DNA of 33,055 bases from Pseudomonadota bacterium (GTDB taxonomy: Bacteria > Desulfobacterota > JAPLJL01). A program made the position numbers and the translations under genes. The notes below the pieces were generated by a model that was given only the letters and a program-made list of their open reading frames with translations, had not been told where the DNA came from and ran no database searches. Positions 1 to 33,055 of this stretch are shown here, piece after piece (positions within the stretch are counted from its first letter, which is position 1; every line of letters starts with the position of its first letter). Where the stretch lies: assembly GCA_026388655.1 (NCBI GenBank), contig JAPLJI010000012.1, positions 1 to 33,055 of the forward strand. The letters run 5' to 3'.

Positions 1-2
1 GA

Positions 3-2570
3 CCCGCCGACAAGGCCAGCCATGCCCGTATCCAGTATTTCAGGTTCACCGAATATCCTGACCGTTGGCGGGAGATTTGGGACGTGTTCTCGCGAGAGGC
101 CGTCTGGTCTGGAACGTTCGACCAGTATGCTGCCTCCAAACGCAAGCGAGGCACCTCCGAGGTTGACAGCGAGTTTCTGAAGGATATCGAAGGCTGGCGC
201 GATGTACTGGCACGAAACCTCGCCCTACGCAACAGCGATTTGTCGCCAGACGACCTCAACGATGCCGTGCAGCGGATCATCGACCGCATCGTCTTCCTGC
301 GCATGGCCGAGGATCGCGGACTGGAGTCTTACGGGCAACTACTCAAACTCTGTGAGCAGTCAGACATCTACGACCGTTTTATGAATGGATTGTGTCGCAA
401 GGCCGATCAGAAATACAACTCCGGCCTGTTCCACTTTCAGAAAGAACCCGGCGTCTCTGATGCGCCGGACACGCTCACGCCGCGTCTGGCCGTGGACGAC
501 AATGCCCTCAAGCCCATTCTCCAAAGCCTCTATTTCGAGCATGGCAGCCCGTACAACTTCGGCGTCCTGCCCGTGGAAATCCTCGGCACGGTGTACGAAC
601 GCTTCCTCGGCAAAGTCATCCGCCTGACCGCCGGGCATCAGGCCAAAGTCGAGGAAAAGCCCGAAGTGCGCAAGGCCGGCGGCGTGTACTACACACCGTC
701 TTACATTGTGAACTACATCGTCCACAACACCATCGGCAAACAGATTGAAGGCAAAAGCCCCGCCGATCTCGCTGGCGGCAAAACCACGTCCCCCTTCCGC
801 GTGCTCGACATGGCATGCGGCAGCGGCTCCTTCCTCCTCGGCGCCTATCAGTTCATGCTGGACCATTGTCTGATATGGCATCAAGCCAATCCCTCCCCAA
901 AAAACGCCAAAGCCGTTTGTCAGAACGCTAAAGGCGAAACTCGTCTCACCATCGCCGAACGCAAACGCATCCTCACCACCCATATATACGGCGTTGACAT
1001 TGACCAGCAAGCCGTTGAAACCACCAAGCTTTCGTTGTTATTGAAAGCCCTCGAAGGCGAAAACGACACCACTCTCTCCCAGCAGACGACCCTCTTCCAC
1101 GAACGCGCATTGCCCAACCTCTCCAATAACATAAAGTGCGGAAACTCCCTTATCGCCTCCGACTTCTCCATGGTTCCCGAAGACCTCGTTCGCGTACACG
1201 CCTTCGACTGGCCCGTGCAGTTCACCGACGCCATGAAAGCCGGAGGCTTCGACGCCATCATCGGTAATCCGCCGTATATCCGGATTCAAGGGTTCCCATC
1301 TGACCAAGTTGCCAACTTTGTGAATCACTATCGCGCGGCAACAGGTAACTACGACATATATGTGAACTTTATTGAGCGCGGGCTGAATCTGCTTTCTGGG
1401 GTGGGACATTTAGGCATGATTCTTCCGAATAAATGTTTTCGAACCGACTACGGACGCGGTCTACGTTCCGTGCTTAGTGAACGACAGGCCGTCGAGAAAA
1501 TCGTTGATTTTGGGGCAGAACAAGTTTTTGAAGCTACGACATACACTTGCTTGCTCTTCTTAAGCCACAATAAAAACAGCACCTTCGAATATGCAACCAG
1601 CACGGCGAACGAAAATGTTCTGCGCAAGTTGAAGTTTGAACAACGCCAAGGCGATTTGCTTACATGCGACGCCTGGACTTTTGCGGATCAAATGCAAGTC
1701 AAGGTGATGGAAAAACTAAAATCCACAAGCGCTCGCCTGATGGAATTACCCGCCGATATGAGCCGCGGAAGTTCCAGCGGGGACGACGAAATATTTGTCG
1801 TCGACGCAAATGATCATGGCATCGAAAATAAAATCCTTCGTACCCCGCTTTTCGCATCCGATTTTGGCCGCTATTCCTTTGCACCGAAAAACAAATGGAA
1901 GATCATTTTCCCCTATGCCGCAGAAAACGCGAAACTTCGTCTCATGTCGGCTCACGACATCCGTCAAAAATATCCAAAAGCATTTGCGTATCTTGAACAA
2001 AATTCGGCCAAACTTAAAAAACGGAAACAGTTCAAGGAGTGGTTCGGATATTCGGCACCACGCAATCTTGATCTGCACGAACGGGCACAAATTGCGGTAC
2101 CCCTACTTGCAGACAAAGGGCTTTGTGCTCTCATCCCCCAGTCATTCAGCGGCTCGTTATGCCCGATGGCGAGCGGAGGCTTCACAATCACATTGGGCGC
2201 AGTGTGTGAGCTAAATCCCGAGTTTGTTCTCGGAATTCTCAACTCCAAACTCTTGTTTTGGGTGCTTCGCCAAACCAGCAACATCTTTCGTGGTGGCTGG
2301 ATTACTTGCACAAAACAGTATTTCGGCGAGTTGCCAATTGTTCGCCTGAATTTGTCAAACCCCGCCGACAAAACGCGCCACGACAAGCTGGTGGGGCTGG
2401 TGGAGAAGATGCTGGCGCTGACGCCGAAACTGCGCGGGGCCACATCAGAATCAGAAAAAGCCGCATTGCAGAACGCCGTCACGACGACAGACGCAGAGAT
2501 CGACCGTTTGGTGTACGAACTGTACGGCCTGACGGAAGAGGAAATCAAAATCGTAGAAGGTAAATGCTGA
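3..2570 (+). CDS. Type IIG (Eco57I-like) restriction-modification protein, 3' part
   Basis: The frame is open from the window edge, so the gene is cut at its 5' end; the GTG at 84 is internal, because in-frame codons upstream continue a plausible protein. The visible 855 residues carry an N6-adenine methyltransferase core. SAM motif I (VLDMACGSGSF) is at nt 801-833 and the catalytic NPPY motif at nt 1266-1277, preceded by the GGVYYTP segment common in Eco57I-type enzymes. The part after about nt 1800 resembles a TaqI-like target-recognition domain. Family knowledge: such proteins combine nuclease, methyltransferase and specificity in one chain. Any PD-(D/E)XK nuclease would lie upstream of the window, so I cannot confirm cleavage activity. 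It heads a defence segment with the two following plus-strand genes. Confidence 0.9.
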   Translation, partial: PADKASHARIQYFRFTEYPDRWREIWDVFSREAVWSGTFDQYAASKRKRGTSEVDSEFLKDIEGWRDVLARNLALRNSDLSPDDLNDAVQRIIDRIVFLRMAEDRGLESYGQLLKLCEQSDIYDRFMNGLCRKADQKYNSGLFHFQKEPGVSDAPDTLTPRLAVDDNALKPILQSLYFEHGSPYNFGVLPVEILGTVYERFLGKVIRLTAGHQAKVEEKPEVRKAGGVYYTPSYIVNYIVHNTIGKQIEGKSPADLAGGKTTSPFRVLDMACGSGSFLLGAYQFMLDHCLIWHQANPSPKNAKAVCQNAKGETRLTIAERKRILTTHIYGVDIDQQAVETTKLSLLLKALEGENDTTLSQQTTLFHERALPNLSNNIKCGNSLIASDFSMVPEDLVRVHAFDWPVQFTDAMKAGGFDAIIGNPPYIRIQGFPSDQVANFVNHYRAATGNYDIYVNFIERGLNLLSGVGHLGMILPNKCFRTDYGRGLRSVLSERQAVEKIVDFGAEQVFEATTYTCLLFLSHNKNSTFEYATSTANENVLRKLKFEQRQGDLLTCDAWTFADQMQVKVMEKLKSTSARLMELPADMSRGSSSGDDEIFVVDANDHGIENKILRTPLFASDFGRYSFAPKNKWKIIFPYAAENAKLRLMSAHDIRQKYPKAFAYLEQNSAKLKKRKQFKEWFGYSAPRNLDLHERAQIAVPLLADKGLCALIPQSFSGSLCPMASGGFTITLGAVCELNPEFVLGILNSKLLFWVLRQTSNIFRGGWITCTKQYFGELPIVRLNLSNPADKTRHDKLVGLVEKMLALTPKLRGATSESEKAALQNAVTTTDAEIDRLVYELYGLTEEEIKIVEGKC

Positions 2571-2653
2571 CGATGACGCCGCCCAATAATCGGTTGGAGG
2601 CGACGGGGGAAGACCGCGCGCCTCACCCATACTGTTAAGTCCAAGGAGGAAGT

Positions 2654-3175
2654 ATGACTAAATTCACGCCTTCGCCTGCACAGTTGAAAGGTGCTCTAGA
2701 GCATGTCTTTTATGAAATCACCCAACTAATCGAGACTCTAATCGAGAACAAAAACATTGCAGTGAACAATGCACTGGTTGAATCACGTCTTATTCATGTA
2801 AGGGTGCTATTGGACTTCTTCCAAAAGTCGGCCCGAACCAAGATGAATGGGAAAGAACTGGATGACGTTCTCTCATTGGATTATAAGTATGCACCACAAA
2901 CAGTTGGCATTCCTTCACCTTACCAGGATAGACTGAACAAAGACCTGACCCATCTGACATATTCAAGGTCCGAACGTCTACCCACGGAGAAGCTATGGCC
3001 TCACGACCAAGTTGTGTTGCCGATCTTGGGATGTTGTAAGCAATTCGCTGAGCACCTAATTTCAAACTACCTACCAACGAATTGCCCCAAAAAGGTGACA
3101 GAATGGCAGGCGCTTGTGGACAAGATTAAGGCCATGATATTGGATATTGAGAAAGATAAATTGGTGAAAAATTAA
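2654..3175 (+). CDS. Hypothetical protein in defence segment
   Basis: A 173-residue protein that I do not recognise. The start is well supported by an AAGGAGGA ribosome site about 5 nt before the ATG. The chain is soluble, rich in predicted helix, with no signal peptide or membrane segment. The first 70 residues, with several charged and leucine positions and a RLIHVRVLLDFF stretch, are faintly reminiscent of HEPN-type helical bundles, but no RxxxxH motif is clear and I do not assign it. It lies 83 nt behind the restriction-modification gene and 42 nt before the DUF2971 gene, so it is probably cotranscribed with both. Its AT-rich third positions set it apart from the genes after 4380 and suggest it travelled with the defence cargo. 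Confidence 0.75.
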   Translation: MTKFTPSPAQLKGALEHVFYEITQLIETLIENKNIAVNNALVESRLIHVRVLLDFFQKSARTKMNGKELDDVLSLDYKYAPQTVGIPSPYQDRLNKDLTHLTYSRSERLPTEKLWPHDQVVLPILGCCKQFAEHLISNYLPTNCPKKVTEWQALVDKIKAMILDIEKDKLVKN

Positions 3176-3217
3176 GAAAGCATCAGTTAGCGTACTTGTT
3201 AGCAGGCAAGGGATAGC

Positions 3218-4030
3218 ATGATTCTATATAAATACGTATCCTACTGTGCAGGAATGAAAATTATTGAAAAGAACTCAGTTGGATTTTCCCGGCCGTGCGA
3301 CTTTAATGACCCCTTTGAATTGGCGGCTTCATATCCATCGGAAGAAGGTAAAAATCCTATTGATTTCATGTTTAATGAGATTAGAACGTGGGCTAAAAAG
3401 GACATCTGGAATCGCAATACAGCAATACTCTCATTGACACGTCAACCGTTGAATGCACTTATGTGGGCTCATTATGGAGAAGAACATAAAGGGCTGGTTA
3501 TCGGTTTCGATGCAAAAATAAATGAGTTTACCTGTGATAAAACCAATCTTGTGCCAGTGCAATATGGCAATGTTATATACACAAATAAAAAACCCGACAC
3601 TCCTTTCTTGAGTAAGCCAACAGAAGCAATTAAAGTTGGAGAGACATTCCATTTCCGGTGCGATCAACTAGAAAGACTTCAACGTACGTTTCTCTTTAAA
3701 CCTGCCTGTTGGTCGTACGAAGAAGAGGTGCGAATAGCGAAATGCATTAAAGGAATTGAAAAAAGCAAAACTCTTAAGAGTGGGACATTTTCCGAAATTA
3801 AGGTCGATGAAAGACCTTTATACTTATTGCATATTCCAAAGGGAGCAATTAAAGAGATTTATGTGGGGGTGCGGCGGTCACAGGCTATGGACTTGAAAAA
3901 CGCTAAGGGGTTTATATCAACCGCAAGGAAACATCAACCTGATATTAAGCTCTTTGGCTGTAACATCAGCAAATGTAGCTGGGAACTTGAGAGCTTTGAT
4001 CTTGAGAAAGCGGCTAACAACACATGTTAA
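3218..4030 (+). CDS. DUF2971 family protein
   Basis: A 270-residue protein with hallmarks of DUF2971: an N-terminal YKY segment, then FSRPCDFNDPFE near residues 24-35, then the MWAHYGEEHKGLVIGFD block near residues 82-98. The biochemical role of DUF2971 is not established; members recur in defence islands and prophages, in line with the restriction-modification gene upstream. No signal peptide or membrane helix is seen. The ribosome site (AAGGGAT, about 4 nt before the ATG) is modest. Base composition is clearly more AT-rich than the bulk of the window, which supports acquisition by transfer. The family call is firm; function is unknown. Confidence 0.85.
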   Translation: MILYKYVSYCAGMKIIEKNSVGFSRPCDFNDPFELAASYPSEEGKNPIDFMFNEIRTWAKKDIWNRNTAILSLTRQPLNALMWAHYGEEHKGLVIGFDAKINEFTCDKTNLVPVQYGNVIYTNKKPDTPFLSKPTEAIKVGETFHFRCDQLERLQRTFLFKPACWSYEEEVRIAKCIKGIEKSKTLKSGTFSEIKVDERPLYLLHIPKGAIKEIYVGVRRSQAMDLKNAKGFISTARKHQPDIKLFGCNISKCSWELESFDLEKAANNTC

Positions 4031-4320
4031 CTCGGGCTGCAAAAATCTTGAGGGGATGCTGTTGATAAGTTGAAAAGAGGCGTTTTCGGAAACTCGAAGA
4101 TGGGGTCACCCATATAAATACAGTTTCGCCTGCCCGGCTTGCCCGAGGGTCCTCCCAGGGAGCCGACGGCTCGTCTGGGGGTACTTTGTGTGTACTCGGG
4201 ATCGTGTCTTGTGTTTTACCTTTTACTTTTAATCCAATAATTTATAAGCAAAACAATTCAAACCTCTTTTCGAAAAAGTGGTGGATTTTTTATGTCGATT
4301 TGGCGGAATATGCCGGGGGT
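4031..4320. other. Intergenic gap with one GC-rich hairpin
   Basis: No gene is visible. The stretch separates the AT-rich defence cargo from the AbiE-type locus. It contains an imperfect inverted repeat at 4154-4180 (CCCAG arms at the outside, AGCCG/CGGCT in the middle). It could end transcription of the DUF2971 gene, but only a weak T-rich run follows, so I do not call it a terminator. The remainder is AT-rich without recognisable structure. Confidence 0.5.
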
Positions 4321-4349
4321 TTGACGAAATATTGCTAGGAACATATAAT
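4321..4349 (+). promoter_or_regulatory. Sigma70-type promoter of the AbiE-like locus
   Basis: TTGACG at 4321-4326 and a perfect TATAAT at 4344-4349 are separated by 17 nt, close to the ideal sigma70 arrangement. The predicted transcription start is near 4356, giving a leader of about 24 nt before the ATG at 4380. That leader has no good Shine-Dalgarno sequence. Confidence 0.75.
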
Positions 4350-4364
4350 TAACACAATTGTTAA
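4349..4364. promoter_or_regulatory. Palindromic operator candidate (TTAACA-N4-TGTTAA)
   Basis: A perfect 6-bp inverted repeat with a 4-nt centre overlaps the last base of the -10 box and covers the likely transcription start. AbiEi-type antitoxins carry an N-terminal winged helix that represses their own promoter by binding inverted repeats, so this is the natural candidate site. The inference rests on position and symmetry only. Confidence 0.6.
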
Positions 4365-4379
4365 TATAGTGTATTCATT

Positions 4380-4967
4380 ATGAATTACGCCAAGCTGACT
4401 TTGCTCCGGGAGAAAATATATTTCCCGGCCGACGAGGTGGCCAGGGTTTTGGGGATCCAGCCCGCCTCGGCCAGGGTGCTCTGTTCGCGCTATGCCCGGC
4501 AGGGATTGTTCTATCGTCTGAAGCGGGGTTTTTTCACCCTGGCCGAGAAGTGGAAGGCGCTGACCCGGGAGGAATTTTTCCAGGTAGCCAACCTTCTCCA
4601 GGTGCCGTCCTATATTTCTTTCACCACCGCCCTTGCTTATTACAATTTGACCACTCAGACGCAAAGGAATTTCTGGGAGAGCGCGGCCCGAAAGCGCACC
4701 CGAAAATTTCAAATTGAGCAGGATGAGTTTTATTACTTCAAGCTCAAGCCCGAGCTTTATTTCGGTTTCGAGAAGAAAAAAGGGGTTTTTATCGCCGCTC
4801 CGGAAAAGGCTTTCCTGGACGCGGTTTATCTTTGCTCTCTGGGCCGGTATTCTTTGGATATCAGCGCTCTGGAACCAGGGAAATTTGACCGGGGGAGGTT
4901 GAAAACCTGGCTAAAGCGCTATCCCGGAAAAACCCAGAAGATGGTCAAGAAAATATGCAGGATTTGA
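4380..4967 (+). CDS. AbiEi-family antitoxin (type IV TA, transcriptional repressor)
   Basis: A 195-residue protein with an N-terminal winged helix-turn-helix (about residues 15-55, with FPADEVARVLG and the RLKRGFFTL wing) followed by the AbiEi C-terminal region (PSYISFTTALAYYNL, then APEKAFLDAVYL near residues 139-150). In known AbiE systems the antitoxin represses the operon and counters the AbiEii nucleotidyltransferase toxin without direct binding. The next reading frame starts inside its last codons (13-nt overlap), typical of coupled abiEi-abiEii translation. A near-consensus promoter and a palindrome lie just upstream. It appears intact, although its toxin partner is interrupted. Confidence 0.88.
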   Translation: MNYAKLTLLREKIYFPADEVARVLGIQPASARVLCSRYARQGLFYRLKRGFFTLAEKWKALTREEFFQVANLLQVPSYISFTTALAYYNLTTQTQRNFWESAARKRTRKFQIEQDEFYYFKLKPELYFGFEKKKGVFIAAPEKAFLDAVYLCSLGRYSLDISALEPGKFDRGRLKTWLKRYPGKTQKMVKKICRI

Positions 4968-5638
4968 TTCAGCAGGAAAGACTGGAAATGGAGGTGCTCA
5001 ACCGCCTGCAGAGCGGCCGTTTGCTTGAACCGCTCGGTTTCGTCGGGGGGACGATGCTCAGGCTTTGTCACGGGTTGAACCGGTATTCGGTGGATCTCGA
5101 TTTCTGGTTCACCCGGGATACTGATTATCCTTCCTTCTATGAAAAATGCCGTGAGTATTTGGCGGCGGGCTACCGTTTGAAGGATGCCGCGAACAAATTT
5201 CATACCATTCTCTTCGAGCTTTCCGCGCCCGGTTATCCCCGGAGCCTGAAGATCGAGATCCGGAAGGAGAAGAAAAAATATCGTTTCACGGACGTTATTG
5301 CCTACAGCCGGCATTCGGACCTTCAGGTATTGGTCCGGGCCTTGAGCCTGGAGGACATGCTGACATAAAAGCTGAAGGCTTTGACCGGGCGGAAGGAGAT
5401 CCGGGATGCCTTCGACTTGGAATTCATCCTGAGACGGGGAGTGGCATTAAAAGCCGAACCCAAGATATTAAGGGCGGCCGCGAGGGTGGTGACTTCATTC
5501 CCGGAAAGGGATTACCGGGTCAAGCTCGGCTCTTTACTGGAGGCTCAAGACCGGCGGTATTACCGGGAAAATAATTTTAAATATCTGACCGCAATGATCC
5601 AGGAGAAGCTTAAAAGCCAGATGCCTGGCCCGGAATAG
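4955..5638 (+). pseudogene. AbiEii/AbiGii nucleotidyltransferase toxin, interrupted by an in-frame stop
   Basis: The frame begins with ATG overlapping the antitoxin end by 13 nt and encodes a MNT-type nucleotidyltransferase: GGT at residues 31-33 and the metal-binding D47-L-D49 of the SVDLDF motif. A TAA at 5366-5368 ends it after 137 residues, yet the same frame continues at once with KLKALTGRKEIRDAFDLEF and runs to 5638, the expected C-terminal part of the family (LEDMLxxKLxAL...RxxxRDxFDL). A single C-to-T change of a CAA codon would explain the stop. The downstream piece could start at TTG 5381, but it has no convincing ribosome site. Either the toxin is dead, or two fragments are made, or the base is an assembly error. 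Confidence 0.85.
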
Positions 5639-5667
5639 GTTCAATAACAAGCATTTTCTTTAACGAG

Positions 5668-6186
5668 ATGGAACCGGAAGTCGATCTCGAAACCCTGATC
5701 ACCTACCTCCACCCGGGTTTTCCCGGGAAGGTGGCGGTGGTGGGGATGGGCAACCGGCTCCGGGGAGACGACGGGGCCGGGCCGGAGCTAGTCCAGAGCC
5801 TGAAGGAGCAATGGGAGAAATCGGATTTCTGCCGGCGGTTTCCCCACGAACGGCTCTTCATCGACGCCGGCGAGACGCCCGAGGACTGGCTGGTCCGGAT
5901 CGTGGACCTGAAACCCGCGGTGGTGATCGTGGTGGACGCGGTGGAGCTGGGGACGGACCCGGGCCGGGTGGCGGTTTTAAAGCCCGACGCCCTGCCGGAG
6001 AATTTCTGTCTTTCCACCCACCGAATGCCCTTACGCAGCCTGCTCCGGCTCTGGGAGGAAAACGGGATCAAAACGCTGGTGCTGGCGATCCAGCCGGCGA
6101 GCCTCGAGCACGGACGGGAAATTTCCCCGCCGGTGCGGGAGGTGATCGGACACTTGGTTGCGATTCTCTGGGGGAAGGACGATTAG
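5668..6186 (+). CDS. Hydrogenase maturation protease (HycI/HupD family)
   Basis: 172 residues of the M52 endopeptidase family, which clips the C-terminal tail of a [NiFe]-hydrogenase large subunit after nickel insertion. Visible motifs are GMGNRLRGDDGAGP (residues 26-39), VVDAVELG with D90, and STHRMPL with H118. The D90-H118 spacing of 28 equals that of the metal-binding Asp62/His90 pair of E. coli HycI, and D34/D35 supply the first acidic ligand. THRMPL is typical of the HycI type. Start ATG 5668 has only a weak ribosome site. No hydrogenase structural gene or other hyp gene is in the window, so the substrate is encoded elsewhere. The gene sits between a decayed toxin locus and a repeat element. 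Confidence 0.9.
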   Translation: MEPEVDLETLITYLHPGFPGKVAVVGMGNRLRGDDGAGPELVQSLKEQWEKSDFCRRFPHERLFIDAGETPEDWLVRIVDLKPAVVIVVDAVELGTDPGRVAVLKPDALPENFCLSTHRMPLRSLLRLWEENGIKTLVLAIQPASLEHGREISPPVREVIGHLVAILWGKDD

Positions 6187-6233
6187 GAGGCAGTTCGACA
6201 TCCCAGTCTGACCTGGTTCGAATAATCAAATTG

Positions 6234-6373
6234 CCCCTCACCCTTCCCACTCCCCTCGCGGCCTCCGCCTCCGCTTCCAGCCCGTAGGGCTTACAGGCCG
6301 GAGGGTAGGGGCCTCCAGCCCGGAGGGAGGGTAGGAGCCTACGGCTCGGAGAGGAGAGGATTAAGGTGAGGGG
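6234..6373. repeat. Dispersed repeat family A, about 140 bp, with inverted ends
   Basis: Ends are inverted copies (CCCCTCACC at 6234-6242, GGTGAGGGG at 6365-6373). The interior holds short palindromic words, including CCCGTAGGGC, TTACAGGCCGGAGGGTAG and CCTACGGCTCGGAGAGGAG. The same words recur near 26129-26286, 28791-28917 and 31328-31451. It has no coding capacity and looks like a small non-autonomous element or REP-like sequence. Confidence 0.75.
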
Positions 6374-6389
6374 GAGAAAGGAGAGATTA

Positions 6390-6686
6390 ATGGTTACGGT
6401 CGTGGCGATCCTGAAGGCGCGGGAAGGGAAAGCGAAGGAAATGGAAACGGCCATCCGGGCCTACCTGCCCAAGGTGCAGAAGGAGAAGGGAACGCTCGCT
6501 TATATTCTTCATCGTTCCCAGATGGACCCGGGCAAGTTTCTTTTTTACGAGAAATACCAGGACAGCGAAGCCCTGGCGGCCCACGGACAATCGCAGGAAT
6601 TCCAGGATCTCTTCGCCCAGGTCGGCCCGCTCCTGGCGGAGCAGCCGAGTATTGAGATGTACGAGGAACTGGCGGCGAAGAAATAA
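6390..6686 (+). CDS. Antibiotic biosynthesis monooxygenase (ABM/YgiN-like) family protein
   Basis: 98 residues forming one dimeric alpha-beta barrel (ABM) domain: an N-terminal MVTVVAILKAREGK strand, helix KEMETAIR, then GTLAYILHRSQMDPGKFLFYEKYQDSEALAAHGQSQEF split between the second and third strands and helix. YgiN-like members act on quinols or related aromatics without a cofactor; many remain uncharacterised. ATG 6390 is chosen over GTG 6366 because AAGGAG lies 6 nt upstream and the earlier codons are part of the preceding repeat. The gene is followed by another repeat element, then a flavin reductase-like gene. Confidence 0.85.
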   Translation: MVTVVAILKAREGKAKEMETAIRAYLPKVQKEKGTLAYILHRSQMDPGKFLFYEKYQDSEALAAHGQSQEFQDLFAQVGPLLAEQPSIEMYEELAAKK

Positions 6687-6710
6687 AGAAGAACAGAAAA
6701 ATATTTTTGC

Positions 6711-6801
6711 TGTCATTCTGAGCCGGAGGCGAAGAATCTCGTTTTTTATTGAGCAATCCAAATCGAGACCCTTCTCCCGCCAGAGGCGGGATCAGGGTGA
6801 C
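6711..6801. repeat. Dispersed repeat family B (GTCATTCTGAG type) with hairpin
   Basis: Begins with GTCATTCTGAGCCGG...GAAGAATCTCG and ends with the inverted partner CGAGACCCTTCTC...ATCAGGGTGACA. A perfect CCCGCC-AGA-GGCGGG hairpin lies at 6776-6790. Related copies occur at 10462-10578, 12818-13100, 23648-23685 and 26824-26850. Confidence 0.75.
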
Positions 6802-6859
6802 ATTTTAAAGGTTAGGAGAAATCTTCATTGCTAATTGGGTTTTGAGAAAAGGGGGGCTG

Positions 6860-7426
6860 ATGAAAAAATCCCTGGGCGCGAAAACTTTGATATATCCCAC
6901 CCCGGTCTGGGTGGTGGGAACCTATGATAAGTCGGGGAAGGCCAACGTAATGACGGCGGCTTGGGCGGGGATCTGCTGTTCCCAGCCACCCTGCGTCGCA
7001 ATTTCCCTGCGGAAGGCGACGTATACCTATGGAAACATCGTCGAGCGCAAGGCGTTTACGATCAATGTCCCCTCCGAAGCCCAGGTCAGGCAGGCGGATT
7101 ATTTCGGGATCGTGTCCGGGAAAACCAAAAACAAGTTCGCCGCCACCGGGCTGACCCCGGTGAAAAGCGACCTGGTCGATGCCCCGTACGTAGAGGAGTT
7201 TCCCCTGGTCCTGGAATGCCGCCTTGCTCACACCATCGAGCTGGGTTTGCACACCCAGTTTGTCGGCGAAATCATGGATATCAAGGCCAGCGAATCGGTG
7301 CTCGGAAAGGACGGTTCCCCGGAGATCGAAAAGGTGAAACCGATTATCTTCGCCCCGGAGAGCGGTGAATATTACGGGGTGGGGAAGCGCCTGGGGAAAG
7401 CGTTCTCAATCGGAAGAGAAATTTAA
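6860..7426 (+). CDS. Flavin reductase-like / FMN-binding split-barrel protein
   Basis: 188 residues with the flavin reductase-like fold: [27 protein letters not shown] split over the first strands, then the [20 protein letters not shown] block, INVPS, and a C-terminal [15 protein letters not shown]. Relatives bind FMN non-covalently and reduce it or use it in small oxidoreductases; the exact substrate cannot be read from sequence. ATG 6860 is preferred to the in-frame TTG 6842 because AAAAGGGGGG lies just before it and the protein then begins at the usual family position. It ends 9 nt before the acyl-CoA dehydrogenase, so the two are likely cotranscribed. Confidence 0.87.
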
Positions 7427-7435
7427 GGAGGTTTG

Positions 7436-8590
7436 ATGGAGCTGAAGATCTTCAACGAGGAGCATGAGATTTACCGGCGGACGGTGCGGCAGTTCATGGA
7501 GAAAGAGGTCAAGCCGCACGTGGATGAGTGGCGGGAGAAAGAACTCCTCCCCCGGGAGATCTGGCGGAAGATGGGAGAACAGGGGTTTTTGGGGGCGTAT
7601 TTTCCCGAAGAGTTTGGCGGTTTCTCGGCCGATTTCCTGACCGACGTGGTTTTCCTCGAGGAGCTGGCCCGTTCCCAGAGCACCGGCCTGATCGGCGACG
7701 TGATGGTTTCTAACGATGTGGTCGCGCCCTACATCCTGGAATTCGCCCCGGAGGAGCTGAAACGGGAATATCTCCCGCGTCTGGCCCGGGGGGAATGCAT
7801 CGCCTCGGTGGGGATCACCGAGCCGGGAACGGGCTCGGATGTGGCCGCCATCCGCACCACCGCGGAAAAGCGGGGGAACGAGTACGTAATCAACGGGCAG
7901 AAAACCTTTGTTACCGGCGGTTTCTACGCCGATGTCGTGGTCCTCGCGGTCAAGACCAATCCCGAAGCCAAACCGGCCCACTCGGGAATAAGCCTGATCC
8001 TCGTGCCCAAGGGCGTCCCCGGTTTTTCCGTGGGGAGGAAGCTCAAAAAGATGGGGGCCCACGACTCCGCCACCGCGGAGCTGTTTTTCGAAGACTGCCG
8101 GGTGCCGGCGGGGAACCTCCTCGGAACCGAGGGGGGCGGGTTCGTCCTGATCATGCAGAAATTCCAGCGGGAGCGGCTGGTCACGGTGGCTACCGTTCTG
8201 CCCGCCTGCGAGATGATCCTGGAGCAGACGATCAACTACTGCAAGGAGAGGCACGTTTTCGGCAAGCCGGTCGCGAGCTTTCAGGTGAATAAGCATAAGC
8301 TCGTGGAGATGGCCACCGAGCTGGAGCTGGCCCGGACCTTCTGCTACCAGCTCTACCAGGAGTTCAACAACGGCAACCAGGGCTTGGTCAAGGAAATCTC
8401 GATGGCCAAGTACTGGGTCAGTGAGCTCGCCAACCGGATGGCCTACCAATGCGTCCAGCTTTTCGGCGGCTACGGCTACATGGACGAGTACCCGATCAGC
8501 CGGGCCTATACCGACCTCCGGGCCTTCCCGATCGTGGCCGGGACCACTGAGATCATGAAGGAAATCATCGCGAAAACGATGGGGCTCTGA
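7436..8590 (+). CDS. Acyl-CoA dehydrogenase family protein
   Basis: 384 residues covering the whole ACAD fold: N-terminal helices, the middle domain with GITEPGTGSDVAAIRTT, and the C-terminal helical domain with FGKPVASFQVNKHKL and QLFGGYGYMDEYPISRAYTD. It would oxidise an acyl-CoA at the alpha-beta bond and pass electrons to ETF. The usual catalytic Glu position in YEGT is Ala here (PIVAGTTEIMKEI). In long-chain and isovaleryl-CoA dehydrogenases the base sits instead on an earlier helix, and a Glu is present in the matching ACEMILEQT segment. AAGGAGG lies 4 nt before ATG 7436, which favours it over the TTG codon before it. No etfAB genes are nearby. Confidence 0.93.
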   Translation: MELKIFNEEHEIYRRTVRQFMEKEVKPHVDEWREKELLPREIWRKMGEQGFLGAYFPEEFGGFSADFLTDVVFLEELARSQSTGLIGDVMVSNDVVAPYILEFAPEELKREYLPRLARGECIASVGITEPGTGSDVAAIRTTAEKRGNEYVINGQKTFVTGGFYADVVVLAVKTNPEAKPAHSGISLILVPKGVPGFSVGRKLKKMGAHDSATAELFFEDCRVPAGNLLGTEGGGFVLIMQKFQRERLVTVATVLPACEMILEQTINYCKERHVFGKPVASFQVNKHKLVEMATELELARTFCYQLYQEFNNGNQGLVKEISMAKYWVSELANRMAYQCVQLFGGYGYMDEYPISRAYTDLRAFPIVAGTTEIMKEIIAKTMGL

Positions 8591-8637
8591 TAAACAAATT
8601 GCGGATTGACGAATGACGATTGCGGAATTGGTAAGAA

Positions 8638-8820
8638 GCCCAAGTTTCAAAATCCAGAGTTCGAAATAAGTTCAAAGTTCAAAATCCAAAGTTCAAATAA
8701 AGCTTACAAAAACCAAAAACAAAAGCTGATTTTTTATTTTGTTTTAGAATTTTTGGTTTTGAAATTTGATTTTTTGAACTTTGAACTTGATTTGACATTT
8801 GAACTTTGACATTTGACATT
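8638..8820. repeat. AT-rich inverted repeat family C (AAATCCAAAGTTCAAA type)
   Basis: The left half repeats the words TTCAAAATCCA and AAAGTTCAAA; the right half carries their inverse, TTTGAACTTTGA and TTTGAACTTTGACATTTGACA, so the whole can fold on itself around 8735. It lies between converging genes (acyl-CoA dehydrogenase and MFS transporter). The same words occur at 12736-12775, 13127-13166 and 26743-26790. No protein-like frame is believable here. Confidence 0.7.
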
Positions 8821-8838
8821 ATCAGCCCGCACCACGGT

Positions 8839-9996
8839 TTACTCCTGCCGACCGAACCAGAATTTGAAGTAAGCCAAACCCGTAAAAAGAGAGAGACCGG
8901 CGATCAGGAAGATCGCCCGGAACCCCGCCAGTTCCCCGAGATAGCCGAGCGTGGTCGCGCCGAGGAAAACCCCGGCGTCGATTCCCCCCGTGAAAACCCC
9001 GGTGATCTTCCCGCGGATCTCGATCGGTTCGCCCCGGAGGGCGAGGGCGGAGAGGAGAGGATAGAGAAACCCGTGTCCCGTCCCGGCCAGGAGCCCGGAA
9101 ACGGCCAGGATCGGGTTACCCGCCGGGAGGACCAGGGCGGAAAGCCCCACCCCGGTCAGGATCAGGGCGGGGGGGATGACCTTTTCTTCCCCGACCCGGT
9201 CGGCCAGCTTCCCGCCGAAGATCCGGGTCAGGATGGCGGCGGCCGAGTAGGAGAGGAAGAAAAGCGAGATCGGGAAAAGTTTCTCCTCCTCCGCGAAGGG
9301 GGCCACGAAGTTGCCCGCCGCGGAAAGGCCGAAACCGAAAAGGGAGGCCAGGATCGCCACGGTCAGGGTGCGCTTCCGGAACATTACCTGGAAAAAAGTC
9401 GGGGAAGGCCGGGGCGAAACCGGTTGGTAGGACTCGGCCAGGGAAAGGGCAAGGAGGAATCCGAGGGCGGAGAGCCCGGAGGTAAAAAGAAAAAGGGCGG
9501 AAAAACCGAAGTGCCGGATGATCTGCTCGCCGATGATGGGGCCCACGGCGATTCCCGTGAGCCCGGTGATCCCGAAAATCCCGATTCCCTCGTTCAGGCG
9601 CTCCCCGGGGATGATGTCAGCGGCGTAGGTGAAGGAGGCGGTGAAACAGAGGGCGAGCCCTATGCCATGGAGGATCCGGACGACGAGGAGAGGGAGGTAG
9701 AAACCGGGGAGCGGACCCTCGAAGAGGAGATAGGCGAGCGGCAGGAGAATCATGACGAGACAGCCCAGGAGATAGCTTTTCTTCCGGCCCGCCCGGTCCA
9801 CGAGCCCGGAGATAAAGGGGCGGCAAAGAACGGCGGCGAGAGAGAAGGCCCCCATGATGATCCCGATGTCGGCCTTCCCGCCCCCGTGGCCGGTGATGAA
9901 GAGGGGAAAGAGGAAGAAGGCCCCCAGGCTGGAAACGGTGAAGAGCTGGGCCAGGGACAGGATAATGAAGGGGCGGGTGTAAAGCGGTGAATTCAT
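8839..9996 (-). CDS. MFS transporter
   Basis: About 385 residues with roughly 12 hydrophobic segments in the two-half major facilitator layout. It opens with YTRPFIILSLAQLFTVSSLGAFF, and the loop between helices 2 and 3 reads GLVDRAGRKKSYL, the MFS signature GxxxDRxGRK. A related GGKLADRVGEEK occurs in the second half, as expected from internal duplication. It is a drug- or metabolite-type exporter by family; the substrate is unknown. ATG 9996 is chosen. TTG 10002 is closer to the AGGAAG ribosome site (5 nt), so the true start could be two codons earlier. It converges with the acyl-CoA dehydrogenase across an inverted repeat. Confidence 0.9.
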   Translation of the reverse strand: MNSPLYTRPFIILSLAQLFTVSSLGAFFLFPLFITGHGGGKADIGIIMGAFSLAAVLCRPFISGLVDRAGRKKSYLLGCLVMILLPLAYLLFEGPLPGFYLPLLVVRILHGIGLALCFTASFTYAADIIPGERLNEGIGIFGITGLTGIAVGPIIGEQIIRHFGFSALFLFTSGLSALGFLLALSLAESYQPVSPRPSPTFFQVMFRKRTLTVAILASLFGFGLSAAGNFVAPFAEEEKLFPISLFFLSYSAAAILTRIFGGKLADRVGEEKVIPPALILTGVGLSALVLPAGNPILAVSGLLAGTGHGFLYPLLSALALRGEPIEIRGKITGVFTGGIDAGVFLGATTLGYLGELAGFRAIFLIAGLSLFTGLAYFKFWFGRQE

Positions 9997-10117
9997 TCTC
10001 AAGGAATCTTCCTAAATTATTTATTGATTGTTATCTCTGCGAAAACCCCGCCCGCGGAGGGAGTAAGCGGGGCTCAGGACTTTTATATTTCCGCCCACGG
10101 CGGGAAGGGGATTACCC

Positions 10118-10294
10118 TCAGGCACAGCCGACGTTCCACCCCCGGGGGCCGCGCGAGATCCGGAGCATGTCCTCCCAGTAGTCGTCCCAGGCGTCAATCT
10201 CACCTGTTTCATTCGCGAAGGTAACCGATTTGGGATTTTCCCGGCAATCCCGTTTGGGCTCGGCTTCGGGTTTGGGGGGCTCTTTTTCTTCCAT
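10118..10294 (-). CDS. Small acidic protein of 58 residues, unknown
   Basis: A short frame between uvrB and the MFS gene, on the same strand as both. It encodes a hydrophilic, proline- and charge-rich N-terminus (MEEKEPPKPEAEPKRDC) and an aromatic C-terminal half (EIDAWDDYWEDMLRISRG, ending GWNVGCA). Codon choice (CGG Arg, GCC Ala, CCC Pro, GAC Asp) matches genuine genes in this window, and the frame is neither a repeat nor a shadow of another gene. There is no strong ribosome site before ATG 10294. I do not recognise the family; two Cys (C17 and C57) and three Trp are noteworthy in so short a chain. It may be a real conserved small protein. Confidence 0.5.
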   Translation of the reverse strand: MEEKEPPKPEAEPKRDCRENPKSVTFANETGEIDAWDDYWEDMLRISRGPRGWNVGCA

Positions 10295-10351
10295 CGTTCT
10301 AATTTTTCAGATCCAGCCAAATTATAATCGCAAACTCCTAAGTTCAAAACA

Positions 10352-10392
10352 GGTCGTTGCAACGTAGTCGCAGGCTTCAGCCTGCGTTTTTT
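10352..10392 (+). repeat. Hairpin repeat with T-run (terminator-like)
   Basis: CGCAGGC-TTCA-GCCTGCG at 10369-10386 is a perfect 7-bp stem with 4-nt loop, followed by six T. It has the shape of an intrinsic terminator on the plus strand, but no plus-strand gene lies within about 1.7 kb upstream. The preceding GTTGCAACGTAGTCGCAGGCTT phrase looks like a dispersed repeat rather than a gene-specific signal. Confidence 0.55.
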
Positions 10393-10461
10393 ATGATCAA
10401 TCTTTAAAAACCGCGACAAAACAGAAGTGAAGATTGTCATTGCGAGGAAAGTCCCTCGCCT

Positions 10462-10578
10462 GTCATTGCGAGCGAAGCGAAGCAATCTCATGGAAGAACG
10501 CGGAAAAAACTTGTCAATTTATAAATCAGCAGTCGTAAAATAGATTGCCGCGTCCGCCTGCGGCGGACGCGCAATGAC
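10462..10578. repeat. Repeat family B element with inverted ends and 9-bp hairpin
   Basis: GTCATTGCG at 10462-10470 is matched by CGCAATGAC at 10570-10578. Inside is a perfect GCGTCCGCC-TGC-GGCGGACGC hairpin (10550-10570). A partial extra copy, GTCATTGCGAGG, stands at 10436. It lies just after the uvrB stop, so the hairpin may also help end uvrB transcription on the minus strand. Confidence 0.75.
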
Positions 10579-10601
10579 CGGAATGGGACGGCGGGCTGGA
10601 T

Positions 10602-12635
10602 TTAGGTTTTTTTCCGGCCGGGGCGCCGGGGAGGTTTGAAAGGTTTCTTTTTCCGGGAGGCCTGGAGGGTCTTCAAGGAGGCGTTGGACTCCAGTTCGTG
10701 GATCCGGTCCCGGAGCTCGGCCGCCCGCTCGAAATCCAGGCGCTCGGCGGCCGCGACCATCTCCCTCCGGAGCTCGCGGCCGGTGAATTCTCCCGCGGCT
10801 TCGGCGGCAGTGAGGGGAACGGTGTAGTAGTCCGCCTCATAGATGGAGCGACGGATGTCGGTGATGGATTTCTGAATGGTTTCGGGGGTAAGCCCCTCCC
10901 GGCGGTTGTATTCCTCCTGGATTATTCGTCTCCGCTCGGTCTCCCGGATGGCGGTCTGCATCGAGCCGGTCACCTTGTCGGCGTAAAGGATTACCCGCCC
11001 ATTAAGATTGCGGGCGGTGCGCCCGAAGGTCTGGATCAGCGAGCGCGCGGACCGCAGGAATCCCTCTTTGTCGGCGTCGAGGATAGCCACCAGGGAGACC
11101 TCCGGGAGATCCAGCCCCTCCCGGAGGAGATTGATCCCGATCAGGACGTCGAACTGGCCCAGGCGGAGATCCCGGAGAATCTCGCTCCGCTCGAAGGTCA
11201 GGATCTCGGAGTGCAGGTAACGCACCTTGATTCCCAGCTCGCGGTAGTACTCGGTCAGGTCCTCGGCCATCCGTTTGGTCAGGGTGGTGACCAGGGTGCG
11301 TTCTTTGCGCTCGACCTGCTTCTTAATCTCCCCGAAGAGGTCGAGCACCTGGTTTTTCGCCGGCCGGACCTCGACCGGGGGGTCGATCAGGCCGGTTGGC
11401 CGGATGATCTGCTCGACGGGCCGGTTCCGGGCCTGTTTTAATTCGTAATCCCCGGGGGTGGCGGAGACATAAATTACCTGGTTGATCCGCCCCCGGAACT
11501 CCTCGAACTGGAGCGGGCGGTTGTCCAGGGCCGAAGGTAAACGGAAACCGTATTCGACCAGGTTTTCCTTCCGGCTCCGGTCCCCGCGATACATTCCGCC
11601 CAGCTGGGGAACCGTGATATGGCTTTCATCGATGAAGAGCAGGAAGTCCCCGGGAAAGTAGTCAATCAAGGTATAGGGCGGCTCGCCCGGGGCCCGGCCG
11701 TCCAGGTGCCGGGAGTAGTTTTCAATCCCGGTGCAATACTTGGTTTCGATCAGCATCTCGAGATCGAAGCGGGTGCGGCTCTCCAGGCGCTGGGCTTCCA
11801 GGAGCTTGTTGTCCCGGTAGAATTGCGCGAGCCGCTCCCGCATTTCGGCCTCGATTCCCGCGATCGCCGCCTCCAGCTTTCCCCCGGTGGTGATGTAATG
11901 GGTGCCGGGGTAAACGGTCAGGCGCTTCAGTTTCTGGGAGACCGTGCCCCGGACGGGGTCAAACTCAGAAATGGCTTCGATCTTGTCCCCGTCCAGCTCG
12001 ACCCGGAAAGCCCGCTCCCCGGAATGGGGAGGAAAAATCTCGATCACGTCCCCGCGGGACCGGAAGCAGGAGCGGTGAAAATCGATTTCGTTCCGGGTGT
12101 ACTGCAGTTCGACCAGGCGGCGGATCAGCTGGTCCCGGTTGGCCTCCTTCCTGACCTCGAGATAAAGGTGATGCCGGCGGTATTCCTCGGGGGAGCCGAT
12201 GCCGTAGATGCAGGAGACGGAAGCCACGATGATGACATCCCTCCGTTCCAGGAGCGAACGGGTGGCCGAGTGGCGCAGGCGGTCGATCTCGTCGTTGATC
12301 GAGGCGTCCTGTTCGATGTAGGTGTCGGTGGCCGGGAGGTAGGCTTCGGGCTGGTAATAATCGTAATAGCTGATGAAAAACTCGACCGCGTTCTCGGGGA
12401 AGAGCTCCCGGAACTCGGTGAAAAGCTGGGCCGCCAGGGTCTTGTTGGGGGCGATCACCAGGGCGGGGCGGTTCACCCGGGCGATCACGTTGGCCATGGT
12501 GAAGGTTTTTCCCGAGCCGGTCACCCCGAGGAGCGCCTGGTCCGTGAGCTTTTTTCCCAGGCCCTCGACCAGGGCCTGGGTGGCCTGGGGCTGGTCGCCG
12601 CGGAGGACAAAGTCGCTGGTCAACTTAAAGTCCAT
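10602..12635 (-). CDS. uvrB: Excinuclease ABC subunit B
   Basis: 677 residues, the usual length. UvrB loads from UvrA onto damaged DNA, opens it with its beta-hairpin and recruits UvrC in nucleotide excision repair. Seen here: Walker A GVTGSGKT (residues 37-44), the beta-hairpin region [12 protein letters not shown], the DESH helicase motif II, the helicase C-terminal motifs ([22 protein letters not shown], then QTFGRTARN) and the C-terminal UVR domain [22 protein letters not shown] that binds UvrC. ATG 12635 is favoured over GTG 12641 by the spacing of AAGGA. It is monocistronic as far as can be seen, flanked by repeats on both sides. Confidence 0.98.
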
Positions 12636-12689
12636 AGTCACCAGTCCTTCGATTAAGCTCAGGATAAATCCGAAGTCATAGGTTCAAAA

Positions 12690-13170
12690 TATAAACTGCC
12701 AAGACGCCGCGAAACCGAGATGCCGAGAAAAGATCCAAATTACAAAATCCAAAGGTCAAATGAATTTCGAAACCTAAATATTAAAACTTTAGGAGACCGT
12801 TGCAAAGAGCTTTTTCTGTCATTCTGAGCCACTTCAGTAGCGGGGCGAAGAATCTCTCTTCCGTCGAAGAAATCCGAAAAACCAGATCCTTCGCGAACAG
12901 ATTCGCTTCGCTCACTGCAAGGTTTATCCTGAGCCCTTCGAGATCCTTCACGGAGTTTACACTGAGCATTTTCAGATCCTTCGCTTCGCTCAGGATGACA
13001 AATCGCGAAGGGTTCAGAATGACAGGAAGTGAAGGGTTCAGGCGCCGTCCTGAATGAAATGAAGGAATGAGAAAGAGCGAAGGACTCAGGATGACATATC
13101 GGGGGTTTGGCAATGGTCTCTTTAGCCATTTGAACTTTGGATTTGATTGGGAATTTGAGCTTTGACCTTA
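12690..13170. repeat. Nested repeat cluster between pilR and uvrB
   Basis: A 480-bp gap with no believable gene. Outer flanks are inverted copies of family C (AAAATCCAAAGGTCAAATGA near 12741, ATTTGAACTTTGGATTTG near 13127). Between them lie several degenerate family B units in both orientations (GTCATTCTGAG near 12818, CTTCGCTCAGGATGACA near 12984, AGGATGACATATCG near 13088). Frames through it translate to the familiar repeat-derived strings with HPERSEGS or RSFASLRMT, so they are rejected as genes. In Geobacter-type loci pilA stands at this place. Confidence 0.75.
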
Positions 13171-13210
13171 ATCCTATTTTGACGATTACCGGTTGGGATG
13201 GGGGAACTAA

Positions 13211-14662
13211 TCAGGATTCCTGATCCTCGCCGGAATCCTTGGGGCCGATCCCGTACTTTTCCAGCTTGTAGCGGAAGGAGCGGAAGTTCAATCCTAAGAG
13301 CTCGGCCGCTTTTTTCTTCACCCCTCCGCTTTTGAGCAGGGCGGCCCGGATCAGTTTCCTCTCGAAGGTTTCCAGGTGGTTCTCGAGGTTGATCCCCTCG
13401 GGGGGAAAGACGACAGGCTCGCTGATTTCCGGGGAGAAATTCTGGCTCAGGTGCGGGTAAATGTCCTCCGGGAGAATCAGATCGTTGGCGGCCAGGGCCG
13501 TCACCCTCTCCACCAGGTTTGCGAGTTCCCGGACATTGCCCGGGAAGGAGTATTCCTTGAGAAGACCCACGCTCTCGGCCGAGAGAAGGGGCACGGGCTT
13601 CTGGGTTTTTTGGGCCAGGATTCCCCGAAAATGTTCCACCAGGATGGGAATGTCCTCCTGGCGCTCCCGGAGGGGGGGGAGTTCAATCCGGATCACGTTC
13701 AAGCGGTAAAAAAGGTCATCGCGGAATTTCCCGGTTTCCACCAGCTCGTCAATATCCCGGTTGGTGGCGGCTAGGATCCGCAGGTCCACCTCGATTTCCT
13801 TGGTTCCCCCCACCCTCCGGATTTTATGTTCCTGGATGGCCCGGAGGAGTTTGACCTGCATGGGGGAAGGGAGCTCGGTGATTTCATCCAGAAAGATCGT
13901 GCCGCCGGTGGCGACCTCGAAAAGCCCGGGTTTATTGCGGATCGCGCCGGTGAAGGCGCCCTTTTCGTGACCGAAAAGTTCGCTCTCGATCAGGGCTTCG
14001 GGGATGGCGCTGCAGTCCACCGGGACGAAGGGGGAGTTCCTCCGGGTTCCGGAAAAGTGGATGGCCCGGGCCACCAGTTCCTTCCCGGTCCCGGACTCGC
14101 CGACAATCAGAATGTTGGACTGGGCGTCCGCGACCTGGCGGATAAGCTCGAAAACCCGGAGCATGGCGGGGGAGTTGCCGATCAGGGTTCCGAAGCCGAA
14201 GCGGGTTTTCAGCTCCCGGCGGAGGAGCAGGTTTTCCCGTTCCAGCTTGAGACGGGAAAGGTTGTTGGCGATCCGGAGCTTGACCTCGTCCACCTGAAAG
14301 GGTTTTTCCAGGTAATCACAGGCGCCGGCCTTCATCGCCTCGACCGCCGATTCGGTGGAGCCGAAGGCGGTAATCACCATCACCTGGGTCCCGGGGGCGA
14401 TTTTCTGGATCTTCCGGGTGACCTCGATGCCGTCCAGGCCGGGGAGTTTCAGGTCGGTGATGATTAGGTCAAAATGAAAACGATTGCAGGATTCGAGGGC
14501 CTCCAGGCCGTTGGCGGCCAGCATCACCTGGTAGCCCTGGCGGGTGAGGAGGATCTCCAGGAACTCCCGCATGGAAGCCTCATCGTCGATAACCAGGATC
14601 AGCGGAGGCGGGAGCTTCAGGAGGTCGGCTTCGATCCCGAACTCGGGCGGTTTAACGGGCAT
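13211..14662 (-). CDS. pilR: Type IV pilus sigma54-dependent response regulator PilR
   Basis: 483 residues in NtrC-family order. The receiver domain has acidic pocket D26/D27, phosphoacceptor D70 and K120. The AAA+ domain has Walker A GESGTGKE (188-195) and the sigma54-contacting GAFTGA loop (235-240). A C-terminal Fis-type helix-turn-helix (KKKAAELLGLNFRSFRYKLEKYGI) binds enhancers. PilR activates pilin transcription with RpoN after phosphorylation by PilS. It overlaps the pilS end by 11 nt, and gene order supports PilR over other NtrC paralogues. No pilA follows it, so its target promoter lies outside the window or differs. Confidence 0.93.
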   Translation of the reverse strand: MPVKPPEFGIEADLLKLPPPLILVIDDEASMREFLEILLTRQGYQVMLAANGLEALESCNRFHFDLIITDLKLPGLDGIEVTRKIQKIAPGTQVMVITAFGSTESAVEAMKAGACDYLEKPFQVDEVKLRIANNLSRLKLERENLLLRRELKTRFGFGTLIGNSPAMLRVFELIRQVADAQSNILIVGESGTGKELVARAIHFSGTRRNSPFVPVDCSAIPEALIESELFGHEKGAFTGAIRNKPGLFEVATGGTIFLDEITELPSPMQVKLLRAIQEHKIRRVGGTKEIEVDLRILAATNRDIDELVETGKFRDDLFYRLNVIRIELPPLRERQEDIPILVEHFRGILAQKTQKPVPLLSAESVGLLKEYSFPGNVRELANLVERVTALAANDLILPEDIYPHLSQNFSPEISEPVVFPPEGINLENHLETFERKLIRAALLKSGGVKKKAAELLGLNFRSFRYKLEKYGIGPKDSGEDQES

Positions 14663-16301
14663 CGTCTTCTCCGGAATAAGGGAAGGAGAGAATAAAAACC
14701 GTGCCCGAGCCGGGCTGGCTCTCGACCTGGACCCGCCCGCGGTGGAGCTCGACGATCCGGTGCACGATCGCCAGTCCGAGCCCGACGCCTTTTTCCTTGG
14801 TGGTGAAAAATGGTTCGAACAGCCGGGCCTGGGTTTCCTCGTTCATGCCCATGCCGGTGTCGCTCAGGCCGATTTCCATCCGGCCGCGAGCGGCTCCGTT
14901 CCGGGTCCAGACCTTCAGGGTTCCGCCCGAGGGCATGGCTTCCCCGGCGTTGATCAGGAGGTTGAGGAAAAGCTGGCGGAGCTGGTTGGGGTCGGCCGAG
15001 ATCGGCCGGGAAGTTTCATAATGTTTTTCGATTTTGATTCCCGGGGGAAAGTCCCGCCCCCGGATGGTAAAATCCACGCATTCATCCAGGATTTGGATCG
15101 GGTCAAGCAGGGAAAAGAGTGGTTTTTCCGGACGCGCGAAACGAAGAAAGTCGGTGACCAGGCGGTTCAATCGCTCAGTTTCCCGGACGATGATGCGCAT
15201 CAGACGCCTTTCCTCATCCGGAAATTCCTGGCGCTCGAGCAGAAGCTGGAGCGGTCCGGAAATGGCCCCCAGGGGATTGCGGATTTCGTGAGCGATGCCG
15301 GCGGCGAGCGTGCCGATCGCGGCCAGTTTTTCCGACCGCCGGATTTCCTTTTCCATTTCCTTGATCCGGGTGATGTCCTGGAAAATCAGGATTTTCCCCA
15401 GGTTCTCGCCCGCTTCGCCCTTCAGGGCGGAAAGGGAAAATCCAAGATAAATCATGGAGCCGTCCGGCTTCGGCAGACTGACTTCCGGGCGGGTGGCTTT
15501 TTCCTGGTCCCGGTCCTCGATTTCCCGGGCGAGGGCGGGGAAAACGTTGCCCAGATTTTTATTGAAGATCTCGGAGGTTTTCCGTCCCAGGGTCTCCTCG
15601 CCCGAATGATTCAGGGATAGGATCCGGCCGGAGGCATCCATGGTTAAAACCCCGCTGCCGATGGATTCCACGATTTTCTTGTGAAAGGCAAGAAGCGAAG
15701 TGAGATCGCCCTGTTTCTTCTCCAGCTCGGCCTGGGTGGTCCGAAGCTGTTCGGAGAGCGAGCTGGAGAGGATGGCTACCGCGAAGTAGGCGGCGATATT
15801 GGCTCCAACGGTGAAAAAATATTCCCGGGCCGGGTTGGCCCGGATCACCCCGCTGAGGTTCAGGATCTGGTAGAACTCGAGATCGGCGAACCCCCCGTAA
15901 AGAATGGCGGAAAGGGACGCGATCAGGAGCGCCCCCCGGCGGTGGAGGAAGATACTGGCGGTGACGATCCCGAAAAGATAGAGAAAGGAAAAGATGGATT
16001 CGGAACCGCCGGTGAAGAGAATCAGGGCGGCGATGAAAAACGGATCCCAGACGATCTGGAAATAAAGGAACAGGGTCTGGTTTGGGGAGGAATGCGGCCG
16101 GGAGATCCAGACCAGGCTGAAAGCGGTGAAGACCAGGGTGATCCCGAGGAGCAGGTAGAGGGGGAAATGGGGGAACTCCCCGGTCTGGGTCAGGACCCAG
16201 CCCCCGACCAGGGAGAAAATCAAGCCCCCGCGGAGAACGATCAACCAGGTATAACGGCGGCGATTTTCCGCGTGAACCAAGCGGTTTTCCCGGTGATTCA
16301 T
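14652..16301 (-). CDS. pilS: Type IV pilus sensor histidine kinase PilS
   Basis: 549 residues. The N-terminal 185 residues hold about six hydrophobic segments, as in PilS. A PAS domain spans about 205-310, followed by the HisKA box AAGIAHEIRNPLG with phospho-acceptor H338. The HATPase domain has N box NLLINAGEAM, G1 DTGMGM, and G2 GVGLGLAIVHRIVELHRG. It phosphorylates PilR, the next gene. In other bacteria PilS reads the pilin level in the membrane. The start ATG 16301 has a weak ribosome site. It follows pilC by 27 nt. Confidence 0.93.
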   Translation of the reverse strand: MNHRENRLVHAENRRRYTWLIVLRGGLIFSLVGGWVLTQTGEFPHFPLYLLLGITLVFTAFSLVWISRPHSSPNQTLFLYFQIVWDPFFIAALILFTGGSESIFSFLYLFGIVTASIFLHRRGALLIASLSAILYGGFADLEFYQILNLSGVIRANPAREYFFTVGANIAAYFAVAILSSSLSEQLRTTQAELEKKQGDLTSLLAFHKKIVESIGSGVLTMDASGRILSLNHSGEETLGRKTSEIFNKNLGNVFPALAREIEDRDQEKATRPEVSLPKPDGSMIYLGFSLSALKGEAGENLGKILIFQDITRIKEMEKEIRRSEKLAAIGTLAAGIAHEIRNPLGAISGPLQLLLERQEFPDEERRLMRIIVRETERLNRLVTDFLRFARPEKPLFSLLDPIQILDECVDFTIRGRDFPPGIKIEKHYETSRPISADPNQLRQLFLNLLINAGEAMPSGGTLKVWTRNGAARGRMEIGLSDTGMGMNEETQARLFEPFFTTKEKGVGLGLAIVHRIVELHRGRVQVESQPGSGTVFILSFPYSGEDDAR

Positions 16302-16328
16302 TTTCGGAACGGGAACGGCCCGGGTTTT

Positions 16329-17543
16329 TTAGCCCACCACCGAAGCGAGCGAGAAGATCGGGAGATACATGGCGATCAGGAATCCGCCGACGACCACGGA
16401 CAGGGCGATCATGATGGCCGGTTCGATCAGGGAGGTTAAACCGTCCACCGCGGCGTCCACTTCCACGTCGTAAAAGTCGGCGATTTTGTTGAGCATAGCG
16501 TCCAGGGCCCCGGTCTGTTCTCCCACCCCGATCATCTGGACCACCATCGAGGGAAAGACGTTGGTGGCCTTGAGGGGCTCGGCGATGGATTTACCTTCGG
16601 AAATGCTGATTTTGGCCTGCTGAATGGCCTTTTCGATGGTGACGTTGCCGGCGGTGCGGGAGCAGATCTCCAGACCTTCCAGGATCGGGACGCCGCTCGA
16701 GATCATCGTCCCCAGGGTGCGGGTGAAGCGAGCCACCGCCGTCTTACGGATAAGATCGCCGAACACCGGCGCCTTCAGGAAAAGGTCGTCGGTTACAGCC
16801 CGGCCCTTGACATTCTTGCGAAGGGCGCGGTAGCCGAAAACGAGGGCGACGATACCTCCGATGACATAAAGGATGTAATGCCGCATAAAATCGCTCATCG
16901 CCATCACCGCCCGGGTCGGGGCGGGGAGGACACCGCCCATGTCGGCGAACATCTTGGAGAAAACCGGGATAACGAAGATCAGGAGGACGAGGACGACCGC
17001 CACCAGGGCGACCAGGACCACCGCCGGGTAAACCATAGCGCCCTTGACCTTCCGCTTCAGGGCTTCGGATTTTTCCATGAAGACCCCGATTCGGTTCAGG
17101 ATGGTGTCCAGGATACCGCCGACTTCGCCGGCGGCGATCAGGCTGACGAAAAGCTTGTCGAAAACCTGGGGATGGCGCTCCAGGGCCTGGGCGAAGGTTG
17201 ACCCTCCTTCCACCGATTCCTTGACATTCATTAGGATGTTTTTAAAGTTCTTGTTCGGGTTCTGGTTGGCGAGGATATCCAGGCATTGGACCAGGGGCAG
17301 GCCGGCGTCGATCATGGTGGCGAACTGGCGGGTGAAGATGACCAGTTCGCGCATGGGAACTCCCTTGGCTCCGCCGAGGAAGGGCAGTTTGAGCTGGAAC
17401 CCGGGCTTTTTCTCCTTGACCTTGAAGGGGACGATCTGCTGGGTGCGCAGCTGCTGGATCAGCAGGCCTTCATTCTGGGCTTCGGTTTCTCCCTTGCGGG
17501 CTTCCCCCGATTTGGTTCTTCCCTCCCACACATATATTGGCAT
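16329..17543 (-). CDS. pilC: Type IV pilus inner-membrane platform protein PilC
   Basis: 404 residues of the T2SF/GspF-PilC family, with two cytoplasmic helical domains each followed by membrane helices. Hallmarks include the N-terminal MPIYVWEGRTKSGEARKG, FTRQFATMIDAGLPL (about 69-83), ESVEGGSTFAQAL, the mirrored ARFTRTLGTMISSGVPILEGL in the second half, and EPAIMIALSVVVGGFLIAMYLPIF at the C-terminus. PilC couples the PilB and PilT motors to pilin insertion and extraction. It lies 11 nt after pilT, in the standard order. Confidence 0.96.
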   Translation of the reverse strand: MPIYVWEGRTKSGEARKGETEAQNEGLLIQQLRTQQIVPFKVKEKKPGFQLKLPFLGGAKGVPMRELVIFTRQFATMIDAGLPLVQCLDILANQNPNKNFKNILMNVKESVEGGSTFAQALERHPQVFDKLFVSLIAAGEVGGILDTILNRIGVFMEKSEALKRKVKGAMVYPAVVLVALVAVVLVLLIFVIPVFSKMFADMGGVLPAPTRAVMAMSDFMRHYILYVIGGIVALVFGYRALRKNVKGRAVTDDLFLKAPVFGDLIRKTAVARFTRTLGTMISSGVPILEGLEICSRTAGNVTIEKAIQQAKISISEGKSIAEPLKATNVFPSMVVQMIGVGEQTGALDAMLNKIADFYDVEVDAAVDGLTSLIEPAIMIALSVVVGGFLIAMYLPIFSLASVVG

Positions 17544-17554
17544 TTTTATCCCCC

Positions 17555-18652
17555 TTATTTGTTTCCCGGACCCCGCCCAGCCTGGGCTACGGAGAGCATG
17601 TTCTTCACCTCTTCCGTGTCCGTGGAATAGCCGATGACATCTTCAAAGGTGATGAGTTTCCGCTGGAACAGGGCGATCAGGGACTGGTTCATGGTCTGCA
17701 TTCCGAACTTGGCCTGCCCGACCTGCATCTGGGAATAGATCTGGTGGATTTTATCCTCCCGGACCAGGTTGCGGATGGCGGGATTGGGAACCAGGATCTC
17801 GAGGGACAAGGCCCGCCCGGCCCCGTTGGCCTTGGGGATCAGGGCCTGGCAGAGGATTCCCTCCAGGACGAAGGAAAGCTGGGCCCGGACCTGGGGCTGT
17901 GCGTAGGGGGGGAACACGTCGATGATCCGGTTGATCGTCTGCACCGCCGAATTGGTGTGCAGGGTGGCGAAGCAGAGATGGCCGGTTTCGGAAATCTGCA
18001 GGGCGGTCTCGATGGTTTCCAGGTCCCGCATTTCCCCGATCAGGACCACATCCGGGTCCTGGCGGAGGATGTAACGGAGGGCGGCCTTGAAACTCTTGGT
18101 GTCGGACTGGACCTCGCGCTGGTTGACGATGCAATTTTTGTGAGGATGGAGATACTCGATCGGATCCTCGATGGTAATGATATGCTCGTGCCGGTCCTGG
18201 TTGATTTTGTCAATAATCGAGGCCAGGGTGGTGGATTTGCCGCAGCCGGTGGGCCCGGTGACCAGGATCAGCCCCCGCGGCTTGGCGGTGATCTCATTCA
18301 GGATCGGGGGAAGCCCCAGCTCCTCGAAGGTCAAAATCCGGAAGGGGATGGAGCGGAAAGCGCCCGCCACCGCGCCCCGCTGGATGAACATGTTGGCCCG
18401 GAAGCGGGAGAGTCCCTTGACCCCGAAGGAAAGGTCGAGCTCGTTTTCTTCCTCAAACCGGTGCTTCTGGGCGTCGGTTAAAATTGAGTAACAGATCTGC
18501 TTGGTTTCGGAGGGGTTGAGCGGCTCGGATTTGAGCGGCACCAGGCTGCCGTCGATCCGGAGCTGGGGAGGGGAACCGGTGGTAATATGGAGGTCGGAGG
18601 CCCCCTTTTCGATCATCAACTTGAGCAACTGGTGGAGATTGGCGGTCGCCAA
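17555..18652 (-). CDS. pilT: Type IV pilus retraction ATPase PilT
   Basis: 365 residues; hexameric secretion ATPase that depolymerises the pilus for twitching and DNA uptake. Motifs: SDLHITTGSPPQLRIDG in the N-terminal domain, Walker A GPTGCGKST (133-141), Asp box TIEDPIEYLH, Walker B DVVLIGEMRD, and the PilT-specific C-terminal AIRNLVRE. The start is TTG at 18652: AAGGAG stands 6 nt before it, overlapping the pilB stop codon, and the protein then begins MATANLHQLL as in relatives. Immediately downstream of pilB, so translation is probably coupled. Confidence 0.96.
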   Translation of the reverse strand: MATANLHQLLKLMIEKGASDLHITTGSPPQLRIDGSLVPLKSEPLNPSETKQICYSILTDAQKHRFEEENELDLSFGVKGLSRFRANMFIQRGAVAGAFRSIPFRILTFEELGLPPILNEITAKPRGLILVTGPTGCGKSTTLASIIDKINQDRHEHIITIEDPIEYLHPHKNCIVNQREVQSDTKSFKAALRYILRQDPDVVLIGEMRDLETIETALQISETGHLCFATLHTNSAVQTINRIIDVFPPYAQPQVRAQLSFVLEGILCQALIPKANGAGRALSLEILVPNPAIRNLVREDKIHQIYSQMQVGQAKFGMQTMNQSLIALFQRKLITFEDVIGYSTDTEEVKNMLSVAQAGRGPGNK

Positions 18653-18661
18653 GATTTCTCC

Positions 18662-20353
<1,692 letters not shown>

Positions 20354-20397
20354 TGAGGTAACTCCCTTAGATTTTTAGACCTTCTTTGCTCAATAAT

Positions 20398-20420
20398 ATT
20401 ATATAATTGTATATATACAA
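20398..20420 (-). promoter_or_regulatory. Candidate pil operon promoter and palindrome
   Basis: On the minus strand a perfect TATAAT stands at 20403-20398, about 45 nt before the pilB ATG, in a very AT-rich stretch. No good -35 is found at 16-18 nt. A 14-bp perfect palindrome (TTGTATATATACAA, 20407-20420) lies in the spacer and could be a regulator site. I see no sigma54 -24/-12 box here. Confidence 0.4.
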
Positions 20421-20463
20421 GATTTATGTGGATTAATCCAGTCTGGCAAACGGAGAAGAAGCC

Positions 20464-20580
20464 CTTGACAATCTGGCCCCGGTCGGGGAAAAATAACGCG
20501 ATGAGTCAAAAAACCGGGGGCGGGAAAATCCGGGTGGAGGTGCGGCGGTCCCGGCTCCGCCCCCACCCAGGGAGGGGATA
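20464..20580 (+). promoter_or_regulatory. Possible promoter and structured leader of the ferredoxin-AOR operon
   Basis: TTGACA at 20464-20469 is a good -35 box, but the -10 at 18 nt is only AAAAAT-like. Downstream, a GC-rich region 20531-20574 has imperfectly inverted arms (GGGTGGAGGTGCGG against CCGCCCCCACCC) ending just before the GGGAGGGG ribosome site. Such a hairpin could control translation. I cannot match it by eye to the molybdenum/tungsten cofactor riboswitch. Confidence 0.35.
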
Positions 20581-20586
20581 AAACCA

Positions 20587-20928
20587 ATGGAACTTGAAAT
20601 CACTTCCGAAAAGTGCATCGCCTGCCGGGCCTGCGAATTTGCCTGTTCCTATCACATGGATGGAGATTTTTCGAGCATCGGGTCCAGTATCATGATCCAC
20701 CGGGACGAGCGAAAGGACTACTTCGGACCGATCCTGAAGCGGTCCAAGGACATCCTGCTCGGCCGTCCGGAAAGGATAGAGATTCTCAAGCCCGGCCAGT
20801 CCACCACCGGGGGGGCGGCCGCTAACAAGCCGATCCTGATGCGGGGGCCCTGCGACCTCTGCCCCGATGAGAAGGTGCCCTTCTGCGTGGCGATCTGCCC
20901 AACCGGCTGTCTGCGGAAAAAGGAGTAA
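20587..20928 (+). CDS. Ferredoxin-like protein with two [4Fe-4S] sites, AOR partner
   Basis: 113 residues with two four-cysteine groups: C10-x2-C13-x2-C16-x3-C20 at the N-terminus (KCIACRACEFAC) and C-x2-C-x7-C-x3-C near the end (PCDLCPDEKVPFCVAICPTGC, interrupted here only by the spacing). The roughly 60-residue insert between them is typical of polyferredoxin-like partners encoded beside aldehyde:ferredoxin oxidoreductases and DMSO-reductase-type enzymes. It probably carries electrons to or from the AOR-like protein 4 nt downstream. Cytoplasmic: no signal peptide or TAT motif. A strong GGGAGGGG ribosome site precedes ATG 20587. Confidence 0.85.
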   Translation: MELEITSEKCIACRACEFACSYHMDGDFSSIGSSIMIHRDERKDYFGPILKRSKDILLGRPERIEILKPGQSTTGGAAANKPILMRGPCDLCPDEKVPFCVAICPTGCLRKKE

Positions 20929-20932
20929 GACC

Positions 20933-22441
20933 ATGGCGCTGGAAAAGGTATTTAACAACCGGATTCTCCTGGCGGATTTAACCACGGGGAAGTGCGAGGA
21001 AAGGGAACTGGGCGACAAGCTGGCCCGCGAGCAGTTGGGCGGGGCGGCCCTGAACCTCGAGCTTCTCCGCCGCTTCCCGGAGGGCGAACCCCTGGTGATC
21101 GGGACCGGACTCCTGACTTCGACTTTTTGCCCGGGGGCGGGCGTCGGGGTGGTGACGGCCAAAAGCCCCCGCTCCGGCCTGGTGGTCCACCATCCCTTCA
21201 TCGGGATGATTGGAATCGAGCTCAAGCTTTCGGGTTTTGATTTTATCGTGGTCCGCGGCCGGTCGGAAAAACCGGTCCGGCTCTGGCTGCACGACGAACT
21301 CGCCGAGGTCTCCCCGGCGGGGGAGGTGAAAGAGCTGGGCACCAACCAGGTGACCGGCCGGATCCGCGATGAATACGGGGACATGAACATCCACGCTTTT
21401 CAGGTGGGTCCGGCGGGGGCGGCGGGGAGTCCCCTGGCCATGATTTCCGAAAGCTGCTTCGGCGGCTATGACCGGGCCGGCCTGGGCCTGGCCCTGGCGG
21501 AAAAAGGTCTTTACGCCCTGGTGGTGAGAGGCCTGGGGAACCTGGAAGTGGCCGACGGGTTTTTCCCGGAATCCGCGAAACTCATGCAGGAAACGGCCCA
21601 GAGCCTGAAAGGAAAAACCGGGATCAAAGAGATTTTACGCCTCTGGGCCAAGGAAGATTCCTTTCTTCCCGCCCTGGAAAAGGTAACCCACCGCCATTCC
21701 GCCTGTTACAGCTGTCCCTTCCCCTGCCGGACCTTCGGATTCTTACGGGAAGACCCGGCCCGGAAGCTGGAAACCGATGCGTCCAATCCCGGCTGCTTAT
21801 TGATTGACCCGCAGGGGGTTCTGGCCCTTTCTTTCCTGGGGAATGACTATCCCCACGTTTACGAGCACTGCACCCAGCTGGGGGTGGACCCGGCGGCGGT
21901 GGGACTGATCCTGAAAGCCGAAGGGATAGGGGATAAGGAAGCCGCGGACAAGCGGATCGAAGCGCTGGTCAAGGAGAAAAAGGATCTGATCAACAGCAAC
22001 CAGAATAATTTCCACGGGGTTACCCCCTGGCCGGACGGCGGAGACCTTTCCGCGGCCCTGGTTCAGGCGGCCGGGGTGTTTTCCAACGGGATCCCGCCCG
22101 CGGTGCTTCCTCTTTCCACTCCCCCGTTCTCCCTCCCCTCCGATCCGGTGGAGAAGGCGGCCCTGGTCCTCGAGCGGACGGCCCTGGGCCTGATCCTGGG
22201 GGTCTGTCCGCTTCTGCTCCTCTCCACCCCGGTGATAACCCCCGCCCGGCTGGCCACCCTGGTCAAGCTGGCCACCGAGTGGGACGGGATCGGCGAGGAA
22301 GAGTTGAAAGCGAAGGCCAAATCCCTGATCGGGCAAACCCTGAAACTGGCGGCTCCCCGGGGAGCGATTTCGGAGGGTTTGAAACCCGCGGGGTTTGACG
22401 CGGCCTGGGCCGGATTGAAAAAGCGCTACGTTGAAGGCTAA
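20933..22441 (+). CDS. Aldehyde:ferredoxin oxidoreductase-like protein (short form)
   Basis: 502 residues, about 100 fewer than typical AOR. AOR enzymes use a tungsten (or molybdenum) bis-pyranopterin and one [4Fe-4S] cluster to oxidise aldehydes or reduce acids. Seen: N-terminal RILLADLTTGK and GGAALN; VGPAGAAGSPLAMI followed by YDRAGLG; cluster ligands C258-x2-C261-x3-C265 with the fourth, C425, in ILGVC; and the pterin-contacting LGVD motif (residues 316-319). The missing length is mostly between the cluster motif and C425, so substrate-pocket residues may be absent. AGGAG precedes ATG 20933, favouring it over earlier in-frame starts. It forms an operon with the ferredoxin upstream and the amidotransferase-like gene downstream (11-nt overlap). 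Substrate unknown. Confidence 0.85.
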   Translation: MALEKVFNNRILLADLTTGKCEERELGDKLAREQLGGAALNLELLRRFPEGEPLVIGTGLLTSTFCPGAGVGVVTAKSPRSGLVVHHPFIGMIGIELKLSGFDFIVVRGRSEKPVRLWLHDELAEVSPAGEVKELGTNQVTGRIRDEYGDMNIHAFQVGPAGAAGSPLAMISESCFGGYDRAGLGLALAEKGLYALVVRGLGNLEVADGFFPESAKLMQETAQSLKGKTGIKEILRLWAKEDSFLPALEKVTHRHSACYSCPFPCRTFGFLREDPARKLETDASNPGCLLIDPQGVLALSFLGNDYPHVYEHCTQLGVDPAAVGLILKAEGIGDKEAADKRIEALVKEKKDLINSNQNNFHGVTPWPDGGDLSAALVQAAGVFSNGIPPAVLPLSTPPFSLPSDPVEKAALVLERTALGLILGVCPLLLLSTPVITPARLATLVKLATEWDGIGEEELKAKAKSLIGQTLKLAAPRGAISEGLKPAGFDAAWAGLKKRYVEG

Positions 22442-23627
22442 ACAGGATAATATTTCCGGCCGTCACTCCGCCCAGGTGGGCATCTACATGGGCGAAGGGA
22501 CCGCCCATTCCTGGACCTGGTGGGCGGAGTTTTTCGAAAAGATCGGTTTTTATCATCAGCAATATCTGGACGAGGAAAATTTCGCCTCCCGCCTCGGGGG
22601 AGTGGATTTCCTCTGCCTCTCGGGGGGCGACACCTTTGCCATCGCCCAGGGCCTGGGCCAGGCCGGGGCGCGGGCCCTCGGGGAGTTCTTCTCCGGAGAT
22701 AAGGTTTATCTGGGGTCCTGCGCCGGGGCTTATCTTCCCCTCCATTCCTCTCAGGAACCTCTTCACCGGTTCAATTTTCTTTCGATCCCGGTGGCGAACA
22801 TTGTTCCCGATCCTCCCCCGGGTCTGGAATTCTCACCCCGGACGATGATCCCTTACGGAAACCGCTACCTGGTCCACCCGGTCCGGGGCGAGGTGGTGCT
22901 CCGGCCGAGGATCTCCTACCCGGAGCCGACCGTGGTCGCTCCCCTTTTCGGGGGGCCTCCCTTTGACCTGGGCGGGGACGCGGACGGGTTCCGGTCGCGG
23001 GCCCTTTACCAGGATTTCACGCCCCGGACCAGTTTCCCGGCCGGGCCGGAGCTGGCCCGAAGGGTGGTCCAGGGCAAGGAAGCCGTCATCGAGGCCCGGA
23101 TCGGACCAAGCACGCTGTTCCTGCTCGGTCCCCATCTTGAACATCCCCGGTTTCCTTCCGCCAATCAATTTTTATTCAGATTGCTTCAGCCTTTTTTTAA
23201 CCGCCTTCCGGAAACGGTGCCCGCCGGGCCCGGGCCGGAGGAATCTTCCCCCGCCTTGCTGAGAGAGATCAAAAAGGAATTATCCCGTTCCCGCTTTACG
23301 GTTCAAAGCTTGACCCAGCTTTCCTTGAGCTTCGAGATCGGGCGGAAGCTTTACGAGCCGGAGAAAATCGCCGAGCTGCTCGAGTTTGCCTGGAAGCGCA
23401 TCCGGAAATTCGAGCCGGGAAGCGGGCTCCCGGTCGCGGCGGGGGAAACCCTGCGGGCCCAGGCGGTCCGGCTCCGGGAGAGCCTGGAGGATTTCCGGAC
23501 CGCGGTCAGGGGGGGAGAAGAAGCGGCCGGGATAATGTTAAAATCCCTTCGGGCGGCCAAACGATTCCTGGCGGGTTTTCTCCCGCTTTACCACCGCTGG
23601 GGCTGCTTAGAGGAAGCTAGAAGTTGA
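22431..23627 (+). CDS. Class I glutamine amidotransferase-like (BPL_N type) protein with extra C-terminal domain
   Basis: About 398 residues. The first 260 form a GATase1-like fold: VGIYMGEGTAHSWTWW at the start, FLCLSGGDTFAI, then the nucleophile elbow LGSCAGAYLP with C97. This pattern is that of BPL_N proteins, whose reaction is largely unknown. The last 130 residues are helical, charged and unfamiliar. The start is uncertain: TTG 22431 overlaps the AOR stop by 11 nt but has no ribosome site; GTG 22476 is an alternative that keeps the whole fold. Tight coupling to the AOR gene suggests a role in maturation or in metabolism of the AOR product; this is inference. Confidence 0.75.
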   Translation: MKAKQDNISGRHSAQVGIYMGEGTAHSWTWWAEFFEKIGFYHQQYLDEENFASRLGGVDFLCLSGGDTFAIAQGLGQAGARALGEFFSGDKVYLGSCAGAYLPLHSSQEPLHRFNFLSIPVANIVPDPPPGLEFSPRTMIPYGNRYLVHPVRGEVVLRPRISYPEPTVVAPLFGGPPFDLGGDADGFRSRALYQDFTPRTSFPAGPELARRVVQGKEAVIEARIGPSTLFLLGPHLEHPRFPSANQFLFRLLQPFFNRLPETVPAGPGPEESSPALLREIKKELSRSRFTVQSLTQLSLSFEIGRKLYEPEKIAELLEFAWKRIRKFEPGSGLPVAAGETLRAQAVRLRESLEDFRTAVRGGEEAAGIMLKSLRAAKRFLAGFLPLYHRWGCLEEARS

Positions 23628-23647
23628 AAAGGTTGAATAGTTTTGGC

Positions 23648-23685
23648 GTCATTGCGAGGAGCACATTCACTTCGTTCGCAATGAC
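23648..23685. repeat. Short repeat family B copy
   Basis: GTCATTGCGAGGAGC and its inverse GTTCGCAATGAC bound a 38-bp unit lying in the 74-nt gap between the AOR operon and the cytochrome operon. Confidence 0.8.
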
Positions 23686-23701
23686 AACATAGTTATCGCA
23701 A

Positions 23702-24700
23702 GTGCAAAAGCTGATTAATAAACAGGTTTTATTCGGAGAGCGGAATCGAGGCTGGGGTTTCCGGATTATCCTTTCCATCCTTTTAGTTTTTATTTTGGGA
23801 TTGATTTACCTTCCGGATCAGGCCCGGGCCGAGGCCAGCTACGCCAAGGAATTCAAAATGCGCTGCATCCACTGCCACGTGGATAATGATTACCCCGGGG
23901 GCAGCTTCTACGAGGCGGAGAACAGCTATAAATGGATCTTTTTCTACGTCGCCACCGGGATCGCCGGGATTTTCTTTCTCACCGGCCTGGTTTCCTGGTT
24001 CCTGATCTGGCGGAAAGGAAAAAAGTCGCACGTCGTGGAGGAATACCAGCCCCGGACGATCCGCCGCTTTTTGATGGGCATTCTCCAACTGGATCTCTCC
24101 CGGATCTCGAAGCTCCGCTGGGTGAATTACCTCCTGCTCTCCGGTTCTTTCCTGACCCTGATCCTGCTCCTGATCCTGACCTACGGCTTGGCCCTCGGGC
24201 TCGGGACCCGCACCTTCACCCTGCCCGCCCCGGCCGGGCGGTTGATCGACCTGGGCCTGGACCTGCTGGGCTTGGCGATCCTCTCCGGAACCATCCTCGG
24301 ATTTCTCCGCCGCCTCCCCCCCCTGGCGAACCAGTATGTTTCCGCGGCGGTGGAGGACCTGACCAGCCTGGCTTTCATTTTCGTCCTGGTGCTGACCGGG
24401 TTCATCCTGGAGTCCTTCCGGATCGCGGCCCTGCCCAGCCACCCCGACCAACTCTATTCCTTCGTCGGGGCCGGCCTGGCCTGGGTCCTCCGGCACGCTC
24501 CCCTGCCCTGGGCGGTCTGGCATTTTTACTTCTGGAACATCCACATGCTCCTGGCCTTGGTTTTTATCGCCTACATCCCCTGGAGCGGGTTTTTCCATAT
24601 CCTGACCTGCCCGGTGACTCAGACCACTTCCCGGAAGAAGGAAGAGCGAATCCGTTTGGAGGCTTATGGAAAAGGAAGAACTGAGCCTGGAAAAGGTTAA
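23702..24700 (+). CDS. Membrane protein with haem c site and DsrM/NarI-like cytochrome b helices
   Basis: 332 residues. A first hydrophobic helix (about 20-38) is followed by a periplasmic haem c site, C55-I-H-C58-H59. About five further membrane helices follow (78-103, 141-167, 180-203, 216-237, 272-300). The last carries WHFYFWNIHMLLALVFIAYIP with H274 and H281, and H299 nearby, like the b-haem helices of DsrM, HdrE and NarI, though fewer His are seen than the four NarI ligands. Such proteins exchange electrons with menaquinone. The start is GTG 23702, with a weak ribosome site. It overlaps the Rieske gene by 35 nt, so it belongs to that operon. NarI/DsrM assignment is by pattern, not certain. 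Confidence 0.75.
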   Translation: MQKLINKQVLFGERNRGWGFRIILSILLVFILGLIYLPDQARAEASYAKEFKMRCIHCHVDNDYPGGSFYEAENSYKWIFFYVATGIAGIFFLTGLVSWFLIWRKGKKSHVVEEYQPRTIRRFLMGILQLDLSRISKLRWVNYLLLSGSFLTLILLLILTYGLALGLGTRTFTLPAPAGRLIDLGLDLLGLAILSGTILGFLRRLPPLANQYVSAAVEDLTSLAFIFVLVLTGFILESFRIAALPSHPDQLYSFVGAGLAWVLRHAPLPWAVWHFYFWNIHMLLALVFIAYIPWSGFFHILTCPVTQTTSRKKEERIRLEAYGKGRTEPGKG

Positions 24701-25190
24701 ATATACCCGGAGGCGGTTTTTCATCCTGGGCGCCACCGCAGTGGCCGGGGTGGCCCTGGCCGGGATCGTCGGGGGCGGTCTGATCGCTTTTTTCTTCCCG
24801 CCCAAGCGCTTCCGGAAAAAGATCGGGGGCTGGCAGAAAGTAAAGCCGGCGAGCGAGTGCCCGGAAGGGATGGCGGTGACCTCGAGCTACTTCGGGATCC
24901 CGGTTTTTATCCTGCGGGAGGGCGGAAAGGTAAAGGCCTTTTCCGCCGTCTGCCCGCATCTGGGCTGCATCGTGAAGTGGGATCCGGAGCAGAAGGTATT
25001 TCCCTGCCCCTGTCACGATTCCTTCTTCACCTCCCAGGGCCTGGTGCAAAAAGGCCCGGCCCGGCCCTACAACCTCCTGCCCTTTGAAGCCAAGGAGGAG
25101 GAGGGGATGGTCCTGGTCAGCCTGCCGGCGCCGGAAAAACTCAAGCCTTATCCCAGCTGGTTCCGGTTCGCGATGCAATACGGCGGATAA
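24666..25190 (+). CDS. Rieske [2Fe-2S] protein of a cytochrome bc/b6-type complex
   Basis: 174 residues. A twin-arginine-like RRRFFILG (15-22) precedes the single membrane anchor (about 20-44). The Rieske fold binds its cluster through C96, H98, C114 and H117 (CPHLGC and CPCHDSFF), with C101 and C116 placed for the usual disulphide. It would take the first electron of quinol at the Qo site and hand it to a c-type haem. Its gene precedes the cytochrome b6- and subunit IV-like genes, the petC-petB-petD order of Heliobacteria. A 151-nt gap full of short word repeats separates it from the cytochrome gene. Confidence 0.94.
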   Translation: MEKEELSLEKVKYTRRRFFILGATAVAGVALAGIVGGGLIAFFFPPKRFRKKIGGWQKVKPASECPEGMAVTSSYFGIPVFILREGGKVKAFSAVCPHLGCIVKWDPEQKVFPCPCHDSFFTSQGLVQKGPARPYNLLPFEAKEEEGMVLVSLPAPEKLKPYPSWFRFAMQYGG

Positions 25191-25195
25191 AGAGC

Positions 25196-25340
25196 ATGGC
25201 GCAAAGCGCAAAGAGCAAAGAGCAGGGAGCAGTAAAAGCAGGTGAAAGGTCAAGGGTGAAAGGAATTAACGAACTAAACGAAAATAACGTTCTTAACGAA
25301 CCTAACGTTCTTAAGGATATTAACAAACCTGACGAACTAA
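25196..25340. repeat. Low-complexity word repeats inside the Rieske/cytochrome b operon
   Basis: First part: repeated GCGCAAA and GAGCAAA words (about 25200-25235). Second part: alternating TAACGAAC and TAACGTTC words, with TAACGTTCTTAA occurring exactly twice, at 25285-25296 and 25303-25314. No coding frame or clear terminator. A similar GCAAAGCGCA string lies at 30136-30165. Confidence 0.7.
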
Positions 25341-25341
25341 A

Positions 25342-26100
25342 ATGAGGAAAGCGATTCAATATATTAAAGACCTGCTGAAAAGTTTCTCCCAGGCCCTGGA
25401 TACCCCGGGAGGAATCACCCGCTGGATTAACAATACCTGGCTGGACCTCAAGGAGACGGGCCTCAACTGGCTGGAGGAGCGTTTCCGGCTCCGGAAGCCG
25501 ATCGAAAAAATCCTGGATAAACCCGTTTCCGGCTTCGAGCGCAAGTGGCGCCACTGCTTCGGGGGGATTACCCTGACCTTGATCGGTCTCCAGCTCGCCA
25601 CCGGGGTTTTCCTTTCCTTTTATTATATCCCGTCCGTAGATCAGGCCTTCGAGTCCATCCAGATGATCACCGACGAGGTGGCCTTCGGCTGGCTGGTCCG
25701 CGGGATTCATCACTGGTCGGCATACCTGATCGTGATCACCATGCTCATCCATCTGCTCAAGGTTTTTATCACCGGCTCCTACCGCCCGCCCCGGGAATTC
25801 ACCTGGGTCAGCGGGGTTTTGCTGCTCCTGATCGTATTCGGTTTCCTGGCCACGGGCTATCTGCTCACCTGGTCCCAGCAGGGGTATTGGGCCTCCCGGG
25901 TGGCTATGGGTGTGGCCGGCGAGGTCCCGGCGGTGGGGTCGACAATCCTCCTTTTCGTCCAGGGCGGCTACGTGATCAAGCAGGCGGCGCTGACCCATTT
26001 CTTCACCGCGCATGTATTTCTGCTCCCGGTCGCTGTTATTGTTCTCCTGGGCGTGCATTTTGCCCTGATCCGGAGGCTCGGAATCCAGAAACCGTTATAA
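25342..26100 (+). CDS. Cytochrome b6-type subunit (with haem c_i cysteine)
   Basis: 252 residues, four membrane helices, matching the N-terminal half of cytochrome b. Haem b ligands: H123 and H137 in helix B (14 apart), H224 and H239 in helix D (15 apart, the spacing of b6 rather than mitochondrial b). The segment HCFGGITLTL places C72 where b6 has Cys35, which covalently holds haem c_i at the Qi side; GIQKPL after helix D matches the b6 end GISGPL. Compared with b6 it has some 35 extra N-terminal residues, amphipathic and charged. It forms the quinone-reactive core with the Rieske protein and the subunit IV-like protein. ATG 25342 lacks a clear ribosome site. Confidence 0.94.
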   Translation: MRKAIQYIKDLLKSFSQALDTPGGITRWINNTWLDLKETGLNWLEERFRLRKPIEKILDKPVSGFERKWRHCFGGITLTLIGLQLATGVFLSFYYIPSVDQAFESIQMITDEVAFGWLVRGIHHWSAYLIVITMLIHLLKVFITGSYRPPREFTWVSGVLLLLIVFGFLATGYLLTWSQQGYWASRVAMGVAGEVPAVGSTILLFVQGGYVIKQAALTHFFTAHVFLLPVAVIVLLGVHFALIRRLGIQKPL

Positions 26101-26128
26101 AAAGTATGGAAACTATTAAATATAAATT

Positions 26129-26286
26129 CCCCTCCCTCGATGGCCTCCGGCTCTGCTTCCAGCCCGTAGGGCTTACAGGCCAGAGGGTAGAGCCTCCGGC
26201 TCGGAGAGGAGGGGACAGAGGGGAGGGTGATTCAATGAAATTTTCACCCTCTCCTGTTTCCTCCCCCCTCAAGGGGGAGGAGCAAA
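26129..26286. repeat. Repeat family A copy inside the cytochrome b operon
   Basis: Shares CTTCCAGCCCGTAGGGCTTA, GGGTAGAGCCTCCGGCTCGG and the hairpin GAGGGTGA-N12-TTTTCACCCTC with the copies at 6234, 28791 and 31328. It ends CCCCCCTCAAGGGGGAGG. It occupies nearly the whole 200-nt gap between the b6- and subunit IV-like genes. Confidence 0.75.
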
Positions 26287-26300
26287 AACAGGTAACGTAG

Positions 26301-26741
26301 ATGGAACCGGAAGCCCAAAAACCCGAGATCCCGCAGATAGAGAAACCCCCGGTGGAAGCCCCGGGAGACGAGCTCACCTTTTTTCCCAAGGTGGTCCTGG
26401 GGGAGTTCCTGGCACTGCTGCTCACGGTTGGGGTGGTGGTGGCGCTCGCGGTCCTGATTCCGGTCGGGTACGAGGAAAAGGTCAATACCCTGATCACCCC
26501 GGCGGGGGTGAAGGCGGAATGGTACTTCCTCTGGACCTACCAGCTCATGAAGCTCGTCCCCGTCCTGGTGGGGATGGGGATCCTCGCTCTGATCGTAGTC
26601 CTGATTTTTATCCTGCCCTGGCTGGACCGGAAACCGGGGCGGAAGATCGGGGAACGGATCTGGGTGATCGCGATTGGATTAATGATCCTGGCCGGCATCG
26701 GCGTCCTGACCTTCTGGGCGCTTTTGCCGGGAGGAGAATAA
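26301..26741 (+). CDS. Cytochrome b subunit IV-like protein (PetD-like C-terminal half)
   Basis: 146 residues with about three hydrophobic helices (50-72, 92-112 and 120-142), as in subunit IV of b6f. The Qo-site signature PEWY appears as AEWYFLWTYQLMK (near residues 73-85): the Glu that accepts quinol protons is present, but the leading Pro is Ala. The preceding ITPAGVKAEWYF resembles the family's TPxxIxPEWYF. An N-terminal proline- and glutamate-rich extension of about 25 residues is unusual. Lies after the b6-type gene beyond a repeat element, so the operon is interrupted by 200 nt, yet pairing with the b6-type subunit is obligatory for function. Confidence 0.9.
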   Translation: MEPEAQKPEIPQIEKPPVEAPGDELTFFPKVVLGEFLALLLTVGVVVALAVLIPVGYEEKVNTLITPAGVKAEWYFLWTYQLMKLVPVLVGMGILALIVVLIFILPWLDRKPGRKIGERIWVIAIGLMILAGIGVLTFWALLPGGE

Positions 26742-26742
26742 T

Positions 26743-26868
26743 AAAATCCAAATGTCAAAATCCAAAGTTCAAAATAATTTCCAAATGATAAAATCCGAGT
26801 CTCAATATAACCTGAGCGGAGGTTGTCATCCTGAGCGGAGCGAAGGATCTGAAAACTTTGGCAAGGTT
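26743..26868. repeat. Repeat family C and B copies before the cytochrome c-CCG gene
   Basis: AAAATCCAAATGTCAAAATC and related words (26743-26790) are followed by a family B unit, GTCATCCTGAGCGGAGCGAA (from 26824). An open frame runs through both into the next gene and would add 39 residues containing the repeat-derived HPERSEGS; these are not believed to be translated. Confidence 0.75.
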
Positions 26869-28674
26869 ATGAAGTTGATTTTGAAAAGAAGATATTTTTC
26901 CATCTTCTTGATTCTTCTCATCTTTACTTCCACGCTTTTCGCGGCGGAGGAGCCAAAACCCAAAACCGGGCCCGAGCTTTACCAGAAATTCTGCGGCGCC
27001 TGCCACGGCGAGAGGGGCAGGACCTACCAGCCCAACATCGGGGTCAAGCAGGCCGGGAGCGAGGTGATTCCCTCCCTGGATACCGAGTCTTTCCGGAGGG
27101 CCCTGACCACCGATGAGTTCAAGGATATTTTTGACCGCAAGAAAATCATCGAGACGATTCGGAACGGCTCCGAGGTCAAGGGGACCGAATCCACCACCTC
27201 GATGCCGGCCTTCAAGGAGAAACTCACCCCGGCGGAGGTTGATCTTATCCTCCAGTACCTGGCCAAACTTTCCGGCCAGCGCCCGACCCGCTATTCCGCG
27301 GGCCGGCTCGCCTTCCTGATCGGGATCTGGATCTTTCTCGGCGGGGCGATCGCCGGGGCCTATATTTTAAGCCGGCCGGATTACCCGAATTCCCCCCTGA
27401 TCCCGATCTCGAACCTGGAAACCCGCCAGCTCCTGGAGCCGAATGCCTGCACCCGCTGCGGGGAATGTATCAAGTGGTGCCCGGTCTTTGCCATTGACAG
27501 CGAGGAGAGGCTGACTCCGCGGGAGAAGTGCACCCGTTTCCGAAAACTCGTCCAGGAACAGCAGGGGCCCCTGGCCAGCTGGCTGGGGATCAACCCGGTG
27601 CCGAAGAGCCGGGTGGAGGAGTTCCACAAATTTCTGCTCGAGTGCTCCACCTGCGGGCAGTGCCACATCGTCTGCCCGGCCGCGATCGACACGGTGGACC
27701 TCTGGGAGAACATCCGCCGGTCTTTCGTGGATGCGGGTCTGCTCCTGCTCCCCAACCAACAGCCCCTGATCGCCTCGGTCAAATCCTACGATAACCCCTG
27801 GCAGCAACCGCGTTCCTCCCGGGGCAAGTGGGCCAGCCGGGCCAAGCGGGAGAAGCGGATCGCCGCGGAGCCCAAGAACCTGGCCAAGGAGAAGGCGGAG
27901 GTTCTTTATTTCGTGGGTTGCACCGCTTCCTACGATGTAAATGTCAAAGAAGTGGCGATCAACACCACCAGGGTTTTAAACAAGGCCGGGGTGGATTTCG
28001 GGATTCTGGGGAACGAGGAGCGCTGCTGCGGCTCGGTCCTTCTCCGGATGGGTGATTACGAGTTCGAGCGGCTCGCCGGGCAGAACATCGAAACCTTCAA
28101 TAAGCTCGGGATCAAGACCCTGATTACCTCCTGTGCGGGCTGCTACAAGACGATCAAGCAGGATTATCCCCGGGTGGGGAAGCTTAATTTCGAGGTTTTA
28201 CACATGACTGAATTTGTCATGAGATTAATTAAAGAAGGGAAGCTCAAGCTGGAGAAGCCGGTTAATCTAAAGGTCACCTACCACGACCCCTGCCACCTGG
28301 GCCGGGCCAACCAACTCTTCGACGTGCCCCGGGAGGTCTTGAAATCCATCCCCGGGATCGAGTTCACGGAGATCGAGCGCTTCGGCGAGTATTCCCGCTG
28401 CTGCGGGGCGGGGGGAGGCCTGAAGGCCGGCTACCGGGAGGTGCAGGAGGAGATGGCCCGGACGCGGGTGAAGGACGCGATCAACACCGGGGCCACCGAG
28501 TTCGTGACCGCCTGCCCCTTCTGCTACCAGGCGCTCCTGACCGGCATCCAGGGCCTGGGCGCGCCCCTGAACATGCGGGACATCAACGAGCTGATCATCA
28601 TGTCCCTGGGCGACGAGCCGGGCGAGAAGTCCGCCGCCAAGCCCGAAAAAGAAGAGCCCGAAAAACCCGCCTAG
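26869..28674 (+). CDS. Fusion: secreted cytochrome c - TM helix - 2[4Fe-4S] ferredoxin - two CCG (HdrD-like) domains
   Basis: 601 residues from ATG 26869, chosen because the chain then starts with a clean signal sequence (MKLILKRRYF, then a hydrophobic core to A25) and the earlier codons are repeat sequence. Order: monohaem cytochrome c with C42-G-A-C45-H46 and likely axial M112; membrane helix about 147-167; ferredoxin domain with C194/C197/C200/C204 and C259/C262/C265/C269; CCG domain 1 with C351, C386-C387, C422 and C425; CCG domain 2 with C475, C511-C512, C549 and C552. CCG domains bind noncubane [4Fe-4S] clusters in HdrB/HdrD and recur in DsrK, GlpC and EMO. Topology predicts a periplasmic haem and a cytoplasmic FeS half. 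It stands where a petA-like cytochrome c would be in the operon. Confidence 0.9.
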   Translation: MKLILKRRYFSIFLILLIFTSTLFAAEEPKPKTGPELYQKFCGACHGERGRTYQPNIGVKQAGSEVIPSLDTESFRRALTTDEFKDIFDRKKIIETIRNGSEVKGTESTTSMPAFKEKLTPAEVDLILQYLAKLSGQRPTRYSAGRLAFLIGIWIFLGGAIAGAYILSRPDYPNSPLIPISNLETRQLLEPNACTRCGECIKWCPVFAIDSEERLTPREKCTRFRKLVQEQQGPLASWLGINPVPKSRVEEFHKFLLECSTCGQCHIVCPAAIDTVDLWENIRRSFVDAGLLLLPNQQPLIASVKSYDNPWQQPRSSRGKWASRAKREKRIAAEPKNLAKEKAEVLYFVGCTASYDVNVKEVAINTTRVLNKAGVDFGILGNEERCCGSVLLRMGDYEFERLAGQNIETFNKLGIKTLITSCAGCYKTIKQDYPRVGKLNFEVLHMTEFVMRLIKEGKLKLEKPVNLKVTYHDPCHLGRANQLFDVPREVLKSIPGIEFTEIERFGEYSRCCGAGGGLKAGYREVQEEMARTRVKDAINTGATEFVTACPFCYQALLTGIQGLGAPLNMRDINELIIMSLGDEPGEKSAAKPEKEEPEKPA

Positions 28675-28754
28675 TCTGGTCATCTGGTTCATTTGGTCTA
28701 TCTCGTCTCTCTGGTCTTTTAATAAGTTAAATTAGAACAAAAGCGTAAAAATTG

Positions 28755-28780
28755 GTCATTCCTGCGCACGCAGGAATCCA
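28755..28780. repeat. GTCATTCCTGCG-type hairpin repeat
   Basis: ATTCCTGCG-CA-CGCAGGAAT (28758-28777) is a perfect 9-bp inverted repeat, preceded by GTC and followed by CCAG, the form of a dispersed repeat common in bacterial intergenic DNA. The gap from 28675 begins with TGGTC/TCTGGT word repeats (28675-28718). Confidence 0.75.
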
Positions 28781-28790
28781 GAAAATAACT

Positions 28791-28917
28791 CCCCTCCTTG
28801 TTGAAGGAGGGGCCGGTCTCTGACCCCGCTTCCAGCCCCGCTTCCAGCCCGTAGGGCTTACAGGCCGGAGGGTAGAGCTTACAGGCCGGAGGGTAGGGTC
28901 TACGACCCGGAGGGGGG
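28791..28917. repeat. Repeat family A copy with doubled core
   Basis: Starts with a perfect CCCCTCCTT-GTTG-AAGGAGGGG hairpin (28791-28812). The core phrase GCTTACAGGCCGGAGGGTAG occurs twice in tandem (from about 28856 and 28877), and GCTTCCAGCCC also occurs twice. Lies between the CCG fusion gene and the vapBC promoter; no gene visible. Confidence 0.75.
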
Positions 28918-28985
28918 AGATTTTCATTAACATTCCCCGTAGTTGCCATCTGCCATCTGCTATCTTCCATTTGCGTTTAATAATA

Positions 28986-29015
28986 TTGACAACGGAATTG
29001 ATATGGCATGATAAT
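28986..29015 (+). promoter_or_regulatory. Sigma70-type promoter of vapBC
   Basis: TTGACA at 28986-28991 and GATAAT at 29010-29015 with an 18-nt spacer. The predicted start is near 29022, followed by an AAAGGAG ribosome site (29038-29044) and ATG 29051. Confidence 0.7.
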
Positions 29016-29035
29016 ATGTATTAATCGTATGTATT
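29015..29035. promoter_or_regulatory. Direct repeat, candidate VapB operator
   Basis: TATGTATT occurs at 29015-29022 and 29028-29035, a period of 13 bp, spanning the end of the -10 box and the transcription start. Antitoxins of this kind repress their own promoter, often at paired sites. Assignment is by position only. Confidence 0.45.
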
Positions 29036-29050
29036 CCAAAGGAGTATCAA

Positions 29051-29257
29051 ATGGGTAAAACCACGGTTGTGATTGACGATAAGCTTCTCGAAAAAGCGGT
29101 GGCCTCCATCAACGCCAAAACCAAGCGGGAGGCGATCGAGGCCGGTCTGCGGGAGCTGATCCGCAAGAAAAATGTCGCCCTGCTTCGGGAAGAGTTTGGA
29201 ACCTATGAAATCGATCTGGACCTGAAAAAGCTGGAGAAGCAGAGGTCAGATGAATAA
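29051..29257 (+). CDS. VapB-family antitoxin
   Basis: 68 residues. The N-terminal half (KTTVVIDDKLLEKAVASINAKTKREAIEAGLREL split across strand, helix, helix) is a ribbon-helix-helix-type DNA-binding domain of the VapB/DUF2191 kind. The charged C-terminal tail would wrap the toxin. It has a strong ribosome site and its own promoter, and overlaps the toxin start by 8 nt. It neutralises the PIN toxin encoded next and probably represses the operon. Confidence 0.88.
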   Translation: MGKTTVVIDDKLLEKAVASINAKTKREAIEAGLRELIRKKNVALLREEFGTYEIDLDLKKLEKQRSDE

Positions 29258-29687
29258 ATGGGTGCTGGTTGACACCTCGGTCTGGATTTTTCTCCTGAGA
29301 AAATCACCCCCGGAATCATTGGTGGCCGAGATCGAACCCTATCTGCAGGAAGATCGGATAGCGGTTTCTGATCTCATCAAGCTTGAGCTTCTAGGCGGAA
29401 TAACTAACGAGATGGATTTCCTGAGATTGAAAACCCGCCTGGATGATCTCCACCAGGTGGAGATATCAAAAACGGTCTGGGAGGAAGCAATAACCCTGGC
29501 CTTCCGGTTAAGAGGCAAAGGCTTGACCGTGCCCAACGCCGATATCATTATCGCGAGCGCCGCGATCTCCGCCGGGGCCTTGCTGCTTCACGCCGACCGG
29601 CATTTTGACCTGATCGCAAAACATTCCGGCCTGAAGGTGAAAAACCTCTCCTCGAAAATTCCCGCTGCCCGCCATCTCGTAGATTAA
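29250..29687 (+). CDS. VapC-family PIN-domain toxin ribonuclease
   Basis: 145 residues, a single PIN domain. Acidic metal-binding residues are all in place: D8 (VLVDTSVWI), E46 (LIKLELLGG), D98 (VPNADIIIA) and D116 (HADRHFD). VapC toxins cleave RNA, often tRNA or rRNA, when freed from VapB. ATG 29250 lies within the antitoxin coding end, the usual coupling. It appears intact, in contrast to the broken AbiEii-type toxin near the window start. Confidence 0.92.
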   Translation: MNKWVLVDTSVWIFLLRKSPPESLVAEIEPYLQEDRIAVSDLIKLELLGGITNEMDFLRLKTRLDDLHQVEISKTVWEEAITLAFRLRGKGLTVPNADIIIASAAISAGALLLHADRHFDLIAKHSGLKVKNLSSKIPAARHLVD

Positions 29688-29776
29688 ATAAACTCAAGAT
29701 CAGAAGGTTTTCCTGGTTTGATTGTTAAGCTTTTAATGATTAAAATTTCGAAAAAATCAGACTGGAGCAGAAGAAT

Positions 29777-30130
29777 TTGATCGAGAGATTCATCATCTTT
29801 GTTTCCGATGGGCCGTACCAGAGCTTGAAGCCCTACTCGGCCCTGCGCTTCGCCCGGTCGCTCCGGTCCCGCGGAAAAGAAGTGAAAATAATTTATTACG
29901 TCGATGGGGTCCACTGCGTGAGGAAGGGAGTTGGACACGGGTCGAAGACCGTGGGCGATTACGAAGCCCAGGTCCTGGCCGCCCTCGGCGACGGGATCAA
30001 GATCTCCGCCTGCCCGGCCCCGCTTTCCCTGTATAAATACACCGAGGCCGACCTGATTTCCGGGGTGACCGTGGCCGAGAATATCGCTGACGATCTGACC
30101 GATGAGTCGGCGAGGCTGTTTTGGCTGTAA
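29777..30130 (+). CDS. DsrE/F-like family protein
   Basis: 117 residues with the DsrE-like alpha/beta fold: FIIFVSDGPYQSLKPYSALRFA at the N-terminus, VKIIYYVDGV in the second strand, and KISACPAPLSLYKYTE with C79 where DsrE relatives carry a sulphur-accepting Cys; GVTVAENI closes the fold. Family members relay persulphide sulphur or are of unknown role. The start must be TTG 29777: a stop lies 36 nt upstream, no ATG or GTG fits, and GGAG is 9 nt away. It precedes a radical SAM gene by 73 nt, a gap holding a short GCGCAAAG word repeat. Confidence 0.8.
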   Translation: MIERFIIFVSDGPYQSLKPYSALRFARSLRSRGKEVKIIYYVDGVHCVRKGVGHGSKTVGDYEAQVLAALGDGIKISACPAPLSLYKYTEADLISGVTVAENIADDLTDESARLFWL

Positions 30131-30203
30131 AAACTGGCAAAGCGCATAGCGCAAAGGGCAGAGTGCAAGGCGGCCTTCCCTATTAAATATCGAGGTTGTT
30201 CCT

Positions 30204-31292
30204 TTGAATCCCAAGGAAATCGCTGAATTAAAGACCGAGCTGCAGAGTCTCGGGGTGAGGCTCGAAGCGGATTCGCCCCGGCGTGAGGGAGGAGCGGGGC
30301 CGGCCGAGGGGATTACCCTGATTATCGAGGGCATTCCCGCCACGGTCCCGACCATCCCCCGGCTGGCGAAAAAATCGCCCTATTCCCTCAAAGAAAAAAA
30401 GGGGAGGTTCGAGCTTTTTCAGAATGAAATTTTCCTGGGCGAGGTCCGGTTGGGCGGGTCGGCCAGGTTTTACGATGAACTGGATTCCCAGGGCCGACCT
30501 CTCCGGCTTTTCGCCCTTCTCCACGGGGAAGACTGTCTGGCCACCACGGTCAACCAGGTCTGCGCCTATTACGCGCAGGGAAAAGGCTGTCTTTTCTGTG
30601 GGATCGGCATTTCTTTAGACCGGGGCAAAACCGTTGCGTTCAAGGATCCGGAAACCCTGGCCCGGGCGGCCCGGAAAGCCAGGGAACTAGACGGGGTAAA
30701 ACACGTGACGCTGACCACCGGCACCCAATCCACGCCCGACCGGGGGATCGTGGACCTCGCCCGGGCGGCCCGGACGATCAAGGAGGCCACGGAACTCCCC
30801 ATTCATGTCCAAGCCCTGCCTCCCGATGACCTGACCTGGTTAAAACACCTGTCGGATAACGGGGTGGATACGATTGGCATCCATGTCGAAACCTTTTCCC
30901 CGAAAGTGCTAAAAAAGATTTCACCTTCCAAGAGCGAGATCGGCTACTCCCGGTTCATCGAGGCCTGGAAGCGGGCGGTGGATGTCTTCGGGCGGAACCA
31001 GGTCTCGAGCTACCTGATTGTGGGCCTGGGGGAAGAGGACGCGGAGGTGATCAAGGGCGCCGGCCTGCTCGCCGAACTCGGTGTTTATCCTTTTATCGTT
31101 CCCTTCCGACCGATTCCGGGGACACCGATGGAGAACCATTCCCCTCCCGCCCCGAAACGGATGAAGAAGATTTACCGGGAGGCGAAAACCATTCTGAGGC
31201 GGAACAATCTTTCCGCCCGGGAGGTCAAAGCCGGCTGTGTCCGCTGCGGGGCCTGCTCGGCCCTGCCGATTTATGAGACCATTCCCGATTAA
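30204..31292 (+). CDS. Radical SAM protein, MSMEG_0568-like family
   Basis: 362 residues. The cluster motif is not the classical CxxxCxxC; the chain has C111-LATTVNQV-C120-AYYAQGKG-C129-LF-C132, matching the LATTVxQxC...CxFC pattern of the MSMEG_0568/Sll0785 family. A C-terminal GCVRCGACSALP (C345, C348, C351) is another family hallmark and may hold a second cluster. The barrel follows with HVTLTTGTQ and GIHVETF. Family members are found in the Nit1C cluster with a nitrilase and a GNAT, linked to nitrogen starvation and cyanide use; their reaction is unknown. TTG 30204 is the likely start (GAGG 8 nt before). The GNAT partner follows after a repeat; no nitrilase is present. Confidence 0.85.
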   Translation: MNPKEIAELKTELQSLGVRLEADSPRREGGAGPAEGITLIIEGIPATVPTIPRLAKKSPYSLKEKKGRFELFQNEIFLGEVRLGGSARFYDELDSQGRPLRLFALLHGEDCLATTVNQVCAYYAQGKGCLFCGIGISLDRGKTVAFKDPETLARAARKARELDGVKHVTLTTGTQSTPDRGIVDLARAARTIKEATELPIHVQALPPDDLTWLKHLSDNGVDTIGIHVETFSPKVLKKISPSKSEIGYSRFIEAWKRAVDVFGRNQVSSYLIVGLGEEDAEVIKGAGLLAELGVYPFIVPFRPIPGTPMENHSPPAPKRMKKIYREAKTILRRNNLSAREVKAGCVRCGACSALPIYETIPD

Positions 31293-31327
31293 AATTATTT
31301 TCTTCAGTATTTCAAGTTACAATATAT

Positions 31328-31451
31328 CCCTCCCCCTCGAGGGGGGAGGGCAGGGCCTCCGGCTCGTAGGACCCTACGGCTCGGAGAGGAGAGGGTGATA
31401 AAATATTTTTTCACCCTCCCCTTCATCCCCTCCCATCGAGGGAGGGGAGAT
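31328..31451. repeat. Repeat family A copy between radical SAM and GNAT genes
   Basis: Begins CCCTCCCCCTCGAGGGGGGA, contains CCTCCGGCTCGTAGGACCCTACGGC in two overlapping halves, and the hairpin GAGGGTGA-N-TTTTTTCACCCTC shared with the copy at 26129. It ends CCCTCCCATCGAGGGAGGGG. Confidence 0.75.
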
Positions 31452-31480
31452 ATCAGCTGACGTGGTTTTTCCAGGTTCTG

Positions 31481-31512
31481 CCACTACAAATAAATGTTAT
31501 CTTCTGTAGTGG
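31481..31512. promoter_or_regulatory. Inverted repeat CCACTACA-N16-TGTAGTGG before the GNAT gene
   Basis: Perfect 8-bp arms 16 nt apart lie 48 nt upstream of the acetyltransferase start. The centre is AT-rich. It could be an operator or an mRNA hairpin, or the trace of an excised small element; the sequence alone does not decide. Confidence 0.45.
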
Positions 31513-31559
31513 TCGTTTATCCTGTAAGGAAGCTTGCTCGACAATTGTTCTAGACGTTT

Positions 31560-31997
31560 ATGAAACCGTCACGCATCGAGATCCATCCGGCCCGCGACCA
31601 AGATGAACTAAAGGAGGCCTATGCTCTCCGGGAGGAAGTTTTCGTCCGCGAGCTCGGGATGTTTGCAAAGACCGACCGCGACGATAACGATAACCGGGCC
31701 ATCCATCTTATCGCCCTGGACCAGCGAAAGGTGGCGGGAACGGTCCGGATTTACCGGGAGGAGGGGAACTGGATGGGTGGCCGCCTGGCGGTGGATAAAC
31801 ATTACCGGAAAGGGGTGGGCCGGAAACTCGTCAAGGCCGCCGAGGAAGAGGTGAAAAAACAGGGCGGGAACTCCATGCAGGCCCTGATCCAGTCCCAGAA
31901 CGCCGCCTTTTTTGCGCGGTTGGGCTGGCGCCGGGTCGGATCCTCGATTGAATATCTGGGCCGCACGCATTATCGGATGGAAAAGGTTTTCGGATAG
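31560..31997 (+). CDS. GNAT acetyltransferase, MSMEG_0567/Sll0786-like
   Basis: 145 residues, one GNAT domain. The acetyl-CoA loop lies in HYRKGVGRKLVKAA (R/Q-x-x-G-x-G/A type), preceded by GRLAVD; NAAFFARLGWRRVG and THYRMEK close the fold. The combination LREEVFVRELGMFAKTDRDD, then AGTVRIY, then GNWMGGRLAV closely fits the nitrogen-starvation acetyltransferases found with MSMEG_0568-type radical SAM genes, and that partner is the previous gene, 268 nt upstream. Substrate unknown. ATG 31560 has no good ribosome site, which leaves some doubt over the exact start. Confidence 0.85.
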   Translation: MKPSRIEIHPARDQDELKEAYALREEVFVRELGMFAKTDRDDNDNRAIHLIALDQRKVAGTVRIYREEGNWMGGRLAVDKHYRKGVGRKLVKAAEEEVKKQGGNSMQALIQSQNAAFFARLGWRRVGSSIEYLGRTHYRMEKVFG

Positions 31998-32032
31998 AAA
32001 AAATTCAAACAAGGGATTTTAAACCGGGCAGG

Positions 32033-32869
32033 ATGAAAAAGAAAAAAGGATTTCCTGATTATTTAAAGAACCGGAGCCTAGCGGTCTTCGATCTGGAGAC
32101 CACGGGCTTGAACCCCAACTTCGGGGACCGGGTCTGCGAGGTGGCGGTGCTTAAGTGGAGGAACGGGGAGATCGTCAAGACCTTCCAGACCCTGGTCGAG
32201 CCGCTCCGCCCGGTCTCGCCCGGGGCCTTCGCGGTTAACGGGATCACCCCGGCGATGCTCATGGGCAAGCCGCTTTTCGAGGAAATCGCCCGGGAGGTGG
32301 CTTCCCTCCTCCGGGACGCGGTGGTCGTCTGCCACAACGCCCCTTTCGACTTCAAGTTCCTGATCGCCGAGTGCCAGATCGCCGGGGTAAAAATTCCGGA
32401 GGTCAGGGTGATCGACACCCTGGCCCTGGCCCGGGAGCATTTCCAGTTTTACAGCAACCGGCTGGGCGAGATCGCGAAGAACCTGGGGATCCGGGCCGCC
32501 CGGGAACACCGGGCGCTCGCGGACGTGAAGACCACCCTCAGGGTATTTCAGAACTTGGCCCGGAGGCTGGAAGAACAGGGGGTCAGGGACCTGGAGCAGT
32601 TAATAAATTTCTCGGTCGAATACATTCCCTACCTCAAGCGCCGGGAAATCCCCGTCCCGCCGGAGATCGAGGAGGCGCTCGGGAAGAAAAAACTCCTTTA
32701 CCTCAAGTATGTCTCCGCGGACGGGGAGGAGACCGAGAGACTGGTGGAGCCGCTCGAGCTGATCACCGCCTGGGACGCCGTTTACCTGAAAGCCTTCTGC
32801 CGGCTCCGGAAGGCGGAACGGCATTTCCGCCTGGACCGGATCGTGAAGGCGGGGATTTTCAAAGGGTAA
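32033..32869 (+). CDS. DnaQ-like DEDDh 3'-5' exonuclease with C-terminal WYL-like domain
   Basis: 278 residues. The first 175 form a DEDDh exonuclease with all five catalytic residues: D20 and E22 (FDLETTGL), D106 (HNAPFDFKFL), H159 and D164 (EHRALADVKTT). The last 70 (KKLLYLKYVSADGEETERLVEPLEL, interrupted only for brevity, then AVYLKAFCRLRKAERHFRLDRIVKA) form a WYL-like domain, a ligand- or nucleic-acid-sensing module usually found in transcription regulators of defence systems. Such a fusion could be a regulated nuclease in repair or defence, rather than a polymerase proofreading subunit. ATG 32033 has a short AGG just before it. It is followed by an 8-bp tandem repeat and an IS. Confidence 0.85.
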   Translation: MKKKKGFPDYLKNRSLAVFDLETTGLNPNFGDRVCEVAVLKWRNGEIVKTFQTLVEPLRPVSPGAFAVNGITPAMLMGKPLFEEIAREVASLLRDAVVVCHNAPFDFKFLIAECQIAGVKIPEVRVIDTLALAREHFQFYSNRLGEIAKNLGIRAAREHRALADVKTTLRVFQNLARRLEEQGVRDLEQLINFSVEYIPYLKRREIPVPPEIEEALGKKKLLYLKYVSADGEETERLVEPLELITAWDAVYLKAFCRLRKAERHFRLDRIVKAGIFKG

Positions 32870-32880
32870 ATCGATAATTA

Positions 32881-32912
32881 GACCAACAGACCAACAGACC
32901 AACAGACCAACA
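32881..32912. repeat. Tandem repeat (GACCAACA)x4
   Basis: Four exact copies of an 8-bp unit, ending 3 nt before the inferred left end of the IS3-family element. The unit has no spacer, so it is not a CRISPR; it is a slipped-strand type microsatellite. Confidence 0.9.
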
Positions 32913-32915
32913 GTC

Positions 32916-33055
32916 TGACCTGTCCCTGAAATATGGACACATCGAAAACCAAAGGTAATCTAATGGGAGGAGGTGTGTTCATGGAAGCGAAGCGGAAGAA
33001 GAAGTTTGAACCGTCTTTCAAGCGGGAGGCGGTGCGGTTGGCGGAAGGAAAGACC
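32916..33055 (+). mobile_element. IS3-family insertion sequence, left end (cut by window edge)
   Basis: The probable terminal repeat begins TGACCTGTCCC at 32916, with inner TGTCC/GGACA inverted arms (32921-32939), a form seen at the ends of IS3-family elements. An OrfA-like start follows at 32981. The right end and OrfB lie beyond the window, so the exact left boundary and target duplication cannot be fixed. Confidence 0.7.
32981..33055 (+). CDS. IS3-family transposase OrfA, N-terminal 25 residues
   Basis: The frame starts at ATG 32981 after a strong GGGAGGAGG ribosome site and is open at the window edge. MEAKRKKKFEPSFKREAVRL carries the FxxxFKREAVRL signature at the start of OrfA helix-turn-helix transposase proteins (IS3/IS911 type). 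OrfA binds the element ends and is joined to OrfB by frameshifting to give active transposase. Only the first helix is visible. Confidence 0.85.
   Translation, partial: MEAKRKKKFEPSFKREAVRLAEGKT

Follow-up and report, generated by a model that had tools for sequence, protein, structure and literature searches.

Introduction

The genes of heliobacterial and cyanobacterial b6f or b6c complexes occur in the order petC-petB-petD. Rieske/cytochrome b complexes that carry a cytoplasmic redox module are represented by Kustd1480-1485 and Kuste4569-4574 of anammox bacteria, in which a b6-type cytochrome, a subunit IV and a Rieske protein are found together with c-type cytochromes other than cytochrome f, a cytoplasmic FeS module and menaquinone; multihaem cytochromes accompany this module, a putative NAD(P) oxidoreductase (PMC12954380). 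Homologs of Rieske, b6 and subunit IV are also present in the Geobacter Ext cluster ExtO-ExtP-ExtQ, alongside multihaem cytochromes and a porin, and no CCG or NarI-like subunit is named there (PMC5877670). The mycobacterial EtfD (9OJN) joins in one chain a five-helix NarI-like membrane domain, 2[4Fe-4S] and two CCG domains; its b haem is bound by two histidines, His78 and His241, and it has no Rieske/b6 part (PMC13083937). The same building blocks are found in HdrDE, and two complete CCG noncubane-cluster motifs characterize both HdrDE and DsrMK. Finally, a ferredoxin and an AOR-like enzyme work with membrane electron-transfer partners in the membrane-associated Class V WOR and in E. coli YdhYVWXUT (PMC13328260).

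Here we analyze a locus in a window of 33,055 nucleotides (the whole stretch of DNA under study) from an anaerobic bacterium not yet in culture, for which an earlier note had proposed that a Rieske/b6 module and a membrane-bound CCG module form one complex, driven by quinol oxidation.

Results

Five genes, A to E, lie on the plus strand at positions 23702–28674 in the order A-B-C-D-E, exactly as the earlier note had described. The limits that it had set to the cluster are, however, too narrow, since A to E close an eight-gene run on the same strand (ferredoxin–AOR-like–GATase-like–A-B-C-D-E).

The Rieske 2Fe-2S protein B (24666–25190, +) gave a family match of 54 bits; it has a Tat-like N-terminal anchor and the Rieske ligand pattern C-x-H...C-x-x-H (CPHLGC...CPCHDSFF). 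A low-potential Rieske center, considered on account of a Tyr→Phe change, was dropped: Kustd1480 has the same change and an Em above +300 mV (PMC12954380). The b6-type cytochrome b, C (25342–26100, +), matched the cytochrome b/b6 family with 168 bits, and its best PDB match was cytochrome b6 (E 5e-57). Its two pairs of haem-b ligands, His123/137 and His224/239, are intact in all genomes aligned, and Cys72, which aligns with the haem ci cysteine of b6, shows no variation across the 7 aligned genomes. The subunit IV-like protein D (26301–26741, +) contains a cytochrome b C-terminal/petD domain (48 bits), with the Qo motif AEWY instead of the PEWY seen in other families; in two genomes D was found under another frame choice despite its apparent absence. 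Among NCBIfam models, ExtP was second-best for C and ExtQ best for D, both with scores under the cut-off. These matches bear out the identities first given to the three proteins, and the split of b6 and subunit IV together with the haem ci cysteine corresponds to the b6f subtype. The haem ci cysteine and a PEWY-type Qo site are shared with heliobacterial and cyanobacterial b6f/b6c. Unlike these complexes, the cluster has no petA-like ORF (cytochrome f); its c-type domains sit in A and E, no separate c1/f gene is present besides the cytochrome of E, this c-type acceptor is fused to the cytoplasmic CCG protein, and A is an extra subunit. An NAD(P)/FAD oxidoreductase subunit is also absent from the cluster, where the CCG protein takes its place, and a second Rieske-partner b6 homolog was not found in the window genome.

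Protein A (23702–24700, +) combines a haem c with an EtfD/NarI-like membrane domain. Downstream of a signal-peptide-like N-terminus, the motif CIHCH (C55-I-H-C58-H59) defines a single periplasmic haem c. The score against the NarI Pfam model was 16.6 bits, under the 22.9-bit cut-off; the fold, predicted as for the other proteins from the single chain, matches the EtfD membrane domain and NarI, with EtfD as the best fold match. The EtfD haem-b ligands His78 and His241 (PMC13083937) align with Asn142 and His299 of A, respectively, and Asn142 replaces His78 in every Rieske-type genome read. A retains His281 and His299, while His274 is conserved only in the Rieske type. Types II and III retain the His78 equivalent, as do three EtfD-like proteins of the window genome; it has been lost from type I (Rieske) and from type IV (NrfD), and these are the two that possess another quinone module. 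Hence A is not an ordinary NarI/HdrE, one haem-b ligand being gone. Because this histidine is lost in A whereas both pairs and the haem ci cysteine are intact in C, A probably no longer serves as the quinone/haem-b site.

Protein E (26752–28674, +) consists of a signal/TM segment, a cytochrome c domain (CGACH, SMPAF), a second TM segment, two 4Fe-4S motifs and two CCG domains, which confirms the cytochrome c-ferredoxin-CCG fusion of the earlier note. The fusion places a periplasmic haem and a cytoplasmic CCG part within one chain. The annotated start reads across a repeat at 26830-26848, and the true start is likely the ATG at 26869. The match to the CCG family was 120 bits, with both CCG motifs complete, and that to mycobacterial EtfD had an E value of 7e-49; the CCG motifs are nevertheless Hdr-like, without the His capping cluster D2 of EtfD. 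The nearest NCBIfam models (DsrK/HdrB) scored far under their cut-offs, as for DsrK with 90.9 versus 400 bits. In the E tree, the Rieske-type rows do not make one clean clade, and no E homologs were found among viral contigs. In the genomes of one family (f8), Gln stands at the position of the Met axial ligand of the fused cytochrome, which counts against the oxidoreductase reading given below. Two proteins thus share what EtfD holds in one chain; relative to EtfD, the haem-b ligand is lost, a haem c is added on A and a cytochrome c on E.

Three genes precede A. The first encodes a small ferredoxin-like protein with two 4Fe-4S motifs (20587–20928, +) and in most relatives likewise lies 5′ of the gene for the AOR-like protein, which this ferredoxin probably serves as electron carrier. 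The AOR-like protein (20939–22441, +; 500 aa, CYSCPFPC) matched AFOR_N with 126 bits, and its model (pLDDT 90) has 1AOR as top PDB fold (TMq 0.84), a tungsto/molybdopterin enzyme fold. Compared with Class V WOR and YdhYVWXUT, it is short, its C-terminal Pfam domain scores under the cut-off, and it is paired with P7 and the Rieske/CCG modules. Its CxxCxxxC motif is present in the own genus and in G032, G068 and G184, and lost in other relatives; in f8, the AOR-like protein is without the 4Fe-4S cysteines, which makes a redox role there doubtful, a further point against the oxidoreductase reading. P7 (22431–23627, +), a BPL_N/class I GATase-like protein, has an invariant Cys97 in a SCAGA motif; a P7 homolog scores with PF09825 BPL_N, and the fold match to the peptidase E/PdxT type is weak. 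P7 lies 5′ of A in all A-query contexts except two distant hits (L088 and L093), and this search provides the independent support for the linkage, which holds by construction in the P7-query search. Outside the complex, an associated DsrE/DsrF-like protein (29777–30130, +) is followed by an MSMEG_0568-family radical SAM protein (30204–31292, +); in other lineages, relatives of the latter are encoded close to the same cluster. In G032, P7 and the five genes are together, with the Fd-AOR pair elsewhere on the chromosome, a separation that also speaks against the oxidoreductase reading.

The order A-B-C-D-E was found in 8 genomes of three families (the own genus, G032 and f8), counting one genome of the own genus, G002, in which the cluster is split across two contigs; the identity of the proteins between lineages is about 39–54%. 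Its recurrence in 7 further genomes excludes a chance arrangement. In relatives, the GATase-like–A–CCG set is retained and other electron modules are substituted. At the sampled loci, CCG orthologs with a fused cytochrome c were all beside Rieske and b6 (7/7), versus none of those lacking the fusion (0/38). The CCG gene had been expected to stand by the Rieske/cytochrome b genes in relatives as well: at these loci this is so for the fusion, while the unfused ortholog is usually without Rieske. The co-occurrence across three deep lineages and the fusion pattern support the view that the two modules act as one evolutionary unit; they also support a single physical unit made from A to E. The earlier interpretation is thus borne out in part.

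Discussion

From gene content, order, conservation, the fusion, the presence or loss of ligands and the folds, we infer a membrane complex that would link a cytoplasmic oxidoreductase, through the menaquinol Rieske/b6 core, to the periplasmic cytochrome c pool. The ferredoxin/AOR-like (and GATase-like) enzyme would deliver electrons at the inner face to E, whose CCG and 4Fe-4S clusters would pass them to the inner side of b6/subunit IV (haem ci/Qn site) and so reduce menaquinone. Menaquinol would be oxidized at the Qo site formed by B and D, and the Rieske protein would reduce the haem c in the cytochrome domain of E itself, that of A, or both. A would anchor E as in EtfD and HdrDE, its haem-b site being lost and quinone chemistry shifted to C and D. 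That the complex is such a cytoplasm-to-cytochrome-c oxidoreductase, the CCG wire exchanging electrons with the core, we rate at a little under an even chance. A broader formulation, in which the haem ci/Qn side is hard-wired to the cytoplasmic 4Fe-4S and HdrB-like noncubane clusters and the Q-cycle directly links quinone and cytochrome c, in whichever direction, to a cytoplasmic CCG reaction, is put forward tentatively, with the balance leaning against it.

In relatives, the gene for the CCG ortholog comes after P7 and, in most cases, after Fd-AOR as well, and an ABC importer and dehydrogenases are nearby, although these transport and catabolic neighbors come mainly from relatives without Rieske. 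They suggest an outward flow of electrons from catabolism, so that the direction assumed earlier, quinol oxidation driving the CCG reaction, appears less likely. The partner proposed earlier, a heterodisulphide or ETF, also gives way to the preceding ferredoxin/AOR-like/GATase-like set as the more likely one. ETF was rejected because no ETF genes (etfAB) are among the cluster ORFs, a statement on gene neighborhood only, and because the CCG motif is without EtfD signatures.

A single operon could instead encode two complexes, an EtfD/HdrDE-like A–E that reduces menaquinone and a Rieske/b6 complex that oxidizes menaquinol with the cytochrome of E as c1/f, sharing a pool or a loose supercomplex without direct CCG-to-b6 transfer. 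Ordinary Q-cycle logic would suffice, His281 and His299 are still in A, and the A and E orthologs of most relatives (types II and III) do without Rieske/b6; yet the loss of the EtfD haem-b ligand leaves the Rieske-type A with no known quinone wire, and only in this type is a cytochrome c covalently tied to the CCG part. We regard this arrangement as unlikely. Still less probable is a quinol-driven bifurcation of the anammox kind, in which Qo electrons would be split between Rieske/cytochrome c and, via bP-bN-ci and the FeS clusters of E, a low-potential cytoplasmic acceptor (ferredoxin, the AOR-like product or a disulphide). The combination of b6, subunit IV, haem ci and a cytoplasmic FeS module recalls Kuenenia Kustd1480-1485 (PMC12954380), and the complete CCG motifs of E, lacking the D2-capping His, could be catalytic. 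This scheme, however, requires a high-potential acceptor, and a heme-copper oxidase was seen only in f8 genomes other than G257, not in G257 itself, G032 or the own genus; moreover, the catabolic-looking neighbors of relatives would donate electrons. A heterodisulphide/DsrC-type reductase (HdrDE/DsrMK-like) fed by quinol, as the complete Hdr-like motifs and the DsrE-like gene 3′ of the cluster might suggest, is very improbable and was rejected as leading idea, since dsrA was found in G318 alone among the 8 Rieske-type genomes, the window genome included; in addition, the DsrK score is far too low and A has an altered haem-b wire.

Returning to the oxidoreductase that we favor, the cluster is a variant of the Rieske/b complexes that, as in anammox bacteria, carry a cytoplasmic redox module; it differs from the anammox ones by the EtfD/HdrDE-like A and by the fusion of its CCG subunit with a monohaem cytochrome c. 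In agreement with the earlier note, no description of a complex with the A–E subunit set was found in the literature searched. If A to E form one complex, it would be, after that of anammox, the second in which a cytoplasmic redox enzyme is joined to a Rieske/b6 core, and would bear on the purpose of haem ci and on the entry of ferredoxin-type electrons into b6-type complexes. The relatives form a natural series, with five different electron modules serving the same cytoplasmic partner, which allows a direct comparison of what the Rieske/b6 core contributes.

Organization of the gene cluster

The five genes A to E (23702-28674), which the earlier note had assigned to one complex, are real and all lie on the + strand. 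A encodes a protein of 332 aa: its signal-like N-terminus is followed by a single CIHCH, and it has a membrane domain. The reading frame overlaps that of B, which encodes the Rieske protein. For C, a b6-type cytochrome, the best solved relative is cytochrome b6 (E 5e-57), and no b6 homolog other than this one was found in the genome; D is subunit IV-like, and E has the layout cytochrome c–TM–2[4Fe-4S]–CCG–CCG. A dispersed repeat, CCTGAGCGAAGCGAAGGAT, is present at 12976-12994 and at 26830-26848, the second copy lying between D and E. Because the first annotated codons of E run through this copy, the ATG at 26869, which is followed by a signal-like helix, is probably the true start, and the N-terminal extension of E as annotated is a spurious product of the repeat.

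Three genes on the same strand directly precede A: a small ferredoxin (20587..20928), a short AOR-like gene (20939..22441) and P7, a class I GATase/BPL_N-like gene (22431..23627). A pattern scan, which is weak evidence, detected no + strand promoter-like site in the stretch from about 20.5 kb to 28.98 kb, consistent with a single eight-gene transcript. PilC/PilT/PilB-like type IV pilus genes lie divergently just upstream (16329-20353, - strand). Downstream, at 29777-31292, a DsrE-like gene is followed by an MSMEG_0568-family radical SAM gene (weak LipS2 similarity), whose relatives are also found close to the cluster in other lineages.

Conservation of the five genes

With A as query, a search of 395 genomes in the phylum gave eight ortholog-like matches above 300 bits, the next match reaching 176 bits. 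The eight genomes belong to the window organism's genus (three), a separate lineage (G032) and the family f8 (four). The order A-B-C-D-E, whose recurrence in relatives had been proposed as a check, was found in all eight (termed type I below), although G002 has it divided over two contigs. Between lineages the identity is about 39–54%. A P7 profile was run against 84,980 species, and the best 80 of the 108 loci were kept. They include seven of the type-I genomes and no further one; the eighth is the window's own, possibly omitted from the output. Since the scan covers P7-bearing loci and the best 80 of these, a Rieske-type cluster that lacks P7, or whose P7 is very divergent, would be missed.

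In the 45 loci whose CCG ortholog reaches 44% identity or more, cytochrome c is fused to this protein wherever Rieske and b6 genes are present (7/7) and nowhere else (0/38). Apart from the haem c of A, the fused cytochrome is the sole evident c1/f equivalent. The fusion and the conserved order are the main evidence that the modules may be physically associated, and are not proof. The axial-Met motif SMPAF of this cytochrome is replaced by SQPAF/SQPTF in f8 genomes (L099, L123, L126, L140).

The nearest precedent is anammox bacteria, which have a pair of b6/SUIV/Rieske complexes (PMC12954380); the cytoplasmic module there is a putative NAD(P) oxidoreductase, whereas in the window it is EtfD/HdrDE-like. 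No prior description of the A-E subunit set was found in the collection of open-access papers to which the search was confined. dsrA was found in one of the eight type-I genomes. Two f8 genomes clearly have heme-copper oxidase genes; in the window organism's genus, G032 and G257 none were found.

The ferredoxin–AOR-like–P7 trio

Despite its shortness, the AOR-like protein has the AOR fold (predicted model pLDDT 90; 1AOR, TMq 0.84). Its gene is present in 8/8 type-I genomes. G001 has only a C-terminal part of it, at the end of a contig, and G318 only an N-terminal part; the G032 gene is located at another place on the chromosome, away from the cluster. As genomics, the case for a link to the cluster is good, and the biochemical partnership is putative. 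The [4Fe-4S] cysteines are retained in the window organism's genus and G032 and not in f8; members from f8 and from archaea (L080 9511-10791, L129 8425-9798, L164 8700-9929) have lost the CxxCxxxC motif (CFNT.., DFNS..), which suggests a changed or non-redox role.

The trio (20587-23627 in the window) is widespread in the phylum Desulfobacterota, Actinobacteria and archaea, and a CCG electron-transfer module usually adjoins it. No literature description of it was found.

Electron modules that follow P7

In relatives P7, often with ferredoxin and AOR-like genes, is followed by differing electron modules. Type I is the Rieske/b6 arrangement of the window (A-B-C-D-E); type II consists of NarI-like and CCG proteins and nothing else; type III combines a hexahaem cytochrome, a b561-like protein, a heptahaem-NarI protein and CCG; type IV (L101/L084) comprises FeS, NrfD, a molybdopterin protein, a pentahaem cytochrome, haem c-NarI and CCG; type V, of Actinobacteria and archaea, has HdrA/HdrBC-type modules. 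At L101 8055-18424 (= L084), which follows the trio, the molybdopterin protein is QrcB/PhsA-like and the A protein lacks the haem-b His. The set at L129 11247-15694 (hexahaem cytochrome, b561/FdhC-like protein, heptahaem-NarI fusion, CCG) is common in Desulfobacteraceae, and in the archaeal loci L164 (8364-17703) and L165 the trio precedes HdrC/HdrB/HdrA-like and MvhD-sized genes.

The predicted model of A (mean pLDDT 71.8) has EtfD (9OJN) and NarI as nearest folds, and its profile aligns to EtfD residues 15-253. EtfD binds one b haem through His78 and His241 (PMC13083937); the aligned positions in A hold Asn142 and His299. Types II and III have a His at the Asn142 position, as do three EtfD-like proteins of the window's genome; it is absent in types I and IV, exactly the two types that have a further quinone-reactive module and in which A carries one haem c. 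His274 of A, located close to what is presumably the periplasmic end of the last helix, is conserved in type I only and may serve the haem c. In an alignment of C from seven genomes, the two His pairs for the b haems and the ci cysteine are all retained.

In EtfD one CCG motif contains a Thr and the cluster of the other is capped by a His, whereas E has neither change and both its CCG motifs are complete. Its ligands are thus Hdr-like rather than EtfD-like, making catalysis at these clusters possible.

Among the flanking genes in relatives are those for an SsuA-type ABC importer, an aldehyde dehydrogenase, a GntR regulator, an MSMEG_0568-family radical SAM protein and a GlcD-like FAD oxidase accompanied by a CCG protein of its own. 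The arrangements are most economically read as a cytoplasmic catabolic oxidoreductase wired to varied acceptors, which in type I would be reached via a Rieske/b6 core.

Follow-up and report, generated by a model that had tools for sequence, protein, structure and literature searches.

Rieske/cytochrome b complexes are usually regarded as quinol:cytochrome c machines without a cytoplasmic role. An operon in the window, the 33,055-nucleotide stretch of DNA analysed here, shares with the b6f and bc complexes a Rieske protein, a cytochrome b split into cytochrome b6 and subunit IV, a haem-cn cysteine and a cytochrome c anchored by one helix. Unlike in those complexes, cytochrome f/c1 is absent and a CBB3-like c domain is fused to an Fe-S/CCG half, while a NarI-like extra subunit is present and the Qo motif of the window's genus reads AEWY. 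EtfD of Mycobacterium smegmatis (9ojn; PMC13083937) and HdrDE share with the locus a NarI-like membrane part, 2x[4Fe-4S] and two CCG domains; here, in contrast, two genes encode NarI and CCG, the haem-b His has disappeared, the CCG ligands are Hdr-type, a cytochrome c and Rieske complex is added, and Etf genes are absent from the operon. The TmcABCD, HmcA-F and DsrMKJOP complexes of sulfate reducers likewise combine a CCG protein with a NarI-like subunit and a periplasmic cytochrome c, whereas the present locus has a Rieske/cytochrome b module, falls below the TmcB, DsrK and HmcF cut-offs and belongs to a genome with no DsrA match.

The nearest literature cases are two. One is Kuenenia, where a Rieske/cytochrome b complex has already been found combined with an Fe-S oxidoreductase in the cytoplasm (PMC12954380); these NAD(P)-linked complexes share the Rieske/cytochrome b core and the cytoplasmic Fe-S redox subunit, but here Hdr-type CCG replaces FAD/NAD(P) and the cytoplasmic part is covalently joined to a periplasmic cytochrome c. 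In HotSeep-1 (AMM42179-42180; PMC10553843), a single protein that by its description likewise holds haem c and CCG is partnered by HdrA and not by a Rieske/cytochrome b complex. A description of the fusion together with the b6f-type combination was not found in the open-access literature. Our preferred reading, which we put at a probability of about 0.5, is that the fusion serves a b6f-type Rieske/cytochrome b complex as a chimeric subunit and gives it an Hdr-type redox port on the cytoplasmic side. This suggests respiration through a complex in direct electron exchange with the cytoplasm as well.

The fusion chain

The chain and its parts are as follows.
26869..28674, + strand: chimeric subunit, 601 aa, signal peptide - cytochrome c - TM helix - 2x[4Fe-4S] - CCG - CCG
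26869..26946, + strand: Sec-type signal peptide, residues 1-26, LFA-AEE; the twin-Arg varies among homologues
26992..27006, + strand: haem c site CGACH, residues 42-46, invariant in 9 fusions
27202..27204, + strand: Met112 (SMPAF), candidate distal haem ligand
27298..27369, + strand: single transmembrane helix, residues 144-167, after an invariant RPxRYxxxR
27448..27678, + strand: 2x[4Fe-4S] ferredoxin domain, Cys194-269, all eight Cys invariant
27919..28143, + strand: CCG domain 1, Cys351, 386, 387, 422 and 425, Hdr-type
28291..28524, + strand: CCG domain 2, Cys475, 511, 512, 549 and 552

The frame is uninterrupted and places all 601 residues in one chain; its longest version begins at 26752, and a signal peptide heads only the start at 26869. 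Residues 31-134 match Cytochrome_CBB3 (5e-9) and Cytochrom_C (5e-7) of Pfam, residues 193-274 match Fer4_17 (3e-7), and CCG is matched in two stretches (6e-35). Frame, Pfam and cysteines thus agree with an earlier note on this DNA, which had read from the letters a single protein joining a cytochrome c, a membrane helix, 2[4Fe-4S] and two complete CCG domains. That note had also allowed for a frameshift or assembly join at about 27290-27420, and for homologues in which the cytochrome c is always a separate gene. Both can be set aside: the identical in-frame junction is found in 8 other genomes, and the fusion is kept in all nine, with relatives lacking the cytochrome c half being more distant. 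An assembly or frameshift artefact is thereby ruled out.

A scan of bacterial and archaeal genomes, together with 395 genomes sampled in depth within the phylum, recovered the cytochrome c-Fer4-CCG-CCG chain beyond the window. The nine genomes with the full-length fusion (window + 8) span three class-level lineages of one phylum, at 50-91% identity. Two belong to the window's genus and come from unrelated metagenomes (89-91% identity); family f31 contributes two of the remaining fusions and family f8 four (50-52% identity). The three fusion families belong to three class-level groups. Within the class of family f8, 4 of the 23 genomes carry the fusion, and no full-length fusion was found on plasmids. 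Relatives without the cytochrome c half are 50-64% identical over the Fe-S/CCG part.

Across the fusions, the CXXCH and every Fe-S cysteine are invariant, as is the helix led by RPxRYxxxR. Attachment of haem involves Cys42/Cys45 and His46; CGQCH at 262-266, considered as a second haem site, is an Fe-S motif. As for the distal ligand, Met is present at position 112 in five fusions, but the four f8 proteins have Gln there (SQPAF/SQPTF), and because of this replacement Met ligation does not appear to be a rule of the family; of the haem site proposed in the note, CGACH stands and the SMPAF methionine does not hold family-wide. Cleavage of the signal at the AxA-like site LFA-AEE is plausible. Tat export of the whole chain was considered and rejected, the twin Arg of the window's signal being absent in L021, L022 and L082.

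Beyond the signal helix (2-21), hydropathy and AlphaFold2 agree on one membrane helix at 144-167, as the note had it. The topology it proposed, with haem outside and FeS/CCG inside, fares less well on charge: the conserved RPxRYxxxR flanks the helix on the side predicted to face outward (charge +3 vs 0 in the window protein), and this bias favours the opposite orientation. Haem is assigned to the outside and FeS/CCG to the inside from the biochemistry by which haem c is attached and Fe-S clusters are assembled. The AlphaFold2 model, built on 18 homologues, is confident for the Fe-S/CCG half and poor, with block means of 35-65, over the cytochrome c half. It might then be argued that the signal is retained as an anchor, or that the fusion is non-functional, with the halves acting independently or the cytochrome c being vestigial. 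The variable distal Met would fit this, as would the faster divergence of cytochrome c and linker (48-51% identity, 29-39% for the helix) than of CCG (59-62%); but CXXCH, helix and junction are kept over nine genomes and three class-level lineages that form one clade in the NarI tree, and we consider such an explanation very unlikely.

The Fe-S half has the composition of HdrDE and EtfD, 2x[4Fe-4S] (cysteines 194/197/200/204 and 259/262/265/269) with two complete CCG motifs (C-X34-CC-X34-CXXC and C-X35-CC-X36-CXXC), and its best PDB fold is EtfD 9ojn (E 2e-18), followed by LutA and HdrB. The ligands, on the other hand, set it apart from EtfD. CCG1 retains its CC and has Gly at the position of EtfD His583, so that the Thr539/His583 pattern of EtfD is replaced by Cys387 and Gly424; membership of the EtfD type is ruled out on these ligands. 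Because the ligands are Hdr-type, substrate chemistry at the CCG clusters is possible. The fusion scores below the NCBIfam cut-offs (score/cut-off in bits) of TmcB (92/735), DsrK (91/400), HmcF (65/750) and TfrB (217/385).

The operon and the likely haem partner across the membrane

Since one helix cannot carry electrons across the membrane, the note had called for a haem-bearing partner, either b6-type or a DsrM/NarI-like subunit. Both are encoded directly upstream, in an operon that ends with the fusion and runs in the order NarI-like (23702), Rieske (24666), cytochrome b6 (25342) and subunit IV (26301).
23702..24700, + strand: NarI/EtfD-like membrane subunit, one CXXCH (CIHCH, 23864-23878)
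24666..25190, + strand: Rieske protein, CPHLGC...CPCH, RRRFF N-terminus (PF00355, 1e-14)
25342..26100, + strand: cytochrome b6, four haem-b His and haem-cn Cys
26301..26741, + strand: PetD-like C-terminal half of cytochrome b, or subunit IV, Qo motif AEWY (PF00032, 1e-12)

Cytochrome b6 and PetD adjoin the fusion in 9/9 loci, Rieske and the NarI-like gene wherever the contig reaches (8 and 7 loci, respectively). The motifs are equally constant: CPHLGC...CPCH occurs in all 8 loci including a Rieske gene, the four haem-b His of cytochrome b6 in 9/9 and the haem-cn Cys in 8/8 covering that region. The Qo motif is AEWY in the window's genus (3 genomes) and PEWY in the other six loci. Among the operon proteins, no Pfam match to cytochrome f or c1 was found, the c domain being the CBB3-like one fused to CCG, and there is no FAD/NAD(P)-binding cytoplasmic subunit.

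The question of the bridge across the membrane turns on the NarI-like subunit. EtfD holds its haem b by His78 and His241 (PMC13083937), positions that were set in the present family through a Chloroflexota NarI-CCG protein (L063) aligned to EtfD. The window subunit has Tyr at the first and keeps His at the second. The same Tyr is present in 7/7 subunits of the fusion type, and Phe in one single-haem type B subunit (the types are described below); the His78 equivalent is kept in every other NarI-like relative long enough to score, and the His241 equivalent in all scored, in a list that has some loci entered twice. The fusion type thus lacks the two-His pair (EtfD 78 and 241), and because of the loss of the His78 equivalent an EtfD-type haem b is unlikely in its NarI-like subunit. 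An additional His is found seven residues before the last-helix His at the position of NarI His187, and might serve the new haem c; the subunit may also, with its His at the EtfD His241 position, bind haem in another way. Cytochrome b6, the sole subunit in which the transmembrane haem ligands are clearly complete, is for that reason the likelier bridge, and our initial idea of the NarI-like subunit as the transmembrane wire is weakened accordingly by the lost His.

That idea nevertheless underlies an alternative with parallel wires. A NarI-like subunit with b haem(s) would link the CCG half to menaquinone and, via its CXXCH, to the fused cytochrome c, as in HdrDE, TmcBC and EtfD, and Rieske/b6 would be a co-assembled quinol oxidase using the same cytochrome c. 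The NarI-like gene stands in the window operon and, in nearly every locus whose contig is long enough, next to the CCG protein, EtfD 9ojn is the best PDB fold of both proteins (a profile match for the NarI-like subunit), and two last-helix His are kept; the Tyr in place of one of the two EtfD haem-b ligands in every fusion-type locus scored speaks against it, and on balance we hold it to be somewhat unlikely.

A separate link of Rieske/cytochrome b to a CCG protein occurs in L063 (5330-9176), an Anaerolineae operon in which a cytochrome b with an N-terminal CXXCH, subunit IV and Rieske precede a single NarI-FeS-CCG chain that is EtfD-like and keeps the His.

The wider cluster and its modules

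The operon is part of a wider conserved cluster. Its 5' part holds a ferredoxin, an AFOR-like protein, an amidotransferase-like protein, the membrane module, the NarI-like subunit and the CCG protein, after which come an NMT1-type ABC transporter, the radical SAM protein MSMEG_0568, the acetyltransferase MSMEG_0567 and an AIR-synthase-like protein. Four of these genes in the window are listed here.
20867..22441, + strand: AFOR-like protein, AFOR_N only, upstream neighbour in most clusters
22431..23627, + strand: glutamine-amidotransferase-like protein, GSCAGA, weak BPL_N/S51, constant neighbour
30204..31292, + strand: MSMEG_0568-family radical SAM protein (TIGR04043, 379 bits), downstream cluster part
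31560..31997, + strand: MSMEG_0567-family N-acetyltransferase, downstream cluster part

Relatives without the cytochrome c occupy the same cluster with other membrane modules. Type A has a 6-haem cytochrome, a cytochrome b561 and a NarI with up to 7 haem sites, and DsrA is present in 11/11 type A genomes tested. Type B has an Fe-S protein, NrfD, a molybdopterin protein, a 5-haem cytochrome and a NarI with one haem site. In type C the module is absent and NarI lacks haem c, and type D is that of the window, Rieske/b6/subunit IV with the fusion. The haem-c number of NarI (0, 1 or 4-7) tracks the module. Because the cytochrome c-less relatives share the cluster but carry other membrane modules, the complex is modular, with a NarI and CCG core kept and the membrane/periplasm module swapped. 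The NarI tree unites type D in one clade (100/98), which supports a fusion that arose once. The CCG tree places the sole type B row among those of type D, without rejecting D as a clade of its own (p-AU 0.136). L109 (G077) is a sister cluster with Fe-S/NrfD/molybdopterin/5-haem in Rieske's place, and its NarI-like haem-b His is also lost.

The neighbours have features of their own. The amidotransferase-like protein (22431-23627) has a GxCAGA motif with sub-threshold Pfam BPL_N/Peptidase_S51 and is kept in nearly all clusters. The AFOR-like protein of the window retains CxxCxxxC; in the relatives with the motif region found (among L024, L136, L137, L138, L113 and L150) two Cys are changed to Thr (CFNTPxPT), and its sequence features suggest that the enzyme is degenerate or has been repurposed. 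In relatives L024, L109 and L137, the MSMEG genes are accompanied by AIR-synthase-like and NMT1-type ABC transporter genes. The aerobic nit1C cyanide-assimilation cluster has SAM-superfamily, acetyltransferase and AIR-synthase parts (PMC11049912); the MSMEG_0568/0567 and AIR-synthase set matches these by name only and stands here in anaerobes, beside an electron-transfer complex, and no obvious nitrilase was found in the mapped loci. A PIN-domain (VapC-like) gene lies between the fusion and the radical SAM gene (29250-29687) and is present in L021 too. Elsewhere in the window are a type IV pilus/T2SS-type block on the - strand (13211-20353; T2SSE ATPase, T2SSF, PilS-like kinase, sigma-54 response regulator) and, at the left end (84-2570), an Eco57I-like restriction-modification methylase followed by a DUF2971 protein.

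Proposed electron flow and its meaning

We return to the preferred reading, the chimeric subunit of a b6f-type complex. Several lines point to it: the conserved gene order and motifs, the occurrence in three class-level lineages, the Hdr-type cysteines and the loss of the NarI-like His. First of all, the cytochrome c half would replace cytochrome f/c1 as acceptor of the Rieske cluster's electrons outside the membrane, with the membrane helix acting as a mere tether. Second, the 2x[4Fe-4S]/CCG half would dock on cytochrome b6 from the cytoplasmic side, close to haems bN/cn, and exchange electrons with a cytoplasmic couple, possibly thiol/disulfide. Third, and as the weakest step of the scheme, the most likely direction would take electrons from a cytoplasmic donor through CCG, [4Fe-4S] and cn/bN to menaquinone, and from menaquinol through Rieske and cytochrome c to a periplasmic carrier, with proton translocation at Qo. 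Finally, the NarI-like subunit would be a structural or outer-side haem-c partner and not the wire that it appears to be in its His-keeping relatives. The oxidative direction is favoured because outward electron flow along the membrane potential into menaquinone and a c haem is what such parts are ordinarily used for. Set against this reading are the His241 equivalent kept in the NarI-like subunit, the low AlphaFold confidence for the cytochrome c half, the opposite charge bias, the variable distal ligand, and the lack of COX1 and DsrA matches and of an evident terminal reductase.

The last point concerns the acceptor of outward electrons in the window genome, which is 94% complete. It has no match to PF00115 (COX1) or TIGR02064 (DsrA), and a heme-copper oxidase or sulfate reduction was rejected as its electron sink on these grounds. 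Its six molybdopterin matches include no evident terminal reductase, and none of those with surroundings read looks like a terminal reductase of the periplasm. The operon holds the sole PF13442-type cytochrome c and the sole PF00033 cytochrome b found in the genome, which also encodes a cytochrome c assembly protein (PF01578).

The same parts could be run as a quinone-based bifurcation. Of the two electrons of menaquinol at Qo, the first would go to Rieske and on to the fused cytochrome c, and the second via bP, bN and cn to Fe-S/CCG and a low-potential cytoplasmic acceptor; one polypeptide would then hold both outlets, haem c outside and Hdr-type Fe-S inside, with the b6 haems as the sole transmembrane path. 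The layout parallels the proposal for Kuenenia, with FeS/FAD/NAD(P) subunits on the inner side (PMC12954380), and ferredoxin- and AFOR-like genes are in the cluster. These genes, however, also accompany clusters without the Rieske module, a flavin or NAD(P) subunit is absent from the operon, and a high-potential acceptor to drive the reaction was not found in the window genome; we regard a bifurcating complex as decidedly doubtful.

If the reading as a b6f-type complex with a cytoplasmic port is true, a single protein would allow a test of whether the Q cycle is coupled directly to redox chemistry in the cytoplasm. In addition, nature has exchanged the modules within one gene cluster, and a haem ligand is missing where the Rieske module is present, which offers a ready-made comparative experiment.
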